64,000 nt of DNA from Roseateles oligotrophus. GTDB taxonomy: Bacteria > Pseudomonadota > Gammaproteobacteria > Burkholderiales > Burkholderiaceae_C. The position numbers and the translations under genes are program-made. Location of the stretch: assembly GCF_025717515.1 (NCBI RefSeq), contig NZ_JAJIRN010000003.1, positions 310,001 through 374,000 of the forward strand. The letters run 5' to 3'. Positions 1 through 64,000 of the stretch are shown piece after piece. The notes beneath the pieces were generated by a model, which was given only the letters and a program-made list of their open reading frames with translations, ran no database searches and had not been told where the DNA came from. Within the stretch, counting starts at the first letter, position 1. Each line of letters starts with the position of its first letter.

Positions 1-579
1 GATGAGTCCTTCAATCTGGGGCCTTACCGGGTTACCGGCATCGAAGGTAAATCCGGCAGTTCCGCCAACTCGAAAGAGATCAACGGCGTCAAGACAGAAA
101 ACAAGCGCAGCGGCTTCAGCTTCCGCCTGCTGGGTGGCCCCAGCGGGCTGACCGAGTGGGCGGGCCGCTGCGAAAGTCGTTCACAAGATGTCAGTACCAA
201 GCTGGCTTATGGCATCTCGCAGCAGCAGGGGCGGGGCTTGTTCAGCTGCGTCTGCAGCAGCAAGGACCAGCATGAAGCCACGCTCAGCATCGCCAGCGAC
301 CGCAGCTGGCAAGGCTTGAGTGGCTCAAGCAGCTTGAGTTTGAGCATCGCGGTGGATGGACAGACCTATCGGGTGGCGCGCTATGACGGCAACGGCCAAA
401 CGGTGCCGGCTGACGAACCCTTCTATGGCTACCGTGTTGATGGGGGGAATGGGGCGGTGGCCGCTCTGGGGCTGGCTTATCCGGGCACCGTTTGGCTGCA
501 TGAAAGATTGCCGGCGCCGCAACGCGAGGCGATGACTTGTGCGATCGCCGGCTTGATGCTGCACCGCGGCCCGCAGTAA
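1..579 (+). CDS. C-terminal part of an unknown protein, cut by the window edge
   Basis: The frame is open from base 1 to a TAA at 577-579, so this is the last 192 residues of a longer protein whose start lies outside the window. I do not recognise the family. The visible part is rich in Ser, Gly and polar residues and has three cysteines in the CxC region near position 245 plus one near the end. It has no obvious membrane segment. It converges on the MFS gene at 588 with an 8 bp gap. It could be secreted, but without the N-terminus this is only a guess. Confidence 0.7.
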   Translation, partial: DESFNLGPYRVTGIEGKSGSSANSKEINGVKTENKRSGFSFRLLGGPSGLTEWAGRCESRSQDVSTKLAYGISQQQGRGLFSCVCSSKDQHEATLSIASDRSWQGLSGSSSLSLSIAVDGQTYRVARYDGNGQTVPADEPFYGYRVDGGNGAVAALGLAYPGTVWLHERLPAPQREAMTCAIAGLMLHRGPQ

Positions 580-587
580 GTTCATGG

Positions 588-1787
588 TTAGGCCGGCCGC
601 CTAACCAGCAAAACAAGCAGCGTCAGCAGGCACAGGCCGGCGCCGGCATAGAAGGTGGCTTCGGCACCCCAGCCGTCCCACAGCAGCCCCGCCAAAGCGC
701 TCGCCAGCAGCATGGCCAAGCCGCTGATCAGATTGAAAAAACCATAGGCCGTGCCGCGCAAATGGGCCGGCGCGGTGTCGGCCACCATGGTCGCCAACAG
801 GCCTTGGGTGATGCCCATATGCACGCCCCAGAGCGCCACCCCGCCGCCCAATGCCGCCCAAGCGCTGCTGCTGGCCAGCAGCAAATCGGCCGCCAGCAAG
901 ACCCCCAAGCCCAAGCCCAGCATGGCGCTGTGGCTGACCCGGTCGGACAGCTTTCCGAAGGGGTAGGCGCTGGCCGAATAGACCAGATTCATCGCCACCA
1001 TCACCAGTGGAATAGTCGCCAGGGGCAGGCCGGTTTGCTGTGCCCGCAGCACCAGAAACGCCTCGCTGAAACGCGCCAGCGTGAACAATCCACCGATCGC
1101 AACCACCCACCAATAGGCCGGGGAGAGCTGGCGCAGATTGGCCCGGCTGATCGGATTGAGGCGTTTTTTACCGGCACTGCTTCGGGGCTCATGCACGCCG
1201 AATGCCAGCAAGGCGACCGCCATGGCGGCAGGAATCACCGCCACCCAGAACACCGCGCGAAAGTCGTTCGCCCACAGCAGCATCAAGCCCACGCCGAGCA
1301 GCGGCCCGAGCACCGCGCCGATCGAGTCGAGCGCTTGGCGCAGCCCGAAGGCCGCACCGCGCAAGCCCGGTGGCGCGAGATCGGCCACCAGCGCGTCGCG
1401 CGGCGCGCCCCGAATGCCCTTGCCGACCCGGTCGGTGAGGCGCGCCGCGACGACCCAGCCGACGCCGCTGGCAAGCGCGAAGACGGGTTTGGTCGCCGCG
1501 CCCAGGCCATAGCCCAACAATGCCAAGCCTTTGCGGCGCCCGAGGTAGTCACTCAAGGCGCCGGAAAAGACCTTGACGATCAGGGCTGTGGCCTCGGCTG
1601 CCCCCTCAATCAGCCCTACCGTGAAGGCCGAGGCGCCCAAGCTGCCGACCATGAACAGCGGCAACAGGCTGTGGATCATCTCGGACGACACATCCATCAA
1701 CAGGCTGACGAAGCCGAGCAGCCAGATGGCGGCGGGCAGTTGCGCGCGCGCGCTCGTCGGAGAAGTCGGACCAGAATCATGCTGCAT
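588..1787 (-). CDS. MFS transporter
   Basis: A 399-residue major facilitator protein with about twelve hydrophobic segments, acting as a secondary transporter in the inner membrane. The loop after helix 2 carries the MFS-like motif SDYLGRRKG, and DRVGKGIRGAPRDAL follows helix 4. An arrangement like this is seen in a subgroup of uncharacterised exporters. I chose the ATG at 1787 because the upstream alternative (GTG at 1829) would overlap the stop of the hydrolase gene. It lies downstream of the kinase and hydrolase genes on the same strand and is probably co-transcribed with them. The substrate cannot be read from the sequence. Confidence 0.88.
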   Translation of the reverse strand: MQHDSGPTSPTSARAQLPAAIWLLGFVSLLMDVSSEMIHSLLPLFMVGSLGASAFTVGLIEGAAEATALIVKVFSGALSDYLGRRKGLALLGYGLGAATKPVFALASGVGWVVAARLTDRVGKGIRGAPRDALVADLAPPGLRGAAFGLRQALDSIGAVLGPLLGVGLMLLWANDFRAVFWVAVIPAAMAVALLAFGVHEPRSSAGKKRLNPISRANLRQLSPAYWWVVAIGGLFTLARFSEAFLVLRAQQTGLPLATIPLVMVAMNLVYSASAYPFGKLSDRVSHSAMLGLGLGVLLAADLLLASSSAWAALGGGVALWGVHMGITQGLLATMVADTAPAHLRGTAYGFFNLISGLAMLLASALAGLLWDGWGAEATFYAGAGLCLLTLLVLLVRRPA

Positions 1788-1815
1788 AGGCTTGTCCAGT
1801 GAATTGCGTCGCGGC

Positions 1816-2850
1816 TCACCAAGCCGCACGGGCCTTGGCCAAGGGAATCGAGAACTCGCATGGCTCCGGCAACTCGCCCCGCAGCCATGCGGCGATGACC
1901 TGGATCTGCCTGCGGTCCGACAGCATAGGCGTGTGGCCGGTGGCGGGGATATGCGCGAGGGTCAGGTCTTGCAAGCGCTGCATGCGGCCGAGGGTGGCGG
2001 CCTGCAAGGCATCGGAGTCCATGCCATGCAGCAGCAACAAAGGGCATTGCAGGGCGCGGAAGCTGTCCCATTGGGCCAGTGCTTGGTTCGCCTCGGCACG
2101 GTAGGCCTGCAAGGCGCGTGGGTCGACTCTGTAGATGCGGCCGGCGTTCTCGTCCGACCAGCGGGTTTGGTGCCACGCCAGGAAGTGGCGAATCTCATCG
2201 CTGACCGGGCCATCATTTTTCTGCGCCGCACCGACCCGCCGCATGATGTCCCCGGGCGAGCGGAACACATAGAATCGCGCCAGCGTCTCGGCCCGGTATT
2301 GGCGCCGCGCGCGCGGCATCTGCGGCCCGACATCATTGAGAATGAGCCGGCTGATCAGACCGGGTTGGCGCGCCGCCAGTTCCACCGCCACCGTGCCGCC
2401 CATTGAAGAGCCGAGCACGGCGAGCGGCCGGCCGCCCAGATGCGCAATCATCTGGCGCATTTGTTCGACATAGGTCGCGCGCCGGTACTCCTGCTCGTCG
2501 GCCAGCCAACCGGAGCGGCCGCGCCCCAGCCAGTCCATGCAGATGACGCGCCAAGGCTGATTTGCATAACGGCTCAAATCGGCGGCCACAAAGCTGAAGC
2601 GCATGGCGGTGTTTGCGACTCCGCCACAGCACAGCAGCAGGGGCGCATCTTGCGGCCCCCAGTCGGTGTAGAAGACCGGCGTGCTGTAGGGGCGTCGCAT
2701 GCGCCGCGGCACGCCGGATTGCAGCGACAAGGGTTGTTGGTAGTCAAAACTGCCGAATCGGTAGCAGCCGGCAAAGCTCGCGTCCAGGCCTTGCGCGGCC
2801 AATAGCCAGGCCCGCCAAATCTGCTCATGGTCGTCCGCATCAACGCTCAT
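1816..2850 (-). CDS. alpha/beta-fold hydrolase
   Basis: A 344-residue serine hydrolase of the alpha/beta superfamily, probably cytoplasmic since no signal peptide is seen. The nucleophile elbow reads GSSMGG, the oxyanion-side strand reads CMDWLGRGRSG, and a C-terminal His sits in ATGHTPMLSD. An Asp near LLLLHGMDSD is the likely acid. The ATG at 2850 overlaps the end of the kinase gene by 11 bp, which implies translational coupling. The ester or amide substrate is unknown. An unusual N-terminal extension of about 60 residues precedes the hydrolase core. Confidence 0.88.
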   Translation of the reverse strand: MSVDADDHEQIWRAWLLAAQGLDASFAGCYRFGSFDYQQPLSLQSGVPRRMRRPYSTPVFYTDWGPQDAPLLLCCGGVANTAMRFSFVAADLSRYANQPWRVICMDWLGRGRSGWLADEQEYRRATYVEQMRQMIAHLGGRPLAVLGSSMGGTVAVELAARQPGLISRLILNDVGPQMPRARRQYRAETLARFYVFRSPGDIMRRVGAAQKNDGPVSDEIRHFLAWHQTRWSDENAGRIYRVDPRALQAYRAEANQALAQWDSFRALQCPLLLLHGMDSDALQAATLGRMQRLQDLTLAHIPATGHTPMLSDRRQIQVIAAWLRGELPEPCEFSIPLAKARAAW

Positions 2851-5326
2851 CGACGGCCTCGACTTTTTGTTCCTGTTCGCGTTCCCGCTCGCGTTCGCGC
2901 TGGCGCAGCACATCGATCATCACGTTGAAGGTACGTGCCAAACGGCCAATTTCATCCTGCGCCCTGACTGTCACGCTGGCCCGCTCGAAGTCGCCCTGCT
3001 GCAAGGCCTCGGCCGCCCGCGTCAGCGCATGGATGGGCCGCACGATGCTGCGCGAAAACAGCAGGGCAAGGCCCAGGAACAAGAGGCCGACCAGCAAAAC
3101 GCTGAGTGACAAATGGACAAACAAGCGCTGCAGCGGCGCCTCGAAGAGCGCGCGGTCCTCGCTGACGATGACGGTCCAGTCATGGCCCTGCACCGGCGCA
3201 AAGCCGGCAATCTCGGCGCGCTGACTGAGCCCTTCGGCCAGCTCCACATGGCCCGTCTTGTGCTCCGCAATGGCCTTGGCCAGCAAGGGCATGCCGAGGC
3301 TATCGATGCTGTCACGTCGAAAGCGCTGGTCGGCCTGGATCTCGGCCAGAACGTCGGCCTTCAGCGGTGCCAGGCTGCGATACAGCAGCTCGGGGCGCGG
3401 GTGTTGAATCAGCACACCGTCGCCGTCTATCAGCATGCCGACCCGGCGCTCGCCGTCCTGCACCTGATCCAGGATGCGGCCGAAGCTGGCCGCATGCAGC
3501 CGCAGCACCACCACGCCGATGACGGCGCGGCTCTGGTCGAGTACCGGTTCGGCGTAGAACATGCCCGGTGCCCCGGCCGCAGCTCCGACCACGATGCCGG
3601 TCGCAAAAGGCTGGCCCCGCAGCGCCGATTTGAAATACTCGCGGAATCCGAAATTGCGCCCGACCAGGGGGGCTTCGCTGGAGACCCGCACAAGGCCTTG
3701 CCGGTCCATCAGCATGATCAGATGAATATCGCGGTTAGCCGCCGCCAGCCGATTCAGCTTGCGCGTGAGCGTTTGCTGTTGCTCGGCATCGGGCCCGTTC
3801 ATAAAGCGCTCGAAGTCCTCATCGGTGCCGAGCGAGCGGGCCAAATGCTGGCTGTCGCCGATCAGCTGCGCCATACGGCCCGCGGTGCTGCGCGCAAGTT
3901 GCTCCAGATTGCGCAACTCGCTGCTGGAGACCGCGTCCAAACTGCTGTTTAGGTTGTAGAGGCCGGTGATCAACATCGGCGCCAAGGCCGTCACCACCAT
4001 GGCCAGCGCTATTTTCACGGCCAGCGGCCACCCAGCCGGGTTGAACAGCCGCCTCAGCCAGCGCCGCAAGCCCAACAGGCCCTGGTGCGGACCTCGGGCC
4101 AAGGCCTGTGCGGCCTCTTTGCCGCCCTGCAAGACTTCACCCGAGCGCAAGGCGTCGCGCAAACTGAGCGAATGTAGCTCGGCAGCGAACAGCCTCGCCT
4201 GCCATTCGGCGACGTCGCGCGGCCGACCTTTGGGGTCTGGCGTCAGGGCCCAGTCCACCGCTTGAAGAAAGCTGTCGCTGAAGCGGCCGCGCCCGAGGTC
4301 CTGTGCCGATGGCATCGCAGTTCGGCCGCTCTGCGCAATGGCCTGGCCCATGCTTTGGGCGGCCTGGGCCAGCATCCAGCGGCTTTCGGCATCCGGCGGG
4401 CGCTTGCCGCTGATCATCCAATACAGCGTGGCGCCAAGCGCGTAGATATCGGTCCACGGGCCTTGCTCGCCAAGGCCATATTGCTCGATCGGCGCATAGC
4501 CCGGCGTGACCACCACGGCGTCCTGATCGCTGAGCGTCAGCGTCCGTGCGGCCGAGCCGAAGTCCAACAGCACCAGGCGGCCGTCTGCCTTGCGCAACTG
4601 CAGGTTGTCGGGTTTGATGTCGCGGTGCAGAAAGCCGGCCGCATGCACCACCGACAAACCGTCCAGCAAGGGCAGCAGCAGGCGCGCTAATTGCCGCTCA
4701 CCGAGTGTTTGGTGGCGCGGCCACCAACTCTTGAGCGACTCGCCGCGCTCGTACTCCAGCACCATATAGGCGGTGTCGTGGGCCTCGAAGAATCGCGCCA
4801 CGCGGACGATGTTCGGATGGCGAAAGCTTGCCAGCGTGCGCGCCTCGACGAGAAAGTTTTCCAGGCCCTGCCGATAGCGCTCGCGGTGCACGCTGGCGTT
4901 GGGCGAGACACCATGGGTCGAGGACCGGAAGGCAATTTCTTCGGGCAGGTATTCCTTGACGGCCGTCAGCGCGTCGAGGTGCACATCGGTCGCCAGATAG
5001 GTGATGCCGAAGCCGCCTTGGCCGAGCACCGCGTCGATGCGGTATTCATGTAGGCGAAAACCCACCGGCAGCGCAATCGCGTGGCCTTTTGGCAAGGGCG
5101 GCAGGGGCGGAAAATTCGACCCGGCCCGACGCGCATCCACCGCCGGGCCAAGCGCTGCGATCTGGGTGGCCAAGCGGGGTCTGATGATGACGGTCGCATC
5201 GTCCTGCGGTGCCGGTGAGGGCAGAACCACGGTGGCGTCCGGATCGGCCGTGCCCGAGCGCGGGCGAATCACGGTTCGATCGGCATCATCGTCAGCAGGT
5301 TCGCCGGAGCTTGGCTGTGCGCCCAT
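2840..5326 (-). CDS. Hanks-type Ser/Thr kinase with C-terminal Cache sensor and HAMP domain
   Basis: An 828-residue membrane protein. Residues 1-90 are low-complexity and contain three TVI/TVV-type threonine motifs (TVIRPR, TVVLP, TVIIRP). The kinase domain (about 95-380) has the glycine loop GQGGFG, Lys124, HRDIKPDN and DFG, so it should be active. A first membrane helix lies near 436-457. A periplasmic region of about 270 residues resembling a double-Cache sensor follows (FGFREYFKSALRGQPF, IGVVVLRLHAASFGRIL). Then come a second helix (about 735-757), a HAMP domain (SIVRPIHALTRAAEALQQGDF) and a Glu/Arg-rich tail. Usually HAMP passes a signal to a domain after it; here nothing follows, so the signal must act back on the N-terminal kinase. 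The role is inferred. Confidence 0.92.
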   Translation of the reverse strand: MGAQPSSGEPADDDADRTVIRPRSGTADPDATVVLPSPAPQDDATVIIRPRLATQIAALGPAVDARRAGSNFPPLPPLPKGHAIALPVGFRLHEYRIDAVLGQGGFGITYLATDVHLDALTAVKEYLPEEIAFRSSTHGVSPNASVHRERYRQGLENFLVEARTLASFRHPNIVRVARFFEAHDTAYMVLEYERGESLKSWWPRHQTLGERQLARLLLPLLDGLSVVHAAGFLHRDIKPDNLQLRKADGRLVLLDFGSAARTLTLSDQDAVVVTPGYAPIEQYGLGEQGPWTDIYALGATLYWMISGKRPPDAESRWMLAQAAQSMGQAIAQSGRTAMPSAQDLGRGRFSDSFLQAVDWALTPDPKGRPRDVAEWQARLFAAELHSLSLRDALRSGEVLQGGKEAAQALARGPHQGLLGLRRWLRRLFNPAGWPLAVKIALAMVVTALAPMLITGLYNLNSSLDAVSSSELRNLEQLARSTAGRMAQLIGDSQHLARSLGTDEDFERFMNGPDAEQQQTLTRKLNRLAAANRDIHLIMLMDRQGLVRVSSEAPLVGRNFGFREYFKSALRGQPFATGIVVGAAAGAPGMFYAEPVLDQSRAVIGVVVLRLHAASFGRILDQVQDGERRVGMLIDGDGVLIQHPRPELLYRSLAPLKADVLAEIQADQRFRRDSIDSLGMPLLAKAIAEHKTGHVELAEGLSQRAEIAGFAPVQGHDWTVIVSEDRALFEAPLQRLFVHLSLSVLLVGLLFLGLALLFSRSIVRPIHALTRAAEALQQGDFERASVTVRAQDEIGRLARTFNVMIDVLRQREREREREQEQKVEAVDER

Positions 5327-5412
5327 GGCAGAGTTTGATTGGTAGGCAAAAAGATCCGAGCGTGGGGGTCAAGTCTTGCTCGCCTATCTTACTTGCCGGC
5401 TTGGCCGGCCGC

Positions 5413-6792
5413 CTACAAAGTGCCGCCGCTCCAAAGCTCCAGCCCCAAGACCCTGAACATGCCGGCATGGTTGAGCCAGCGGCGCAGCTGTAGCTGCAAT
5501 AAATCCACTTCGACATTCAGGCGCGCATCGCGGGCCTGCAACCAGTCGATGCGGGCAATGCTGCCGACCTGCATGCGCAGCTCGGCCAGAGCTTCGGCCT
5601 GACGGGCCTCGCGCAAACGCAGCTCGGTGGCCAGAAATTGCTGACGCAGGCGCTCGCGCTCAATCATCTGCGCCTCGACCTCGGCCAGGCTTTTGAACAA
5701 GGTCTCACGCAGGCTCAAGGCGGCCAGCTCGAGCTCGGTGTGAGCGCTGGCCTGCTGCAGCTCCAGCCGGCGCCAATCGACCAGCGGCACGGTCAAATTG
5801 GCGGCCAGCGAGGCCAGCGGCTGGCTGAGCCAGTCGCGCCATTCGCTGCCACCGCTGGACAAGCTGGCGCTGAAGCTGAGGCGCGGATAACGTTCCGCCT
5901 GAGCGCCATGCAGGCGTGCCAGCGCCGCATCCACGGCCAGCCTGGCGCGCTGTACATCGGGGCGCTGGGCCAGTACCTCGGCCGGCGCGGCCAAGCGCCA
6001 GGGCGGCGGCTCCATGCCGGGCAGCTGCGCTTGCGACAAGATCGGGCCGGGCGGCGCCTGGTCGAGCAGCAGCGCGAGCTGATTGCTTTGCAGCTGCGCA
6101 TCGGCCTTCAAATCACTCAGGCGAAGCTGGGCCGATTGCAAGGTTGCGGCCGCCTTGTCGACCTCGATCGGCAGCATCTTGCCCTCGCGGACCCGCAGAC
6201 CGGTGATCTCCAAGGCCTCCTGGGAGTGACGCGCCTGCTCGGTCGCCAATGGTTGCTGGGCGGCGATGGCGGCCTGTGTCCAATAGCGTTCGGCCACCTG
6301 CGCCAGGATCAGGGCCTTGGCCGCCGCGATGTCGGTGCGGGCGCTTTCGGCTTGGGCCAGTTGGGCGGCGTTCGCATGCGCTAGGCGGCCCCAGAGATCG
6401 ACCTCGTAGCCCAGGCCCGCCGACAGGCCGGCGTTGCTTCGCCAGCCAGGGGTCGAATGCTCAAGCGGGCGGCTGCTGCCGTAGTTCAGGCTCAGACTGG
6501 GCTGCAGGCGCAGGTCGGCCTGGGCCGCTTGGCGCTGCGCCTGCTGCCAGCGCAGGGCGGCTTGCGCGATATCGCGGTTGGCCGCCAAGGCCTGCGTTTG
6601 CAGCGCCGTCAGTTCGGGAGCCAGCCAGCCGACGCTGGCGCTGCCCTCGGTTTGGGCCGGGCCGGCCGACCATGTGGCTGGAAGATCGGAGACCGGCGCG
6701 GGTGGCGGCAGCGCGGTGCTGCAGCCGGCCAAAACGGTCATGGCGGTCATGGCGGTCAGTGAAAGAACTGCCCAATGGGAGTTGGATTGCAT
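5413..6792 (-). CDS. TolC/NodT-type outer-membrane efflux lipoprotein
   Basis: A 459-residue outer-membrane channel. It has a lipoprotein signal with lipobox LAGC, followed by two long Gln/Ala/Leu-rich coiled repeats typical of the OEP family (LAANRDIAQAALRWQQAQRQ, and a second copy near the C-terminus). It starts 4 bp after the macB stop. The ATG at 6792 is preferred over the one at 6816, which would overlap macB by 20 bp and put extra residues before the signal peptide. As the last gene of the macA-macB operon it supplies the exit duct for the tripartite pump. Confidence 0.93.
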   Translation of the reverse strand: MQSNSHWAVLSLTAMTAMTVLAGCSTALPPPAPVSDLPATWSAGPAQTEGSASVGWLAPELTALQTQALAANRDIAQAALRWQQAQRQAAQADLRLQPSLSLNYGSSRPLEHSTPGWRSNAGLSAGLGYEVDLWGRLAHANAAQLAQAESARTDIAAAKALILAQVAERYWTQAAIAAQQPLATEQARHSQEALEITGLRVREGKMLPIEVDKAAATLQSAQLRLSDLKADAQLQSNQLALLLDQAPPGPILSQAQLPGMEPPPWRLAAPAEVLAQRPDVQRARLAVDAALARLHGAQAERYPRLSFSASLSSGGSEWRDWLSQPLASLAANLTVPLVDWRRLELQQASAHTELELAALSLRETLFKSLAEVEAQMIERERLRQQFLATELRLREARQAEALAELRMQVGSIARIDWLQARDARLNVEVDLLQLQLRRWLNHAGMFRVLGLELWSGGTL

Positions 6793-6796
6793 AGAT

Positions 6797-8803
6797 TTAC
6801 TCGCGGGCAAGGGCATCGACCGGGCTCAAGGCCGCGGCGCGGCGCGCCGGCAGGGTGCCGAACAAAAGTCCAACCGCGCTGGAGACGGCGAAAGCGACGG
6901 CCAGGGCCGTCCAACTCACCTGTACCTCCAGCTTCGCCTGGACCGCATTGATGCCTTGTGCGCCCAGCCAGCTCAAGGCCACGCCGACGAGTCCCCCCAG
7001 GCAGCACAGCACCACCGCTTCGATTAAAAACTGCAGGCGCACATCGCCCTGGCGGGCGCCGACGGCCATCCGGATGCCGATCTCGCGGGTGCGCTCCGAC
7101 ACCGACACCAGCATGATGTTCATCACCCCGACGCCGCCGACCAGCAGCGCGATCGCGCCGACGCCGGCAAACAGCGCGGCCATCGCGGCGGTGACATTTT
7201 GAATTTTCTGGAATTCCTCGTCGGCGTTCCAGCTGTCGAAGTCCTCGACGCCGTGTAATGCCTTCAGGCGGTGGATGACCTGCTCGCGCACCTGCGCCGG
7301 CGGCACGCTGAAGTCCAGCATGACGTTGAAGCTGTCGGTGTCCAACTTGGGATCAAGCTTGCGCGCAAAGGTGCTCAAAGGCAGCAGCACCTGGCCGTTA
7401 GAAAACCCGAAGCTGACACCGCCACCGCTGTCAGGGTCGACCACGCCGATGATCGTCATCGGCAGCGCCGCGCCGGCGGCCGAGGGCTGGCCGGGCACTT
7501 CGGCCGTGAGCCCCATCGGGCTCAGCAACAAGGTCTGGCCGAGCGCCGGCTGGCCGGCCTTGAACAAGGCCTTGCGGGCCTTGCCGTCGATGACCACGAC
7601 TTGAGCGCTGCTGGCCTGGTCAAGTTCATTGAAATAGCGGCCCTCGGCCAGCTTGAGCTTGCGTGCCGATAGCGATTGCGCATCGGCGCCGATCGCCGTG
7701 ACGCCGGCATCGCGGGCGCGGTGGCGTGCGGTCAGTTGCATTTCGCGCACCACATTGACATCCTTGACGCCGGGCAAGGCCCGGATCGCGTCCAGTTCGG
7801 ACGGCCGGAACGAGCGCGCCACGGCGCCCGGCGGCAAGGCCGGGTTGCCGCGCCAGACCGGGATGCGGCCGGACAAGAAGCCGCGCACATCCTTCTCGAT
7901 CGAGCCGCGCGCCGCGTCGGTCAGCGCCAGAATGCTGACCACCGAGGCGATGCCGATGCTGATGCCCAGCATGCTCAAGGCGGTGCGCAGCCGGTTGCCG
8001 CGCAGCGCCAACCAAGCCGTAAGAATCGCCTCGCGCCACTGCACCTGCAAACGCCGCAGGCCGCCGGCCTGCTCGGTGCCGGCCAACTCGGCGGGCGCGT
8101 CGGCGGGCAGGCTGTGATTGGCAGGCGTGCCGCTGTCCTTCAGCACGCGGCCGTCTTTCAACTCGATCACGCGCCGCGCATGGGCGGCGACGCTGGGGTC
8201 GTGAGTCACCAGGATGATGGTGTGGCCCTTCTCATTCAGCTCGCCGAGCAGGCGCAGCATCTCGGCGCCGCTGGCTGAGTCGAGCGCACCGGTCGGCTCG
8301 TCGGCCAGGATGATCTGGCCGCCATTCATCAAGGCCCGCGCAATGCTGACGCGCTGCTGTTGGCCGCCGCTGAGCGCGTTGGGGCGGTGGTGCAGGCGGT
8401 CGGCCAGGCCTAGCCTTGTCAGCAGGGCCTCGGCACGCTTGGACCTTGCGTTATTGCCCAGGCCGGCATAGACCGCCGGCAGCGCCGCGTTGGCGCGTGC
8501 GTCGAGATGCGGCAGCAGGTGGTAGCGTTGAAAAATGAAACCGAAGCGCTCGCGCCGCAGTGCCGCCAACTCGTCCGGGCCCAACTGGCTGGCGTCCTGG
8601 CCGCCGATATGGAAGCTGCCATGGGTCGGGTTGTCGAGACAGCCCAGCACATTCATCAAGGTGCTTTTGCCCGAGCCCGACTGGCCGACGATGGCGACAT
8701 ATTCGCCCGCCTCGATGGCCAGGCTGATGCCGTCCAGCGCCGGCACATCGATGTCGCCATGCTGGTAGTGGCGGGCAACGCCGGCCAGCTCGATCAGCGC
8801 CAT
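6797..8803 (-). CDS. macB: MacB-type ABC transporter, fused ATPase and permease
   Basis: A 668-residue type VII ABC transporter. The N-terminal ATPase has Walker [10 protein letters not shown] (40-48), signature LSGGQQQR (144-151) and Walker B ILADE (165-169). The C-terminal half has a first membrane helix near 280, a large periplasmic MacB_PCD-like domain and three more helices ([20 protein letters not shown] and after). MacB works as a mechanotransmission pump that drives periplasmic substrates such as macrolides, peptides or lipids through a TolC channel. The start codon overlaps the macA stop (TAATG). The actual substrate here is not known. Confidence 0.96.
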
Positions 8804-9978
8804 TATTTGGAAGCCGAAGCTGCGCTGGCCGCCGAGGCTGCGGCTTCGGCCGACGGCGGCGCCAGCAGCACCTTTTCGCCGACCTTGAGCCCCTCCAGCA
8901 CCTGCGCGCGCGCGCCGTCTTGCAGGCCGACGCGCACCTGGCGCGGCGTCTGCTTGTTGCCGGCCTCGAGCACCTGCACGGTGTAGCGGCCATCTTTGCC
9001 GCGCTCACCCAAGGCCACGATGGGCAGCGTGGGCACCTGCGCCGCACGGCCGGTGACGATGTCGACCTGCACCGTCATGTCGGAAAAGAGCTTGCGCTGC
9101 TGGTTGTCGACTTCGAACAAGACGTTGTAGAACACCGCGTTGGCTGCCCGTTCGGGAATCGGTTGGATCACCCGCACCTTGCCTTCATAACGTTGATCTT
9201 CACCGGCCAAGGTGGCGAAGCGAGCCGCCTGGCCCGCGCGTATCGATTGAATGTCGGACTCGGGCACGCGCGTGCGCACCGTGATGGTGTCCAGATTGGC
9301 CAGCGTCATCATCACCGGCGGCAGCTGGATCGCGATCACCGTCTGGCCCTCCTGGACCGGCAGATTGACCACCGTACCGTCCATCGGTGCGGTGATGCGG
9401 GTGTAGCCCAGAGCCAACTGCTTCTTGGCCAGGTCGGCCTGCAGGCGGGCCAGGGTGGCGGTCTGCCCGCGCACATCGGCTTCCCATTTGGCCAGGTCGG
9501 TGTCGGCCCGCTCGGCCTCGGTCGGCGCGGTGGCGCTGCCCTTCAGCAGGCGTTGCTGGCGCACGACCTCGCGGCGCGCGGCGGCCAGGTCGATCAAGCG
9601 GCTGTCCAGCGCGGCGCGCTGCTGGGCCAGCGAGGCCTCGGCCTGCGCCACATCGCTGCGCGCCAACTCCGGGTCCAGGCTCACGAGCAGATCGCCCTTG
9701 TGGACGTTCTGGCCCAGCTCGACATGCAGTTTCTGCACCTGGCCGCTGACCTGCGCGCCGACATCCACCTTCAGCTTGGCCTGCAGCACGCCGGCGGCTT
9801 GCACGGTTTGCGTGACATCGGCCAGCGTGACGGTGCCGGACGGCGGCGGCGCGGCCTCGGCCGTGGGGTGAGTCAGCTTCCAGCCGATGGCGGCAGCGCC
9901 GCAGATCAGGCCGGCAATCAACCATGCGCGCCAGCGGCGCAACCAGCCGCTGGCGGCCTTTTGTTTTGTAGTCTTCAA
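8803..9978 (-). CDS. macA: MacA-type periplasmic adaptor of the efflux pump
   Basis: A 391-residue HlyD/RND-type adaptor with an N-terminal membrane anchor (WLRRWRAWLIAGLICGAAAIG), a split lipoyl domain (VDVGAQVSGQVQKLHVELGQ ... YTRITAPMDGTVVNLPVQEGQ), a long alpha-hairpin between them and beta-barrel domains after. It bridges MacB to the TolC-like channel. It is the first gene of the three-gene operon. The C-terminus ends in an Ala/Ser-rich tail. The operon has no adjacent dedicated regulator. Confidence 0.95.
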   Translation of the reverse strand: MKTTKQKAASGWLRRWRAWLIAGLICGAAAIGWKLTHPTAEAAPPPSGTVTLADVTQTVQAAGVLQAKLKVDVGAQVSGQVQKLHVELGQNVHKGDLLVSLDPELARSDVAQAEASLAQQRAALDSRLIDLAAARREVVRQQRLLKGSATAPTEAERADTDLAKWEADVRGQTATLARLQADLAKKQLALGYTRITAPMDGTVVNLPVQEGQTVIAIQLPPVMMTLANLDTITVRTRVPESDIQSIRAGQAARFATLAGEDQRYEGKVRVIQPIPERAANAVFYNVLFEVDNQQRKLFSDMTVQVDIVTGRAAQVPTLPIVALGERGKDGRYTVQVLEAGNKQTPRQVRVGLQDGARAQVLEGLKVGEKVLLAPPSAEAAASAASAASASK

Positions 9979-10075
9979 ACTTTGTCCCCGCCCGCTCCAA
10001 AAGAGCGTCCCGCAATATACCTAGGGCAGCGGGCTTGGCGGAGTGCGGGTCGTCATGGGGGGGCGCTTGCGTGGC

Positions 10076-10210
10076 CCAAGGCGCGGTGGGAGTGCCCTGG
10101 TGAAACACCATCTGCCAGCCGGCCGGCTCCAAGCGCCCGGCGTCGGCCCTGGCCTTGGGCAGATGCAACTCGCATTCAAGCGCTTGCAAAGTTTGCTGAA
10201 TTGAATCGAC
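10076..10210 (-). pseudogene. remnant of a DUF4440/SnoaL-like gene with an internal deletion
   Basis: In one frame the minus strand reads a typical DUF4440 N-terminal helix (QTLQALECELHLPKARADA) fused within a few residues to the typical C-terminal strand of the same family (GWQMVFHQGTPT). The central part of the domain, roughly 80-90 residues, is missing. There is no good start codon (only TTG at 10189) and no stop where the domain should end: the frame runs on into macA. I infer a gene that lost its middle by an in-frame deletion. Its position between the methyltransferase and macA leaves only a short region for the macAB promoter. Confidence 0.55.
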
Positions 10211-10252
10211 GGGATGTTTCGTATGCGTAAGGCAGCGTGGCCGCAGTGGCTT

Positions 10253-10858
10253 TCAGTTGGCGCGATGCAGCAGCATCCCGCCTTTGCACAGCAAGGGTTC
10301 AATCGACGCAAAGCCAGCGTCTGCCAGCGCGGCAGCTTGCTCGTCCGCCGTCATATAAAGCTGATCATTGCTCATGCCGTCCGCGCCGGCAAAGTGGTCG
10401 CAGACCAGATAGGCGCCGCCCGGCGCGAGCAAGGTCCGCACTTGCCTGTGTAGTGCGGCGGCATAGCGCTTGTGGCGCAGCTCATGCACCGCCTGATGGG
10501 TCAGCACAAAGTCGAACTGGCCCAGGCCTTGCGACCAGTCGCCCTCTTTGAAACTGCGCTGAATGAACTGCACGCGCTGGCTCAGCGGGCCCAGGCGCTC
10601 GCGCGCCAGGTCATGCATGGCGACCGAAAAGTCCAGCGCGACATAGTCGAGGCTGGGCAGCGCGTTGAGCAGGTGATGGGCCAGAAAGCCGGGGCCCGAG
10701 CCCAGCTCCAACACGCGGCATGGGCCGGCGCCAATCGAGCGCTCGAAGCAGGCAAAGAATTCGGGCCGGTCGGGGCGTTTGCTCAAAGCCGTGGCGGCCC
10801 ATTGCTGAGCGTCGGCGGGTTGGCGCAGATCAATTGGGCTGGGGACGTCTTCGAGCAT
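10253..10858 (-). CDS. class I SAM-dependent methyltransferase
   Basis: A 201-residue soluble enzyme with a Rossmann-type SAM site: motif I VLELGSGPG, motif II region YVALDFS, and FDFVLTHQAVHELRHK in place of motif IV. It resembles small Methyltransf_25/12 proteins. The ATG at 10858 is preferred to the TTG just before it. A strong terminator lies just upstream, so it is transcribed separately from the hibernation-factor gene. The methyl acceptor cannot be deduced. Confidence 0.88.
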   Translation of the reverse strand: MLEDVPSPIDLRQPADAQQWAATALSKRPDRPEFFACFERSIGAGPCRVLELGSGPGFLAHHLLNALPSLDYVALDFSVAMHDLARERLGPLSQRVQFIQRSFKEGDWSQGLGQFDFVLTHQAVHELRHKRYAAALHRQVRTLLAPGGAYLVCDHFAGADGMSNDQLYMTADEQAAALADAGFASIEPLLCKGGMLLHRAN

Positions 10859-10869
10859 CAATGGCTTTC

Positions 10870-10895
10870 GAAAAAAAGCCCGCTCGAAGCGGGCT
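10870..10895 (-). terminator. rho-independent terminator after the hibernation-factor gene
   Basis: On the minus strand an 8 bp G+C-rich stem (AGCCCGCT / AGCGGGCT) with a 3-base loop is followed by seven T residues. It lies 13 bp beyond the stop of the HPF/RaiA-like gene and 12 bp before the methyltransferase start. Confidence 0.9.
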
Positions 10896-10907
10896 GGTGT
10901 TGTTTGC

Positions 10908-11279
10908 TCAGGCGGCTAAATCTTCGTCCGCTGCGGCGAGCGCCTCACCCGGTGTGCGGTGGCTGCGCGGCTCATGTTTTTCGAGCGCGCTTGCGACAGC
11001 ACGTTTGAGTTTGCGCATCGCGCCGTCAATCGCCTGATGGGTGCTGCCGGCGTTCTCCTTGACGATCACCGGCTCCAAGCCGGTTAGGCGAGCTTCAAGC
11101 GTGCAATGGATATCGTTTTCGGCCGATTTGGCATGTCCGTTCACATCGCTGAGATGGGCTTCGACCCGCGTGATGCGTTCTCCGAAGCGGTCGAGGGCGT
11201 CTTTGGCGACGCTCTTCAAGTGATCGGCCATTTGCTGGCTGGCCTCAATATTCGAGTCGGTTTGGAGCAGAACTTGCAT
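10908..11279 (-). CDS. HPF/RaiA-family ribosome hibernation protein
   Basis: A 123-residue short-form ribosome-associated inhibitor. The pattern QTDSNIEASQQMADHLKS, then ITRVEAHLSDVNG, DIHCTLEARLTGLEP and HQAIDGAMRKLKRAV matches the beta-alpha-beta-beta-beta-alpha fold of HPF/RaiA proteins, which bind the decoding channel of resting ribosomes. I chose ATG 11279 because an AAGGGAAAG-like site precedes it; the longer reading adds a non-homologous leader. It has its own terminator, and a palindromic element 127 bp upstream resembles one before aqpZ. Confidence 0.87.
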   Translation of the reverse strand: MQVLLQTDSNIEASQQMADHLKSVAKDALDRFGERITRVEAHLSDVNGHAKSAENDIHCTLEARLTGLEPVIVKENAGSTHQAIDGAMRKLKRAVASALEKHEPRSHRTPGEALAAADEDLAA

Positions 11280-11406
11280 AAATGCTTTCCCTTTCAAGTG
11301 AACGAGCGAAGTACAGGCCTTCAAGCATGTCGCCGGTGGTGCCTCCTTGCACCCGTCACGGTTTCCATCAGCCCAGGCTCAGACTAACAGAGCTTTGGCT
11401 CGGCGC

Positions 11407-11424
11407 CCGTGACATTTGTCCCGG
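11407..11424. promoter_or_regulatory. palindromic operator candidate upstream of the hibernation-factor gene
   Basis: Read toward the gene, the element is CCGGGACAAATGTCACGG, an inverted repeat with one mismatched pair. It agrees at 16 of 18 positions with the element upstream of aqpZ (44016-44033). A TAGTCT that could serve as -10 begins 20 bases downstream. This places the dyad centre near -41, as for a class II activator site. The binding protein is unknown. Confidence 0.45.
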
Positions 11425-11558
11425 CGATGCGGACTCCTGTTCAGCCGGCGCCTTGCACAGCCCATATTGGAAACATGGGGCTGCTTCTGCCGATTCCAAG
11501 GTCAAACTTTCAGCTTAGGCGTGTGCCCGCTATGCGCGGAGAAAGGGCGGAGGCTTTC

Positions 11559-11822
11559 TCAAAAACCGTCCGGCTGATCGTCGGAAAACTTCGCCGCGGT
11601 GGCCGTTGCGAAAACCTCGCTGGCCGAGGGTACCGAGTTGTCCATTGCTGTGGGTGTAGCGATGGCGCCGGCCGATGGCGCTTCGACCAGCAATTGCGAG
11701 TTGTGCGCTTGGTCGTTCCCGACGCTCGCGGCGATGACCGAGAGGGCGGAGGCGCCAAGCAGAATCAAGGCGAATGTCACCCGCGAACGAGTTTGATCGC
11801 TGAATTTTGATGCGTTGCTCAT
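11559..11822 (-). CDS. small single-span membrane or secreted protein, unknown
   Basis: An 87-residue protein with one hydrophobic segment (FALILLGASALSVIAASV) after a short basic, polar N-terminus. An Ala/Ser/Thr-rich tail follows, ending in acidic residues. ATG 11822 is chosen because GAAGGGA lies 8 bases before it; another ATG at 11831 lacks proper spacing. The segment could be an anchor or a signal peptide. No family is recognised. It stands alone on its strand, with non-coding gaps of about 280 bp on both sides. Confidence 0.6.
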   Translation of the reverse strand: MSNASKFSDQTRSRVTFALILLGASALSVIAASVGNDQAHNSQLLVEAPSAGAIATPTAMDNSVPSASEVFATATAAKFSDDQPDGF

Positions 11823-12101
11823 GATATTCATCCCTTCAAAGGACTTGCGTTTGCAGCATGGCTGCTGCTGCCTGCTCCGTTGGAGCCCGTCGGCAACAAT
11901 AGTGCTCGCCTTGAAACTGTTCAAGTAAAGCGGCTTCCGGCGTTTGGCGAAGCCTGTTGTCGATGCGGCCATCTTGTTCCTGGCGTCCGCAGCCGTTCCT
12001 AAAGAGCGATGAAAATTGCGCTCATCGACCGCAAAGCAGCTCTCGCTCGCTCGGTCGATCGGATGCGAGTCCTGGCGCAATTCATTGCGCGCTTGAAGGG
12101 G

Positions 12102-12557
12102 CTAAGCCTTGGCGGAGCGTGGCGGCCGAAAGCTGCGCTTGAGCACCGCCGCGCCGGCGCCGCTGCCGCTGTCGGGCGCGACGGCATCGTCCGTCACCAG
12201 CGCGCGCTCGGGCGCGCAGCGCAGGGCGGCAAAGGTCGCCGCAAGCTCGCACTTCAAGATCTGCAGTTGCGCAATATGGGCGTCGATCTGCGTCATCTTG
12301 GTCTGCAACTGCTGCTCGATTTCGGGCCGGCCGAATTTGCCCTGCGCCAACAGCGGCAGGATGGTGCGGATCTCCTGCAGCGAAAAGCCCAGCGCCTGCG
12401 CACCGCGTATGAAACGCAGTTGCTCCGCCTGGGCCGGCGCATAGCTGCGGTAGCCGTTGTCCAGCCGCGCCGGCGCCGCCAGCAGGCCCTGCTTCTCGTA
12501 GTAACGCACGGTGTCGGCAGAGATGCCGCAGGCCTTGGCGAGTTGACTGATGTTCAT
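12102..12557 (-). CDS. MerR-family transcriptional regulator
   Basis: A 151-residue regulator. It has an N-terminal winged helix (MNISQLAKACGISADTVRYY, then GLL, NGYRSY), a wing/linker (GFSLQEIRTILPLL) and a dimerisation coiled coil (EIEQQLQTKMTQIDAHIAQL). Two cysteines follow the coil, but the metal-binding loop of ZntR/CueR types is not obvious, so the effector is uncertain. It is divergent from the hydrolase gene at 12660, with a MerR-type promoter between them. It most likely activates that gene by promoter distortion. Confidence 0.9.
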   Translation of the reverse strand: MNISQLAKACGISADTVRYYEKQGLLAAPARLDNGYRSYAPAQAEQLRFIRGAQALGFSLQEIRTILPLLAQGKFGRPEIEQQLQTKMTQIDAHIAQLQILKCELAATFAALRCAPERALVTDDAVAPDSGSGAGAAVLKRSFRPPRSAKA

Positions 12558-12586
12558 GGAAGCGATGAAAAAGAGTTGCCGGCGGC

Positions 12587-12616
12587 TTGACCTTGGAGCA
12601 TAGACCAATCTTTAAG
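12587..12616 (+). promoter_or_regulatory. MerR-type promoter with an over-long spacer
   Basis: TTGACC (-35, 12587) is separated by 18-19 bases from a TTTAAG-like -10 at 12611. The spacer contains TTGGAGC and a half-matching GACCAA. The over-long spacer with a dyad between the hexamers is the hallmark of MerR-controlled promoters. It points to the metallo-hydrolase gene and lies just upstream of the divergent MerR gene. Confidence 0.5.
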
Positions 12617-12659
12617 CTTCGCATTCATCTCGTCCAACAGCCCTCAGGCAAGCACTCTT

Positions 12660-13571
12660 ATGCGAACTTTTCTCCACATCTTCTGGCAGTTGCTGATGGC
12701 AAGCGCGCTGCTTGGGTCGGCCAACGCCGCGCAAAGCCAGGCCCCCCAGCTCCCCGAAATCGGCTTCGCCATCATCAAGACCTCCCGAGTCGCCGTGATG
12801 GAAGGCCTGCTGGTGCCGGGCGGCAGTTTCACCAAACAGATCGACTCCAATTTCTCGGCCTTTTTGATCAAACACCGGGATGAATATTTCTTGTTCGACA
12901 CCGGCATGGGGCGGCAGATCGACGGCCAATATCATGCGGATATGCCGCTATGGTGGCGACCCTTCTTCAAGTACGAGGCCCCCGTGCTGCCGGCCCGCGA
13001 GCAACTTGACCGCGCCGGCATCGCGCCGCTGAGCCGGGTCATTCTCAGCCATAGTCATTGGGACCATGCCGGCGGCACGCTGGACTTCCCCGAGGCGAAG
13101 ATAAGCGTGGCGGCCGCCGAGATGGCGTTGATTCGCCATCCAACGCGCGGGCCGGGCGGCACCTGGGCATCGCAGATCGCCAGCGAGACGATCAAATGGG
13201 ACTTGCTGGAATTCAAGCCGCAGCCCTATCGCGGCTATCCGCAAAGCCTCGACCTGTTTGGTGACGGCACGGTCGTGCTGGTGCCCATGCCCGGCCATAC
13301 GCCGGGGTCGATCGGCATGTTCTTGAAAGTCGACAGCGGGCAGGTCTACTTCTTCATCGGTGATGTGGCCTGGACGGTCGATGCCATCAAGGCCGGCGCG
13401 CCGAAGTTCTGGGCCGCAGGCGCCTTGGTGGATGGGCACGCCGAGCAGACGCAGAGCAGCGTCGAGCAGCTGCGCGCCCTGATGCTGAAGGAGCCCGCAA
13501 TGCTGGTGGTGCCGGCGCATGACAGCGCTACGCAAGACCGGCTGGGCTACTTTCCGCAGTGGGTAAAGTAG
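12660..13571 (+). CDS. secreted MBL-fold metallo-hydrolase
   Basis: A 303-residue hydrolase with a signal peptide (cleavage near ANAAQ). The zinc motif is HSHWDH (131-136), followed by a His in PMPGHTPGS, an Asp in FIGDVAW and a His in VPAHDS. The layout resembles N-acyl homoserine lactonases and related lactonases of the MBL superfamily, so quenching of a lactone signal or detoxification are the leading ideas. Export to the periplasm is atypical for classical AHL lactonases. It is divergent from, and probably controlled by, the MerR regulator. The acetyltransferase follows after 21 bp. Confidence 0.88.
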   Translation: MRTFLHIFWQLLMASALLGSANAAQSQAPQLPEIGFAIIKTSRVAVMEGLLVPGGSFTKQIDSNFSAFLIKHRDEYFLFDTGMGRQIDGQYHADMPLWWRPFFKYEAPVLPAREQLDRAGIAPLSRVILSHSHWDHAGGTLDFPEAKISVAAAEMALIRHPTRGPGGTWASQIASETIKWDLLEFKPQPYRGYPQSLDLFGDGTVVLVPMPGHTPGSIGMFLKVDSGQVYFFIGDVAWTVDAIKAGAPKFWAAGALVDGHAEQTQSSVEQLRALMLKEPAMLVVPAHDSATQDRLGYFPQWVK

Positions 13572-13592
13572 CGATCCATTCCAAGCAAAGAA

Positions 13593-14246
13593 ATGGTCTC
13601 TATGCACGGCCCCAGCCCCGACAACCCGCACCCGATGCCCGGCTTCCCCCAAGTCGCCTTCTTGAAACCGGCCTTGAGCACCAATCCCAACATATCCGTC
13701 GGGGACTACAGTTATTACGACGACCCGGACGGCGTGGAAAACTTCGAGCGCAATGTGCTCTATCACTTTCCCTTCATCGGCGACAAGCTGGTCATCGGCA
13801 AGTTCTGCGCCATCGCACGCGGGGTGAAGTTCATCATGAACGGTGCCAACCACAAGACCTCGGGCGTCTCGACCTTCCCCTTCTTCATCTTTGGCGAGGG
13901 CTGGGAGAAAGCCGCGCCGCAGCCGGGCGATTTGCCCTACAAGGGCGACACCGTGATCGGCAACGATGTCTGGATCGGCTATGACGCCTTGATCATGCCG
14001 GGCGTCAAGATTGGCGATGGCGCGATCATTTCATCGCGTGCTGTCGTGGTCAGCGATGTGCCTGCCTATGCGGTGGTGGGAGGCAATCCGGCAAGAGTGA
14101 TCAAAGAACGATTTACCGATGAAGTAGCGCGGCAGCTGCAGGCCATCGCCTGGTGGGATTGGCCGCCCGAGCGCATCACCGAACAGCTCGCCTTGATTGT
14201 GGCCGGTGATGTCGCCGCGCTGCAGCTCAGCGCAAGTTCAGCGTAG
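13593..14246 (+). CDS. Vat/CatB-family xenobiotic O-acetyltransferase
   Basis: A 217-residue left-handed beta-helix acyltransferase. Hexapeptide repeats are clear ([37 protein letters not shown]). The family's catalytic His sits in GANHKTSG, and DYSYYDDP is typical of the streptogramin and chloramphenicol acetyltransferase group. Such enzymes transfer acetyl from acetyl-CoA to a hydroxyl of an antibiotic. Whether this one gives resistance or acts on another substrate is unknown. It follows the MBL hydrolase and may share its MerR-controlled transcript. It overlaps the phytase gene end by 9 bp, tail to tail. Confidence 0.88.
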
Positions 14247-15797
14247 TTTCAAGGCCTTGGTCACCTCAGACCAAGGCAGGTACTTGAAGTTCTGCGGCCC
14301 GTCGGGCAGGCGCTTGTGGCCGTCTTGCACGACGATCAGGCCCTGCCCGTAAAGCCCCCCGAAATCGGCCGAGCTGACGTCCAGGCCGTCGGTCTCCGAA
14401 GTTCCATCAATGCCCAACTGCGCATTGATGCCGATGCGAAAGCCGCCGCGCAGCGCGAACGGCGGCTTGGCGTCGAGCACCAGATAGCTGTGATTGCCCT
14501 GCGAGGACACCAGCAAATAGCTCGGGGCTCCGGGCTTGCCCTGATAGAGGGCCAGCCCCTCGACATCGGGCTGCAACTCCGCGCCCACCGGCATCACCAG
14601 CTGCGGCTTGGCCGGCACTTCGGCGCGCGCGTCGACGGCCCAGATGCCGCGCTTTTCTTCGCCGACAAAGAGGCGCTGCTCGGCCTCATGCACCACGCAG
14701 CCTTCGGGCTGGCTAGATAGCTTGAAGGCACGCAAGAGCCGCGCCTGCCATTGCCCTTGTGGATTCAGCTCGACCCGGTACTGCTGAACCCGGCCGTCCT
14801 TGTCGTTAGGAAAGACATCCAGCTGGCCGTCCGGCGTGCGGCCGACGCAGAGACCGTAGATGTCCGTCAGGTCGGTGGGCAGGCGGGCCAACTCGCTCAC
14901 CCGGCCTTCGGCGTCGATGCCGAACAAGAGCAGGGAGTTTTCATCGCGCTGGGTGGCGACGGCCAGATCCCAGGTCTTGCCACCGGCTTGAATGCGCTGG
15001 CGCAGGTCCACATTGTTGATGCGCCCGACCTCCAGCAACTGTTGCTCACGCCCGCTCAAGTCATAAGTCAGGAGACCTTGCTTCTTGTTGGTGCCCAAGA
15101 CCCGGCTGCGGCTCGCGTCGAGCGGGTGCAGCCAGATTGCCGGATCATCGGCGGCGTCGCCCAGGCGCTCGACCGGATCGGTCTGCGCCGTGGCCTGCAG
15201 CACCGGCCAGTCGTAGCGTTTGGGCGCTGGCTCCGCCTTGCCTTTGCTCGGCACTTTGACGAGGCGGCGCTGCGGCTTTCCCTCGGCCTCGGTGCCATGC
15301 TCCCACAGGCCAAGCCCGGCCTCGTGGACCTGCAAGACCTGGCGTCGGTCATCGACCCGGCAGCCCTCGGGTGACGGCGCGGTGGCCAGGCGCCGCAGGG
15401 TGCGGGCACCCTTGTCGGTGATCAGCCATTGCTCGCTCAAACCTTCTTCACCGAGCAGGAACAAATGCAGCAAGCCCTGCGGATCGCGGTGCAGGCACAA
15501 GGCATCGACCGCAAAGGTCGGCTCGGGCAAATCGCGCGCAAGCAAGATCCGACCCTCGGAGCGCACCAGCACCGGGCGGCCTCGGTCGGCGTCCAGCAGC
15601 ACGGCGACGGTCTCATGTGAGCCTTCAACACGCTGATCCCAGCGCTTGGCGCGCAGCTTCAGACTATCAAGTTCGCGGCCGTTTTCGTCCAACAAATGCA
15701 GGCCGGCTTTGTCCAGCTTCAGCGAGGTGGCGGCCACGGCCGGCTGGCCCAAGAGCAAAGACAAGCCGAGCAGGGCTAACAAGAAATTCGCACGCAT
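14238..15797 (-). CDS. beta-propeller phytase
   Basis: A 519-residue secreted enzyme with a signal peptide ending near AVAA. Family marks lie in the C-terminal part: [65 protein letters not shown] and TDGLDVSS. About 200 N-terminal residues form a second, incomplete propeller module, as in tandem-domain phytases. Beta-propeller phytases use calcium to release phosphate from phytate. The ATG overlaps the stop of the TonB receptor gene (TGATG), so the two are coupled. This pairing is known from other proteobacteria and suggests phosphate or inositol-phosphate scavenging. Confidence 0.94.
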
Positions 15798-18322
15798 CAG
15801 AACACCGCCAGCTTCAGACCCAGCTTGTAGCTGCGGCCGTATTGCTCGTACTGCGAGTTCAGCGCCGAGCGGCCGGCATAGACGTAATAGGGCTGGTCGC
15901 TCAGGTTCAAGGCCTCGAAGCTGATCTGCAGCTTTGGCGTGATGTCATAGCGCAGTGAGAAGTCCAGCTGCGTTTGCGCATCAACCCACATGTCCTTGGC
16001 CGGATTCAAGACATCACCGACTTCCAGCAGGTACGCCGATTTGTAGTTGGCCGCAAGCCTGGTGCTCAAGCCATAGCCCTCCCAGCCCAGGCTGAAGTTG
16101 AGGCTGCGGTCTGACTGACTGGGCAGCGCCAACTTGCGCTGCTGCCACTTGCCCTTTTCAAAGCCGCCAATCGTCGCCTCCGAGCTCACCAAGGTCGCAT
16201 TGGCGCCGACGATCAAACCATTGAACGGTGCCGGCAAGCGGCGCAGCGCCTGGCTATAGGACAACTCCAGGCCGCTGACCTTGGCCGCTTCGCCATTGGC
16301 ATAGCTGATGGCCGAGTCGAAGCCGACCCAAGCGCCTTGGCCGGCGAGATTGCTGCGGTAGACAAAGTCCTTGATGTCTTTGTGGAAGACGTAGGCGGAA
16401 GCCGCGCCGTCGCGGTCAATCCGGCGCTCAAGACCGAAGTCCAGATTCTGCGAACGCAGTGGCTTGAGCTCGGGGTTGCCAAACTCGGCCGTCTTGTCTT
16501 CAATGACAAAGCCGGGGGTCAGTTGGCCAAAGGTCGGCCGCACGACCGACTCGGTGTAGGCGGCACGCAATTGCGTGTCTTGCTTGAGGTCATGGCGGAT
16601 CAGCAGCGCCGGCAGCCAATGCTTACTGCTGGTGCTGGTCTGCTGCGGGCTCAGCTTGCCATTCTTGTTGCCGGTGCCGCTGGCATTCATGCTGAAGGAC
16701 TCATGGCGCAGGCCGGTGATGACTTGGGTCGACTTCAGCTCGACGCGGGCTTGCAAATAGGCGGCGCCGGTGTTTTCTTCGATGCGGTAGTCATTGACGG
16801 CGGAGTCGCTGGCGACACGGAACTCGGCCGCCTTCAAGGGCGCAATCAGCTGCCGAATCGCGGCATCGCTCAGATTCGGGCCCAGCTCGCCCCAAGGGTA
16901 ACGCGGCATGCCCTCGGCGACCACCGCCCCCATAGCGAGCTGGTCCTTGCTGAAACCATAGGGCGGCTTGCCCAGCACCTTGGTGCCATAGCTCCAGACC
17001 TCGCGCTCATTGTTCTTCTCGCGCCGGGCCAGCTTGAAGCCGCCCTTGATCTCGAGGTCCACGCCGGATAACTCCAGATCGCGCAGCAAGTCCAGTTTCA
17101 GATTGCGCTCGCGGTCGGTGGCCAGGCTCTTTTCCATCTTGATCTTGTCCAGAGCGAAGTCCTTGGCGCCTGCCATGCTGGCCGGGCCGCTGACGATGGG
17201 CTGCTGGCTGTCTTTGAAGGACAGGCCGCTCTGGCTGAGTGGGTTCTTGTAGGTCGCGCCGGACAAGGTGTCGGGCTTGTCCTCGCTGGCGCGGCCGGCA
17301 CCGATGGCGGCGAGCAGCTTCCAGTCACCCCAGCGGCGCTCGCCACCCAGGCTGAGTGAATCGATTTGCGACGCTTCTTCACGCGCCTTCAAGGTACGCG
17401 CGGCCTTGGCCGAGCCGCTGGCACCTTCCGCCAAGGCGGGCGAGAACTCCAGCGTTTGGGCCTGGCGCTGCTCGGTGTCGGTAAAGCGGCTGCTGAACAT
17501 GCGCAGGTAGTAACTCTGCAAAGCATCGGGGTGCAGATCCAGATTGAGCGCGGCACCACGGCGTTCGCGCGTGATGGTGTAGCTGCGACGTTCCAGCTTG
17601 CTCAGCGCCGGCTTGGCACCGGCGAGATCCCAGGCACCGCCCGTCTCGACGTTGTCGGAGCCGAAACTGCGCGCGTCGGTGCTCAGGGTCAAGGCCACGC
17701 CCAAGGTGTTGGTGAAAAAACGATCGCTATAGATCAGCGCCGCGGCGGGCTTGGTCTTGCCCGTCAAATCGGCGTAGTTCAGGCCCGCAGACAGGGTCAA
17801 GAAGCGGCCCGGCTGGTCAAAGGCCGACAAGGTATTGACCTCGACCGATCCGCCCAGCGAGTTGGCGTCCTGATCCGGCGTGGCGGTCTTGGTGACCACC
17901 AGGGAGCGAATCAACCCGGCCGGCACCACATCGAGACCGACGGCCCGGCGGTCGGCTTCGGCCGAGGGCACCAGGGTGCCGTTGATGCTGACGGCATTGA
18001 GGTCGGGGCCGAGGCCGCGCACGCGGACGAAGCGGCCCTCGCCTTGGTCGCGTTCCACAGAAACACCCGGTATGCGCGCCAAGGCCTCGGCCGCATTGTT
18101 GTCGGGCAGTTGGCCGATGCCGTCGGCATGCACGACGTTGATGATGCCCTGAGCCGACTGCTGTTTGGCGAGCGCATTACGCAGGCTGGCGCCCTGGCCG
18201 GAGACGAGCACGGTGTCCAGCGTCTTGGGGGCGGGTGTGGTTTGGCTTTGCGCCGAAACTTGGGCCGAAAAGGCGGCCAGCAAGCAAAGGCTGAGGACGG
18301 ACGGATTGAATGGATATGTCAT
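15797..18322 (-). CDS. TonB-dependent outer-membrane receptor paired with phytase
   Basis: About 841 residues: a signal peptide (LCLLAAFSAQVSAQ), a plug domain (NNAAEALARIPGVSVERDQG, RVRGLGPDLNAVSING, DANSLGGSVEVNT) and a 22-strand barrel ending in aromatic residue F. It resembles receptors of the IROMP/TonB-carbohydrate type found beside beta-propeller phytase genes. It probably imports inositol phosphates or a metal-phytate complex using TonB energy. Either ATG 18322 or ATG 18334 could be the start; neither has a clear Shine-Dalgarno site. It is the first gene of the operon. Confidence 0.93.
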   Translation of the reverse strand: MTYPFNPSVLSLCLLAAFSAQVSAQSQTTPAPKTLDTVLVSGQGASLRNALAKQQSAQGIINVVHADGIGQLPDNNAAEALARIPGVSVERDQGEGRFVRVRGLGPDLNAVSINGTLVPSAEADRRAVGLDVVPAGLIRSLVVTKTATPDQDANSLGGSVEVNTLSAFDQPGRFLTLSAGLNYADLTGKTKPAAALIYSDRFFTNTLGVALTLSTDARSFGSDNVETGGAWDLAGAKPALSKLERRSYTITRERRGAALNLDLHPDALQSYYLRMFSSRFTDTEQRQAQTLEFSPALAEGASGSAKAARTLKAREEASQIDSLSLGGERRWGDWKLLAAIGAGRASEDKPDTLSGATYKNPLSQSGLSFKDSQQPIVSGPASMAGAKDFALDKIKMEKSLATDRERNLKLDLLRDLELSGVDLEIKGGFKLARREKNNEREVWSYGTKVLGKPPYGFSKDQLAMGAVVAEGMPRYPWGELGPNLSDAAIRQLIAPLKAAEFRVASDSAVNDYRIEENTGAAYLQARVELKSTQVITGLRHESFSMNASGTGNKNGKLSPQQTSTSSKHWLPALLIRHDLKQDTQLRAAYTESVVRPTFGQLTPGFVIEDKTAEFGNPELKPLRSQNLDFGLERRIDRDGAASAYVFHKDIKDFVYRSNLAGQGAWVGFDSAISYANGEAAKVSGLELSYSQALRRLPAPFNGLIVGANATLVSSEATIGGFEKGKWQQRKLALPSQSDRSLNFSLGWEGYGLSTRLAANYKSAYLLEVGDVLNPAKDMWVDAQTQLDFSLRYDITPKLQISFEALNLSDQPYYVYAGRSALNSQYEQYGRSYKLGLKLAVF

Positions 18323-18503
18323 GGGGGTGGGCATTGTCGATCGGGGTGGAAGTGGGTGGGGCTGAAGTGCTGAGGCCGCACCTTAGGCAGGCCAAATGTC
18401 TGAGCCGTGACAGTCGGCGCCCGATCCCCGCCAGCGGCCGGATCAGCGCAAAGCGCCGCCCGCGCCTGAGCTTTTAGAACCCCCACGAACCACAAACTCG
18501 CTT

Positions 18504-18522
18504 TGTGACAAGCCTTGTCACA
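18504..18522. promoter_or_regulatory. perfect 19-base palindrome before the GGDEF-like/AraC operon
   Basis: TGTGACAAG and CTTGTCACA flank a single central C, giving a perfect inverted repeat that ends 23 bases before the start codon at 18546. It is well placed to be an operator. AraC proteins usually bind direct repeats, so the binder may be another regulator. The divergent TonB receptor start is about 170 bp away. Confidence 0.5.
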
Positions 18523-18545
18523 TTCGCTAATTAGCATCTCGGCCC

Positions 18546-19472
18546 ATGCACTCACTGACCCTGGCCTTGAAAGCCCTGCGTCCGGCGCCCTTGGCCCCGG
18601 TCTTGGGCCTGACCCATATTGCGCATCTACTGGCGCTGCCGATGGCGGCCCTGCTGTGGGCATTCGCCAGTTTTGGTGAGCCAAAACCGCTGCTGCAATG
18701 GCGCTGGGTCGACATCGCCGGCGAAGGCGGCATGGGCGTGATGGCCGCGATCTGGTTGTTTCAGCTGCGCCTGAGCCGGCCCGGCGGGCGCGTGACCGAT
18801 CTGCTCTGCCTGGGTTTGGCCGCGATGATGCTGGGCCAATGGGTGGATGTGCTGGACGAGTTCTGGCATCTGCCCAAGGCGATCTATTGGGACAACTGGC
18901 TGGAATCGAGTTTGAACCCGCTGGGTGCCCTGCTCCTGACCCTGGGCCTGCACCATTGGCGGCTGGAGCAACGCGCGCTGACCGAACAACTGCTCAAGCG
19001 CGAGCGCCTGTTCCGCGAACACCGCAGCATGGACGGCATCACCCAGCTCGGCGATGCCGCCTATCTGCAGGCGCAAATCGCGCTGGAGCAGCGCATGCAG
19101 AGGCCCGGCGCCCTGCTAATGCTGAGCCTGGACGGCTTCGACACCGTGACTCGCGAGCTGGGCCTGGCCGAATCCGATCGGCTTCTGCAAGCGGCCAGCC
19201 ATCTGCTGCTGTTGAACTTGCACCCCGAACATCTGCTTTGCCGCTTTGCTGCCGACCGCTTCTGCGTGTTGATGCCGGGCGCCGATAGCGACGGCGCACG
19301 GCTGCAGGCCGAGCATCTGCAGCAGGCGCTGAACGGCCTGGCCCACCACAGCCGCGGCGGCCAGCGCCTGCAGCTGCGGGCCTCGCGCGCCTGGGCGCCG
19401 CTCGACGCAAGCCAGCCACCCGAGCAGCAGCTGCTGAGCCTGAACGCTCGTTTGATGAGAACTGCCAGATGA
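18546..19472 (+). CDS. membrane protein with degenerate GGDEF domain
   Basis: A 308-residue protein. The N-terminal 140 residues have four hydrophobic segments. The C-terminal domain follows the GGDEF pattern: RSMDGITQLGDAAYLQ for the start, LLMLSLDGFDTVTRELG for the Mg-binding strand, then FAADRFCVLMPG where active enzymes have RxGGDEF. The catalytic motif is therefore lost and the I-site is not seen, so it is unlikely to make c-di-GMP. It may act as a signal-transducing or GTP-binding partner. Its stop overlaps the AraC start by 4 bp, which argues for a working pair. Confidence 0.8.
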   Translation: MHSLTLALKALRPAPLAPVLGLTHIAHLLALPMAALLWAFASFGEPKPLLQWRWVDIAGEGGMGVMAAIWLFQLRLSRPGGRVTDLLCLGLAAMMLGQWVDVLDEFWHLPKAIYWDNWLESSLNPLGALLLTLGLHHWRLEQRALTEQLLKRERLFREHRSMDGITQLGDAAYLQAQIALEQRMQRPGALLMLSLDGFDTVTRELGLAESDRLLQAASHLLLLNLHPEHLLCRFAADRFCVLMPGADSDGARLQAEHLQQALNGLAHHSRGGQRLQLRASRAWAPLDASQPPEQQLLSLNARLMRTAR

Positions 19473-20524
19473 GCGGCCAGGATCCGGCGCTGGCCGCAGC
19501 GCTGCTGGGTCTGTGCCCCCCGGTGGGCGCGGGCCCCGGCACGCCCTACCAGCTCGGCACGCGCTGCCTGGCCTGGGCCCATTGGCCGGTGCTGCTGCTG
19601 GAGTTTGCGCGCAGCCGCGGGCTGGACCCCGTTGCGCTGCAACGCGAGGCCAGCCTGGGCGGCAATGCGCCGATCAGCCCGCAGCAGTTGCTGAGCCTGC
19701 TGGCCGCCGTGCAACAGCAGCTGCAATCGGCCGACACGCCGTTTGTGCTGGGCCAATTGAGCCTGCCCGGCCATTACGGCCTGCCCAGCCACGCGCTGGC
19801 CCAGGCCTGCAATCTCGGCCATGCGCTGCAATTACTGGTGAGCCATGCGGGCCACCTGTCGCCGCTGCTGACGCCGCGCCTGCTGCAGCATGGCGATGAG
19901 TTGATCCTGCTCTGGACCGAGGCCTGCGGCGTGCCGGCGGCGCAGCGGGGTTTTGTCGTCGATATGCAAATGAGCGCGGTGACGGCGATGTGCCAATGGC
20001 TCGGCGCCGAGCGCCTGCCCTGGCGCTTCAGCTTCAACCGCACCCGGCCCCGCGAGCTGTCGCAGCATGCGGTGTTTCTGGGGCAAGATTTGCAGTTCGA
20101 TTGCCAGGTCGATGCCATGCGCCTGCCCTTGAGTTTGGCCGCCAGGGCCTGGCCGCGCGGCGTGCCGGGCAGCATGGCTGAACAAGCCTTGGCCCAAGGC
20201 GCGGAGCCGGCCTCGCGAGCGCGTGGTTTGCTGGCGGCGCTGTATGACCATCTGCTGCCACGTTACCGCGACGCACCCTCACTTGATCAGGCTGCGGGCG
20301 CTTTCGGCGTTAGCGCGGCGACGCTGAAGCGCCATCTGGCCCAGCATGGCACCCATTACCAGGCCCAAGTCGACCAGGTGCGCACCCATGTGGCGCTCTA
20401 TCTCTTGCTGCTGCAGGGCCGCAGCAACGAGGTCGTGGCCTCGCAACTGGGCTTTCACGACAGCAGCAACTTCCGCCGCTCCTTCAAACGCTGGACCGGG
20501 CTGGTGCCGAGCTTGCTGGCTTGA
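19469..20524 (+). CDS. AraC-family regulator with arabinose-binding-type N-domain
   Basis: A 351-residue regulator. The N-terminal 200 residues match the Arabinose_bd type found in OruR/ArgR-like AraC proteins (LLEFARSRGLDP, QLLSLLAAVQQQL, FVLGQLSLPGHYG). The C-terminal double helix-turn-helix reads SLDQAAGAFGVSAATLKRHL and SNEVVASQLGFHDSSNFRRS, ending in FKRWTGLVPS. It starts inside the last codons of the degenerate GGDEF gene (ATGA overlap). The target is not known. The palindrome at 18504 upstream of the pair is one candidate. Confidence 0.9.
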   Translation: MSGQDPALAAALLGLCPPVGAGPGTPYQLGTRCLAWAHWPVLLLEFARSRGLDPVALQREASLGGNAPISPQQLLSLLAAVQQQLQSADTPFVLGQLSLPGHYGLPSHALAQACNLGHALQLLVSHAGHLSPLLTPRLLQHGDELILLWTEACGVPAAQRGFVVDMQMSAVTAMCQWLGAERLPWRFSFNRTRPRELSQHAVFLGQDLQFDCQVDAMRLPLSLAARAWPRGVPGSMAEQALAQGAEPASRARGLLAALYDHLLPRYRDAPSLDQAAGAFGVSAATLKRHLAQHGTHYQAQVDQVRTHVALYLLLLQGRSNEVVASQLGFHDSSNFRRSFKRWTGLVPSLLA

Positions 20525-20530
20525 TGGCCT

Positions 20531-20875
20531 CTACTCGCTGCTGAGAAACTTCAGCCCCAGGATGCCGACGACGATCAGCGCGATGCAGCCGATGCGGGCC
20601 AGCGTGGCCGGCTCCTTGAAGAACAAGATCCCCAAAACGGCAGCGCCGACCGCGCCAATGCCCGTCCACACCGCATAAGCCGTGCCAACCGGCAAGGCCT
20701 TCAGTGACAGCCCGATCAGCCAAAAGCTTGCCGAGGCAGCAGCGAGGGTGATCGCGGTGTACTGAGGGTGGGTGAAGCCCTCCGAAGCCTTCATGCTGAT
20801 GGCCCAGACGATCTCGAACAGACCGGCCAAGACCAGCAGGCCCCAGGCAAAGGGAGGTGAAATGGATGCAAACAT
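20531..20875 (-). CDS. sugE: SugE/Gdx-type small multidrug resistance exporter
   Basis: A 114-residue inner-membrane protein with four helices. The essential Glu is residue 21 in LAGLFEIVWAISMK. The sequence LPVGTAYAVWTGIGAVG is the signature of the SugE/Gdx branch, which exports guanidinium ions rather than bulky quaternary amines. ATG 20875 gives the normal family length. I looked for a guanidine riboswitch upstream and found none of the expected ACGR hairpin pairs. The stop lies 6 bp beyond the convergent AraC gene. Confidence 0.92.
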   Translation of the reverse strand: MFASISPPFAWGLLVLAGLFEIVWAISMKASEGFTHPQYTAITLAAASASFWLIGLSLKALPVGTAYAVWTGIGAVGAAVLGILFFKEPATLARIGCIALIVVGILGLKFLSSE

Positions 20876-20944
20876 GGGGATGATGAATGAGCTCAGTGAT
20901 TGGCGGCACAGGCGGAATGCCGATGCGCTGACGACACTGTAGAA

Positions 20945-20962
20945 CCGCCGAGTGCTCGGCGG
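20945..20962. promoter_or_regulatory. perfect inverted repeat upstream of sugE
   Basis: Eight-base arms CCGCCGAG and CTCGGCGG are separated by TG. The element lies about 70 bp upstream of the sugE start, between it and the GNAT remnant. It may be an operator or an RNA hairpin; no T-tract follows on either strand, so it is not a classical terminator. Confidence 0.35.
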
Positions 20963-21019
20963 CGCTCGCGTCCGACGGATGGCCAGCAAGCGCGACGTTT
21001 GGCGACCAATACGAACCGC

Positions 21020-21157
21020 GTCTTCAGTGCGGACGCCATCTTTGCCCACCCCGACCTGCAGAACCTGCGCCGCTTCTTGCTGGTCACCACACCAACACCG
21101 CGCCGCAGCTTTATGCGCAGTTCGGCGTCACGCCTTCGGCCAGGCCGGCAACAAGGC
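21020..21157 (+). pseudogene. C-terminal fragment of a GNAT acetyltransferase, frameshifted
   Basis: The plus strand encodes AHPDLQNLRRFLLVT in one frame and then TAPQLYAQFGVTPSARP in another. The intact paralogue at 24884-25321 has AHPELQRLRRFLLAT joined directly to STAPQLYAQFGFTPSAKP. The fragment has lost its first two thirds, carries a small indel near 21085-21095, and ends where the SUMF1 gene begins on the other strand. It is a decayed duplicate or the remains of a related gene. Confidence 0.75.
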
Positions 21158-22198
21158 TCAAGGCTTGCGCTTGGCAAGCGCCTGCTTCTGGGCGTCGGCC
21201 AGTGCGCGCTCAAACGCCGCAGTGGCGGGCGAGAGCTGCTGGCCGGCCTTGGCCTGCGCTTCGTCGCTCAACTCCTCCACCACGCGAAAGCCTTCCAGCG
21301 CACCGATCAGATCCGGGCCGCGCGAGCCGCGCTGGGCGCTCGTGAACAGCGGCCAGTGCCAGGAGCCACCCTTCAGCACGCGTTTGCTGCAGTCGCCGTC
21401 GAGGCGGGCCCTGCCGTCGGTCGGCGCGCCCTCGTGGGTCGGGTTTTGGCAATCGGCGGTGTACTCGTTGATATTGCCGATCATGTCGTACAGGCCGAAG
21501 GCGTTGGGCTTGTACATGCCCACCACGCTGGCGTAGCCGGCGCCGTCATCACAGGGCACCACACCAATATGGTTCTTGGACTCTAAACCGTCGTAGTCGC
21601 GCTTGATGGCAGCCTCGGCGGACTGGTCCGCGACGTTGGCATAGGCACAAGACTGCGTGCGGCCGATATCGTCGCCCCAGTAGTAAGGCGTGTTGCTGCC
21701 GGCGCGGGCGGCATATTCCCACTCGGCCTCGGTGGGCAGGCGGTACTTTTTGCCGGTCTGCTGGGCCAGCCATGCCACATAAGCCTGAGCGCCGCTCCAG
21801 CCCAGACAGGTCACCGGCTCGAATTCGCCGCTCGTATGTTTATTGCCGGCCCAATTGCCGGGCAGTTCGTCAAACCATTCTTTGCTGGCCATCTGATTGC
21901 AGACCTTGGGCGCTTGGTAGCCACTGGATTCGGCAAATCGGCGAAACTCATGCGCGGTGACTTCATACTTGCCGATTCGAAAGGCTTTCACCGTCACCTG
22001 GTGTGCCGGACCAATGCTTTTAAGCTGGCGGACTTCACCCTTGGGGCCGTTTTGCACCGGCTGGTCGCTGCCCATCGTGAAATTCCCGCCGGGCAGGGTT
22101 TGCATAATGGGTTCGATCGGCCCGCCGGCCGCATGGGCGAGCCCGGCGATACTGATGGCCACAATCGAGCTTGAGGTTTGAAGGATGGTTTTATTCAT
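21158..22198 (-). CDS. secreted SUMF1/FGE-domain protein
   Basis: A 346-residue protein with a signal peptide (cleavage near AHAAGG) and a formylglycine-generating-enzyme-type fold: GGNFTMGSDQ, HQVTVKAFRIGKYEVTAHEF, CLGWSGAQAYVAWLA, YRLPTEAEWEYAARAG, FGLYDMIGNINEYTADC, RVLKGGSWHW. The C-terminal copper-binding Cys pair of true FGE is not evident after GGSWHW. It is therefore more likely a SUMF1-fold binding or structural protein than a sulfatase activator, and no sulfatase is nearby. It is divergent from the CadC-like regulator, its likely controller. Confidence 0.88.
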   Translation of the reverse strand: MNKTILQTSSSIVAISIAGLAHAAGGPIEPIMQTLPGGNFTMGSDQPVQNGPKGEVRQLKSIGPAHQVTVKAFRIGKYEVTAHEFRRFAESSGYQAPKVCNQMASKEWFDELPGNWAGNKHTSGEFEPVTCLGWSGAQAYVAWLAQQTGKKYRLPTEAEWEYAARAGSNTPYYWGDDIGRTQSCAYANVADQSAEAAIKRDYDGLESKNHIGVVPCDDGAGYASVVGMYKPNAFGLYDMIGNINEYTADCQNPTHEGAPTDGRARLDGDCSKRVLKGGSWHWPLFTSAQRGSRGPDLIGALEGFRVVEELSDEAQAKAGQQLSPATAAFERALADAQKQALAKRKP

Positions 22199-22257
22199 GC
22201 GGCAAGTCCTGAAAGATGAAGCCGCTATTGAAGCGACGCCGCCGCCCCGAGTCCTAG

Positions 22258-22274
22258 CAAAAGCCTAGCTTTTG
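22258..22274. promoter_or_regulatory. inverted repeat in the SUMF1/CadC-like divergent promoter region
   Basis: CAAAAGC and GCTTTTG flank CTA. A few bases further (22278-22300) an A+T-rich stretch with TATAGAAAATTTATAG lies between GCG and CGC. Both elements sit in the 117 bp between two divergent starts. Membrane-bound winged-helix regulators favour A+T-rich sites, so one of these may be the operator. Confidence 0.4.
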
Positions 22275-22315
22275 ATGCGTATAGAAAATTTATAGACGCT
22301 GAGCCCCCCGAACCC

Positions 22316-24226
22316 ATGGATTTTCGATTCGCGCAGTACCGTTTTGACACCGCCACGCTGATGCTGTGGCGGGGCGAGGAGATATTGGCACTGCGCAATA
22401 ACGAGGCCAAACTGCTGGCCTATTTTTTGGGCCACCCCGGCCAGGTATTGAGCAAGGAACAAATACTCGACACGGTTTGGGCCGGCAAGGTGGTTTCCGA
22501 GCAGGCGGTATTTCAGGCCGTCAGCAATTTGCGTCAGCAGTTTGGTGAGGACGCCATCAAAACCTTCCCGAAGAAGGGATACCAATGGCAGATCGCCCTG
22601 GATACTGAAGCGCCGGCAAGCGATTCGCACAGCAATACCGCGCTTGACGGGGTTTCACCCGCAGCCCTGGCGCCCAGCCCTCGGCGATTGGGCTGGTGGG
22701 TGGCGGGGGCCTTGGGGGCGCTGTTCTTGCTGGCGCTCGGCTTGCTGTTCAAGGCCTGGGCGCCGGCCGCTCCGACTCAACAGCCGGTGCCCTTGTTGCT
22801 GAGGATTCAAGCGCCTGCGCAAGCGGCCTTGGGCGCCGAGTTTCAAGCCGCCTTGCTGCAGCGTCTGCGCGCCGAGCCCGCTCTGCAGGCGGGCGCCGCA
22901 CCGCCCGAGTACAGCGAGGCTCAGCTGATGGCCGCGCCGCAACATTACGCGCGAGCGCTGTTTGAGCAGCCGGCCTCAACCAGCGCTGCGGCGCCGACGA
23001 GCACGGCCGGCTTGCTGCTGACCGGGCGGGTGCAGCGGCATGGCGACCAGCTGCTGCTGAGTTTCAGCCTGCAGGGTCGCGAAAATCGTTGGTTTGGCGA
23101 TCTCAGCGCTGGCTCGGCGGCGCAGCTGGAAGAGCAACTGGCCGCCTTGCTGCGCCGCGTGGCAGCGCAGCGCGTGCTGTGGGAGAGCAAGGACCAGCGT
23201 CTCGTCAACGCGCAGCTGCAACTGCTGCACAGCGAGGCGCCGCAAAGCCTGCCCATTCTGCGCAACCTGGTCGGCAATTTGCTCGCCATCGGTGATTCGC
23301 AAGCCGCGCAGCTGCGGGCGGACGAGTTACTGCAGCAGGCCAAGCAGGCCCAAGATCTGCCGCATCAGGTGCATGCCCTGCATGCCTTGGCACGTTTGGC
23401 CCTGGAGGCTGAGCAGACCCAGCGGGCGCAGGACCTGCTCGACCAAGCCCTCGCCCTGGGGCGCGAGTTGCAAGACGCCCGCCTTCAAGCGCTCACCTTG
23501 GAGCGCTACTTTTCGGTCCACCTGATCAGGCAGGATTTCGCGGCTCTGGAGGAGACGCTGTTGCAGGCATTGCGTCTGGCGCAAACGGCGCAGAACCCGG
23601 CCCGTGAGTCCGAGCTCTTGTTCGCCCTGACACTGGCCAGCTACAAATTCCAGCTCGACACCAAGCAGGATTTCTACCTGGCACAGACCCGGGCGCTGTT
23701 TGACAAACTCCAGCTGCCGTCCTGGTCCTACGCAGAGCTGGAGTTCTTCACCGGGCTCAATAGCGCGACTCCGGCCCAGGCCGAGCAGCTCTACAAGGCC
23801 GCGCTGCAACGCTTTGCCCCCGGCGAGGCCGCCCCCGCCAAGGAGCGCGCGATGCTGCAACTGGTACAGCTCTACCTGAAGCAGGGCCGCAGTGCAGAAG
23901 CCCTTGCCTTGGTGGAACGCGAACCCAAGCCCAATGCGGCCGAGCTCTTGCTGCTGGCCCGGATCCATTTCACGCAGCCGAAGCAGCAAGGCCTGGCCCT
24001 GCAAAAGGCCGAGGCCGCCTTCCGGGCCGGCAATCTGGCCGGCGACTACCTGACGACGCTGGATGCGGCCCTGTTCTTGGCCGAGCGGCGGCTGGCCGAC
24101 GGTGCGGCGGAGGCTGCTCAGCCCTATCGAGACTACATCGGCAAGAACGCTACGCCGCAATGGCTGCGTCAAAACCAGGCGGCGTTGAAGGGCCTGCAGG
24201 CCAAAGCCAAAACCGAGCCCGATTGA
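22316..24226 (+). CDS. CadC-like membrane-bound winged-helix regulator with TPR-like sensor
   Basis: A 636-residue one-component regulator. Residues 1-100 form an OmpR/PhoB-type winged helix (NNEAKLLAYFLGHPGQVLSK, then VSEQAVFQAVSNLRQQFG, TFPKKGYQW). A single membrane helix (WWVAGALGALFLLALGLLF) lies near 125-145. The periplasmic part of about 490 residues is Ala/Leu/Gln-rich and made of helical TPR-like repeats. Such proteins bind DNA from the membrane in response to periplasmic cues. It is divergent from the SUMF1 gene, which is its most probable target. The signal is unknown. Confidence 0.9.
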   Translation: MDFRFAQYRFDTATLMLWRGEEILALRNNEAKLLAYFLGHPGQVLSKEQILDTVWAGKVVSEQAVFQAVSNLRQQFGEDAIKTFPKKGYQWQIALDTEAPASDSHSNTALDGVSPAALAPSPRRLGWWVAGALGALFLLALGLLFKAWAPAAPTQQPVPLLLRIQAPAQAALGAEFQAALLQRLRAEPALQAGAAPPEYSEAQLMAAPQHYARALFEQPASTSAAAPTSTAGLLLTGRVQRHGDQLLLSFSLQGRENRWFGDLSAGSAAQLEEQLAALLRRVAAQRVLWESKDQRLVNAQLQLLHSEAPQSLPILRNLVGNLLAIGDSQAAQLRADELLQQAKQAQDLPHQVHALHALARLALEAEQTQRAQDLLDQALALGRELQDARLQALTLERYFSVHLIRQDFAALEETLLQALRLAQTAQNPARESELLFALTLASYKFQLDTKQDFYLAQTRALFDKLQLPSWSYAELEFFTGLNSATPAQAEQLYKAALQRFAPGEAAPAKERAMLQLVQLYLKQGRSAEALALVEREPKPNAAELLLLARIHFTQPKQQGLALQKAEAAFRAGNLAGDYLTTLDAALFLAERRLADGAAEAAQPYRDYIGKNATPQWLRQNQAALKGLQAKAKTEPD

Positions 24227-24279
24227 GCCCCGGCTGTTGACATCGCAAGCCTTCAAGCCGGGAACCCGCGTGCATGTGC

Positions 24280-24304
24280 GGCCCTGAACTCAGGCCCTTG
24301 TTTT
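24280..24304 (+). terminator. probable terminator after the CadC-like gene
   Basis: GGCCCTGA and TCAGGCCC can pair with one mismatch around a small loop, followed by TTGTTTT. It overlaps the 3' end of the convergent anchor-A gene. The stem is imperfect, so confidence is moderate. Confidence 0.4.
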
Positions 24305-24841
24305 CTGCACAGGGCGGCGTCGAACCGCCCGAGTCACCAGAACGAGGCCGGCCAAGAGCATCGCGGAACTCTGTGCCTCGGGGACCGCAGACGTGATGTC
24401 ACCGGTGAATTTATGCAGATTGATCTTGCCGCGCTGGTCCAACTGATTGACCAAGACCGAGCCCTCGATGCTGCTGTGATGGGTCAGCTTGGCCAGGGGC
24501 GCCAAGATCGTCCCGCCGAACTGATTACTGATGTTCAGGCTGCTCGCGTTGTAGAAGTTCCAGATCGCCTTGCCGCCCAACTGGGTGGCGCTGCCGTTCA
24601 GAAAATTGCTGGCAAAACTCAGGCTGGCCTCGTCAACATTGAAGATGACGGTGTTGGCACCGTTCAGCTCAAAGGCAAACTCGCCCTTGGAGAAGATCTG
24701 CTTGTCAAAGCGGCTCAGGTCAAACACCGCCAGGCCTTGGCTATTGGCCAGGGCGCTGGAGGTGACCCGCTTGCCCTTGTTGCTGATGCTGACACTGCTG
24801 CCGGTGCTGGCCAGACGGCTCAAGGACCTGGACAGGAGCAG
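24290..24841 (-). pseudogene. 5'-truncated choice-of-anchor A PEP-CTERM protein
   Basis: The frame encodes about 180 residues of a choice-of-anchor A domain (GLAVFDLSRFDKQIFSKGEF, GANTVIFNVDEASLSF, AIWNFYNASSLNIS, GTILAPLAKLTHHSSIEGSV). It ends in a PEP-CTERM-like tail (VPEAQSSAMLLAGL, hydrophobic helix, RAVRRRP). A TAA at 24842-24844 closes the frame upstream, and only a TTG start (24823) is available. There is no signal peptide, although this family is secreted and sorted by exosortase. I infer that the 5' end was lost where the GNAT gene now begins. VPEA in place of VPEP is a minor variant. Confidence 0.7.
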
Positions 24842-24883
24842 TTAGGATGCCCCATCTTTACCACGCCATCCGCCTACACGCCC

Positions 24884-25321
24884 ATGAGTGCACTTACGAT
24901 CAGCAGCGACAAGTCGCTGCTCGATCTGCCCTTGATTCACCGTTTTTTGAGCGAGCTGTCAACCTGGGCGCTCGGCATCCCGCTCGCCACCGTACAGCGC
25001 GCGGTGCAGCATTCCCTGTGTTTTGGCGCTTACCTGGACGGTGCGCAAATCGGCTTTGCCCGCGTGATCACAGACGGCGCGACCTTCGCCTACCTCTGCG
25101 ATGTGTTCGTGCTGCCCGAGCATCAGGGGCAAGGCCATAGCAAACGCCTGATGGAGGCGGTGATGGCGCATCCCGAACTGCAAAGACTGCGGCGCTTCTT
25201 GCTGGCGACCAGCACCGCGCCGCAGCTCTATGCTCAGTTCGGCTTCACGCCATCGGCCAAGCCACAGGCGTTTATGGAGCGCCTGGACCCGGACGTCTAC
25301 AAACGCGGCGCGCCGGCTTAG
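24884..25321 (+). CDS. GNAT-family N-acetyltransferase
   Basis: A 145-residue acetyltransferase. The acetyl-CoA site is VFVLPEHQGQGHSKRLM, with AYLCDVFV as strand 4 and LYAQFGFTPSAKP near the C-terminus, typical of small GNATs that modify amines. ATG 24884 gives the usual start (LTISSDKSLLDLPLIHRFL). A decayed C-terminal copy lies at 21020-21157. It is divergent from the truncated anchor-A gene, with only about 40 bp between them, so its promoter may have been captured by rearrangement. Confidence 0.9.
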   Translation: MSALTISSDKSLLDLPLIHRFLSELSTWALGIPLATVQRAVQHSLCFGAYLDGAQIGFARVITDGATFAYLCDVFVLPEHQGQGHSKRLMEAVMAHPELQRLRRFLLATSTAPQLYAQFGFTPSAKPQAFMERLDPDVYKRGAPA

Positions 25322-25336
25322 CCCGAGTTCTCAAGG

Positions 25337-25813
25337 CTATTTGGCGGCGACGTAGATGCCTGCGCAAACCATCGTATCGCCGACACCGCGCTCGCAGTAG
25401 GACTTCTTTTCTTCGTAGCCTTTGCCATCTGGCCTGGCAAATTTGTACGGCCCGTACCAACCCTTGCCGGAGGACTGGACCATCGTGACCATGCCTTTGA
25501 TAAAGGCCTTGCCGTCAACGTCGGTGATGGCCAACAGGTTCTTTCCAACCATCTTTGGATTGGCCCCTTGTGCCAAACAGGTGCCGCCAAAGTCGTAGAC
25601 GAAGACGTACAAATCTCTGTCCTTGAACGCCCCGTCAGGATGCTCGGTGAAGCTTTTGTAGGCGACATCCGGCCCGCGTGCCTTCAGCAGGGCAACGGCC
25701 TTGCCCACCATTGCCTGAGCTTCCGCCTCGGTGGCCCTGGGTTCTTCCGCCTGGGCAGGGTTGATGGCCAGCAAGGCGCAGGCGGCCAATACGAAACAGC
25801 TACGTGAAAGCAT
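25337..25813 (-). CDS. secreted single-Cache domain protein
   Basis: A 158-residue protein with a signal peptide (cleavage near AQAEE) and one Cache_2-type sensor domain: helix AQAMVGKAVALLKARG, then DGAFKDRDLYVFVYDFGGTCLAQGANPKMVGKNL and DVDGKAFIKGMVT. Two Cys in the C-terminal part and one in GGTCLA are notable. It has no membrane anchor or output domain, so it should act as a periplasmic ligand-binding protein. Paralogues are encoded at 32824 and 33339 behind the chemotaxis receptor. GGGG lies 9 bases before the ATG. Confidence 0.85.
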   Translation of the reverse strand: MLSRSCFVLAACALLAINPAQAEEPRATEAEAQAMVGKAVALLKARGPDVAYKSFTEHPDGAFKDRDLYVFVYDFGGTCLAQGANPKMVGKNLLAITDVDGKAFIKGMVTMVQSSGKGWYGPYKFARPDGKGYEEKKSYCERGVGDTMVCAGIYVAAK

Positions 25814-26094
25814 GAGAAATCCCCATAACAAAAGCGCTGATTGAAAAGATGGCGACCCGACTCCTGTGCGTTCGACCCGCCTTCGAAAGAAGATTAGAGC
25901 AGTAGAAGCCCTCCGGCTGTCGGTACAAAAGAGCACCAATTTTGACCGATTTCAAGAAAAACAGCATGAGGCCGACGGTGTCTGGCTATCGTTGAATCGG
26001 CGGCATGGCCGAGTTTTTCACGGACATTCTGGCCGTCAATCAAGCCATGACAGGCTTCAGGCGCGCTCGCTGGACTCTGTTCTAAGATCAATGC

Positions 26095-26559
26095 ATGTCC
26101 AATGCCAACAACAAGCTGAATCTTCTGTCCAAGGCAGATGGCCCGTTCAGGCCGCATGGAAGGCTGGAATTGTGGTCCGAAGGCTCGGTCTTGCGGGTGC
26201 AGGCCGAAGGGCCGTTCAATCGTGAAGCGGTGCTGGCGCTTGGCGCGGCCATCAAGGAGTTCTATCAGATCCTGCCGCCGGATCGAAACTTTGTCTACCT
26301 GCTCGAATTTCGCAGCAGCCTGATGGCCTCGCCCGAGGCATTGGCCGCCTTTGCCGACTTCTTGAAAGCCATGTCCACGGCCAAGACGGCGCCCAAGGCG
26401 GTGGCCTTTGTGGTTGCGGCGGCGGTGGAAGGTGCTTGTCTGATGTTGCCTCTGTTTGCCCGCCTGTATGCCGATGCTGGGCGCGAATTCTCGGCCTTCG
26501 AGACGATGGCCGCTGCCGAGGATTGGTTGCGCGAGCGCCTACGGTCGCTCGCCGATTGA
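26095..26559 (+). CDS. STAS/SpoIIAA-like protein of unknown function
   Basis: A 154-residue cytoplasmic protein. The pattern LELWSEGSVLRVQAEGPFN, then AAIKEFYQIL, FVYLLEFRSSLMASPEALAAF and a C-terminal ETMAAAEDWLRERL is like small SpoIIAA/STAS-fold proteins of Burkholderiales, though no phosphorylatable Ser can be assigned. It is alone on its strand. The 280 bp upstream contain no other gene except a 26-codon open frame that I do not trust. Confidence 0.7.
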   Translation: MSNANNKLNLLSKADGPFRPHGRLELWSEGSVLRVQAEGPFNREAVLALGAAIKEFYQILPPDRNFVYLLEFRSSLMASPEALAAFADFLKAMSTAKTAPKAVAFVVAAAVEGACLMLPLFARLYADAGREFSAFETMAAAEDWLRERLRSLAD

Positions 26560-26597
26560 ATCCCCCACGTTCCTAGGCGGCTAAAACACCGGGCGAA

Positions 26598-27248
26598 TCA
26601 GATCCAAGGCGCGGGCAGTTGCTCGGTGGCCAGCATGCGCTGCACGGCCGGGCGCGCCAGCATGCGCTGCAGATAGGCGCCGATCAAAGGGAAGTCGCGC
26701 GCCGGCCGACTGGTGAAACCACGCGTCCAACGACAGAGCATGAAGGCCATCGCGTCAACCGCACTGTAGTCGGCGCCCAGCAGCCAGTTGCCACCATGTT
26801 GACTCAACTGCGCCTCCACTTGCGCCAGCAACTCGACCACCCGTGCTTCGGCTTGCGCCTGCACCTCGGCCGCACCGTCGCTGTTGCCTTCCTTGACCCA
26901 GCGCTCGGGGTAGAAATAGGCCAGCAGAGCCGGCTGCACCGTGTTGGTCAACCAGACCAGCCATTTGTAGGCCTGCGCCCGCTGAGCCGTGCCGACGGCC
27001 GGCAGCAGGCCTGCGGCGGGATGGGTGTCGGCCAGATGCAAGAGGATGGCGGCCGCTTCGTAAAGCACCGTCTCGCCGTCCACCAGCACCGGAATCAAAC
27101 CGTTGGGATTGAGCTTTAGGTAGTCGGCCGATTTGTGGCCGTTGTTGGCCCGGTCCACCTGCTTGAGTTCGAAGGGCTGACCGATTTCTTCCAGCAAGAG
27201 ATGTGGCGCCATGCTGGCGTTGCCGGGGAAATAGTGAAGTTGAATCAT
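26598..27248 (-). CDS. glutathione S-transferase
   Basis: A 216-residue GST. The N-terminal thioredoxin fold reads IQLHYFPGNASMAPHLLLEE with NPNGLIPVLVDGETVLYEAAAI for the glutathione gamma-Glu site (cis-Pro and YEAAAI). The C-terminal helical domain holds NWLLGADYSAVDAMAF. The active-site Ser/Asn is in the first loop (GNASM), as in beta/theta-like GSTs. It conjugates glutathione to electrophiles or acts in related thiol chemistry. ATG 27248 matches family starts. It is a single-gene unit, divergent from a GNAT gene. Confidence 0.93.
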   Translation of the reverse strand: MIQLHYFPGNASMAPHLLLEEIGQPFELKQVDRANNGHKSADYLKLNPNGLIPVLVDGETVLYEAAAILLHLADTHPAAGLLPAVGTAQRAQAYKWLVWLTNTVQPALLAYFYPERWVKEGNSDGAAEVQAQAEARVVELLAQVEAQLSQHGGNWLLGADYSAVDAMAFMLCRWTRGFTSRPARDFPLIGAYLQRMLARPAVQRMLATEQLPAPWI

Positions 27249-27339
27249 CTGCGAATACCTGTTGGCGGGCCTGTTCTTGTGTCGACCGGCATCGTAACGG
27301 CACAATCTGCGCAAGCTCTCACTTCAATGAATTTCTGCC

Positions 27340-27930
27340 ATGCGCCCGATCGACCTGCCTTGCCCCCCAGACCTGCGCTGCATGGAGCTAGAGCCCGAAG
27401 ACATACCGGCCTTGCAGCGCTTTTTCGATAGCAACCCGGAGTATTTTCTGGCTGTGGGCGGCGAGCCGGCCGGACCCAATTTGGCGGAGGAAGAATTCCA
27501 TGAATTGCCGCCGGCCGAGCTCAAGTACAACAGAACCTACTATCTCGCCTTTGTTCCTCATGCGGGCTCCGCGCCTTGGCGAGCCATTGCGCAACTCACC
27601 AGCGATCTGATGGCCGAGGGGGTTTTTCACATCGGTTTGTTCATCGTGGCTACCGCGAACCATGGTCAGGGTGATGCGCAGGCCTTGTTGGCCAGCATCG
27701 AGCGCTGGGCGGGGGCTCAGGGTGCTCGCTGGCTGCGCCTGGGGGTCGTCGTTGGCAACGCCAGGGCCGAGCGATTCTGGGCCGCTCAAGGTTTTGTCGA
27801 GCTGCGCCAGCGCCATGGTGTCGCCACCGGGCCGCGCCTCAACAGCATCCGCGTGATGCTGAAACCCTTGGCCGGCACGACGCAGGCGGAGTACCTGGCC
27901 CTGGTGGCCCGCGACCGGCCGGACTGCTAA
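27340..27930 (+). CDS. GNAT-family N-acetyltransferase
   Basis: A 196-residue acetyltransferase. LEPEDIPALQRFFDSNPEYF is typical of GNATs that begin with a two-helix substrate cap. The CoA loop is replaced by HIGLFIVATANHGQGDAQALLAS, where HGQGDA takes the place of Q/RxxGxG/A. LRLGVVVGNARAERFWAAQGF is the C-terminal Asn/aromatic motif. The substrate is unknown. It overlaps the TerB gene end by 4 bp, tail to tail. Confidence 0.88.
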   Translation: MRPIDLPCPPDLRCMELEPEDIPALQRFFDSNPEYFLAVGGEPAGPNLAEEEFHELPPAELKYNRTYYLAFVPHAGSAPWRAIAQLTSDLMAEGVFHIGLFIVATANHGQGDAQALLASIERWAGAQGARWLRLGVVVGNARAERFWAAQGFVELRQRHGVATGPRLNSIRVMLKPLAGTTQAEYLALVARDRPDC

Positions 27931-28388
27931 TCACTCAAACCAGCGGCTGCCTGTGCCCTCATCCTGGCATGAATATAGGCCCCTTGCGGGATGTGCAGCA
28001 GGTCGGCGATGCGCCACAGCACATGGCGTTCATGCTCACTGAGGTGGCCGTCGGCATAGGCGACATGCCACATATGCTCGATCATGCGGAGCTTCTGTGG
28101 CATCTCGAAGTTCGCGTTGATCCTTGAGGTAAAACCGAACCAATCACTGGCGGCTTTGGCCTCCTGTTCGGCTAACTCGGTCAGGCAATTGGCCTCATCC
28201 TCGCTCAGCGCGAACTTGTCGCACAGCGCGGTCAACACCGCCGCGCGCTCCCCGGCATGGAAGCTGGTATCTGCCCGCATCACTTCCACCAGCATCACGG
28301 CGGTGGCCAGCTGCAGCGCATGTTCTTCGTTGGCCGCTCCGGGCTGTGGCGGCAGCAGGCCGTCGAACAGGTTTTTGAGTGTCTTCAT
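27927..28388 (-). CDS. TerB-family protein
   Basis: A 153-residue all-helical protein. The two metal-binding-type halves read AVMLVEVMRADTSFHAGERAAV and HMWHVAYADGHLSEHERHVLWRIA, the conserved acidic pattern of TerB domains (tellurite-resistance and stress proteins; the fold binds metal). Free-standing TerB proteins like this one are common and not linked to the ter operon, so tellurite resistance should not be assumed. ATG 28388 or 28394 may be used. Confidence 0.88.
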   Translation of the reverse strand: MKTLKNLFDGLLPPQPGAANEEHALQLATAVMLVEVMRADTSFHAGERAAVLTALCDKFALSEDEANCLTELAEQEAKAASDWFGFTSRINANFEMPQKLRMIEHMWHVAYADGHLSEHERHVLWRIADLLHIPQGAYIHARMRAQAAAGLSD

Positions 28389-28424
28389 CAACATGGCGTC
28401 ATCATGACATGGCGCTCGGGCCGC

Positions 28425-29150
28425 TCACTGCTGGTGCAGGCATTCTTCCAAGGTCAGTCCCGTCATCTGCCGAATGCCGCGCGCCAGATAGAAGAGCACA
28501 CCCATGGTCAAGAGCATCGAGGGGATGGCGATGATGGGCCAGCTGAGCAGATTCATGCGGCCGAGCTCGGCATTGAACTGCTCGCTGCCGGCGGGGCTGC
28601 GCACGATCCAGACCGCCAAGGCATAGTTCATCACGCTTGAAAAAGCGAAGCTACCGGCCAGCATCAGCGTGCCAATGCGCAGCCGCTGCTCGAAGGCCGC
28701 AGCGGCTGCGCGCTCGGCAAGCGCCGCTTCGATGCGCGGCACATTCATGATGCTCGGATGAAAAACCATCAAGTGCACCAGCGGCCGCTTGCTCAGCAGC
28801 GACAGCAACACCGCGATGGCGATCGCGCCCGGCACCGCCGCCTCTTTGATGGCGAGCCAGCGCGTGTCCAAGGCGAGCAGGGCGATGCCCCCGGTCAGCA
28901 AGGTGCTGGCCAGCCCCAAGGCCGCCATGCCACTGAAGCGACGCTCGCGCAGGCCGCTGTAGATGGCCCAGGCGAGTGGAAATGCCAGCGCCAGCAGCAG
29001 CGCGCCGACGTTACCCAAACGCTCGGGGCCGCTGAGCAGCATCAGCACCAGGGACGGCAGCAAGACGGCCAGCAGCAATTCGGCCAGCGTGTTTTTGGGG
29101 CGTGCGGCCGGGGTGACCGGAGAAGAAACTGATGTTGCAGGAGTGGGCAT
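28425..29150 (-). CDS. VC0807-family integral membrane protein
   Basis: A 241-residue protein with about six hydrophobic segments. The C-terminal half (GSFAFSSVMNYALAVWIVRS, FNAELGRMNLLSWPII, IPSMLLTMGVLFYLARGI) fits the VC0807 family, whose function is not known. The ATG at 29150 is used; a TTG three codons upstream is less likely. It is on the same strand as the CDF transporter, 50 bp downstream of it, and may be part of the same transcript. Confidence 0.85.
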   Translation of the reverse strand: MPTPATSVSSPVTPAARPKNTLAELLLAVLLPSLVLMLLSGPERLGNVGALLLALAFPLAWAIYSGLRERRFSGMAALGLASTLLTGGIALLALDTRWLAIKEAAVPGAIAIAVLLSLLSKRPLVHLMVFHPSIMNVPRIEAALAERAAAAAFEQRLRIGTLMLAGSFAFSSVMNYALAVWIVRSPAGSEQFNAELGRMNLLSWPIIAIPSMLLTMGVLFYLARGIRQMTGLTLEECLHQQ

Positions 29151-29200
29151 GGCTGGCAATCGGGCAAAGGTTTAAGGTGGTGAACTGTTCTTGCGGCAAC

Positions 29201-30136
29201 TCATGCGTGGTCCAGGTCCGGCCGGCGCCATGGGTCCACATGGGTCATCAGATTGAGCACCCGATGGCGCAGCAGCACGCGTTGCCGGGCCAGCACCGCA
29301 ATCTCGTGGCCGGCTTCGACCGAGATCGTCGCATCAACCTCGATATGCGCATCGACGACGATCATGTCGCCCATCTTGCGGGTGCGAACGTCATGCACGC
29401 TTTGGACGCCAGGCGTCTCCAGCAGGGTTTGGCGTATTGCCTCGACCTCTTGCTCGTCGGCGGCGCGGTCCATCAAATCATGCAGCGCGTCCCAGGCAAA
29501 GTTCCAACCCATTTTGCCGACCATGAAGCCGACGATCAACGCGGCAATCGGGTCAAGAATGGGGTAGCCGGCCAAATTGCCGACGATGCCCAAGCCGACC
29601 ACCAAGGACGACGCCGCATCCGAGCGCGCATGCCAGGCATTGGCCACCAGCATGCTGGACTTGACCCGCTTTGCCACCGCCAACATATAGCGAAACAGGG
29701 TTTCTTTGGCGACCAGCGCCGCCCCGGCGACCCAGAGTGCGATGCCATGCACGGTGGCCACCGTTTCGGGTGACTGCAGCTTGAGCACGGCGGACCACAA
29801 CATCCCCACGCCCACCGCCAGCAGCAGACCGCCCAGCACCAAGGACGCGGCCGTCTCAAAGCGTTGATGGCCATAAGGGTGATCTTCATCGGCATCCTTC
29901 TTGGCATGATGACCGGCCAACAGCACCACAAAATCGGCCACCAAATCGGACAGGGAATGGATGCCGTCCGCAACCAAGCCTTGCGACTTTGACAGTACGC
30001 CGACAACCACCTGGGTGATGGTCAACACCGTGTTGACAGCCACGCTGACCCAGGTGCTGGTGGACGCCGCGCGCGCTCGTTCTTCGGGGCTGTGCAAGCG
30101 GTCTTCGGGGTCATCGGCAAAGTCGTTCTGATTCAT
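29201..30136 (-). CDS. cation diffusion facilitator (CDF) metal exporter
   Basis: A 311-residue inner-membrane antiporter with six helices. Metal-site residues are visible in DGIHSLSDLVAD (helix 2) and HARSDAASSL (helix 5; HxxxD). The C-terminal cytoplasmic domain (VQSVHDVRTRKMGDMIVVDA) is the usual regulatory metal-binding fold. CDF proteins export Zn, Fe, Mn or Co in exchange for protons. The HxxxD pair with DxxxD on helix 2 does not settle the metal. It is close to the bufferin operon only in a loose sense (15 kb away). Confidence 0.93.
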   Translation of the reverse strand: MNQNDFADDPEDRLHSPEERARAASTSTWVSVAVNTVLTITQVVVGVLSKSQGLVADGIHSLSDLVADFVVLLAGHHAKKDADEDHPYGHQRFETAASLVLGGLLLAVGVGMLWSAVLKLQSPETVATVHGIALWVAGAALVAKETLFRYMLAVAKRVKSSMLVANAWHARSDAASSLVVGLGIVGNLAGYPILDPIAALIVGFMVGKMGWNFAWDALHDLMDRAADEQEVEAIRQTLLETPGVQSVHDVRTRKMGDMIVVDAHIEVDATISVEAGHEIAVLARQRVLLRHRVLNLMTHVDPWRRPDLDHA

Positions 30137-30201
30137 CGGGTCGGCGTAAGAGTGTGGGTAAAGGGGGACTGTTGCTGGCTTAGCGTATCGTGGCCGAAGC
30201 T

Positions 30202-30765
30202 TCAGCCGCTCCGGGGCAGCATCCGCAACAAGGTGTTGTCGCGCACGATGTAGTGGTGATACAGCGCCGCAGTGGCATGAAGGCCGATCAGCACATAGCC
30301 GATGTTGCCGCCCGTCTCATGCAGCTCTTCCAAGAGTTCGGCGGCCGCTTCGCTGGGCGGCAACAAGGAGGGCAAGAACGGCGGCAATTGAAAGCCAAAG
30401 AAGTAGGGCAGCGACTTGCCTTTGGCGCTCAGCGTCATCCAGCCGAGCAGCGGCATCAGCAGCATCAAGCCGTACAAGGCCAGATGCATGGCGGTCGCGG
30501 CAAGGCTTTGCCATTTGACCGGTGGCGGCTCTATGCGCGGCGCCGTATCCGTCAGGCGCAAGGCCAGGCGCAGCAACAGCAAGAGCCAAACGCTCAAGCC
30601 CAGCATGAAGTGCCAATTTTTCATCCCCTGGCGCAGGCCGCTGCCGCGCGGGAAATAGCCACGTAACTCAATACATGCATAGACAGCGGCAATCAGTCCC
30701 AGCATCAACCAATGCATGCCCATGGATAGATTGCCGTAGCGGGTGGAAGTGTTACGCCAGTTCAT
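30202..30765 (-). CDS. cytochrome b561
   Basis: A 187-residue di-haem membrane protein with four helices. Haem-ligand histidines appear in YGNLSMGMHWLMLG, KNWHFMLG and IGLHATAALYHHYI. It belongs to the bacterial b561 family that shuttles electrons from ubiquinol, in some cases to superoxide. ATG 30765 is preceded by CAGGGAA. It has its own promoter region of about 400 bp. Confidence 0.93.
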   Translation of the reverse strand: MNWRNTSTRYGNLSMGMHWLMLGLIAAVYACIELRGYFPRGSGLRQGMKNWHFMLGLSVWLLLLLRLALRLTDTAPRIEPPPVKWQSLAATAMHLALYGLMLLMPLLGWMTLSAKGKSLPYFFGFQLPPFLPSLLPPSEAAAELLEELHETGGNIGYVLIGLHATAALYHHYIVRDNTLLRMLPRSG

Positions 30766-31179
30766 TGAGTTCCCTGGTAGTTGGATCGAGTTGAACCCCG
30801 GACCGCTGGCCTGAGGCATGGAGAAGATGCAATCATGGGCGCGATGCCGTCGCTGCTATATGTGGATTGTCATCGCAGGCCCGATCGATCAAACGGACGA
30901 GCCCGGAAAGCTGTCTGACACACCGTCGCCGTCAAGCGCCCAAACTTTGTCGTTTTGCGCTCAAATTTGCGCTCCAGAGAATAGGGAATTGGTCGAAAGC
31001 AATGGGTGGCATGGCGTGTGGGCCTTTTCAAAGCCCCAAAAATTTTGTTGCTGAGGCTTGTAATTCCCATTACGCTAACCATCAGCTGCTTGCTGCGGGG
31101 TGAACGCTAGAAGCTGTGAACCCTTGTTACCGATCGCTGTTCGATGTGTCTCTTATCCTCTAGAGAAATGGCGCTTACG
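30766..31179. other. non-coding region between cytochrome b561 and the chemotaxis receptor
   Basis: About 410 bp hold the divergent promoters of two genes. Open frames here are short, start poorly and resemble no protein. The stretch 30940-31080 is relatively A+T-rich (for example AAAAATTTTGTTG), consistent with promoter DNA. I do not see a convincing sigma-28 flagellar promoter. Confidence 0.6.
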
Positions 31180-32742
31180 ATGAATTGGAATCAGTTGCGA
31201 ATTGGTGCTCGGCTCGGCCTCGGCTTTGGCTTGGTCTTTCTGGCGATGGCGATCTTGGTTGTGGTCAGTTATTTGGGGACCCAGTCGACGCTGACACGTA
31301 TCGGCTCTGCGGTAGATGAATCCAGCCGCAAGGCAATGGCGGTGCAGGAGATGCACATCGCCATCTTGGAGGCCGGCACGGCGATTCGCAACGTTTGCCT
31401 GACCGCTGATGTCGCCGAGATGAACAAGAATGGCGAGCTCTTTGACCTCCAGATGAAGAGCTACCGTGAGTCCGAGGCACGCTTGTCCGCGATGCCGCTG
31501 GATGACGGGGAGAAATCTGCGGTCGAGCAGGCAAGGCGATTTCGTGAAAAGGCGGAACCGCTGGTCAAACAGGCGCTGGGTATGGCCAAAGCCTTTGACC
31601 CGGAGGCGGCAGCGAAGATGTTGTTGACCGAGCTTGCGCCCTTGCAAAAGCTCTGGCTTGCCGAATTCACCAAACTCGGCGTACGCCAGACCGAAAAACG
31701 CGAGCAAAGCATGAGCGACACCGCCGCCACCATCGTGCAGCGTAGCGCGGTGGTGGCAGGCGTTTTCGTCGCCTTTATCGTCGCCGGCATCTTGTTTGCG
31801 CGGCAGCTGACCCGGTCCATCACCAAGCCACTGAGAGACGCGGCCACCTACGCTGGGCATGTGTCGACCGGCAATTTGTCCGAGTCGATCACGGTTCAAG
31901 GTAGCGACGAGGCCGCCGATGTGCTGCGCAGTTTTGGTGAAATGTCTTCTCAGTTGGCCAAGTTGGTGGGGCAGGTCAGGCAGTCGATAGATTCCATCTC
32001 GACCGCCTCGAACGAGATTGCCTCGGGCAATCAAGACTTGTCCATGCGCACCGAGCAGCAGGCCGCCACGCTGGAGGAGACGGCCGCTTCGATGTCGGTG
32101 CTGACCGAAGCCGTGCGCCGCAATGCCGGCAACGCCGTAAAGGCCGACGGTCTGGCCCAGCAAACGGCGGTGGTCAGTGAAGAAGGCAGCGGCAAGATGA
32201 TGCAGTTGGAACAGACGATGGGGGCGATCAACCAAGCCTCCAAGCGCATGTTCGAGATCATTTCGGTGATTGACGGCATAGCGTTCCAGACCAATATCTT
32301 GGCGCTGAACGCGGCCGTTGAGGCGGCCAGGGCCGGTGAACAGGGTCGCGGTTTTGCGGTCGTGGCGGGTGAGGTGCGCACCTTGGCGCAACGCAGTGCA
32401 GCGGCGGCCAAAGAAATCAAGACGCTGATTTCGGATTCGGTTGAACGGGTGGAGCAAGGCAGCCGCCTTGTTGATGACACCGGCCGAACCATGCGAGGCG
32501 TGCTTGATAGCGTCAACGCCGTCAAGCAAATGATCGCCGAGATCTCGCAGGCGTCGCATGACCAGCAAGACGGCATCGAGCAGATCAATTCTGCGGTCGG
32601 TAACCTTGACCATGGCACGCAGCAGAACGCCGCCTTGGTGGAAGAGGCCGCAGCCGCGGCTATCAGCTTGAAAGATCAGGCCGGGAAGTTGGCCGAGATC
32701 GTGCGGGTGTTTCAACTCGCCTCCGACCATCGGTCGCGCTAA
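31180..32742 (+). CDS. methyl-accepting chemotaxis protein
   Basis: A 520-residue receptor. A first membrane helix (LGFGLVFLAMAILVVVSY), a periplasmic four-helix bundle of about 150 residues (4HB_MCP type), a second helix (VVAGVFVAFIVAGILFA), HAMP (TRSITKPLRDAATYAGHVS) and a signalling domain with the hairpin tip AFQTNILALNAAVEAARAGE follow in order. No C-terminal CheR-binding pentapeptide is present. ATG 31180 fits family starts; 31168 is an alternative. Two secreted Cache proteins follow on the same strand and may deliver ligands to it. Confidence 0.93.
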   Translation: MNWNQLRIGARLGLGFGLVFLAMAILVVVSYLGTQSTLTRIGSAVDESSRKAMAVQEMHIAILEAGTAIRNVCLTADVAEMNKNGELFDLQMKSYRESEARLSAMPLDDGEKSAVEQARRFREKAEPLVKQALGMAKAFDPEAAAKMLLTELAPLQKLWLAEFTKLGVRQTEKREQSMSDTAATIVQRSAVVAGVFVAFIVAGILFARQLTRSITKPLRDAATYAGHVSTGNLSESITVQGSDEAADVLRSFGEMSSQLAKLVGQVRQSIDSISTASNEIASGNQDLSMRTEQQAATLEETAASMSVLTEAVRRNAGNAVKADGLAQQTAVVSEEGSGKMMQLEQTMGAINQASKRMFEIISVIDGIAFQTNILALNAAVEAARAGEQGRGFAVVAGEVRTLAQRSAAAAKEIKTLISDSVERVEQGSRLVDDTGRTMRGVLDSVNAVKQMIAEISQASHDQQDGIEQINSAVGNLDHGTQQNAALVEEAAAAAISLKDQAGKLAEIVRVFQLASDHRSR

Positions 32743-32823
32743 AAAGCTAGTTTGCGAGGGCGGGCTGCCTCGCCGGTGACTCTCCTGCTTTCTTGTTCGC
32801 GTCTTTTAAAAAGGGGTTTTGCG

Positions 32824-33306
32824 ATGAATTCTTTACGCCGGTCTGTTCTGGTCTCGGCCCTCGGCCTTGGGCTATCGAACATCAGTACTTTGGCTCTGGC
32901 TCAGGCCCCGGCCAGAGCTAGCAAAGAAGAGGCGGTGGCGATGGTCAAGAAGGCAGTTGCCTTCTACAAGGCGAATGGCCGCGACAAGACCTTCGCGGAG
33001 GTGTCGGATCAATCGGGGCAATTCCGAGACCGAGAGCTGTTCGTGGTGGTCATGGACGCGAAGGCGAATGTGCTCGCGCACGGTGCCTTGAAAAAAATGA
33101 TCGGCGCCAACATCATGGATCTGAAGGACGTCAATGGCGTGATGATCATCCGCAGCATGTTCAAGGCGGTAGAGAAGGCAAATTCCGGCTGGAGTGACGA
33201 GTACTTGTTTCTCAACCCTTTGAGCAAGGCGATGGAGCCGAAATTGAGCTATGTTGAGAAATTTGAAGACATGCTGTTCTTCTGCGGCTACCACTTCCTC
33301 AAGTAG
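32824..33306 (+). CDS. secreted single-Cache domain protein behind the receptor
   Basis: A 160-residue protein with a signal peptide (VLVSALGLGLSNISTLALAQ) and one Cache_2-type domain: EEAVAMVKKAVAFYKANG, QFRDRELFVVVMDAKANVLAHG, GANIMDLKDVNGVMI. AGGGG precedes the ATG. It lacks any membrane anchor or output domain. It is 81 bp after the chemotaxis receptor and 32 bp before a paralogue, so a joint role in chemoreception is plausible. It has one Cys, near the C-terminus (FFCGYHF). Confidence 0.85.
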   Translation: MNSLRRSVLVSALGLGLSNISTLALAQAPARASKEEAVAMVKKAVAFYKANGRDKTFAEVSDQSGQFRDRELFVVVMDAKANVLAHGALKKMIGANIMDLKDVNGVMIIRSMFKAVEKANSGWSDEYLFLNPLSKAMEPKLSYVEKFEDMLFFCGYHFLK

Positions 33307-33338
33307 GTAGCAGTCCCCCCCCCGCTAGCAAAGGAAAG

Positions 33339-33839
33339 ATGATGACCAAGACCGCATTCAAGTTATTGCCTGTAGCCGCGCTGCTCTTGTGTGGCGCTTC
33401 GCAGGTCAGCGCGCAGGAACGAAGCACGGCCGACGAGGCCTTGGCCCTGATCAGTGCGGCGCAAGCCTATGTCAAGGCCAATGGCTTGGAGAAGTCCATC
33501 GCGGAATTCAACAAGCTCGACGGCCCGTTCAATTCCAAGAGCGATATCAACAAAAAAGGCGACCTCTATTTATTCTCGGTCGACCCCAAGGGATTTCAAG
33601 CCATCCATGGCAAGAACCCAAAAATCGTCGGCAAGGTCACGTTGGATATGAAGGATTCCGACGGCGTGATGTTGATTCAAGAGCTGGTGAAGACCTGTTT
33701 CTCCTCCAAAGAGGGCAAGGGTTGGACGGCCTACAAATGGCCCAACCCCTTGACCAAGGTGATCGAACCCAAGCAGGCCTATGTCGAGCGGGTGCCGAAT
33801 GTGCCTGACTTCTGTCTTGGCACGGGCATCTACAAGTAA
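33339..33839 (+). CDS. second secreted single-Cache domain protein
   Basis: A 166-residue paralogue of the preceding protein. It has a signal peptide (LLPVAALLLCGASQVSAQ) and a Cache_2-type domain: DEALALISAAQAYVKANG, INKKGDLYLFSVDPKGFQAIHG, IVGKVTLDMKDSDGVML. Two cysteines (VKTCFSS, FCLGTG) are at positions similar to those of the protein at 25337. AGGAAAG precedes the start. The three copies in the window differ enough in the ligand-facing part to suggest different ligands. Confidence 0.85.
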   Translation: MMTKTAFKLLPVAALLLCGASQVSAQERSTADEALALISAAQAYVKANGLEKSIAEFNKLDGPFNSKSDINKKGDLYLFSVDPKGFQAIHGKNPKIVGKVTLDMKDSDGVMLIQELVKTCFSSKEGKGWTAYKWPNPLTKVIEPKQAYVERVPNVPDFCLGTGIYK

Positions 33840-33885
33840 TCGCGTAGTTGATGGGCGCGCCGGGCCGGCGCTGCCCCGCCTACCA

Positions 33886-33907
33886 TGGTTTGCAAATTTG
33901 CAAACCA
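33886..33907. promoter_or_regulatory. perfect 22-base palindrome upstream of the DUF1579-like/NIPSNAP pair
   Basis: TGGTTTGCAAA is followed directly by its exact complement TTTGCAAACCA. This is the longest perfect palindrome I noticed in the window, and it lies 81 bp before the start codon at 33989. It is a strong candidate for an operator of a dimeric repressor or activator encoded elsewhere. Confidence 0.55.
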
Positions 33908-33957
33908 GCTTTGCATCAATGTTGTAAAAAAAAGGCCTTGGGCTTTCTAGACTCCGT

Positions 33958-33979
33958 GCTTGATCAACCTTGATGAAGC
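33958..33979. promoter_or_regulatory. second imperfect palindrome close to the DUF1579-like start
   Basis: GCTTGATCAA and TTGATGAAGC flank CC; one pair of bases mismatches. It ends 9 bases before the ATG at 33989, so it could hide the ribosome-binding region in RNA or act as a repressor site. Confidence 0.35.
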
Positions 33980-33988
33980 GAGTCACAG

Positions 33989-34531
33989 ATGCCCACCCCT
34001 GGAAGTGCAGATATCGGCCCAAGCGCCGCCAATGATTTTGACTTTTTCATCGGCAATTGGCGGGTGCAGCATCGTCGCTTGAAGCAGCGTTTGCTTGCCT
34101 GCCAAGAGTGGGAGGCCTTTGAGGGTAGCTCGGCGGCGCAAAAAGTGCTGGGCGGCCAAGGCAATCTGGATGACAACCTGCTTTGCATGGCCGAGGGCGC
34201 CTACCGGGCGGTGACCCTGCGCAGCTTCGATGCGGCCAGCGGACTCTGGTCGATCTGGTGGTTGGACGGGCGCCATCCGGGTCGGCTGGATGTGCCTGTG
34301 GTCGGTGGCTTCAGCGACGCCAGCGGCGAACGCATTGGCCTGTTCTATGCCGACGACACATTGAACGGCCAGGCCATTCGCGTGCGCTTCTTGTGGACGC
34401 CGCGCTCCGAGTTGGGTCAACCGCGCTGGGAGCAAGCGTTCTCTGTCGATGGTGGCTTGAGCTGGGAGTCGAACTGGGTCATGGACTTCAGCCGCCTTGA
34501 CGCGGCGCCGGGGCTCGAACCTTGCCTGTGA
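33989..34531 (+). CDS. DUF1579-like protein, unknown function
   Basis: A 180-residue cytoplasmic protein with lipocalin-like beta-strand spacing: FDFFIGNWRVQHRRLKQRL, then EWEAFEGSSAAQKVLGGQGN, LWSIWWLDGRHPG and WEQAFSVDGGLSWESNWVMD. This matches a group of small proteins found in many proteobacteria and annotated only as DUF1579-related. The stop overlaps the start of the NIPSNAP gene (GTGA), so the two are translated together. Two palindromes lie upstream. Confidence 0.75.
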   Translation: MPTPGSADIGPSAANDFDFFIGNWRVQHRRLKQRLLACQEWEAFEGSSAAQKVLGGQGNLDDNLLCMAEGAYRAVTLRSFDAASGLWSIWWLDGRHPGRLDVPVVGGFSDASGERIGLFYADDTLNGQAIRVRFLWTPRSELGQPRWEQAFSVDGGLSWESNWVMDFSRLDAAPGLEPCL

Positions 34532-34896
34532 TCGAAATCCGAAGCTACCGGCTTCGGGCCGGCAGCCGCGAGCACTTTCATCAACTGATCATCCAGCAGA
34601 GCTTGCCCTTGATGCAGGCCTGGGGCATGGACGTAGTGGCTTTTGGCGCCTCGCAACATGATGACTGCAGCTACTACCTGATCCGGGCCTTTGCCGATCT
34701 GGCCGAGATGGAGGCTAGCCAAGCGGCATTTTATGCAAGCCCCGCTTGGCGCAGCGGGCCGCGGGAGGCGATTGTTGAATTGATCGAAACCGACAGCAAC
34801 GTGGTGCTGGCGCTGAGCGCGGCGGCGATTGATGCGCTGGCAAATGGCTGTTTAATCAGGTCGGGCGTGGCGGACATATTGCACTCAAGACCTTGA
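34528..34896 (+). CDS. NIPSNAP-family protein
   Basis: A 122-residue protein of the dimeric alpha-beta barrel group. IEIRSYRLRAGSREHFHQLI is the typical NIPSNAP opening, with YYLIRAFADLAEMEASQAAF and FYASPAWRSGPRE after it. The GTG at 34528 overlaps the previous stop and fits the family start better than the TTG six bases earlier. The family is linked to small-molecule monooxygenase-like folds, but its bacterial role is unknown. It overlaps the glycerate kinase gene end by 12 bp, tail to tail. Confidence 0.85.
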   Translation: MIEIRSYRLRAGSREHFHQLIIQQSLPLMQAWGMDVVAFGASQHDDCSYYLIRAFADLAEMEASQAAFYASPAWRSGPREAIVELIETDSNVVLALSAAAIDALANGCLIRSGVADILHSRP

Positions 34897-36183
34897 GAAG
34901 GAGTCGGGACCATCGATCAAGATGGCTCGGAAGTCGTTGACGTTGGTCAGCGTTGGGCCGGTCACGACCGAGTCGCCCAGAGCCTGGAAGAAGCCATGGC
35001 CGTCGTTGTTGTCCAGGCTTTGGCGCGGGTGGACGCCTTGCGCCCAGGCGCGTGCCAGGGTGTCGGGCGCCAGCGTCGCTCCGGCAATTTCTTCGGCACC
35101 GTCGACGCCGTCGGTATCACCGGCAATCGCATGCACGCCGGGAAGACCGTCGAGCGCGAGCGCCAGTGACAGCAGGAATTCGACATTGCGCCCGCCCCGA
35201 CCTTGACCCTTGACGGTTACCGTGGTTTCGCCGCCGGACAGCAGCACGCAGGGCGTTTGAAACGGTTGACCATGCAACTGCACTTGTCGAGCGATGCCGG
35301 CCAAGGCCCTGCCGACTTCGCGGGCTTCCCCCTCCAGGCTGTCGCCCAGGATATGGGGTGTATAGCCGGCGGCACGGGCCACAGCAGCGGCGGCTTCCAG
35401 GGCCGATTGCGGCGCCGTGATGATGCGGGTTTCGCAAGCATCCAGGCGGGGATCGCCGGGCTTGACGCTCTCGCCCTGGCCGCTTTCGAGCAGTGCACGC
35501 ACGGCGGAGGGGACCGGAATGCGATAGCGATCGATGATGGCCAACGCGTCGGCGCAGGCGCTCGGGTCGGCCACCGTGGGGCCGGATGCGATGTCGATCG
35601 GCGAGTCGCCCGGCACATCGGAGATCAGCAGGCTCAGTACATGAGCCGGGTGGCAGGCGGCGGCCAGCCGTCCGCCCTTGACCTTGGAGAGATGGCGGCG
35701 CACGCAGTTCATCTCGGCAATGCTGGCGCCGCAGTCCAGCAAGGCCCTGTTGACTGCCTGCTTGTCCGCGAGGCTGAGGCCATCACCCGGCGCAACCAGC
35801 AGCGCGGAGCCGCCGCCGGAGATCAGAGCGATCACCAGATCATCGGCGCTCAGCCCGGTGACCAAGCCTTGTATGCGCGCGCTGGCCTGCAAACCCGCCG
35901 CGTCCGGAATCGGGTGGGCGGCTTCAACGATCTCGATATGCCGGCATGGCACTGCATAACCGTAGCGGGTGATAACCAAACCTTCGAGCGGGCCCTCCCA
36001 ATGCTCTTCCAGCGACCGGGCCATGGCCGCCGAGGCCTTGCCCGCTCCGATCACGAGCGTACGCCCCGGCGGGCGTGCCGGCAGATGGCGAGGCAGGCAC
36101 AGCGCGGGCTGAGCGGCGGCAATCGCTGCATCGAACAGGCTGCGCAGCAGGGGCCGGTGATCGATCGGAGGGGGCAATGTCAT
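34885..36183 (-). CDS. glycerate 2-kinase (MOFRL family)
   Basis: A 432-residue kinase of the GckA/TtuD type. Marks are LVIGAGKASAAMARSLE, ISGGGSALLVAPGDG, ISDVPGDSPIDIASGPT, LSGGETTVTVKGQGRGGRN and AGDTDGVDGAEEIAGA. It phosphorylates D-glycerate to 2-phosphoglycerate, usually in glyoxylate/tartronate-semialdehyde or serine-type pathways. The genes normally seen with it (tartronate semialdehyde reductase, transporter) are absent, and a LysR fragment and a membrane-protein fragment lie just upstream. The rest of the pathway may have been deleted from this spot. TGGAGA precedes the ATG. Confidence 0.94.
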   Translation of the reverse strand: MTLPPPIDHRPLLRSLFDAAIAAAQPALCLPRHLPARPPGRTLVIGAGKASAAMARSLEEHWEGPLEGLVITRYGYAVPCRHIEIVEAAHPIPDAAGLQASARIQGLVTGLSADDLVIALISGGGSALLVAPGDGLSLADKQAVNRALLDCGASIAEMNCVRRHLSKVKGGRLAAACHPAHVLSLLISDVPGDSPIDIASGPTVADPSACADALAIIDRYRIPVPSAVRALLESGQGESVKPGDPRLDACETRIITAPQSALEAAAAVARAAGYTPHILGDSLEGEAREVGRALAGIARQVQLHGQPFQTPCVLLSGGETTVTVKGQGRGGRNVEFLLSLALALDGLPGVHAIAGDTDGVDGAEEIAGATLAPDTLARAWAQGVHPRQSLDNNDGHGFFQALGDSVVTGPTLTNVNDFRAILIDGPDSFSRS

Positions 36184-36200
36184 GAAATCTCCAAAAAAGC

Positions 36201-36356
36201 TTAGGCGCGTGGCCGGCTGGCGGGTGCCTGCTGCCCGCGCGTTGTCAGCAGCACCAGTATGCCGCCCAGGAACAGGCTGCCGGCCATCACATACAGCCCG
36301 GCCGGTTTGATGAGTTGCGGCAGCCCGAAGCTGCTTTCCTGCGTGGCATCCTTGCC
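36201..36356 (-). pseudogene. C-terminal fragment of a membrane transporter
   Basis: The minus strand reads GKDATQESSFGLPQLIKPAG followed by a hydrophobic helix (LYVMAGSLFLGGILVLLTT), a short basic tail and a TAA. It looks like the last membrane segment of an MFS-type transporter. There is no start; the upstream side meets a LysR fragment in a different frame. The stop is 18 bp before the glycerate kinase start, as expected for an operon partner. Confidence 0.55.
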
Positions 36357-36475
36357 TCGGAGGTCATTGGCAGCAGGCGCCGCCCTTCACTGGTGAGCAG
36401 CCGGCCGGTCGGCGCGCGCTCAAAGAGCAAAACACCCCGCTCGTCCTCGAAGCCCTTGATCTGCTCGGACAGCGC
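36350..36475 (-). pseudogene. fragment of a LysR-family regulator
   Basis: The minus strand encodes ALSEQIKGFEDERGVLLFER, then APTGRLLTSEGRRLLPM. This is the second half of a LysR winged helix (LSxQIxxLExxxGxxLFxR ... G..LTxxG). The first 25-30 residues and the whole effector domain are missing. The fragment begins directly behind the stop of the penicillin acylase gene and runs into the transporter fragment in another frame, so at least two deletion joints are present. Confidence 0.7.
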
Positions 36476-36476
36476 C

Positions 36477-38855
36477 TCAGCGCAGCGGCAGCAAGCTCAG
36501 CTTGCTGCGCGTGTGCGTTGCCACATCCGCCTCGGCCAAATGCTGGTTTCGGTATTGGCCAAGTGCGTGCATCTGCGCTTGGTCGGCATAGTGGCGGTCG
36601 CCCCAAACGCCGCTCTGTCCGACCGGGTTGATGCCCAGCGATTCGGCCGGCCTGGCCAGATCAATAATGCGTCGCGTCGACGGACCGTAAACCACGGCCC
36701 AGGGCGCCGGGCCGATCCGGGCGGCCATATTGTTGGGGGTCTCGTGGCTGCCCGGCGCCGCGAAGGGGCCGACATTGAAGACCCGGTCGAGTGGCTTTTG
36801 CAGGCCCAGCGGGTGGCCATGGGTGACGGTATGGGCGCGACCCCAGGTCCAGCTCTTGGCATCGGCTCCGAAGGTCTGGCGCAGGTGAGCCAGGCTCAGG
36901 CCCCAGGCCTCGGCGACGATCTCGGCCTGCGTCTCCACCGCTTTGGTGTCGCGCTTGTCCCACCAGGGCGATGTTGGATCGGCCATCAGACGTGGCAGTG
37001 CATGGTCGAGCGCGCGGGTCAGGCGCAGATTGTTGAAGACTGTTTCGCCCAGCTCATCTTGCAGGGCCAGCCGCGCCAGCTCGAACAGGAACTGCTGAAA
37101 CAAGACCGGCGCGCGCAGCTCGGTCTTGTAGGCGCCGTCCCAGGCGGCCATCTCCTCGACCAAGCCCTGTTCCGGCACTTGTCGCAAGAGCGGTATGAGC
37201 GGCTTCAGCACGCGCTGGCTATAACCGGTCTGCACATCGAGCTGCAAGGCCTTGCTGTTGCCGGCCGCCCATTTGATGGAAGGGTCACGCAAGAGCGAAT
37301 CGAGCCGTTCGGCGCGGTCCCAGAGGTTGTAGTAACCGGGCACTTGCAGGGCGCCGGCCGGTTGATGATTGGCCGAGATGACATAGCCGCGCGCCGGGTT
37401 TTCTTCCTGCGGGTTCTGGGCAAAGGGCAAGAATCCGAGCTTGTCGGCCTCGCTGCTCGCGCCGTCCAGAATGAAGCTGGGGTTCACGCCGGCCGGGCGG
37501 ACGGGGAGCTTGGCGGCGGCCCACCAGGCGATATCGCCGGCGGCATTGGCCCACACCAAGTTCAGGCCCGGCGCATGGATTTGCGCGGCGGCTGCCCGCC
37601 CCTTGGCCAGGCTATCGGCACGGTTCAGCGCGTAAAAGCCCTCCAGCACCGGGTTCTCGGTTTCCAGAAAAGCCCACCAGAGCGCGACCGGAGTTTCCCC
37701 GACCGCGCCGGCCAAGGCGTCATTGATGATGGGGCCGTGCTTGGAGCGGCGCAGCAGCAGCTTGACCGGCGCGGCGCCCTTGACCTCGAGCAGTTCCTCG
37801 CGCGATTGCAGCGCCTGCCATTGGCCTTGATGCCAGACCTCATTCGGATTGGCCGGGTTGAGCTTTTCGGCCACCAGGTCCACATCATCGTTCTGGAACA
37901 TGGTCAGGCTCCAGGCAAATTTATCGTTATGCCCCAGCAGAGCCAATGGGTTGAGCGCCTGGTGGTGACCGTAAAGCTCGAAGCCGGGGCATTTGAGATG
38001 CGCCTCGTACCAGACTGCCGGGGTGGCGAATTGGATATGCGGGTCGCCCGCCAGCAAGGGCTTTCCGCTCACGGTGCGTGCCCCTGCCACCGCCCAGGCA
38101 TTGCTGCCCTCGAACAGTGGCTGGCCGGCGGCTTCCAAGGCGTCTTGGCTGAGCCGGGCCAAGCGGCCCAGGTCTTGCCAGTCGCCGGGGCGCAGCTGTT
38201 GGCGCAAGACGCCATCGGGTCGCCACGCCAGATCGAAAATCTTCAGATAGTCGGACCCGAGCTGGTCGCGGATCTGCGTCAGCACCGGCTCGGTGCGAAA
38301 GGCTGCCGCGAAGCTGTAGGCGAGGTAACCGCCAATGCTGACGGTGTCGGCCGGCGTGAACGGGCGTTTTTTGATGCCGATGATATCGAACTCAAGCGGC
38401 GCCGGCCGGCTGTCCTGGAACTGGTTGACGCCGTCCAGATAGGCCATCAGCGCGCGCTTGGCCGGCGTGTCGATCTGCGCGAACTCACGTGCCGCATAGG
38501 CGTCGGCATGGGCGCGAATGCCCAAGGTGCGAAACAGCCGATCGGTCTCGACCAGCTTGGGGCCGAAGATGGCGGCCAGCTCGCCGCGTGAGAGTCGCCG
38601 CAGCATTTCCATCTGGAACAAGCGGTCCTGGGCATGGACATAGCCGAGCGCAAGGTACATATCGACCTCGTTCTGAGCCTCGATATGGGGCACGCCAAAT
38701 TCGTCATAACGCACGGTGACGGCGGCTTGCAGTCCGGCCAGAATCAGCTCGCCCGAACGCTGCGGCTGCTTGCTGTGGACATGCCAGCTCAGTGCAGCGG
38801 CGATGGCTGCCAAGAGCAGCAGCAGGAATACAAAAAATTTGGTGGTGCGTTTCAT
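36477..38855 (-). CDS. penicillin acylase-family N-terminal nucleophile hydrolase
   Basis: A 792-residue precursor with an N-terminal membrane anchor or signal (FFVFLLLLLAAIAAALSW). The alpha-chain part has YDEFGVPHIEAQNEVDMYLALGYVHAQDRLFQME. The catalytic Ser is residue 251 in FEG-SNAWAVAG, which becomes the N-terminus of the beta chain after autocleavage. GHNDKFAWSLTMFQND and the late WGRAHTVTHGHPLG are further family marks. Such enzymes hydrolyse amides, including beta-lactam side chains and N-acyl homoserine lactones. It acts in the periplasm. It is a single gene whose end abuts the LysR fragment. Confidence 0.94.
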   Translation of the reverse strand: MKRTTKFFVFLLLLLAAIAAALSWHVHSKQPQRSGELILAGLQAAVTVRYDEFGVPHIEAQNEVDMYLALGYVHAQDRLFQMEMLRRLSRGELAAIFGPKLVETDRLFRTLGIRAHADAYAAREFAQIDTPAKRALMAYLDGVNQFQDSRPAPLEFDIIGIKKRPFTPADTVSIGGYLAYSFAAAFRTEPVLTQIRDQLGSDYLKIFDLAWRPDGVLRQQLRPGDWQDLGRLARLSQDALEAAGQPLFEGSNAWAVAGARTVSGKPLLAGDPHIQFATPAVWYEAHLKCPGFELYGHHQALNPLALLGHNDKFAWSLTMFQNDDVDLVAEKLNPANPNEVWHQGQWQALQSREELLEVKGAAPVKLLLRRSKHGPIINDALAGAVGETPVALWWAFLETENPVLEGFYALNRADSLAKGRAAAAQIHAPGLNLVWANAAGDIAWWAAAKLPVRPAGVNPSFILDGASSEADKLGFLPFAQNPQEENPARGYVISANHQPAGALQVPGYYNLWDRAERLDSLLRDPSIKWAAGNSKALQLDVQTGYSQRVLKPLIPLLRQVPEQGLVEEMAAWDGAYKTELRAPVLFQQFLFELARLALQDELGETVFNNLRLTRALDHALPRLMADPTSPWWDKRDTKAVETQAEIVAEAWGLSLAHLRQTFGADAKSWTWGRAHTVTHGHPLGLQKPLDRVFNVGPFAAPGSHETPNNMAARIGPAPWAVVYGPSTRRIIDLARPAESLGINPVGQSGVWGDRHYADQAQMHALGQYRNQHLAEADVATHTRSKLSLLPLR

Positions 38856-38951
38856 CGGCGGCTTAAGACAGAGCTGACCCAATCAGCCATTGCAGCACAG
38901 TCCGCCCACCTTGCGTATTAGGTTATGTCTGCAGCTAGCGCAGTGGCTGGC

Positions 38952-40559
38952 TCAAGCCAGCGGGTGCACGCCCCCGTTGGCGTCGGTATAGATCATGCTG
39001 ACGGTGTCTTGCATTGAAAACGAGCCGGTCACGTATTTGTGCTTGAGGTGGCACAGCTTGCGCCCGATCACCAGGTCCACGTCGCCCTCAACGCCAACGC
39101 TGACGTCGATGCGGGCTTCTTTGACATCCGCCAACTGGTGCTCGACGGCGTCTTTTTCTTGCAAGCTCATGGCCCAGACCCGCAGCGCTTCTTGCCAAGC
39201 CGGCCTAGCCTTTGCCAACATGCCCTTGGGGTCGCCGTTCTTGCTCAAGAACTGCACCAGCAGTTCGAACTTTTCGGCCTCGGCTTTTTGCTTGGCCGCC
39301 AGTTGAACCAAGTCGGCAAGCTTGTCCTCCAGCTCGGGATCGAGACCCACCTGGAGCCGGGTGCGCCCGCCCGCGCTGGCGCCCAGCGTCGGCACCTTGA
39401 TGCGCATTTTTGCCCGCGCCGACCCGCCGGCCAAGCGGCCGCGCTGGCGAGATTTTTCACCCACCGAAATCTGCGCGCCGGCCTGCAATTCGCTATGCAG
39501 CGCGCTGTCATCAATCACGATCGCCAGGGCCGCGTGCACGGTTGAATTCTCGACAAACCTGACCTCGACCGAGGCTCCGGCCTGGAGGCTGGCGCGTGCG
39601 ATCGCGCCGCCTTGGATGCGAATATCGCCGCCGGCCTCAAGAATCCCGCCCTCGACGGTGCCTTGCACCAGGATGTCGCCGGTGGCCGTGACCTTCATGC
39701 CGGCCACCACATCGCCATCAATCTGCACCGTGCCGTCGAAGTTGACATTGCCCGAAGCCATATTGACGCCGCTGACCTGGAATAGTTGTTCCACGCTGAC
39801 CGCATTGCCCAGTCGCACCGGTTGACCCTTGGCGGTGGCTCGCAAGAGGTTGGCGTCGCTGGGGTCCAGCGCCGCGCCAAGTAGCGGCATGGTGAAGGGC
39901 TCGTCGAGGCCGGGCTCTGCCGGCAAGGCTTGGCCGCGTACGTTGACGCCGGCCTCGCCGGCGCTGGCAGGCGTGCGGCGCATCAAGAGCTGGCCGGGCG
40001 AGACGACCGGGACCTCGCCATGCTCACGGAAGTCGACCATGCCTTGTGCGTTGACCTTGGGCGCGCGCTCCCTATGGTCTTCAATCAAAAGCTCGAAGCT
40101 GGCGTCGGCGCCGCGCACGGGCGCGCGCCCGACGGCGGCAACCAGCTGTTGCGCAGAGGTCGCCCGGCAAGCTTCGGCCAGAGCGCTTTCATCAATGCCA
40201 TGCGTGACGCCGGCCGAGGCCAACTCGCTCATCAACGCATCGAGTTGTATTGGCAGGCCGCTGTCGCTCGGTTCCAGCGTGACGCTGGCGCTCATCTCAT
40301 CGGCAGCGATCTCGACCAGGATCTTGGCGGGGCTGCGAAGCGCCAGCTGCATCTCGACCGGCTCGGGCTCGGTATTGCAGCGCGTCAGGGCGAGCGCCAA
40401 GGTCGCGTCGTCAAGCCGCCAGTTGCCGGCACCGACCTCGGCGATCAGGGCCAGCAGGCTGGCCGCATCAAGAGCCGGTCGGCCGGCCACGGCTTGGCAG
40501 CGCAGGCGCAGCGCGGCGTCCGACTCGAACAGTTCAAGCCCTGGAATCGGTGCAAGCAT
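38952..40559 (-). CDS. FapA-family (DUF342) polymer-forming protein
   Basis: A 535-residue cytoplasmic protein. The centre contains right-handed beta-helix repeats (VNFDGTVQIDGDVVAGMKV, ATGDILVQGTVEGGILEAG, GDIRIQGGAIARASLQAGAS). These are flanked by an N-terminal alpha/beta region and a C-terminal coiled coil with a final beta region. DUF342/FapA proteins in proteobacteria are poorly understood, with proposed roles in cell-surface, motility or signalling functions. AAGGAGACAG before the ATG is a strong ribosome-binding site. It may share a transcript with nothing else: the AmpG-like gene next to it has its own upstream region. Confidence 0.88.
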   Translation of the reverse strand: MLAPIPGLELFESDAALRLRCQAVAGRPALDAASLLALIAEVGAGNWRLDDATLALALTRCNTEPEPVEMQLALRSPAKILVEIAADEMSASVTLEPSDSGLPIQLDALMSELASAGVTHGIDESALAEACRATSAQQLVAAVGRAPVRGADASFELLIEDHRERAPKVNAQGMVDFREHGEVPVVSPGQLLMRRTPASAGEAGVNVRGQALPAEPGLDEPFTMPLLGAALDPSDANLLRATAKGQPVRLGNAVSVEQLFQVSGVNMASGNVNFDGTVQIDGDVVAGMKVTATGDILVQGTVEGGILEAGGDIRIQGGAIARASLQAGASVEVRFVENSTVHAALAIVIDDSALHSELQAGAQISVGEKSRQRGRLAGGSARAKMRIKVPTLGASAGGRTRLQVGLDPELEDKLADLVQLAAKQKAEAEKFELLVQFLSKNGDPKGMLAKARPAWQEALRVWAMSLQEKDAVEHQLADVKEARIDVSVGVEGDVDLVIGRKLCHLKHKYVTGSFSMQDTVSMIYTDANGGVHPLA

Positions 40560-40642
40560 GACTGTCTCCTTCGATGCGCCAACAGTTCAATAGTAAGCCG
40601 CCGAGCGCGGCTTTGGGCGGCTGAATTTAGGTGTGTGCTAAC

Positions 40643-42391
40643 TCACTGCGGCTGTACCGGCGCCAGTGTTGCCCAGTTGCATCGCGCTAACAGGATCAAC
40701 AGCACACCTGCCAGCAAGGGCACGGTGTAAATCAAACCCTCGGCCAGATTCATGAACACCGGCTTGCTCAGCAGCGGCGAGCTCCAAGCGGCCAATTCCT
40801 CAAGGTATTTGCGTAAGTACAGCGCCAGCAGCAAGGGGGCGAGCCAGATGCTGGCACGACGCAGCGTTGCACCCGCTGCTGCCCCTAGTACCTCGCGCCC
40901 GGCCAGCATGAACAAGGCCGCGACCACAAACACCAACGTGAAGAAGGTATTGAAGATCGCCTGGGCTGCGCCGGTGTCGGCCCGGAATGCCCAATAAGGC
41001 AACCAGGCCAGACACAGCAGGCCCAGCCCGAAGGCGCTGCGGCGGGCCCGCATGCCGGCATGGGCGTCGCCTATTTGCTCGCGCTCGGAAGCGGGCTTTT
41101 TCATCAAGGGCAGCAAGGCCAGGCAGGCGAGACCAAAAACCGCGTCAACCGCCAAGGTCAACGGATAACCCCAAGCCTCGATGGCCAGACCCTGCCAAGT
41201 GGCGGTGTAGGCAATCGCCAGATTCATCAGTGCCATATAGGCGGTGAACTGCGTGGCGGCCACCTTGGGGTTGGTCACATCCATGAACAGCGCCGAGCGC
41301 ACCCCATACATCAGACCCAGGAAGATATTGAAGGCGATGGTTGACACCCACAGCGCCGTCACCAGCGCCGCCGGCACCTCGATTGCGCTGCCAGGCTCGC
41401 GCGGCATCACATAGCCATGCTGCTCCAAGACCATCATCAGATACAGCACCGGCAGGCTCATCAAGACAATACTCACGCTCAATACCCGGCGGCGCCCCAG
41501 GCGGTCGGACAGCATGCCGCCTATCACCATGGCAGCGGCGCTTGCGATCGTGGAGAACAGCTGCAGCCAGGCGACCTGGTCATCGTTCAGGCCCAGCTCG
41601 ACCGACAGATTCGACTGCAAGGCGAGGCTCAAGGACATCGCGCCGGCCGGCAGCAGCGCAAAAAACACGCCGGCAAAGGCCCCGCGCGTGCCCAAAAAAG
41701 ATCGGAAAGCCGCCATCGCAAAGTCGCGCATCTCGCCAGCGGCGTGGCGCAGACCCGAGGCGGCCTTGTTGGCGGTTTCCGCCGTCGCTTGAACCAATGC
41801 TTCCTTCATCGGCAGCACCACCAGGCCCGTAACGGCCAAAATACACAGGGCAACAAAAATGAAGCTGGACTGGAAGCCGATATAGGCCATCAAGAACAGC
41901 ACGCCGCTGCCGCCGACCGCCTGGCCAACCGAGGCACCCGCAAACATCAGGCCATTGGCCAGGCCGCGCTCATCTTCTTGCAACACATTGCAGGCCAAGG
42001 AGTCGATCGCTACGTCTTGCATCGCGGCAAAGGTGTTGTGCAAGAGCAGGATCGCGGTGAACAATGCCAATTGATCGGGCAACTTGAGAAAGATCAGCAC
42101 CGCCAAGGTGGCCGCCATCATCACTTGGGTGCCGAAGATCCAGGCGCGCCGATGGCCAAACCGCTCGGAGCGGAACACATCGACCAGCGGGCCGAACGCC
42201 CATTTGAAGGCCCAGGGCAGGTAGAAGGCCGCCACAAAGGCACCGATCTCGGCCGGGCCCACGCCCATGCGGCGCAGCTGAGTCGCCACGGCTGTAGCGG
42301 CGAAACCCAGCGGTATGCCCTCGGTCATGTACAAAAAGAAAAAGGCCGACAAGCGGCCGTTCCGGGTGCCCAGCAGATTGGGGAGTCTCAT
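40643..42391 (-). CDS. AmpG-like MFS transporter
   Basis: A 582-residue inner-membrane protein with more than twelve hydrophobic segments. The N-terminal part reads FFFLYMTEGIPLGFAAT, FYLPWAFKWAFGPLVD and NTFAAMQDVAIDSLACNVL, like the AmpG/PAT family that imports muropeptides or acetyl-CoA-like solutes. It is longer than AmpG of enteric bacteria by two to four C-terminal helices. A second AmpG-like gene at 47257 sits in a clearer cell-wall context, so this one may have another substrate. ATG 42391 is chosen because it gives a normal first helix. Confidence 0.88.
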   Translation of the reverse strand: MRLPNLLGTRNGRLSAFFFLYMTEGIPLGFAATAVATQLRRMGVGPAEIGAFVAAFYLPWAFKWAFGPLVDVFRSERFGHRRAWIFGTQVMMAATLAVLIFLKLPDQLALFTAILLLHNTFAAMQDVAIDSLACNVLQEDERGLANGLMFAGASVGQAVGGSGVLFLMAYIGFQSSFIFVALCILAVTGLVVLPMKEALVQATAETANKAASGLRHAAGEMRDFAMAAFRSFLGTRGAFAGVFFALLPAGAMSLSLALQSNLSVELGLNDDQVAWLQLFSTIASAAAMVIGGMLSDRLGRRRVLSVSIVLMSLPVLYLMMVLEQHGYVMPREPGSAIEVPAALVTALWVSTIAFNIFLGLMYGVRSALFMDVTNPKVAATQFTAYMALMNLAIAYTATWQGLAIEAWGYPLTLAVDAVFGLACLALLPLMKKPASEREQIGDAHAGMRARRSAFGLGLLCLAWLPYWAFRADTGAAQAIFNTFFTLVFVVAALFMLAGREVLGAAAGATLRRASIWLAPLLLALYLRKYLEELAAWSSPLLSKPVFMNLAEGLIYTVPLLAGVLLILLARCNWATLAPVQPQ

Positions 42392-42554
42392 TCTTGGTCG
42401 GCGCGGGTCTGCGCCCCTTGGCAATCAAAGTGGGCGGATTATCGGCGGCTGGCGCGAAACAGACAGGCGGTTTACCCAGGCAAGGCACCGACGCGGGGGC
42501 GTAACCTTTTCGCCCATATGCCCTTGAGTTGGTGGGCTCAGGCGAGCCGGTTGC

Positions 42555-43106
42555 TCAGGCCTTGCGCGCAGCGGGCCGCAAACTGGTCAGTGTTTCCACC
42601 CGCTTGAGCAACTCGCGGTCGTTCCAGGGTTTCTTGAAGATGCCGTACAGGCCTTGCACCTGGTGCACTCGGGCCTGCATTTCGTCATGGCCGGTGATGG
42701 CAATGATGGGCATGTCCTCGGTGTCCAGATTGCCTTGCACGGCAGCGATCAGCTCGAAGCCGTCTTTATTGGGCATCTCCAGATCGGTGATCAAGACCGC
42801 AAAGGGCTGCTCGGCCAGCCGATCAAGTGCCTCGACACCGTCTTTGGCCAGCGTTACGCGATAGCCCGCACCCTGGAATAACTTGCCCAGCTTGGCGCGC
42901 GCCACGGCCGAATCGTCGACCAAGAGCAGTGCGGCGGGCTCGGGTGGCAGAGCTGGTGCGACTGGCGTTGGCGGTTCAGCTGTACCGGTGGCTGGGCCGT
43001 CATCCCCGCGGCGGCTGCTGATGATGAAGACCACAATGGCCAAGGGAACCGCAATCAATAGCGGCAGTAAATAAGGGCCCAATAATTCAGGCAGGTCAAA
43101 CGGCAT
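42555..43106 (-). CDS. membrane-tethered CheY-like receiver protein
   Basis: A 183-residue protein. Residues 8-30 form a membrane helix (LGPYLLPLLIAVPLAIVVFI), then a Pro/Ala-rich linker to about 57, then a receiver domain. The receiver has the acid pair D64-D65, phospho-acceptor D108 (LITDLEMP), Thr138 and Lys158/159 (FKKPW), so it should be phosphorylated. There is no output domain. Receivers are normally soluble; the tether would hold it at the membrane near its kinase or target. No histidine kinase is adjacent. Confidence 0.88.
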   Translation of the reverse strand: MPFDLPELLGPYLLPLLIAVPLAIVVFIISSRRGDDGPATGTAEPPTPVAPALPPEPAALLLVDDSAVARAKLGKLFQGAGYRVTLAKDGVEALDRLAEQPFAVLITDLEMPNKDGFELIAAVQGNLDTEDMPIIAITGHDEMQARVHQVQGLYGIFKKPWNDRELLKRVETLTSLRPAARKA

Positions 43107-43192
43107 GGTTTTCTAGCTCCAATACACGGAGGCGCCAAGGTCGGCCGCCGTCAGATCGTCCAATCTAACACCTGCTGTCAGCGGCTAAACGC

Positions 43193-43217
43193 AAAAAAGC
43201 CGGCGCTAGGCCGGCTT
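43193..43217 (-). terminator. rho-independent terminator after aqpZ
   Basis: On the minus strand AAGCCGGC and GCCGGCTT form an 8 bp stem around a 5-base loop, followed by a run of T residues. It lies 26 bp beyond the aqpZ stop. Confidence 0.9.
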
Positions 43218-43243
43218 GTCCGTCTCGCAAGATCCAGCAGGGA

Positions 43244-43936
43244 TCAGCGCTTGTTGTCGCTGCCGACGAATTTGTAGGCAAGGGCGCCCAGCACCGCACC
43301 GGCAATCGGGGCGACCCAGAACAACCACAGTTGCTCAACCGCCCAGCCACCGACATACAAGGCGACGGCCGTGCTGCGAGCCGGATTGACCGAGGTGTTG
43401 GTGACAGGGATGCTGATCAGGTGAATCAGGGTCAGGCCTAGGCCGATGGCGATAGGGGCGAAACCGGCCGGCGCGCGCTTGTCGGTGGCGCCCAGAATGA
43501 TGATCAGGAAGAAGGCGGTCAACACGACTTCAGCGAGCAGCGCGGCTTGCATATTGAATTTGCCCGGCGAGTGCTCGCCAAAACCGTTCGATGCGAAGCC
43601 GCCGGCCAGATCAAAACCTGCCTTGCCGCTGGCGATCAGGTAGAGCACGCCGCCGGCCGCCAGGCCGCCCAGCACTTGCGAGACGATGTAAGGCAGCAGC
43701 TTGCCGGCAGGGAAGCGCCCGCCTACGAACAGGCCAATCGACACGGCTGGGTTGAAATGCCCGCCGGAAATATGGCCGACGGCGTAGGCCATCGTCAACA
43801 CGGTCAGGCCGAAGGCGAGCGACACGCCAACGAAGCCGATGCCCAACTCCGGAAACGCAGCCGCCAAAACGGCACTGCCGCAACCCCCGAACACCAACCA
43901 GAACGTACCCAGAAACTCTGCGCCGTAAGCTTTCAT
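43244..43936 (-). CDS. aqpZ: aquaporin Z
   Basis: A 230-residue water channel with six membrane helices and two half-helices. The NPA motifs are [10 protein letters not shown] and [11 protein letters not shown]. The Arg after the second NPA and the residues around it are of the narrow water-selective type, not glycerol facilitator type. AGGGGGAAC precedes the ATG at 43936. A terminator follows. A palindrome about 80 bp upstream matches one upstream of the ribosome-hibernation gene, hinting at shared stress control. Confidence 0.95.
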
Positions 43937-44015
43937 ATTGTTCCCCCTAAAGATGTTGAAGATTGCCGGGCCCTGTTTTGTATAGGCCCAGCGGCGCGCC
44001 ATGATGCCGCAAAAA

Positions 44016-44033
44016 CCGTGACGTTTGTCACGG
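44016..44033. promoter_or_regulatory. palindromic operator candidate upstream of aqpZ
   Basis: Read toward aqpZ the element is CCGTGACAAACGTCACGG, a perfect inverted repeat with seven-base arms around AAAC. A TATACA that could serve as -10 begins about 31 bases downstream. It agrees at 16 of 18 positions with the element at 11407-11424. Confidence 0.5.
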
Positions 44034-44228
44034 GCTGACCCTTAGGCCGGCGCAGTTTGTCTAAGAAATTGAGAACAAGTGGCGTTTCCTGCGCCTCGAA
44101 GGGGCCCTATCCGATACCTCCTTTTTGGGGTTTGAAGTCTCGGCGAAGTTCTGGCCAAATCTGGCCGCGGCAAATAAAGAGGCAATCATGCCTCGGTGCC
44201 GAGACCTAATCGTCAAGGGAGACACAAC

Positions 44229-45110
44229 ATGAATGTTCGTTTCGCATCGCGCTCACAAGGCGCAGACAGCTCGGGCTCCACCAAGCTCTACGGCGCGGTC
44301 AGCACGGCCGCTTTGCTCAGCACTTTGTTGTTGACTGCCTGCGGGGGCAGCATCGTTGACGCCATCGTCGATGACCTGACCTGCGCCGTCACCAATTGCA
44401 AAGATTCCGCGACGCTGAACGTTGACGAGATCAGCCCGAAGTTCACGATCACGCAGGACAACGGTCAGGTCAAGGTCGAAGGTCGACTCGGCTACACCGC
44501 CAACCTGATCACCGTTGTGCATCCCAGTGGCAACGACCATATGTCGGCCAGTGTTGGCAATCAGCGCCGTGATCTCGTGGACGAAGACGGCAAACGGACG
44601 AACTACAGCGTGTTCTTGGCCGATGCCAGCGAGCAGCCGATAGTGACCGCCAACTTTGTGCGCGGCAGCGAGCTGCACGGCAGCACCGTCACCATGCCCA
44701 AGACCTTCAGCGTGGTGGCGCCCCTCGGCACACCGCTGATCAGCCGCTCAAGCGGAAAATTCCTGGTACAGATGAGTCAGCCCTATACGAACCAGATGGG
44801 GGTCAGCGTCAGCATGGTCTGCAAGCGCGTCGACGGCAGCAGCTTCGATAGCAAAAACGAGCCGCTCAGAAGTTCGCCCGAAGGCAATGGCTACCGCATC
44901 AGCACCTTGGACTTGGATATGGCTTTGAATCACGCCAGCGTCAATTTCAATCCCAACAGCCCTAACGCCTCATTGGTGCAGACTTGCGAGCTGACGTTTC
45001 AATGGATGCTGAGCCAGACCGGCACCGTTGCCTCGACGCTGAACCGCCACAGCAGCATCGTGGCCGAGCGCCGTGTCAAACAAACGGCAAGTTACGACGC
45101 CCGGCTCTGA
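44229..45110 (+). CDS. lipoprotein of unknown function
   Basis: A 293-residue protein. The N-terminus has a basic stretch and a hydrophobic core ending in lipobox LLTACGG, so it is probably lipid-anchored. Behind it an acidic Cys-containing segment (DDLTCAVTNC) is followed by beta-rich sequence with no known domain. AAGGGAGA lies before ATG 44229, which I chose over the longer reading. It is a lone gene. Its end overlaps bufC by 19 bp, tail to tail. The 290 bp before it are shared with the aqpZ promoter. Confidence 0.8.
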   Translation: MNVRFASRSQGADSSGSTKLYGAVSTAALLSTLLLTACGGSIVDAIVDDLTCAVTNCKDSATLNVDEISPKFTITQDNGQVKVEGRLGYTANLITVVHPSGNDHMSASVGNQRRDLVDEDGKRTNYSVFLADASEQPIVTANFVRGSELHGSTVTMPKTFSVVAPLGTPLISRSSGKFLVQMSQPYTNQMGVSVSMVCKRVDGSSFDSKNEPLRSSPEGNGYRISTLDLDMALNHASVNFNPNSPNASLVQTCELTFQWMLSQTGTVASTLNRHSSIVAERRVKQTASYDARL

Positions 45111-45886
45111 AGGCGGCTCAACAGGCCACGCGCCAGCCAGCCTTGCAGCGCCTGCACGACCGCAGCGGCGGCAAGGTCAGTGCCGACCGTCAGCGCTGCC
45201 TGCTGGCAAATCGCCTCAAAGTCTTGACCGGCCGCCAGCGCCTGCAGCAACTGCGCTTCCAGCGGCTCAAGCGAGCGCCAATAGGTCTCCAGCCCTTCGC
45301 GCCAGACCAGCAGATGATGATCCAGGGCGGCCGGCTCGCGCAGCTCGGGTGCGGGTTCCGCTGAGTCCGGGTCATGGGCGCGCAGGGCGCTCCATGCCGG
45401 CTCGATCGCCCAGTTCATCGCCAGCAATCGCACGCTGGGGTGGAGCTCGAATACCAGCGCAGGCCATTCCTCGGGCGCAAGCGCCGCCAGCTGCGCGAAG
45501 CTCAAAAGAGCTGCATCGGCACTATCGAAGGCCGCGCGCAAGGCCCAGTCCATGCGGGCAAAGTCGACCATGCAGGGATGCGTCAGCTCGGCGGCAAACT
45601 CATCCGCCATGAAGTCGGCCAAGCTCTCGCCAAACCAGCGTATCGAAGGCTGGCGCGACGGCCGCGCTTGAATATAGGCCAGGCCCAAGGCGTCAAAGCT
45701 TTCGTCACCGAGCGCGCGTTGCAGGACGGTGAAGTTATCGCGCAGCGCCGCCAATAAGCGGGCGCGAAAGGCCTCCCGATAGACCGTCAGGCCTACGTTC
45801 GGTTCTTGTAATAAATGCTCCGCCGCCGAGCCCTCGCAGACCGCCGCCTGCAAGCCTTGTTGCTGCGACCTCAGCACCGCGCTCAT
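45092..45886 (-). CDS. bufC: BufC, DUF2063-family partner of the bufferin maturase
   Basis: A 264-residue protein of the HvfC/BufC group. The N-terminal domain reads LTVYREAFRARLLAALRDNFTV and FDALGLAYIQARPSRQPSIRWFG, the standard DUF2063 pattern that recognises the precursor peptide. The C-terminal half is a winged-helix-like region. BufC forms a complex with the MNIO enzyme BufB and presents the precursor to it. The ATG overlaps the bufB stop by 4 bp. It is the last gene of bufABC. Confidence 0.92.
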   Translation of the reverse strand: MSAVLRSQQQGLQAAVCEGSAAEHLLQEPNVGLTVYREAFRARLLAALRDNFTVLQRALGDESFDALGLAYIQARPSRQPSIRWFGESLADFMADEFAAELTHPCMVDFARMDWALRAAFDSADAALLSFAQLAALAPEEWPALVFELHPSVRLLAMNWAIEPAWSALRAHDPDSAEPAPELREPAALDHHLLVWREGLETYWRSLEPLEAQLLQALAAGQDFEAICQQAALTVGTDLAAAAVVQALQGWLARGLLSRLQSRAS

Positions 45887-46758
45887 GCGGCCAGGGCGCT
45901 TGTTGCACCTTGCTGGTCGCGTCCGATGGTCTGCGCGAGCCGCCGCGCCTGATCCAGCTCCAGCAACAGATCGGCCAGCGGCGGAATCGCGTCATCGCGT
46001 TCAATCATCGTCGGCCGCTCGCCAATGCGCCGCAGCGTGTAGCCATAGAGTTGCCAGACCGCATCGCAGATCGGGTGGTCGTGGGTATCGATGACGATGT
46101 CGCCACGGTCCTCATGGCCGGCCAAATGGATTTGCACCACTTGGCTGGCCGGCATCAGATCGATATAGGAGCGCGCATCAAAACCATGATTGCGGCTGGA
46201 GACATAGACGTTATTGACATCCAGCAGCAGCTTGGCCCCGCTGCGCCGCAGCAACTCGGCCACAAACTCGGCCTCGCTCATTTCGTCGGTGGCGAAGCGC
46301 ACATAGCTGGACACGTTCTCCAATACCAGCGGCCGCTGCAGCAGCTCTTGCACTTGGGCGATGCGGGGGGTCAGGTGTTGCAGCGCTGCCTCGGTATAGG
46401 GCATGGGCAGCAGATCGTGCAGATTGCGGTGGTCAACACCGGTCCAGCACAGGTGGTCCGAAATCCAGGCCGGCTCGACACGAAAGGCCAGCGCTTTCAG
46501 CTCACGCAAGTAATCGAGGTTCAGGGGGTCGGAGCTGCCAATCGACATCGACACGCCATGCATCACCATCGGGTAGTCGCGCCGGATACGGTCCAGATGG
46601 TGCAAGGGCTTGCCGCCGGGCACCATGTAATTCTCGGAGATGATCTCCAGCCAGTCGGGCTTCAGCGCGGCCGGCAGCGGCGCATCGGGGTTGGCAAAGT
46701 CGGCATAGTGTTCGGTCCTGAGTCCGAGGCCGAAACCCTGCAGGGGGCTGTGTGGCAT
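45883..46758 (-). CDS. bufB: BufB, DUF692-family multinuclear iron-dependent oxidase (MNIO)
   Basis: A 291-residue TIM-barrel enzyme. Family marks are GFGLGLRTEHY, WLEIISENYM, MVMHGVSMSIGSSDPL, WISDHLCWTG, LLLDVNNVYVSS and QIHLAGHEDRGD. MNIOs use two or three iron ions to oxidise cysteines of a precursor peptide; in bufferins the product is thiooxazole. GGAG precedes the ATG at 46758; the open frame extends further upstream but only in antisense of bufA. It starts 58 bp after bufA. Confidence 0.95.
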   Translation of the reverse strand: MPHSPLQGFGLGLRTEHYADFANPDAPLPAALKPDWLEIISENYMVPGGKPLHHLDRIRRDYPMVMHGVSMSIGSSDPLNLDYLRELKALAFRVEPAWISDHLCWTGVDHRNLHDLLPMPYTEAALQHLTPRIAQVQELLQRPLVLENVSSYVRFATDEMSEAEFVAELLRRSGAKLLLDVNNVYVSSRNHGFDARSYIDLMPASQVVQIHLAGHEDRGDIVIDTHDHPICDAVWQLYGYTLRRIGERPTMIERDDAIPPLADLLLELDQARRLAQTIGRDQQGATSALAA

Positions 46759-46816
46759 TGAATGCTCCAAATCGCAAAGGGTCGAGCAGCAAGTACCGCC
46801 CGCCCATGCCGCACTT

Positions 46817-47077
46817 TTAGCCGGCAACCTTGCCGCCGGCCTTGGTGCACTCCTCGGCCGACTTCTTGCTGTTCCAGCCTTGGCCCTTGCAGCTGTTGTG
46901 GCCTTTGCATTCGCTCTTGGCGGTCTTGCAGTCGGAGGTGCCCTTGCAGCTGTTGATGCCGGAACACTTGACCATGCCCTCATCGGCAGCTTGGGCGACG
47001 GTCGCGAAACCGGCGGTGGCGAACAGTGCAGCCGCGGCGGCCGCGATGCTCAGGCCAGTCTTGATAGATGCTTGCAT
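46817..47077 (-). CDS. bufA: BufA2-like bufferin precursor (periplasmic metallophore)
   Basis: An 86-residue precursor with a Sec signal peptide (LSIAAAAAALFATAGFATVAQA). The mature part contains six cysteines in a repetitive array: KCSGINSCKG, SDCKTAKSECKG, HNSCKGQGW and EECTKAGG. This is the BufA2 pattern. In the established system BufB and BufC convert selected cysteines to thiooxazoles in the cytoplasm. The peptide is then exported and buffers copper or other thiophilic metals. TGGAG lies before ATG 47077. Which Cys are modified here is unknown. Confidence 0.93.
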   Translation of the reverse strand: MQASIKTGLSIAAAAAALFATAGFATVAQAADEGMVKCSGINSCKGTSDCKTAKSECKGHNSCKGQGWNSKKSAEECTKAGGKVAG

Positions 47078-47156
47078 GTGAATCTCCAGTATGGTGATGT
47101 TCAAGTTGACTTAGAAAAGCACGCTGGGCATAGAAGCCTTGTTGCGTACCCATCTG

Positions 47157-47184
47157 GGTCGTGATGCTGCGCCACTTCCTTACA
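47157..47184 (-). promoter_or_regulatory. possible ECF-type promoter of bufABC
   Basis: On the minus strand TAAGGAA and CGAC are about 15 bases apart, roughly 80 bp upstream of the bufA start. GGAA with CGxC is the general shape of ECF sigma promoters, which drive bufferin operons in other bacteria. The match is loose and could be chance. Confidence 0.25.
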
Positions 47185-47256
47185 ACGCGCAGCAAATATT
47201 TTGAAATTGCCGCCGCAGGCTAAAGTGCAGCCCAGCCAGCCCCGCCCACATAGAAC

Positions 47257-48558
47257 ATGCCCGACCAACGTAAAACTTCTTCCGACCGTCGGCCCTGGGC
47301 CTGGATCCCCTCGCTCTATTTCGGCCAGGGCCTGCCCTATGTGGTGGTGATGACGCTGTCGGTCATCATGTACAAGAACCTGGGCCTGTCCAATACCGAG
47401 ATTGCGCTCTACACCAGCTGGCTCTATCTGCCTTGGGTGATCAAGCCGCTATGGTCGCCCTTGATCGAACTCCTGGGCGCCAAGCGGGGCTGGATCGTCG
47501 CGTTGCAATTCCTCATCGGCGCGACGCTGGCGCTGGTGGCCTTGAGCATTCCGGGGCCGCGCAGTTTTCAGATGACGCTGGCGATGTTCTGGTTGATGGC
47601 CTTTGCTTCGGCCTCGCATGACATTGCCGCCGATGGCTTTTATATGTTGGCGCTGCCGCAGCGCAGCCAAGCTGCTTTTGTGGGGGTGCGCTCGACCTTC
47701 TATCGCCTGGCCAATATCGGGGGGCAAGGCGGTCTGGTGTATCTGGCCGGCGAATTGCAGGAACGCACGGGAAGCATGCAGCAGGCCTGGACGATGGTGT
47801 TCTTCTTGCTGGCGGGGATATTCCTGCTGCTCGGCAGCTACCACCACTTGATGTTGCCGCGCCCGGCCAGCGATTTGGTCGCCCAGACAAGGCGCGGCGG
47901 CAATGAGCTGTGGCGCGACTTTATCGAGGTCTTCGCGGAGTTCTTCCGCAAGCCCGGCATCGCTGTCATCATCGGCTTCCTGTTGCTCTACCGCTTCCCC
48001 GAGGCGCAACTGCTCAAGCTGGCCACGCCCTTTTTGCTTGACCCGGCCACGGCCGGCGGCCTCGGGCTTTCGACCAAACAGGTCGGCATCGCCTATGGCA
48101 CGGTCGGGCTGATTGCGCTGACGCTGGGCGGTCTCTTGGGTGGCTGGGTGATCTCGCGTATCGGCCTGAAGCGGGCGCTGTGGCCGCTGATCTTGCTGAT
48201 GCATGTGCCCAACATCATGTTCCTGCTGATGGCGCTCGGCAGGCCCAGCGACTTGGCTCTGATCAGTGCGGCCTTGGCCGTCGAACAATTCGGTTATGGC
48301 CTCGGCTTCACCGCCTATCTGATGTTCATGATTCTGGTCGCCGATGGCGAACACAAGACGGCTCACTATGCGATTTGCACCGGCTTCATGGCGCTGGGCA
48401 TGATGATTCCCGGCATGTGGAGCGGCTGGTTGCAGCAGCAACTCGGCTACACGATGTTCTTCGCCTGGGTGATGGTGGCGACGCTGCCTTCTTTTGGCTT
48501 GGCCGCGTTGATCAAGATTCCGGCCGACTTTGGCAAGAAAACCGAGCCCGACGAATGA
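47257..48558 (+). CDS. AmpG-like muropeptide permease
   Basis: A 433-residue inner-membrane MFS protein with twelve helices. LYFGQGLPYVVVMTLSVIMY, SWLYLPWVIKPLWSPLIELLG and FASASHDIAADGFYMLAL are typical of AmpG-like permeases. It is the first gene of a three-gene unit with a secreted glycosyl hydrolase and a peptidoglycan amidase, which strongly suggests import of GlcNAc-anhydro-MurNAc or similar wall fragments. Its stop overlaps the next start (ATGA). The 179 bp upstream are shared with the divergent bufA. Confidence 0.92.
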   Translation: MPDQRKTSSDRRPWAWIPSLYFGQGLPYVVVMTLSVIMYKNLGLSNTEIALYTSWLYLPWVIKPLWSPLIELLGAKRGWIVALQFLIGATLALVALSIPGPRSFQMTLAMFWLMAFASASHDIAADGFYMLALPQRSQAAFVGVRSTFYRLANIGGQGGLVYLAGELQERTGSMQQAWTMVFFLLAGIFLLLGSYHHLMLPRPASDLVAQTRRGGNELWRDFIEVFAEFFRKPGIAVIIGFLLLYRFPEAQLLKLATPFLLDPATAGGLGLSTKQVGIAYGTVGLIALTLGGLLGGWVISRIGLKRALWPLILLMHVPNIMFLLMALGRPSDLALISAALAVEQFGYGLGFTAYLMFMILVADGEHKTAHYAICTGFMALGMMIPGMWSGWLQQQLGYTMFFAWVMVATLPSFGLAALIKIPADFGKKTEPDE

Positions 48559-50081
48559 GCTTGCCGCGTCGCTCGTTCTTGCTGGCCGGTGCCGGGCTGA
48601 GCGCCTGCCAGCCCCTGCCCATAGTCAGCCCGCAGGCCGGCCTTAAATTTATACCGGCGCCGGAACTGGCAAGCCTCGCACCCGCCGCGCCGCGCGAGTT
48701 CCGTGCCGCCTGGGTCGCAACGGTCGCCAATATCGACTGGCCGAGCCGCAAGGGCCTGAGCAGCGCCGAGCAGCAGGCCGAAGTGCTGGCCTTGCTGGAC
48801 CGTGCCAGCGCGCTGAAGCTCAACGCCCTCATCCTGCAGGTGCGCAGCAGTGCGGACGCGATCTATCCGTCCGCGCTGGAGCCCTGGAGCGAGTATCTGA
48901 GCGGCACGCAGGGGCAGGCGCCGGAGCCGTTTTATGACCCGCTCGCGCTATGGGTCAGCGAGGCACACCGGCGCGGCATCGAGCTGCATGTCTGGTTCAA
49001 CCCGTTTCGGGCCCGTCAGAGCGGAGCGAAATCGGAGGCCGCTCCTCAGCACCTGAGCCGCAGCCAGCCGACTTGGGTCAAGCCATATGGCGATCAGCAG
49101 TGGATAGACCCCGGCGAGCCCGCCGCCGCCGAGCATGCGCTGGCGGTGATTGCCGATGTCTTGCGGCGCTATGACGTCGATGCCGTTCATATCGACGATT
49201 ACTTTTATCCCTATCCGCTGCAAGATGGCGTCAGCAAGCAGGAGATCGACTTCCCCGACGAGCCGGCTTGGCGGCGCTACAGCCAAGCCGGAGGGGCGCT
49301 GGAGCGCGCCGACTGGCGTCGCCAAAATGTCGATCGGCTGGTGCAGCGCATTGCCGAACTGGTGAAGCGGACAAGGCCCTGGGTGCGCTTTGGCATCAGC
49401 CCCTTCGGCCTGCCCAAACCGGCGCTGCGCCCGGCAGGCATTGCCGGCTTCAGCCAATATGACAAGCTCTATGCCGATGTGGAGCGCTGGCTGAACGAGG
49501 GCTGGCTGGACTATCTGGCGCCGCAGCTGTACTGGCCGATCGCGCAAAAACCGCAGGCCTTCGGCGTCTTGCTGGACTATTGGCATGGCCAGAATCTGCA
49601 GGGCCGGCATATTTGGCCGGGCCTGTTTACCAGCAAGCTCACCGACAAGCCGGACAGTTGGCCGCTGGACGAAATCCTGCAGCAGATCGAACTCGTGCGG
49701 CAGCGTCGGCCGGGCAGCGGCCATGCGCATTTCAGCATGGTGGCCCTACTGCAAAACCGCCGCGGCCTCGCGGACGCGTTGATGGCCGGGCCTTACGCCG
49801 AGGCCGCCTTGGTGCCGGCAACGCCTTGGCTGGTCGAAAGGGAAGCGCCCGCCGCCGCCGTGCCGCAGCTGAAGCCGGTCTTTGTCGGCGCCGAGCCGCT
49901 GTTCGAGCTGAGCTTCGCGCCGGATCGGCGTCACTCGGTCTGGCTGCTTTATGGCGAGCGCTGGGAATTGCGCTTGTGCGGCGAGTTGCTGAGGGTGCCG
50001 GCGGCCGGCTTGAGCGGGCTGGTGGTCTCGGCGCTGAACCGGATAGGCCAGGAAGGGCCAAGATTGGGGCTGCGCCTGTGA
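48555..50081 (+). CDS. lipoprotein glycosyl hydrolase, GHL10/YngK type
   Basis: A 508-residue protein with a lipobox (LAGAGLSAC). The core is the GHL10 (DUF187) fold: FRAAWVATVANIDWPSR, LKLNALILQVRSSADAIYPS, GIELHVWFNPFRAR, VDAVHIDDYFYPYP and YLAPQLYWPIA. Members are predicted to cut glycans of the cell wall or of N-glycan-like polymers. The Asp pair in HIDDYF and the Glu/Asp after strand 8 are likely catalytic. It is coupled to the AmpG-like gene by a 4 bp overlap and followed by an amidase, so peptidoglycan is the likely substrate. Confidence 0.9.
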   Translation: MSLPRRSFLLAGAGLSACQPLPIVSPQAGLKFIPAPELASLAPAAPREFRAAWVATVANIDWPSRKGLSSAEQQAEVLALLDRASALKLNALILQVRSSADAIYPSALEPWSEYLSGTQGQAPEPFYDPLALWVSEAHRRGIELHVWFNPFRARQSGAKSEAAPQHLSRSQPTWVKPYGDQQWIDPGEPAAAEHALAVIADVLRRYDVDAVHIDDYFYPYPLQDGVSKQEIDFPDEPAWRRYSQAGGALERADWRRQNVDRLVQRIAELVKRTRPWVRFGISPFGLPKPALRPAGIAGFSQYDKLYADVERWLNEGWLDYLAPQLYWPIAQKPQAFGVLLDYWHGQNLQGRHIWPGLFTSKLTDKPDSWPLDEILQQIELVRQRRPGSGHAHFSMVALLQNRRGLADALMAGPYAEAALVPATPWLVEREAPAAAVPQLKPVFVGAEPLFELSFAPDRRHSVWLLYGERWELRLCGELLRVPAAGLSGLVVSALNRIGQEGPRLGLRL

Positions 50082-50115
50082 CAATCGCGGGCTACCTGGA
50101 AGCCCACAGACAATC

Positions 50116-50970
50116 ATGCAGAAAATCTCCAAAATCCTAATCGGCGCGGCCAGCGCTGCCTTGCTCAGCGCCTGTTCCACCCTGCCCAGCGGCCCCAAGA
50201 TCGACCGCAGCTACAGCTCCGTCGCCCAAGACAGCCGGGCGCTGTTCCTGATCTTGCATTACACCGCGCTGGACTGGGAGAAATCGCTGAAGGTCCTGAG
50301 CACCGGTGGTCAGGTCAGCGCCCATTACCTGCTGCGCGATGAGCCGGCCATCAGTTACCAGCTGGTCGATGAGAACCGCCGCTCCTGGCATGCGGGCCAG
50401 AGCTTCTGGGCCGGCAATCAGAATCTGAACGCCGCCTCGATAGGCATCGAGATCGTCAACGCCGGCTATACCGATGGCCCGTTGGGCCGCGTCTATGCGC
50501 CTTACCCCGAAGCACAGGTGCAGGAGTTGATTCTGCTGATCAAAGACATTGTTGCTCGCCACCAAATCCGGCCCGACCGCATCATCGGGCATGCCGATAT
50601 CGCGCCCGGCCGCAAGCAGGACCCGGGCCCGCTGTTCCCCTGGCGGCGTCTTGCCGAGGCCGGCATCATTCCCTGGCCCGCCCCCGCACAGGTCACGGCC
50701 AAGTTGCCCCTGTATGAGGCGCTGCCGCCGGATGCCGCCTGGTTCCAGGACAAGCTGGCACGCGTCGGCTATCAGGTCCCCCGCAACGGCGAGATGGACA
50801 CGCAGACCAAGAGCGTGATCGCCACCTTTCAGATGAAGTACCGACCCAGCGACTACAGCGGCAACGCCGATGCCGAGACGGCCGCCCTGCTTGATGTGGT
50901 GACGACCCCCGGCGGCATGTTGCTGGCCGTGCCCAACGCGGCCCCAACTCCCTACGTCTCACGCTGGTAG
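50116..50970 (+). CDS. AmiD-like N-acetylmuramoyl-L-alanine amidase lipoprotein
   Basis: A 284-residue outer-membrane lipoprotein (lipobox LLSAC). The amidase_2 domain has zinc ligands His48 (FLILHYTAL), His159 (IIGHADIAPGRK) and Asp169, with Glu112 in IGIEIVNAG. A C-terminal peptidoglycan-binding domain (VIATFQMKYRPSDYSGN) follows. The enzyme splits the bond between MurNAc and L-Ala in wall fragments. As third gene of the unit, 34 bp after the GHL10 gene, it completes a scavenging set: degrade outside, import through AmpG. Confidence 0.94.
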   Translation: MQKISKILIGAASAALLSACSTLPSGPKIDRSYSSVAQDSRALFLILHYTALDWEKSLKVLSTGGQVSAHYLLRDEPAISYQLVDENRRSWHAGQSFWAGNQNLNAASIGIEIVNAGYTDGPLGRVYAPYPEAQVQELILLIKDIVARHQIRPDRIIGHADIAPGRKQDPGPLFPWRRLAEAGIIPWPAPAQVTAKLPLYEALPPDAAWFQDKLARVGYQVPRNGEMDTQTKSVIATFQMKYRPSDYSGNADAETAALLDVVTTPGGMLLAVPNAAPTPYVSRW

Positions 50971-51186
50971 ACAAATTCTCACCCTCCGAGCGGGCTTTTC
51001 AGCCCGCCGGCGGGCCGCAGTTCGTCGCCGAATTCGGCTGTCTATCCCGTTAAACCCGAGTCTCGTCGTTTGGCGCTTGGAAGCGCTCTCCTTGGCAACT
51101 ATTCTGAACCCAGATCAGCAACTGCTTCACTCAAAAACAAAGCGGAAGCGGTCGCGTCTAGCCCCGATGAATACAAGGAGTAACTC

Positions 51187-51633
51187 ATGAACCGCACGTC
51201 ATCCCTCAAGGCCGCATGTTTGCTGGCAATTTCCATGACTTTCGGCACCGCCATGGCCGCAGTGAATGCACCGGTCGAGATGCAGCGCGTTGAAGTCGCC
51301 GGCCAAAAGGCCGCCGATATTGCCCGCTTTGATGTCCAGGCCGCCTGCCCTGGTATCACGCAGGAAATGAAGAGCATGCTGACCAATGCTTTTGATCGTT
51401 ATCAAACAACCGGCGTGGTGAAGGTGCAGTTCCGCGTGCAAGGTGATCAGGTCAGTTCTGTCGCCGCCACCGGCGGCCCGAGCGAGTACCGTAATCCGAT
51501 TCGCCAGGCGGTGCGCCAGTTGGCCTGTGCCGACAAGAGCGGCGCTAATCAGCTCTATGCATTCGAGCTGAGCTTCACGCAGCCAAAGGATGCAAAGGCC
51601 GGCGATAAAGTCATCGCGATGCTCAGCAAGTAA
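51187..51633 (+). CDS. secreted protein of unknown function
   Basis: A 148-residue protein with a signal peptide (LLAISMTFGTAMAA). AAGGAG precedes the ATG. The mature part has a pattern of VEMQRVEVAGQKAADIARFDV, one Cys in QAACPGIT and one in QLACADKS (possibly a disulfide), and KVQFRVQGDQVSSVAATGGP, which recalls the small TonB C-terminal-like beta-alpha-beta fold. No family can be named with confidence. It stops 4 bp before the convergent DUF2332 gene. Confidence 0.75.
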   Translation: MNRTSSLKAACLLAISMTFGTAMAAVNAPVEMQRVEVAGQKAADIARFDVQAACPGITQEMKSMLTNAFDRYQTTGVVKVQFRVQGDQVSSVAATGGPSEYRNPIRQAVRQLACADKSGANQLYAFELSFTQPKDAKAGDKVIAMLSK

Positions 51634-51637
51634 TGGC

Positions 51638-52762
51638 TTAGTTGGTTGCATTGGCTGGCTGGATGCCCAGCCACTGCAGCCAAGCCCCATGCGGATGCGA
51701 CCAGGCCAAGGCAACTTGCCTGGTTTCGTCGCTGTCCGCCCATTGCAAGGACCACAAGGTTGAGGCCGTGGCGCCGGCGGCCAGATCCGGCAAGGCGAGG
51801 CCGCTGGGGCGTAAGCCCGGTGCTTCGGCGCTGAGCCAGATCAGCCCATGGTCGCGCTGCAAGCGCGCCACCCGCAGTTGAAAGTCAGCCAGCGCGGCGG
51901 GCTCGAAGTAGGCCAGCACCCAGCTATTGAACAGCACCGGCTGCGTCTGCGCCGGCAGCTCCTTCAGCCATTCCTCCAGCAGCGCCAGGCAGTCATCCGC
52001 TCGGCGCAGTTCATGCTGGCTTTGCCTAGCCTGCGCCAGCGCCTGTTGCAGGCGCTGCGCTCGCACCAGGTCATGCGGCCACAAGCAGGCCGCGAGCCAG
52101 CGCGTGGCTGCAGCGTCATTGACATCGATCGGTGCAGGGTCGGCACCGATCCTGTGGCTCAAACGCCAGTGACTGGCGGCGGGCAAGGCTAACTCGCCAA
52201 GCAGGCGGCAATCGATCGACGGCCGCAGCGGCTCAGGCGCTGCGCCCAGGCTGAAGCCGGCCGCGTCTTTCAGATAACGGTAGTGATATGCGTCCACGCC
52301 CAGATTCAGGCCCGCGCTGCTGCCCAGGTCGAACAGGGCCAGGTCTTGCCTGCCGGTCATGGCGGCGATCTGCTGCAGCGCCGGCCAGAGGATGGCGCAG
52401 CGGCCGATCTCGTTCGTCTGCGTGCTGCGTGTCTGCATATGCGCGCCCAACTCGGCGCTTTGCCCGCTCGCAAAGTCCAGCAGCAAGGCCGGCAGTTCGG
52501 CGTCCGGCAAGCGCTGGCCGCCTACGCTGGGGTAATAGTCGGCCAGCGGATGGCTGATACCCGCTAACACCCGCTCATGCAGCGCCGCCAGCAGCAGATT
52601 GGGCTTGGCCTGCGTGGCCGGTGCATGGCTCATCAGCGCCAGCAACTCGGCTTGCTCGGCCACAGCGTGGCAGATCGCCACATAGAGCGGGTCTTGCGGG
52701 CATTCCAGTTCGGCGAAGCGCCGGAACTGTTGGGCCCAACTTGTTTGCGTTTGCTTGTCCAT
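51638..52762 (-). CDS. DUF2332-family protein
   Basis: A 374-residue cytoplasmic protein of the DUF2332 family. Marks are SPLYxxLC-type start (QDPLYVAICHAVAEQ), NEIGRCAILWPALQQIA, LFDLGSSAGLNLGVDAYHYRY (a SAM-binding-like glycine motif) and VLFNSWVLAYF. The fold suggests a methyltransferase-like protein, but no activity is established. It is divergent from the Crp/Fnr gene at 52826, which may control it. Confidence 0.88.
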   Translation of the reverse strand: MDKQTQTSWAQQFRRFAELECPQDPLYVAICHAVAEQAELLALMSHAPATQAKPNLLLAALHERVLAGISHPLADYYPSVGGQRLPDAELPALLLDFASGQSAELGAHMQTRSTQTNEIGRCAILWPALQQIAAMTGRQDLALFDLGSSAGLNLGVDAYHYRYLKDAAGFSLGAAPEPLRPSIDCRLLGELALPAASHWRLSHRIGADPAPIDVNDAAATRWLAACLWPHDLVRAQRLQQALAQARQSQHELRRADDCLALLEEWLKELPAQTQPVLFNSWVLAYFEPAALADFQLRVARLQRDHGLIWLSAEAPGLRPSGLALPDLAAGATASTLWSLQWADSDETRQVALAWSHPHGAWLQWLGIQPANATN

Positions 52763-52795
52763 GGCTCAAGTGTGGCGCCAAGGCTTGCGGCAGAA

Positions 52796-52811
52796 TGTCG
52801 AGTACCCGACA
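52796..52811. promoter_or_regulatory. near-palindrome between DUF2332 and Crp/Fnr genes
   Basis: TGTCGAGTACCCGACA is an inverted repeat with one mismatched pair, 14 bases before the Crp/Fnr start and 34 before the DUF2332 start. It may be the regulator's own operator. Confidence 0.35.
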
Positions 52812-52825
52812 AATGAGCGCGAAAA

Positions 52826-53491
52826 TTGGACGATCTGAGCGCATTGCTGCACAGCAATTTTCCCGCCCTGAGCTGGCCCAAGCCCGAGCTGCAGGCCTTG
52901 GCCGAGTTGGTCGGCACGCGCAAGCTGGCGCGCGGCCGCAGCCTGTTCTTGCAAGGCCAGTCCACACAGGCTTTCTACGCGGTCTTGAGTGGTGAGATCG
53001 AAGCGCGCTTCAGCGGCCTGGGCGGTGAGGTCTCGGTGCTGGAGCATGTGCAGCCGCCGCGCCTGTTCGGCCTGGCCGCCTTCGCCGCGGCCCAAGCCAG
53101 CAGCTATGAGGCGGTGGCGCGCCAACCGACGCAGCTGCTGGTGTTTGGTCCGGCCGCCTACGAGTTGCTAATGGACCGGGTGCCGGGTTTTGCGCGCGCG
53201 CTTTTGGCCGAGTTCGCGCAGCGCTATGACGGCACCCTGCGCCTGCTCGAGGCCTCGCGCCACCGCACGGCGGCCGAGCGTTTTCAATTGGCCTTGGCGC
53301 AGCTGACGCGCGAGCGCGGTCGTGGGTCGCCCGATGCCGAGGGCGGCTTGAGCGTCAAGGCCAGCCAGGCCGAGCTGGCGGCCTTGGCGAATTTGTCGCG
53401 CCAGACCGTCAACCAGTTGTTGGCCCAGGCGGTTGCGCGCGGCGAGCTGCGCTGCGGCTATGGTCGCTTGTGGGTCAGGCAGCGGGGATAG
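52826..53491 (+). CDS. Crp/Fnr-family transcriptional regulator
   Basis: A 221-residue regulator. The cyclic-nucleotide-like barrel spans about 25-125 (ARGRSLFLQGQSTQAFYAVLSGEIEARF). A winged helix follows (KASQAELAALANLSRQTVNQLLAQA, then GYGRLWV). No cysteine cluster for an Fe-S centre is present, and the cAMP pocket residues are not clear, so the ligand is unknown. A TTG start at 52826 seems to be used, as no ATG or GTG fits. It overlaps the end of the desaturase-like gene by 17 bp. Confidence 0.87.
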   Translation: MDDLSALLHSNFPALSWPKPELQALAELVGTRKLARGRSLFLQGQSTQAFYAVLSGEIEARFSGLGGEVSVLEHVQPPRLFGLAAFAAAQASSYEAVARQPTQLLVFGPAAYELLMDRVPGFARALLAEFAQRYDGTLRLLEASRHRTAAERFQLALAQLTRERGRGSPDAEGGLSVKASQAELAALANLSRQTVNQLLAQAVARGELRCGYGRLWVRQRG

Positions 53492-54302
53492 CCGACGGGT
53501 CATCGCTTGGCTCATACAGCCCGAGCAGCGCCGGCTCCTTGCCGGGCCGGCGGATGTAGCTGCCGAAGACTTGGTCCCACAGCGGGATGGCGGTGCCATA
53601 GTTTTGCGCCTCGCCTTCGATCACGCTGTGATGCCAGCGGTGCAACTCGGCGCTGCCGATCAGCAGATCCAGGGCGCCCAGGCTGCCGCGGATATTGGCA
53701 TGCACGGCGATGCCTTGCACCTGTATGAAAAGCGCCGCCCACAACAACACCTGCGGCTCGAAACCCAAGAGCAGCCAGGGCAAGACCCGCGCCAGCTTGT
53801 TCCAGATCACATTGATCGGATGAGCCAGCACGCTGTTGGCGGCATTGAGCTTGGCCGGGCGGTGGTGCAACTCGTGAATGCGCCACAGCCAAGGCCGCCG
53901 ATGGGCCAGGCGGTGCAAGGCAAACGGCCCCAGCTCGCCCAAGGCGATGGCCAAGGGCAAGGCCAGCAGCGGCGGCAGGTCGGCGGCCCAGCCGGGCTCG
54001 GCGAGGAAGCTCGCCCAATAAATGGCCAGGCCCATCAGCAGCGCGCCGGCCAAGGCATCGGCCACGGCATTGATGCCGAGAAACGCCCCGTCGCGGGCCA
54101 GCTCGGCCGGCTGTGCCTGCCATTGCTGGCGCTGCGGCAGCCGCCGCTCCCACAGCATCAGCCAGAGCAAGGCGCCCAGCGTGCCAGCGCCCAGCACCGC
54201 GTCGGCCGACCAGCCGGTTGCGGCCGTCAGCGCGGCATAGGGCCAGAGCGCCAGCAGCAGCAGCAAATGAGGCCAGTTGAAGGAGCGGAGTGGAGTTTGC
54301 AT
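53475..54302 (-). CDS. sterol desaturase/fatty acid hydroxylase-family protein
   Basis: A 275-residue membrane enzyme with about five hydrophobic segments. The di-iron His clusters are HRLAHRRPWLW, HELHHRPAKLN and HRWHHSV, spaced as in the ERG3/fatty acid hydroxylase superfamily. Bacterial members hydroxylate or desaturate lipids, hopanoids or carotenoids. The substrate here is open. It is convergent with the first Crp/Fnr gene and divergent from the second (77 bp gap), either of which could regulate it. Confidence 0.9.
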   Translation of the reverse strand: MQTPLRSFNWPHLLLLLALWPYAALTAATGWSADAVLGAGTLGALLWLMLWERRLPQRQQWQAQPAELARDGAFLGINAVADALAGALLMGLAIYWASFLAEPGWAADLPPLLALPLAIALGELGPFALHRLAHRRPWLWRIHELHHRPAKLNAANSVLAHPINVIWNKLARVLPWLLLGFEPQVLLWAALFIQVQGIAVHANIRGSLGALDLLIGSAELHRWHHSVIEGEAQNYGTAIPLWDQVFGSYIRRPGKEPALLGLYEPSDDPSAIPAA

Positions 54303-54379
54303 GAGTCGGGGGGGGCTGGAAGTGAAGGGCTTGGCCGCATGCTCGGCGCAAATCGCCTTGTATGCATTAACCTCGGTTC

Positions 54380-54967
54380 ATGAATTCAACTTGCCCCGCT
54401 TGCGGCCCCGAATTGCTTGCCTTCCTGCAAGCCGAACCCGGACGTTTTCAACGCTGGCAGGCCCTGCCGCGCCGCCAACTCAAGCGCGGCGACTGCTTGC
54501 TGCGCGCCGGTGAGGTGGCGCCGGCACTCTGGTTTGTCGAGGTCGGCTTGCTGCGCGGGCAGTTTCTCGACGCCGATGGGCGCGAGCGCATTCATGCCTT
54601 TTACCCCGAGCTGCAATGGCTGGGCCTGCCCGGCGCCGAGCAAGCCAGCCCCTACACGCTGGAGGCCATGGAGCGCAGTCAGTTGGTCGTCTTCACCCAT
54701 GCCGAGCTGCAAGGCTGGCAGGCGCTTTGGCCCGGCATTGGCGAGCTGCTCTGGCAGGCCTTGGCGGTGCAGGTGCGCCGCCTGACCGAGCGTCAGCAGC
54801 AATGGCTGATGCTGGACGCAGGCGCCCGCTACCAGAGCTTTTTGCGCGATGAGCCTTCGCTGGCCCGGCGCCTCAAGCTCAAGGATGTGGCCAGCTATCT
54901 GGGACTGACGAATGTGGCGCTGTCACGCATCCGCCGGCGTTTGGGCTCCGCGCAGATGGGCGATTAG
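54380..54967 (+). CDS. Crp/Fnr-family regulator, divergent type
   Basis: A 195-residue regulator. LKRGDCLLRAGEVAPALWFVEVGLLRGQF marks the effector barrel. LKLKDVASYLGLTNVALSRIRRR is the recognition helix, like the Crp-type proteins that use SRIRR. Two N-terminal cysteines in CPACG are not arranged as in Fnr. The ligand is unknown. It lies divergent to the desaturase-like gene and ends 8 bp from the convergent glutathione peroxidase gene. Confidence 0.86.
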   Translation: MNSTCPACGPELLAFLQAEPGRFQRWQALPRRQLKRGDCLLRAGEVAPALWFVEVGLLRGQFLDADGRERIHAFYPELQWLGLPGAEQASPYTLEAMERSQLVVFTHAELQGWQALWPGIGELLWQALAVQVRRLTERQQQWLMLDAGARYQSFLRDEPSLARRLKLKDVASYLGLTNVALSRIRRRLGSAQMGD

Positions 54968-54975
54968 CGGGGGGG

Positions 54976-55476
54976 CTAGTCTTCCAGCAATGCCGCTTCG
55001 ATATCGGCGCGCATCGATTCCGGCGTGTCATTCGGCGCATAACGCTTGAGCACCTGGCCATGGCGGCCGACCAGGAACTTGGTGAAGTTCCACTTGATCG
55101 CCTTCAAGCCGAGGATGCCGGGCTTCTCGGCCTGCAGCCATTGCCACAGCGGGTGGGCGTCGGCGCCATTGACCTTGACCTTGGCCATCATCGGGAAGGA
55201 CACGCCGTAGTTGAGTTCGCAAAACGAGGCGATCTCCTCATTCGCGCCGGGGTCCTGGCCGCCGAACTCGTTGCTGGGGAAGCCCACCACCACCAAACCG
55301 CGCGCCGCATAGTCTTCCCAGAGCTTTTCCAGGCCTTTGAACTGCGGCGTGAAACCGCAGGCGCTGGCGGTGTTGACGATCAGCAAAACCCGCCCACGCT
55401 GGCTGGCCAGATCGGCCGGCTTGCCGTCGATCGAGACGGCTTGGAAGTCATAAATGTTTTTTTTATCGCTGCTCAT
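54976..55476 (-). CDS. glutathione peroxidase
   Basis: A 166-residue thiol peroxidase. The active Cys40 lies in VNTASACGFTPQFKGLE. Gln is in GFPSNEFGGQDPG and Trp in IKWNFTKFLV, giving the family's Cys-Gln-Trp-Asn tetrad. The Cys form, typical of bacteria, mostly uses thioredoxin rather than glutathione. AAAGGAA precedes the ATG at 55476. It reduces hydroperoxides in the cytoplasm. Confidence 0.95.
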   Translation of the reverse strand: MSSDKKNIYDFQAVSIDGKPADLASQRGRVLLIVNTASACGFTPQFKGLEKLWEDYAARGLVVVGFPSNEFGGQDPGANEEIASFCELNYGVSFPMMAKVKVNGADAHPLWQWLQAEKPGILGLKAIKWNFTKFLVGRHGQVLKRYAPNDTPESMRADIEAALLED

Positions 55477-55516
55477 GATGTTCCTTTGCTGCATCAGGCG
55501 TGAATGGTAGCGCTCC

Positions 55517-56380
55517 TTATCGACTGTTGTGTCGCTCCAGCGCCGCCAACATCGCGGCGGCCACGATGCACAGGCCGCCCAAGGCGGTCTTCAGGTCCAG
55601 GCTGCCGCCGCCCCACCACAAGGCCGAGGCCGCCGCCACCGGCACCTCGACCAACATCACGATGGCCGTCACATTGGCCGGCAACCGAGCAGCGCCGAAT
55701 TGCAGCGAGATATTGGAGAGAAAGAACAAGACCGCCATGCCGGCCAACGGCAGCAGCCAGCCAGGGCCGGCCAGGCTCGGCCAAGCGATGAAGCCGACGC
55801 CCGCCATCACCGTCGCCGCTAGGCCGGCGACGACCACGCCGCCGCAGAACATCGCCAAGGCCCTTGCATGAGAGCTGCTTGCGGCCTCACGCCGCAGCAT
55901 CACGTTATTGAGCGCGAAGCTGAAGCCGCCCGCCAGCCCCAGGTAATCGGCCAGGCTTGCCGGCCAGGGCAGGCCGCCGCCAGCCGGCATCAGCACGATG
56001 GCGGCGCCGCCCAGCGCCAGCAGCATGCGCAGGCCGGCCAGCGCGCTCAGCCGCTCCCCCAGGATCAGCCGCGCCAGCAACAGCGCCCATAGCGGCATCA
56101 GATAGAAGAGCAGCACCACCCGCACCACATCGCCCAACGCCACACCCCAGTTGAAGGCGGTATTGCTCATGCCGGCCGCCAGCATCACCAGCCAGAGCGC
56201 CGGCGTGCGGACAAACTCGCGCCAGGCAGGGCGATGGCTCAGGCTGATCACCGCCAGTGAGATGACGTAAAGCGTTACGGTGGTCCACAGCGGATGCAGG
56301 CCGGCGGCCTGGAACTGCCGGAATGGCCACCAGGACAGCCCCCAGACCAGGGCGTTGAACATCAAGGCAATTGCGGGCAT
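55517..56380 (-). CDS. EamA-family (DMT) transporter
   Basis: A 287-residue inner-membrane protein with ten helices in two EamA repeats (IALMFNALVWGLSWWPFRQF ... LARLILGERLSALAGLRMLL; and GFSFALNNVMLRREAA ... VEVPVAAASALWWGGGSL). Such proteins export small metabolites or amino acids. The substrate is unknown. It is 40 bp upstream of the glutathione peroxidase gene on the same strand and may be co-transcribed with it. Confidence 0.92.
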   Translation of the reverse strand: MPAIALMFNALVWGLSWWPFRQFQAAGLHPLWTTVTLYVISLAVISLSHRPAWREFVRTPALWLVMLAAGMSNTAFNWGVALGDVVRVVLLFYLMPLWALLLARLILGERLSALAGLRMLLALGGAAIVLMPAGGGLPWPASLADYLGLAGGFSFALNNVMLRREAASSSHARALAMFCGGVVVAGLAATVMAGVGFIAWPSLAGPGWLLPLAGMAVLFFLSNISLQFGAARLPANVTAIVMLVEVPVAAASALWWGGGSLDLKTALGGLCIVAAAMLAALERHNSR

Positions 56381-56567
56381 AGGCCGATCGGGAGGGGGTG
56401 GCGATTCTTTGCCCGAACTTGCAAGCAGGCTAAGGGTTTATAGCATGGCAAATTCGGCAAAAATGTCCCTGCAATCGCCTAAGCTACGCCTGCGCTGCGT
56501 GCTGCGCACGCATCAGTTCGAAAACTCGTATTTCTTTTCGCAACGCTGAACACTGGAGTGCCTTCTC

Positions 56568-57518
56568 TTGGATCATTTGGCCTGCTTTACCCCGAAGGAC
56601 CTGACGGCCAAAGCCGCAGCGCCCGACCTGGCTGCCTACCGTTGGCGTTTGCTGGCGCAGGGCGATTCCTGGTTCTCGACCGCCACCGCCAAGCTCGATG
56701 CGCATGCCAATCTGCTGCAGGAGATGTACTTCAAGCAACCCACCTGTGCAGTCAACTGCGCCGGCTCGGGCGAGGCGCTCAGCCATATGGTGGATCTGGA
56801 ATCGGCGCCCGACTTTGTGCGCCTGCTCAGCGCCGAAGATGCGCCGGTCTGGGACGGCGTGCTGCTCTCGGTCGGCGGTAATGACCTGATCTCCGCCGCG
56901 CAAACCCCGGCCCACACGCCCGACGGCGCCGATGTGCCGCTGCATCTGCGCCTGCTGCGCCGCCAGACCGAATGGGGCCCGCCGTCCGCCGGCGTAGCGC
57001 GTTACTTCTCCGAACCCGGCTGGGCCACTTACAGCGACTACCTGCGCACCAATGTGCGCCATTTGCTGACGCTGCGCGATCAGGGCCCCTCGGCCGGCAA
57101 GCCGGTCTTCATGCATTGCTATGCGGTGCCGATGCCGCGCCCGGCCGGCGCCGAAGCCAATGCCAACTCGGAGTTAGGCGCGTCCGGCCCTTGGCTGTAT
57201 CCGGCGCTGAAGGCCTGCGCCTTGCCGAGCGCCGACTGGGCGGCGGTCAGCCGTTTGATGGTGTTTCATTTGGCGCTGCTGCTGAAGAGCATGGCGGCCG
57301 ACAAGGAGCAATTCCCCGGTCTGCATGTGTTCGACTCGACCGCCGTGCCTTTGGCCCCGGCGACGGCCGGCACCAGCGGCAGCAGCGGCGACTGGCATAA
57401 CGAGATCCACCTCAACCACAGCGGCTGCCTCAAGATTGCGCGCGCCTGGTCCGAGAGCATCGAGCGGGTGCTCAGCGGCGAGGTGCTGGTGGTGCCGGGG
57501 GGGAAGAGGCGGTCTTGA
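56568..57518 (+). CDS. SGNH/GDSL hydrolase-like protein
   Basis: A 316-residue protein. Block I reads LLAQGDSWFS (Ser nucleophile), block III reads SVGGNDLISA, and block V is DWHNEIHLNHSG with the catalytic Asp/His. There is no signal peptide. The start appears to be TTG 56568, with GGAG some 11 bases before it. Family members hydrolyse esters or act on acyl groups; the real substrate is unknown. It is divergent from the EamA gene and convergent with a PEP-CTERM gene. Confidence 0.82.
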   Translation: MDHLACFTPKDLTAKAAAPDLAAYRWRLLAQGDSWFSTATAKLDAHANLLQEMYFKQPTCAVNCAGSGEALSHMVDLESAPDFVRLLSAEDAPVWDGVLLSVGGNDLISAAQTPAHTPDGADVPLHLRLLRRQTEWGPPSAGVARYFSEPGWATYSDYLRTNVRHLLTLRDQGPSAGKPVFMHCYAVPMPRPAGAEANANSELGASGPWLYPALKACALPSADWAAVSRLMVFHLALLLKSMAADKEQFPGLHVFDSTAVPLAPATAGTSGSSGDWHNEIHLNHSGCLKIARAWSESIERVLSGEVLVVPGGKRRS

Positions 57519-57523
57519 GCCGA

Positions 57524-58270
57524 TCAGCGCGTCCGCCGCCTGGTCGCTGCAAGCAGCCCCAGGCCGCCGAGCAGCGCCAAGGCCGCCGTTGATGGTTCGG
57601 GCACTGCGGCCAACATCGCGCCGTTGAGCACAAAAGGCAGTTCCACGCCGACTTGGCTGCCGGCGTCCAGGATGCTGGCGAACGAGCTGCCATTGGCGGA
57701 CTGCATGGCATTGCCAAGGCGAGCGTCCGAGGTGGGCGCCGTCCAAGGGCCGGAGCTGAGCGCGCCGGTCATGCTCCAGCGCAACCAGTAGTGGCCAGCG
57801 GTCAAACTCACATCGGCGATGTCGGCGCTGGCGCGGTAAATCGACCGGGTTTTGTCGGTCAAGGTGGTGTCGGTGACCCGGTAGCCGAGCAGGCCGCCGT
57901 TGCTCAGCGCGGTGACGCCGCTGGCGATGACGCTGCCGTTGTTGGCGTCGCCGGCCAGGATGCTCCAGCTGACGTCCTTCAGCGTGAAGGTTGAAGCGTT
58001 GTTCTGCAACGCAAAGAAGTCGATGCTGCTGATCAGCCAGTCCGCGCCGGTGACGGTGAAGTCTTCGGCCAGTGCGTTCTTGGAAACGGTTTTCGCGCTG
58101 AAGCTCAAGGTCGCGGCGCTCGCGGCCTTGACCGACAAGCCATTGGCATTGACCACCGGGCCGTTGTTGAACAGCTCGGCAGCGCCGGCTTGGGCCACCC
58201 ACAAGGGCATGGTGGCGGCTACCGCGATGGCGGCCGTGCGGGCCAAGCGGATGAGGGCTCGATTCTTCAT
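57524..58270 (-). CDS. PEP-CTERM sorted surface protein
   Basis: A 248-residue protein with a signal peptide (IAVAATMPLWVAQAGAAE) and a C-terminal PEP-CTERM tail: VPEPSTAALALLGGLGLLAATRRRTR split into VPEP, a hydrophobic helix and a basic end. The middle is beta-rich and Ser/Thr/Asn-rich with no known domain. Such proteins are cut by exosortase EpsH/XrtA and released to the exopolysaccharide matrix. The exosortase gene is not in this window. It lies 130 bp after the DP-EP gene on the same strand. Confidence 0.92.
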   Translation of the reverse strand: MKNRALIRLARTAAIAVAATMPLWVAQAGAAELFNNGPVVNANGLSVKAASAATLSFSAKTVSKNALAEDFTVTGADWLISSIDFFALQNNASTFTLKDVSWSILAGDANNGSVIASGVTALSNGGLLGYRVTDTTLTDKTRSIYRASADIADVSLTAGHYWLRWSMTGALSSGPWTAPTSDARLGNAMQSANGSSFASILDAGSQVGVELPFVLNGAMLAAVPEPSTAALALLGGLGLLAATRRRTR

Positions 58271-58400
58271 GATGTCTGCTGCGATCCTGTTTTCGTGTTC
58301 GTGAGTGCCGAAAACAGAACGCGAAGCAAAACACACAGGACTCGCGCTTGCCCGGCGCGCGAGTATCGCAGCCCGGCAAGTCAGCGCGGGCAGGTCGAAA

Positions 58401-58751
58401 TCAGTTTGGCTGGTTCTTGATGGTTGGGTCGTGGCTCAGACACAGGCCGGTGCTGTCCTCCACCACATGGATGGTGAAGTTCAGTGTGGCGGCATGGGTG
58501 CAGCGGTCGCGCATCATGATCTGGGTGGCGCTGATCGCCCACAGGTCGGGGAAGTCGGTCGTGGGCTCGCTGAACACGATGGGGGTCGCGGGGTCGAAGC
58601 TAAAGCCCGGCGTGGCCAGATCGAACTCGATCAGCCCGTTGCTGGTGCCGACGGTGATCTCGGCCGGGGAGCAGGTCACCGTGGGCGGGTCGGTGGCGTC
58701 GCTGGCGTAGACGGTGAACGTAAAGACGGGCTTGTCGCTAGGTGTTGTCAT
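58401..58751 (-). CDS. DP-EP-like small protein coupled to a Ser/Thr kinase
   Basis: A 116-residue protein without signal peptide. It is acidic and beta-rich (FTFTVYASDATDPPTVTCSP, EFDLATPGFSFDPATPIVF, THAATLNFTIHVVEDSTG) and ends in SHDPTIKNQPN, resembling small proteins labelled DP-EP after their conserved dipeptides. Function is unknown. Its ATG overlaps the kinase stop by 4 bp. The ECF sigma, kinase and this gene therefore form a tightly coupled operon, and the protein is a natural candidate substrate or partner of the kinase. Confidence 0.75.
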   Translation of the reverse strand: MTTPSDKPVFTFTVYASDATDPPTVTCSPAEITVGTSNGLIEFDLATPGFSFDPATPIVFSEPTTDFPDLWAISATQIMMRDRCTHAATLNFTIHVVEDSTGLCLSHDPTIKNQPN

Positions 58752-61498
58752 GGTTTCCCTGTTGAATGATGAGTTGCGCTAAGTGTTGCCGCCTGCAATT
58801 GAGTTCGTAACTGGATGTAGTCCGGATGCCGATAGCTGGAGGCCTCAAGCTTTTCGGCCAAGGCACGCGCTTCTTCAATCGCATTCAAATGCAAATGGGC
58901 CAAAGCGGCCACCGTCATCGCCGGCGCATCCGATGACGTGACATTTGCACGCAATCGCTCGGCGACGGCCTTCCAATGCATACCCGCCTTGGCGGCATCG
59001 CTGTTGGTCAATAGTTCACCCAAGGTCAGTTCTAACTGGGCAAGTATCAGGCGCAGTTCATTGTTGAATCGAGTGCCAGCCTGGATGCGTGCCTGCATAT
59101 CGCTCAAGTACCCTGTCATCTCCACGGCAAGAGCTTGCGATTGGGCTTCGCTACGCTCGACTTTGGCCCGCAGCCAAAGTAGGCGGCCACGCAGATTGCC
59201 TTGCCACCGCATTTGCTTGACGTCGGCGGCCAACAAACGCCCGATATCGGACTTGAGGCTGCTCAGCAAAGGGGTCAAGTCTTGCTCGCCGCGAGCCAGG
59301 CGAATTTCGGCCAAGCCCAGGCGCAGCGAGCTGAGCTTTTCCAGCCAGTCCAGATTGCTCTGGTCTGTCGACGTCAAGTTCTCAAATTGCGCGACTGCTT
59401 TTTCGGCTGCCTGCAGCGCGGCCGCGGTATTCCCCATGAAGAACTGCGAGCGGCTGCTGTCGTGATGGGCATTGGCTTCCAGGTTCAGCAATAGGTGGTC
59501 TTGTTCGCGGTTGGGTATCCGGGCCAGCACCGCCAGTCTGTCTTGGTCGGCTGCCAAGGCAAGCGGGTAGCGGCCCTGGTATTGAAGGACTCGGGAGATC
59601 CAACCTAAGGTATTGATTTGTTCGACCCGCATATCGGGTTGTGCTGGGGCCAGCTCCTCATATTCAGGTAAGGCCTTCTGGAAGTTCAGCAGCGCCGCCT
59701 GTACCTCGCCGGAGTCGAACTGCAGAATACCCAGATTTACCCTGGCATTGGCTCGCTCAGCCAGCCAATCCGGCTTGCCTGCTGCCAGCGGCCAAAGCTG
59801 CTCGGCCAATTCCAGATAGCGCTTGAACTGCTTTCCCGCCTCGACCACCTGGCCTTGCCGCCAAGCCGCTTCACCGACCCAGAACACGCTTTGCGCATGG
59901 TCATAAATGCGCTGGCCGTCTTTGGGCGCGCGCTGCAGCAGTTCGGCGGTGCTGCCGGCGGCAGCGTCATACATGCGGCTGGCTTCGTCGAGCTTGCCGC
60001 GCTGTTGAGCGATCTGGCCCATCAGGTGCAACGCCCGGGCGCGCTGGCCCAGCGCGCCGGCGTCCAGGCGGCCGGTTTGCTGGGCGGCGTAATAGCCCAG
60101 CGCCTTTTCCCCCACCGCATCCAGCACATCCAGCCGCCCAACCGGCTCCAACTTTTTGCGCAGATCGCCGAGCATGAATTCGATCAGGCCCTCGGCCTGA
60201 ACGCGCTGGGCCTGCGCCTCCTGGCCCTTCACCAGCGCCATGCCGACGCTGGCGCTCAGGGTTAGCAGGCCGAGAGAGCCGGCCGCCACGGCGACGCGGT
60301 GGCGGCGCACGAATTTACGCAGGATGTAGGCCGTGCTGTCCGGCCGCGCTGTGATCGGCTCATGGTTGAGCCAGCGGCGCAGGTCCTCGGCCAGCTCGGC
60401 GGCATTGGCATAGCGCTTGGCCGGCAGCTTTTTCAGCGCCTTGGCGACGATGGTGTCCAGGTCACCGCGCAGCTCGCGTGCCCGGGGTTTTTCGGCGACC
60501 TGCTCCGACAGCTTCTTGGGTGCCACCTCGACCAGACCACGCATGCGCTCCAGCGGCGTGGTGCGCGCTTCGTCTTCGCCTGGCGTCGTCGGGTGCTGGC
60601 CGCACAGTAATAGATACAGCAGCACACCCAAGGCGTAGACATCGGTGGCGGTGCTGACCTCGCCTCCTTGCACCTGCTCGGGCGCGGCGTAACGTGCGGT
60701 GTAGGCGCGGCCGGCCTGCTGCGTCAGCTCGGTGGAAGCGGCGGCGTCCGAGCTGCCATTTCCCTCTTCATGCAGCAGCTTGGCAATGCCGAAGTCCAGC
60801 AGCTTTACCTCGCCGGTTGAGGTCACCAGAATATTAGACGGCTTCAGGTCGCGGTGCAGGATCAGCCTTGTGTGTGCGTGCGCCACCGCCGCGAGCACGT
60901 CCTGGAACAAGGCCACGCGCTCGCGCGCCGTCAGTGCCTTGCTGTTGCAATACTGGTCCAGCGGCAGGCCGTCGACATATTCCAGCACCAGATAGGGCTG
61001 CTGCGCGCCGCTGTCGCTGATGCCGGCATCCAGCAAGCGGGCGATATGCGGGTGCGCCAGCTTGGCCAAGATCTGGCCTTCCCTCGCGAAGCGGCCGGCG
61101 TTGCCTTGGCCGAGCAAGCCGGCGTTGAGAAACTTGATCGCCACCAGGCCGTCAAAGCGCCCATCGGTGCGGCGCGCCAGCCAGACCGTGCCCATGCCGC
61201 CCTGGCCGATTTCGCGCTCCAGCGTGTAGGCGCCGAGTTGCTGGCCGGCCAGATTGTTGGGCTTGTCCGCTTGCGCCATCGTCTGCAGCGCGGGCGTGGC
61301 CAGATAGTTGGCGGCATTCATCGCCTGCTGGCGCCATAGCAACTCGTGCAGGTCGGCGGCCAGCTCGGCGTCTTGCGCCTCCAAGGCCAGCAAACGGGCC
61401 GGGCGCTGCTCGGGGGGCAGGTCCAGCAATTCGTCCAACAGCGGACTCAGGCGCGGCCAGCGGGACTTGTCGATATGGCGGCGCGTCGTCTCATTCAT
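58748..61498 (-). CDS. Hanks-type Ser/Thr kinase with membrane helix and TPR-like tail
   Basis: A 916-residue protein. The kinase domain (about 85-370) has GQGGMG, AIKFL, HRDLKPSN and DFG, so it should be active. A membrane helix follows (VAVAAGSLGLLTLSASVGMAL). The outer 500 residues are helical and TPR-like (ALHLMGQIAQQRGKLDEASRMYDAAAG and similar). The ATG at 61498 overlaps the sigma factor stop by 4 bp. Pairing of this sigma type with such kinases is common and suggests that the kinase controls the sigma factor's activity by phosphorylation. Confidence 0.92.
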   Translation of the reverse strand: MNETTRRHIDKSRWPRLSPLLDELLDLPPEQRPARLLALEAQDAELAADLHELLWRQQAMNAANYLATPALQTMAQADKPNNLAGQQLGAYTLEREIGQGGMGTVWLARRTDGRFDGLVAIKFLNAGLLGQGNAGRFAREGQILAKLAHPHIARLLDAGISDSGAQQPYLVLEYVDGLPLDQYCNSKALTARERVALFQDVLAAVAHAHTRLILHRDLKPSNILVTSTGEVKLLDFGIAKLLHEEGNGSSDAAASTELTQQAGRAYTARYAAPEQVQGGEVSTATDVYALGVLLYLLLCGQHPTTPGEDEARTTPLERMRGLVEVAPKKLSEQVAEKPRARELRGDLDTIVAKALKKLPAKRYANAAELAEDLRRWLNHEPITARPDSTAYILRKFVRRHRVAVAAGSLGLLTLSASVGMALVKGQEAQAQRVQAEGLIEFMLGDLRKKLEPVGRLDVLDAVGEKALGYYAAQQTGRLDAGALGQRARALHLMGQIAQQRGKLDEASRMYDAAAGSTAELLQRAPKDGQRIYDHAQSVFWVGEAAWRQGQVVEAGKQFKRYLELAEQLWPLAAGKPDWLAERANARVNLGILQFDSGEVQAALLNFQKALPEYEELAPAQPDMRVEQINTLGWISRVLQYQGRYPLALAADQDRLAVLARIPNREQDHLLLNLEANAHHDSSRSQFFMGNTAAALQAAEKAVAQFENLTSTDQSNLDWLEKLSSLRLGLAEIRLARGEQDLTPLLSSLKSDIGRLLAADVKQMRWQGNLRGRLLWLRAKVERSEAQSQALAVEMTGYLSDMQARIQAGTRFNNELRLILAQLELTLGELLTNSDAAKAGMHWKAVAERLRANVTSSDAPAMTVAALAHLHLNAIEEARALAEKLEASSYRHPDYIQLRTQLQAATLSATHHSTGKP

Positions 61499-62070
61499 GT
61501 TTTGAGTGCCATCGACAAAAACAGCCTGGCCTTTTGCCAATCACGCTGCACGGTGCGCTCGGTCACGCCCAGCGTTTCGGCAATCTCGGCCTCCAGCAGC
61601 CCGCCGAAGTAACGCATTTCCACCACCGCAGCGAGGCGGGCGTCCATCTGCGCCAGCTCGGCCAGCGCCTCGTGCACGCGCAGGATCTCGTCGTCGCCTT
61701 GCGGCGGCAAGTCGGCCACCGCCGTGTTCAGCGTCACATGGGCAAACTCGCCGCCATGGCGCGCCGCTTGGCGGCTGCGCACCATGTCGATCACGATCGT
61801 ATGCATCACCCGCGAGGCATAGGCGAGGAAATGCTTGCGGTCCGGGAAGTCTTGCGCTTGGCCACCTTCGGACTTGTGCAACCGGGCAAACAGGCGCAAA
61901 TAGGATTCATGCACCAGGCCGGTTGCGTCCAAGAGGGTCAGGTGGCCGGCCTGCTTCATGCGGCTGCGCGCCATCTTTTGCAGGTCGGCATAAAGCAGGG
62001 CCACGACGGCCTCGGCGGCGGCGGCGTCGCCGAGGCCGGCTGCGCGTAGCAAAACGGTGATGTCGCTCAT
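61495..62070 (-). CDS. ECF-type sigma factor
   Basis: A 191-residue sigma factor of the ECF group often found with Ser/Thr kinases. Region 2 reads ALLYADLQKMARSRMKQAG with LVHESYLRL and FLAYASRVMHTIVIDMVRSRQ. Region 4 reads VVEMRYFGGLLEAEIAETLGVTERTVQRDWQKARLFL. No anti-sigma factor is next to it; the kinase gene takes that place. It probably directs its own operon and the genes after it, including perhaps the PEP-CTERM gene. Confidence 0.92.
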   Translation of the reverse strand: MSDITVLLRAAGLGDAAAAEAVVALLYADLQKMARSRMKQAGHLTLLDATGLVHESYLRLFARLHKSEGGQAQDFPDRKHFLAYASRVMHTIVIDMVRSRQAARHGGEFAHVTLNTAVADLPPQGDDEILRVHEALAELAQMDARLAAVVEMRYFGGLLEAEIAETLGVTERTVQRDWQKARLFLSMALKT

Positions 62071-62148
62071 GCGGCTCTGGTGAGATAGCGGGATTCAAGC
62101 CATATGGCAGCCCGCACTCTAGCGGGTGGCTGAGTCAGCCTTGGGCAA

Positions 62149-62204
62149 GGATAAAAATATTTTCAGATCGATGTCGGGTTTGGCCGGTCAATTCCGTTTT
62201 ATCC
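62149..62204. promoter_or_regulatory. widely spaced inverted repeat upstream of the sigma factor operon
   Basis: GGATAAAA (62149-62156) and TTTTATCC (62197-62204) are exact complements 40 bases apart, with A+T-rich sequence in between. They lie 80-135 bp before the sigma factor start and could be paired binding sites. No other function is visible in the 254 bp gap. Confidence 0.3.
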
Positions 62205-62324
62205 AGAGAGGACATGAACGTTTGTTGATGACAGGGAGGCCGAAAAATCGGGCTGTCGCCGAACGGTCGTGATCCTCACCCCCTCACGCTAGCCAGTTTT
62301 TGACGCAACAAACTCCGACATCCC

Positions 62325-62897
62325 GTGCAAAACGAAGCGACCGCCGACATCACCTTGTTCACCGAGCGCCAGCGCATCGAGCTGATGGGCCTGCCCGAGC
62401 TGATTTCGCTGCCCAACTTGCAAGGCTTTGCCAAGCTGGTGGGGCGTGAGCTGAACCAAGGACGGCGTTTCGGTACGCGGCCGGCGGTGCTCTTGATGGA
62501 TGTGGCGGTGCACGAGCCCTTGGGCGCGCCCGCCGCACCTAGCCAGCATGCCCTGGCCTTGCTCGATGCCTTGGGCGCTCGGCTGCGCAGCCGGGTGCGT
62601 GGCACCGATGTGGTGGCCCGCATTGGTGAGCAGCGCTTTGGGGTGGTGCTGCAAAACGTCGAACGCGCCAATGTGTACGTCATCCAGGAGCGCCTGGAGA
62701 AGGTCTTGGGTGGCGCCTATGAGTTGGCGCCGCATCCGCTTTACGCCAGCTTGGCAAGCGGCATCACCAAATGCGAATGCCCGCGCATCGGCGGCAGCGA
62801 GTTGACCCGAGCCGCCGAAGTGGCGCTGAGTCATTCCCTGCCCGCCCACGCCAGGCAAGCGTCAGCACCGCGGATGGCCGTGCGTCATGCCGGCTAA
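62325..62897 (+). CDS. degenerate GGDEF-domain protein
   Basis: A 190-residue soluble protein consisting of little more than a GGDEF-like fold: ELISLPNLQGFAKLVGRELN, PAVLLMDVAVHE, ARLRSRVRGTDVVARIGEQRFGVVLQN, with IGEQRF where active enzymes have xGGDEF. The signature is lost, so catalysis is unlikely; it could bind GTP or partner proteins. The start is GTG 62325. It is the second degenerate GGDEF protein of the window. It is divergent from the ECF sigma gene. Confidence 0.72.
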   Translation: MQNEATADITLFTERQRIELMGLPELISLPNLQGFAKLVGRELNQGRRFGTRPAVLLMDVAVHEPLGAPAAPSQHALALLDALGARLRSRVRGTDVVARIGEQRFGVVLQNVERANVYVIQERLEKVLGGAYELAPHPLYASLASGITKCECPRIGGSELTRAAEVALSHSLPAHARQASAPRMAVRHAG

Positions 62898-63221
62898 GGC
62901 CCGCATAGCTTAAATTGACCGGCGCCGCAGCGCGCCCAGCAGGCCGAGCCCGGCTTACAAAAGCGGTTGCCTTCGTTACCTGCGGAGAGGTCGAACCTGG
63001 TTTGACTCGGTGCGAATTTGGCCGGTGGCCGGGGTTCGAAAAGTAGCACGCAATTCGGTGCGCGCCATCGTTGCGGCAATGGCCCGGGGCAAGCCCATCC
63101 TGTCAGGCTTCACAGAGTACAAACCCGAACATCGCGAGCCATTCACTTCGAGCTTGCTCGCATCGTTGATACTTGTCGCTTGTGAATGAATCCGCGCTTG
63201 GTGGCGATGAGGACACAAGAG
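62898..63221. other. non-coding region before the propeller sensor gene
   Basis: About 320 bp without a supported gene. Short open frames on both strands have no recognisable product. TTGATA near 63165 may be part of a promoter for the downstream sensor, but no matching -10 is clear. Confidence 0.5.
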
Positions 63222-64000
63222 ATGGCTTTTTGCACCCGCTTGCTATCGTTGTTGTTGCTGCTTGCTGGCCTACTTTTGCTCGCGCCGCCCGCCGTGGCCC
63301 AGGCGCTGAACAGTCTTCGCTTCTCCCAGTTGGGTCTGGATGACGGCTTGCCGAGCCCCTATGTACTGAGTAGCTTGCAAGACAGACATGGCCTGATTTG
63401 GCTAGGCACGACCGGTGGCTTGGCTCGTTATGACGGCCGTCATGTCAGAAACTTCCTCCATGACCCTCTGCAAGCGGCAACGCTGAGCCATTCGATGGTT
63501 CAGGCCTTGCTGGAAGATGGTCAGCGCGCCGTGCTCTGGGTCGGCAGTCGTGGTGGTCTGGACCGGCTTGACCTGTTGACCGAGCGCGTCACGCGGCTGC
63601 GCCTGCCCGCTGAACTGAGTCACCGTGAGCGCCGGGTGCAGGCCTTGGCGCCGGCCGACGCCGGCCGTTTATGGGTGGCTTTCAACGGAGGCCTCTATCT
63701 GTTTGACCCCGACCGTGAGCTATTTACGCCTTGGCACTCGGCGGAGGCACAGGCGAGTGAGCAGCCGGGTGGACAGCCGAGTTCCGGCGGGTCGCGCAGC
63801 ATCGTTGGCACGATGATTTCCGACGGCTTGGGGGGCGTCTGGGTGGCTCGGCGCGACAAGGTTGCTCACATTGGCGCCGGCGCCGACGGCTTCACCGAGG
63901 GTCGCAGCTTCAGTACCACCGCCGGGGCTGGGGGCGAGGGGCTGAGCCCCGTTGATCAGGCGGTGCACCGATTGGCGCTGGATGCCGATGGCCGCTTGTG
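63222..64000 (+). CDS. N-terminal part of a two-component regulator propeller sensor, cut by the window edge
   Basis: Open from ATG 63222 to the end of the window (259 codons). A signal peptide (LLSLLLLLAGLLLLAPPAVAQ) is followed by propeller repeats of the Reg_prop type: LRFSQLGLDDGLPSPYVLSS, DRHGLIWLGTTGGLARYDG, VLWVGSRGGLDRLD and RLWVAFNGGLYLFD. Such periplasmic two-blade-set propellers usually precede a Y_Y_Y domain, a membrane helix and a kinase or GGDEF output beyond the edge. The output type cannot be known from here. Confidence 0.88.
   Translation, partial: MAFCTRLLSLLLLLAGLLLLAPPAVAQALNSLRFSQLGLDDGLPSPYVLSSLQDRHGLIWLGTTGGLARYDGRHVRNFLHDPLQAATLSHSMVQALLEDGQRAVLWVGSRGGLDRLDLLTERVTRLRLPAELSHRERRVQALAPADAGRLWVAFNGGLYLFDPDRELFTPWHSAEAQASEQPGGQPSSGGSRSIVGTMISDGLGGVWVARRDKVAHIGAGADGFTEGRSFSTTAGAGGEGLSPVDQAVHRLALDADGRL

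Follow-up and report, generated by a model that had tools for sequence, protein, structure and literature searches.

A canonical Buf2 bufferin operon in Roseateles oligotrophus and a putative ECF-type promoter element that may connect it with other bufferin genes

The window analyzed here, a stretch of 64,000 nucleotides of Roseateles oligotrophus DNA (contig NZ_JAJIRN010000003.1, positions 310,001 to 374,000), contains a canonical Buf2 bufferin operon of Roseateles/Paucibacter-type Burkholderiales and adds one member to a large family. Beyond family membership, the locus contributes comparative sequence evidence on which stress switch may activate a Buf2 operon, as the region upstream of bufA carries a word that recurs before bufferin genes of relatives and resembles an ECF sigma factor promoter. 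For a related operon of Legionella, the mechanism of induction was left open in the part of the report drawn upon here (PMC5413113), and a conserved ECF-type promoter represents a direct and cheap handle on how Buf2 operons are switched on. The promoter evidence furthermore names Sel1-repeat and thioredoxin-like proteins as possible co-workers of the bufferins. Taken as a whole, the model put forward below, that is, a canonical Buf2 operon whose precursor would acquire rings at Cys2-5, be exported to sequester copper, and be controlled by an ECF sigma factor acting in trans, appears very probable to us. The operon consists of the following elements:

47077-46817, minus strand: bufA, encoding an 86-aa bufferin precursor of the BufA2 family (NF050166, Cu_RiPP_BufA2)
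46761-45883, minus strand: bufB, encoding an MNIO (DUF692/MbnB_TglH_ChrH) maturase of 292 aa (NF050167, PF05114)
45886-45092, minus strand: bufC, encoding a DUF2063-domain MNIO partner (PME1 type) of 264 aa (PF09836)
45883..45886, minus strand: 4-bp overlap (ATGA) of the bufB stop and the bufC start, read from the sequence

The original prediction had described these three genes, with bufB and bufC coupled by a 4-bp overlap, and all of its coordinates proved correct; its assignment of a BufA2-type precursor to a bufABC operon was likewise borne out by matches to NF050166 and NF050167 above their cut-offs. The bufA gene starts with an ATG at 47077, directly downstream of a GGAG that by eye resembles a ribosome binding site, and ends with a stop codon at 46817. 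BufA2 matches over the cut-off are present in 27 genomes (the window's own included), and both order and strand of bufA-bufB-bufC are kept in 18 of 18 loci with wide flanks around such matches. That the open reading frames arose by chance, or that the operon has decayed and lost its function, is extremely improbable, since all three genes are intact and score over their family cut-offs (PF09836 in the case of bufC) in a conserved order, and no evidence in support of this reading was found. The operon had also been called complete, which holds for A-B-C. DoxX is absent among the adjacent genes examined; the only DoxX seen next to any of the genome's bufferin operons lies at a separate Buf1 operon on contig C45. 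The described Buf2 systems (Buf_6/12Cys, BufA2; Antoine et al. 2025, PMC12452194; NF050166), to the extent of the sections used, are alike in the signal-peptide-like N-terminus and the six cysteines of the precursor, the bufA-bufB-bufC order, and the pairing of an MNIO with a DUF2063 partner. The window operon differs from them in lacking DoxX among the adjacent genes examined and in the ECF-like common promoter and trans wiring proposed here.

BufA scores 95 bits against NF050166 (cut-off 60), and 1351 homologues were found at E≤0.001 among 1381 candidates. A comparison with Pfam-A gave no family at E≤0.01, so no match to PF10048 (Buf1, DUF2282) either; a precomputed PF10048.16 tag from another Pfam version is attached to many of the homologues listed, which points to some similarity between the Buf1 and Buf2 precursor families. 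Two PDB matches by sequence (E 0.3-0.4) were regarded as chance. The precursor can be divided into two parts:

46988..47077, minus strand: putative Sec signal peptide at the BufA N-terminus (30 residues; by eye, cleaved at AQA/ADEG)
46820..46987, minus strand: mature BufA core, 56 residues with six cysteines (sequence and homologues); calculated monoisotopic mass of the predicted mature form 5679.57 Da

The N-terminus is hydrophobic and has its AQA/A site both by eye and in an alignment of 29 sequences. Within the precursor, the cysteines occupy positions 38, 44, 50, 57, 63, and 77. Among the best 120 of the 1351 homologues, a sample that leans to near relatives, the six-cysteine framework is present in all 120, and the spacing of 5-5-6-5-13 is identical in 118, the last gap being 12 in the other 2. 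A lysine follows Cys2-5 of the window BufA and neither Cys1 nor Cys6, and in the same 120 sequences Cys2-4 are always followed by one and Cys5 in 118 cases, against none for Cys1 and 12 for Cys6. It had been suggested that this core (six cysteines, KG spacers, and a final EEC outside the repeat) might be a pattern not yet described, an idea that the spacing common to 118 of the 120 listed homologues speaks against. In addition, EEC is the most frequent context of the sixth cysteine (31 of the 115 sequences with exactly six cysteines among the best 120 of 1351), and six conserved cysteines are the published norm, reported for 90% of Buf2 precursors (PMC12452194). A novel core pattern was consequently rejected, the array including its final EEC being the standard Buf2 core among these best 120 of 1351 homologues.

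BufB matches the bufferin maturase model NF050167 with 370 bits (cut-off 310) and PF05114 with 358 bits (cut-off 25), and its nearest solved chain by sequence is 3bww_A (E=4.4e-45). In the Cys-Lys class of captophorin MNIOs, an Asp (BufB2-Asp251) replaces Phe after the catalytic Asp (PMC13097082); BufB carries an Asp256-Asp257 pair (ERDD), and the Asp following its catalytic-type Asp fits this class. When BufB sequences of 26 genomes with BufA2 loci were aligned (one locus each), 20 had DD, 2 had DA, and 4 were not judgeable; this alignment is preferred to a short sequence pattern that found DD in 34 of 34 BufA2-type matches but is poor at detecting other forms. The Buf1 MNIO of one locus (L049) has DT at the aligned pair. 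BufC reaches 67.9 bits against PF09836 (cut-off 27.2), 47.3 bits against the HvfC model NF050145 (cut-off 142), and 24.2 bits against PF22106 (cut-off 27), and a sequence comparison with the PDB gave nothing at E≤0.1; it was hence not classed as an HvfC equivalog, and its membership is founded on PF09836 together with gene order.

We propose that BufA is made with its predicted Sec signal peptide and that a cytoplasmic BufB-BufC complex would turn core cysteines into 5-thiooxazoles, the likeliest ring sites being the Cys-Lys cysteines 2 to 5. The modified peptide would then be exported to the periplasm, where it would sequester copper present in excess and perhaps further soft metals. A modified, exported, metal-binding peptide had already been predicted and is probably correct, given the family models and the published biochemistry of relatives. 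Among these are the captophorins fontiphorin, oxazolin (HvfA), and gonophorin, for which the formation of 5-thiooxazoles by an MNIO-PME1 pair has been shown (PMC13097082), while it is predicted for the window operon. The captophorins differ in having Lys-Cys (EGKCG) repeats and a Phe at the FonB-250 site, as opposed to Cys-Lys and Asp in the window, and NACKG repeats were not processed by FonBC (PMC13097082). For Cys1 and Cys6 of BufA, a disulfide is more likely, a view based on the sequence and on the analogous case of Buf1, whose outermost cysteines are disulfide-linked (PMC12452194). Modification of all six cysteines (or of another subset), which would yield six thiooxazoles in a peptide free of disulfides, in the manner of the EGKCG captophorins, seems unlikely: while every repeat is modified in FonA and HvfA (PMC13097082), six of six cysteines are modified in Microbulbifer MmrA (PMC12538549), and all six are conserved in the best 120 of 1351 homologues, the conserved lysine thought to be read by the Cys-Lys MNIO class (PMC13097082) is found only on Cys2-5, with the low counts after Cys1 (0/120) and Cys6 (12/120) and the Buf1 disulfide both pointing away from six rings.

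Copper would be the main metal, since the bufferins studied to date improve growth under copper stress (PMC12452194). A principal role against oxidants or against metals other than copper (gold, chromate, cadmium, hypochlorite) would be in line with the responses of related operons to gold as well as copper (PMC5413113, PMC10304878), to chromium and cadmium (PMC3511200), and to hypochlorite (PMC7907618), as well as with the occurrence of the promoter word before a thioredoxin-like gene in two relatives; in view of the copper phenotypes we consider it quite improbable. Copper genes are absent among the immediate neighbours of the window operon.

Upstream of bufA, the following element was recognized:

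47184-47158, minus strand: putative promoter element resembling those of ECF sigma factors, TGTAAG-N17-CGAC, 81-107 bp before the start codon of bufA

Its first base, 47184, coincides with the end of the region delimited by the original prediction. The element resembles the promoter of Caulobacter sigma-F (consensus GTAACC-N16-CGAA; PMC3511200), a GTAA-N16/17-CGA arrangement being present in the window. The Caulobacter Buf1 operons under sigma-F are also alike in their MNIO and DUF2063 partner genes, with a GTAA..-N16-CGA architecture, but differ in the precursor, a DUF2282 protein with four cysteines (PMC3511200). Moreover, sigF and nrsF (CC3253, CC3252) are numbered beside one of the two Caulobacter operons (PMC3511200), whereas the window's genome gave no match to the NrsF anti-sigma factor at E≤0.001.

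Across the order, the word GTAAG-N16..18-CGA precedes 23 of 35 BufA2 genes, compared with a mean of 0.17 and a maximum of 3 in 200 shuffles and with 0 on the reverse strand of the 35 regions. Outside the genus, it is still found in 13 of 24 BufA2 upstream regions (shuffle mean 0.17, maximum 2). The 35 regions stem from a Cys-Lys sequence pattern applied to 60 loci, which yielded 37 precursors including 2 duplicates that were dropped; loci without a match to this pattern (e.g., L023 and L024) stand outside the count. The strict word is missing from 12 of the 35 regions, 5 of which have a looser form (shuffle mean for the looser form 1.5). A two-box count over all words, restricted to the first tandem precursor gene per locus (4 second genes, 3 with the strict word, being dropped), ranks TGTAA-N17±1-CGA first, with 22 of 31 regions. 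A sigma-70 scan of 44900-47400 returned one minus-strand match, 47392-47365, within the divergent MFS gene; no terminators appeared in a scan of the same interval, and Rfam gave no match at gathering scores in 44000-48600. A GTAAG-N16-CGAC word inside ECF genes was considered as a promoter and rejected, being read as coding sequence for sigma region 4. We met no description of a common Buf1/Buf2 promoter in the portion of the literature searched, and do not claim its absence from print.

Within the genus, TGTAAG-N17-CGAC sites were surveyed in 18 genomes with the N18 spacing as control. Thirty-four of 42 N17 sites lie before Buf1 (14), Sel1-repeat (11), Buf2 (7), or thioredoxin-like genes (2), compared with 0 of the 18 N18 control sites examined (of 34 in the genus). 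The corresponding Fisher value of 2e-9 counts related genomes as independent, and both the Sel1-repeat and the thioredoxin-like category were set up post hoc, once the hits were known. Overall, the word is no commoner in the genus than its backward control. A fourth N17 site of the window's own genome is located immediately ahead of a gene for an OmpR-type response regulator.

The likely reader of the bufA promoter, as suggested by these sequence comparisons, is the product of a gene outside the window:

C23:181223-181906, on the same contig as the window operon, about 175 kb away: TIGR02943-family ECF sigma gene

This protein scores over the cut-off of TIGR02943, and the 63-aa product of the adjacent gene over that of the anti-sigma model NF052368. 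Together with the small anti-sigma partner, the ECF sigma factor probably switches on bufABC in trans, and it would read the same TGTAAG-N17-CGAC before the Buf1 and Buf2 operons and a Sel1-repeat gene, joined in two relatives by a thioredoxin-like gene. An ECF homologue at E≤1e-20 is encoded in 14 of the 18 genus genomes, and in 7 of the 18 the ECF gene is divergent from Buf1, which is not so in the window's genome. N17 sites occur in 14 of 14 genomes with such a homologue vs. 1 of 4 without (p=0.005, uncorrected for relatedness); under strict orthology (at least 78% identity), the figures are 12 of 12 and 3 of 6 (p=0.025). In genomes G008 and G011, N17 sites precede Buf1 genes although the ECF homologues are no more than 57% and 49% identical; in G002, which is 76% complete, a site of this kind occurs with no ECF homologue at E≤1e-20. 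Beside the Buf2 operons of the genus, no homologues of the genome's ECF genes were found in 10 loci of about 12 kb. Sigma genes are reported, in the sections used of PMC12452194, to accompany Buf1 clusters but to be absent from those of Buf2, which suggests control in trans; at one locus (L077), an ECF homologue adjoins the Buf2 operon, so Buf2 is not always without a sigma gene.

Another regulator, be it a further ECF sigma factor or a metal-responsive activator, might instead read the promoter, with the TIGR02943 ECF being merely a neighbour of Buf1. The genome does encode several further ECF-like sigma factors, one of its N17 sites precedes the OmpR-type regulator gene, and the link is weaker under strict orthology, with sites in half of the genomes lacking the ECF. 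We nevertheless regard this alternative as doubtful, considering the divergent ECF-Buf1 linkage in seven genomes, the co-occurrence of homologue and site, and two precedents, as Caulobacter sigma-F (PMC3511200) and Haemophilus influenzae RpoE2, which has a 67-aa anti-sigma factor (PMC7907618), control operons of this kind. The preferred reading extends to a broader proposal, which we consider likely: Burkholderiales Buf1, Buf2, Sel1-repeat, and thioredoxin-like genes would belong to a single envelope-metal-stress regulon under a TIGR02943 ECF acting via TGTAAG-N16/17-CGAC, the Buf2 operons of the genus being reached in trans by the sigma factor linked to Buf1. A bufferin-type operon/ECF divergon, similar to the Buf1 loci of the seven relatives, is known from Cupriavidus metallidurans (gigPABT/rpoQ; PMC10304878), whereas the window operon is a Buf2 and the intact ECF gene of its genome does not lie beside a bufferin operon. 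The part of that study considered here found no direct proof for control of gig, a Buf1-type operon, by RpoQ, a point in favour of another regulator, and deletion of rpoQ led to increased gig expression in metal-treated cells (PMC10304878).

The complete bufABC operon reported in the original prediction is borne out: three intact minus-strand genes match the families of bufferin precursor (BufA), MNIO maturase (BufB, DUF692) and PME1-type partner (BufC, DUF2063) over the cut-offs.

45092-47077, minus strand: bufA, bufB and bufC, in that order, all intact
BufA, 86 aa: NCBIfam equivalog Cu_RiPP_BufA2, 95 bits (cut-off 60)
BufB, 292 aa: MNIO_BufB, 370 bits (cut-off 310); PF05114, 358 bits
BufC, 264 aa: PF09836 (DUF2063), 68 bits (cut-off 27)

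A gap of 55 bp separates bufA from bufB, which is joined to bufC by a 4-bp overlap (ATGA). BufC falls under the HvfC equivalog cut-off (47 vs 142 bits), and the solved chain closest to BufB in a sequence search is 3bww (E=4.4e-45), followed by 8hci and MbnB chains. On these matches, membership of the operon in the Buf2 family (six-Cys precursors) is solid, and the operon as originally posed is an ordinary finding. BufA2 scored over cut-off in 27 of 99 genomes of a wider sample (own included), the bufABC order is kept in all 18 loci fetched with wide flanks, and close homologues bear the names Roseateles, Paucibacter, and Pelomonas, from which the genome would be a Burkholderiales of Roseateles/Paucibacter type.

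The suggestion that the six-Cys core represents an undescribed pattern did not hold, since its Cys gaps are shared by homologues, six Cys are the published norm and BufA2 and bufABC recur in the wider sample. Among the 120 best of 1351 homologues, a set hence biased to near relatives, 118 have gaps identical to those of BufA (5-5-6-5-13; five of them with an extra Cys outside this frame), and the other two have 12 in the last gap. Of these best 120, 115 have exactly six Cys; in front of the sixth, EE stands in 31 and DE and AE in 21 each, making EEC the commonest form. The family has been named Buf_6/12Cys, with six Cys conserved in 90% of members (PMC12452194, in excerpt).

The MNIO-PME1 pairs characterized to date form 5-thiooxazoles with loss of four hydrogens per Cys, and their products bind copper; BufA2B2C2 is placed in a Cys-Lys class, whose substrate Lys is believed to be held by an Asp next to the catalytic one on its C-terminal side (PMC13097082, in excerpt). 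BufB of the window has this Asp pair (256-257), and by alignment the site reads DD in 20 and DA in two of 26 genomes with a BufA2 match (one locus each; four not judgeable), while a Buf1 MNIO (from an operon with a DUF2282 precursor, locus L049) has DT. In the same best 120 of 1351 homologues, Lys is the next residue after Cys2-4 in all 120, after Cys5 in 118, and after Cys6 in 12; Cys1 never has it. Buf1 peptides are modified at their central Cys residues, with a disulfide linking the outer two (PMC12452194, in excerpt). Based on the Asp pair, the Lys pattern and this precedent, we infer that in BufA the four cysteines Cys2-5 would become thiooxazoles and Cys1 would pair with Cys6 in a disulfide; six rings, instead of four plus a disulfide, are possible.

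The bufA leader contains a two-box word with counterparts far beyond this operon.

47184-47158, minus strand: TGTAAG-N17-CGAC in the bufA leader
G000:C45:162177-162203: TGTAAG-N17-CGAC of a Buf1 operon in the same genome
Contig C45 (loci L057, L003, L054): this second operon, Buf1-type, with DUF2282 precursor, MNIO, DUF2063, and DoxX genes

In the 300 bp upstream of each of 35 BufA2 genes of the order (found by sequence pattern in 60 loci), GTAAG-N16..18-CGA precedes 23 (200 shuffles: mean 0.17, maximum 3) and is absent from the other strand of the same 35 regions. A looser form is found in 28 of 35 (shuffle mean 1.5), and outside the genus the word still occurs in 13 of 24 (mean 0.17, maximum 2). 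Among all two-box words, TGTAA-N17±1-CGA ranks first (22 of 31 regions). The word closely resembles GTAACC-N16-CGAA, the consensus of Caulobacter sigma-F, a factor that governs two DUF2282-type operons in that organism (PMC3511200, in excerpt). This consensus is present letter for letter in a relative (L009).

The 5.76-Mb genome holds seven matches to TGTAAG-N17/18-CGAC, four of them N17; the latter precede the window's bufABC, the Buf1 operon, a Sel1-repeat gene, and a response-regulator gene. Across 18 genomes of the genus the whole word is not enriched, backward controls being as frequent or commoner in each. The N17 sites are placed very unevenly: 34 of 42 lie directly 5' of Buf1 (14), Sel1 (11), Buf2 (seven), or thioredoxin-like (two) genes, the Sel1 and thioredoxin classes being defined post hoc from the matches, so that the weight of Sel1 lies in its recurrence in 11 genomes. 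The remaining eight lie elsewhere, and none of 18 N18 sites examined (of 34 in the genus) precedes these classes.

As to the genes themselves, the Sel1-repeat product looks secreted (L061 787-1458, minus strand; word just 5' in 11 of 18 genomes; relatives in L140-L145, L153, L154, L157, and L117) and the thioredoxin-fold product periplasmic (L148 1621-2034, minus strand, also L152; word in two genomes). The response regulator is OmpR-type (L058 770-1492, minus strand), with the word about 35 bp before its start.

A candidate for the cognate sigma factor lies on the window's contig.

C23:181223-181906: ECF sigma factor gene, TIGR02943 and NF009173, both over cut-off
Overlapping its end: 63-aa gene, NF052368 anti-sigma, over cut-off

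Of the 18 genomes of the genus, 14 have a homologue at E<=1e-20, and in 12 of these 14 the identity is at least 78%. At least one N17 site is present in 14/14 genomes with the ECF gene versus 1/4 without (p=0.005, relatedness ignored), and in 12/12 versus 3/6 at the 78% limit (p=0.025, relatedness likewise ignored). In seven genomes the gene and the Buf1 operon are divergent, and the Buf1 word falls either in the space separating them or where the ECF match begins; in the other seven, the window's included, the short flank examined contains no Buf1 gene. The window's genome has an ECF-like short stretch divergent from its own Buf1 operon (L054 4407-4610, minus strand; 30% over 69 aa, E=3e-5), perhaps a remnant of a lost sigma gene; the intact copy is on another contig. 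Members of this ECF family also sit beside Buf1 operons (L049, L033) and, in L077, beside a Buf2 operon. Clusters with a DoxX gene are controlled by meningococcal sigma-E and by H. influenzae RpoE2, whose anti-sigma has 67 aa; the RpoE2 cluster also has COG3220 (DUF692) and DUF2063 genes (PMC7907618, in excerpt). By analogy this would fit a TIGR02943 ECF as bufferin sigma factor. This reading is weakened by C. metallidurans, where work on gig gave no proof that RpoQ drives its expression (PMC10304878, in excerpt). The ECF at C23:181223-181906 is likely the sigma factor reading the bufferin promoter. Antoine et al. described sigma genes as present in Buf1 and absent from Buf2 clusters (PMC12452194, in excerpt), and the excerpts of the bufferin literature searched are silent on the control of Buf2; for a specialist, the point that might be worth acting on is the proposed trans-regulation of Buf2 through an ECF sigma linked to Buf1.

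Divergent from bufA lies a peptidoglycan-recycling-like set (AmpG-like transporter, GHL10 hydrolase, AmpD-like amidase; window 47257-50970, plus strand), and an AmpG-like gene is divergent from bufA in 11 of 18 loci within the fetched stretch. Tail to tail with bufC (19-bp overlap) is a lipoprotein-like gene (window 44229-45110, plus strand) with no Pfam or NCBIfam match at E<=0.01 and homologues near the operon in six of 18 loci.

The window spans C23:310001-374000 of a genome of 55 contigs, which has a single BufA2 match, two MNIO genes (bufB and that of the C45 Buf1 operon), and two Buf1 precursors of the DUF2282 type. Of the latter, one is on C34 (L053 5187-5474, minus strand), a contig with no MNIO match, and comes after a gene whose small secreted product is YHS-domain-like by eye. 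Some relatives carry tandem BufA2 precursors (L014, L015, L062, L065), and in the first three the strict word was found 5' of the second gene only.
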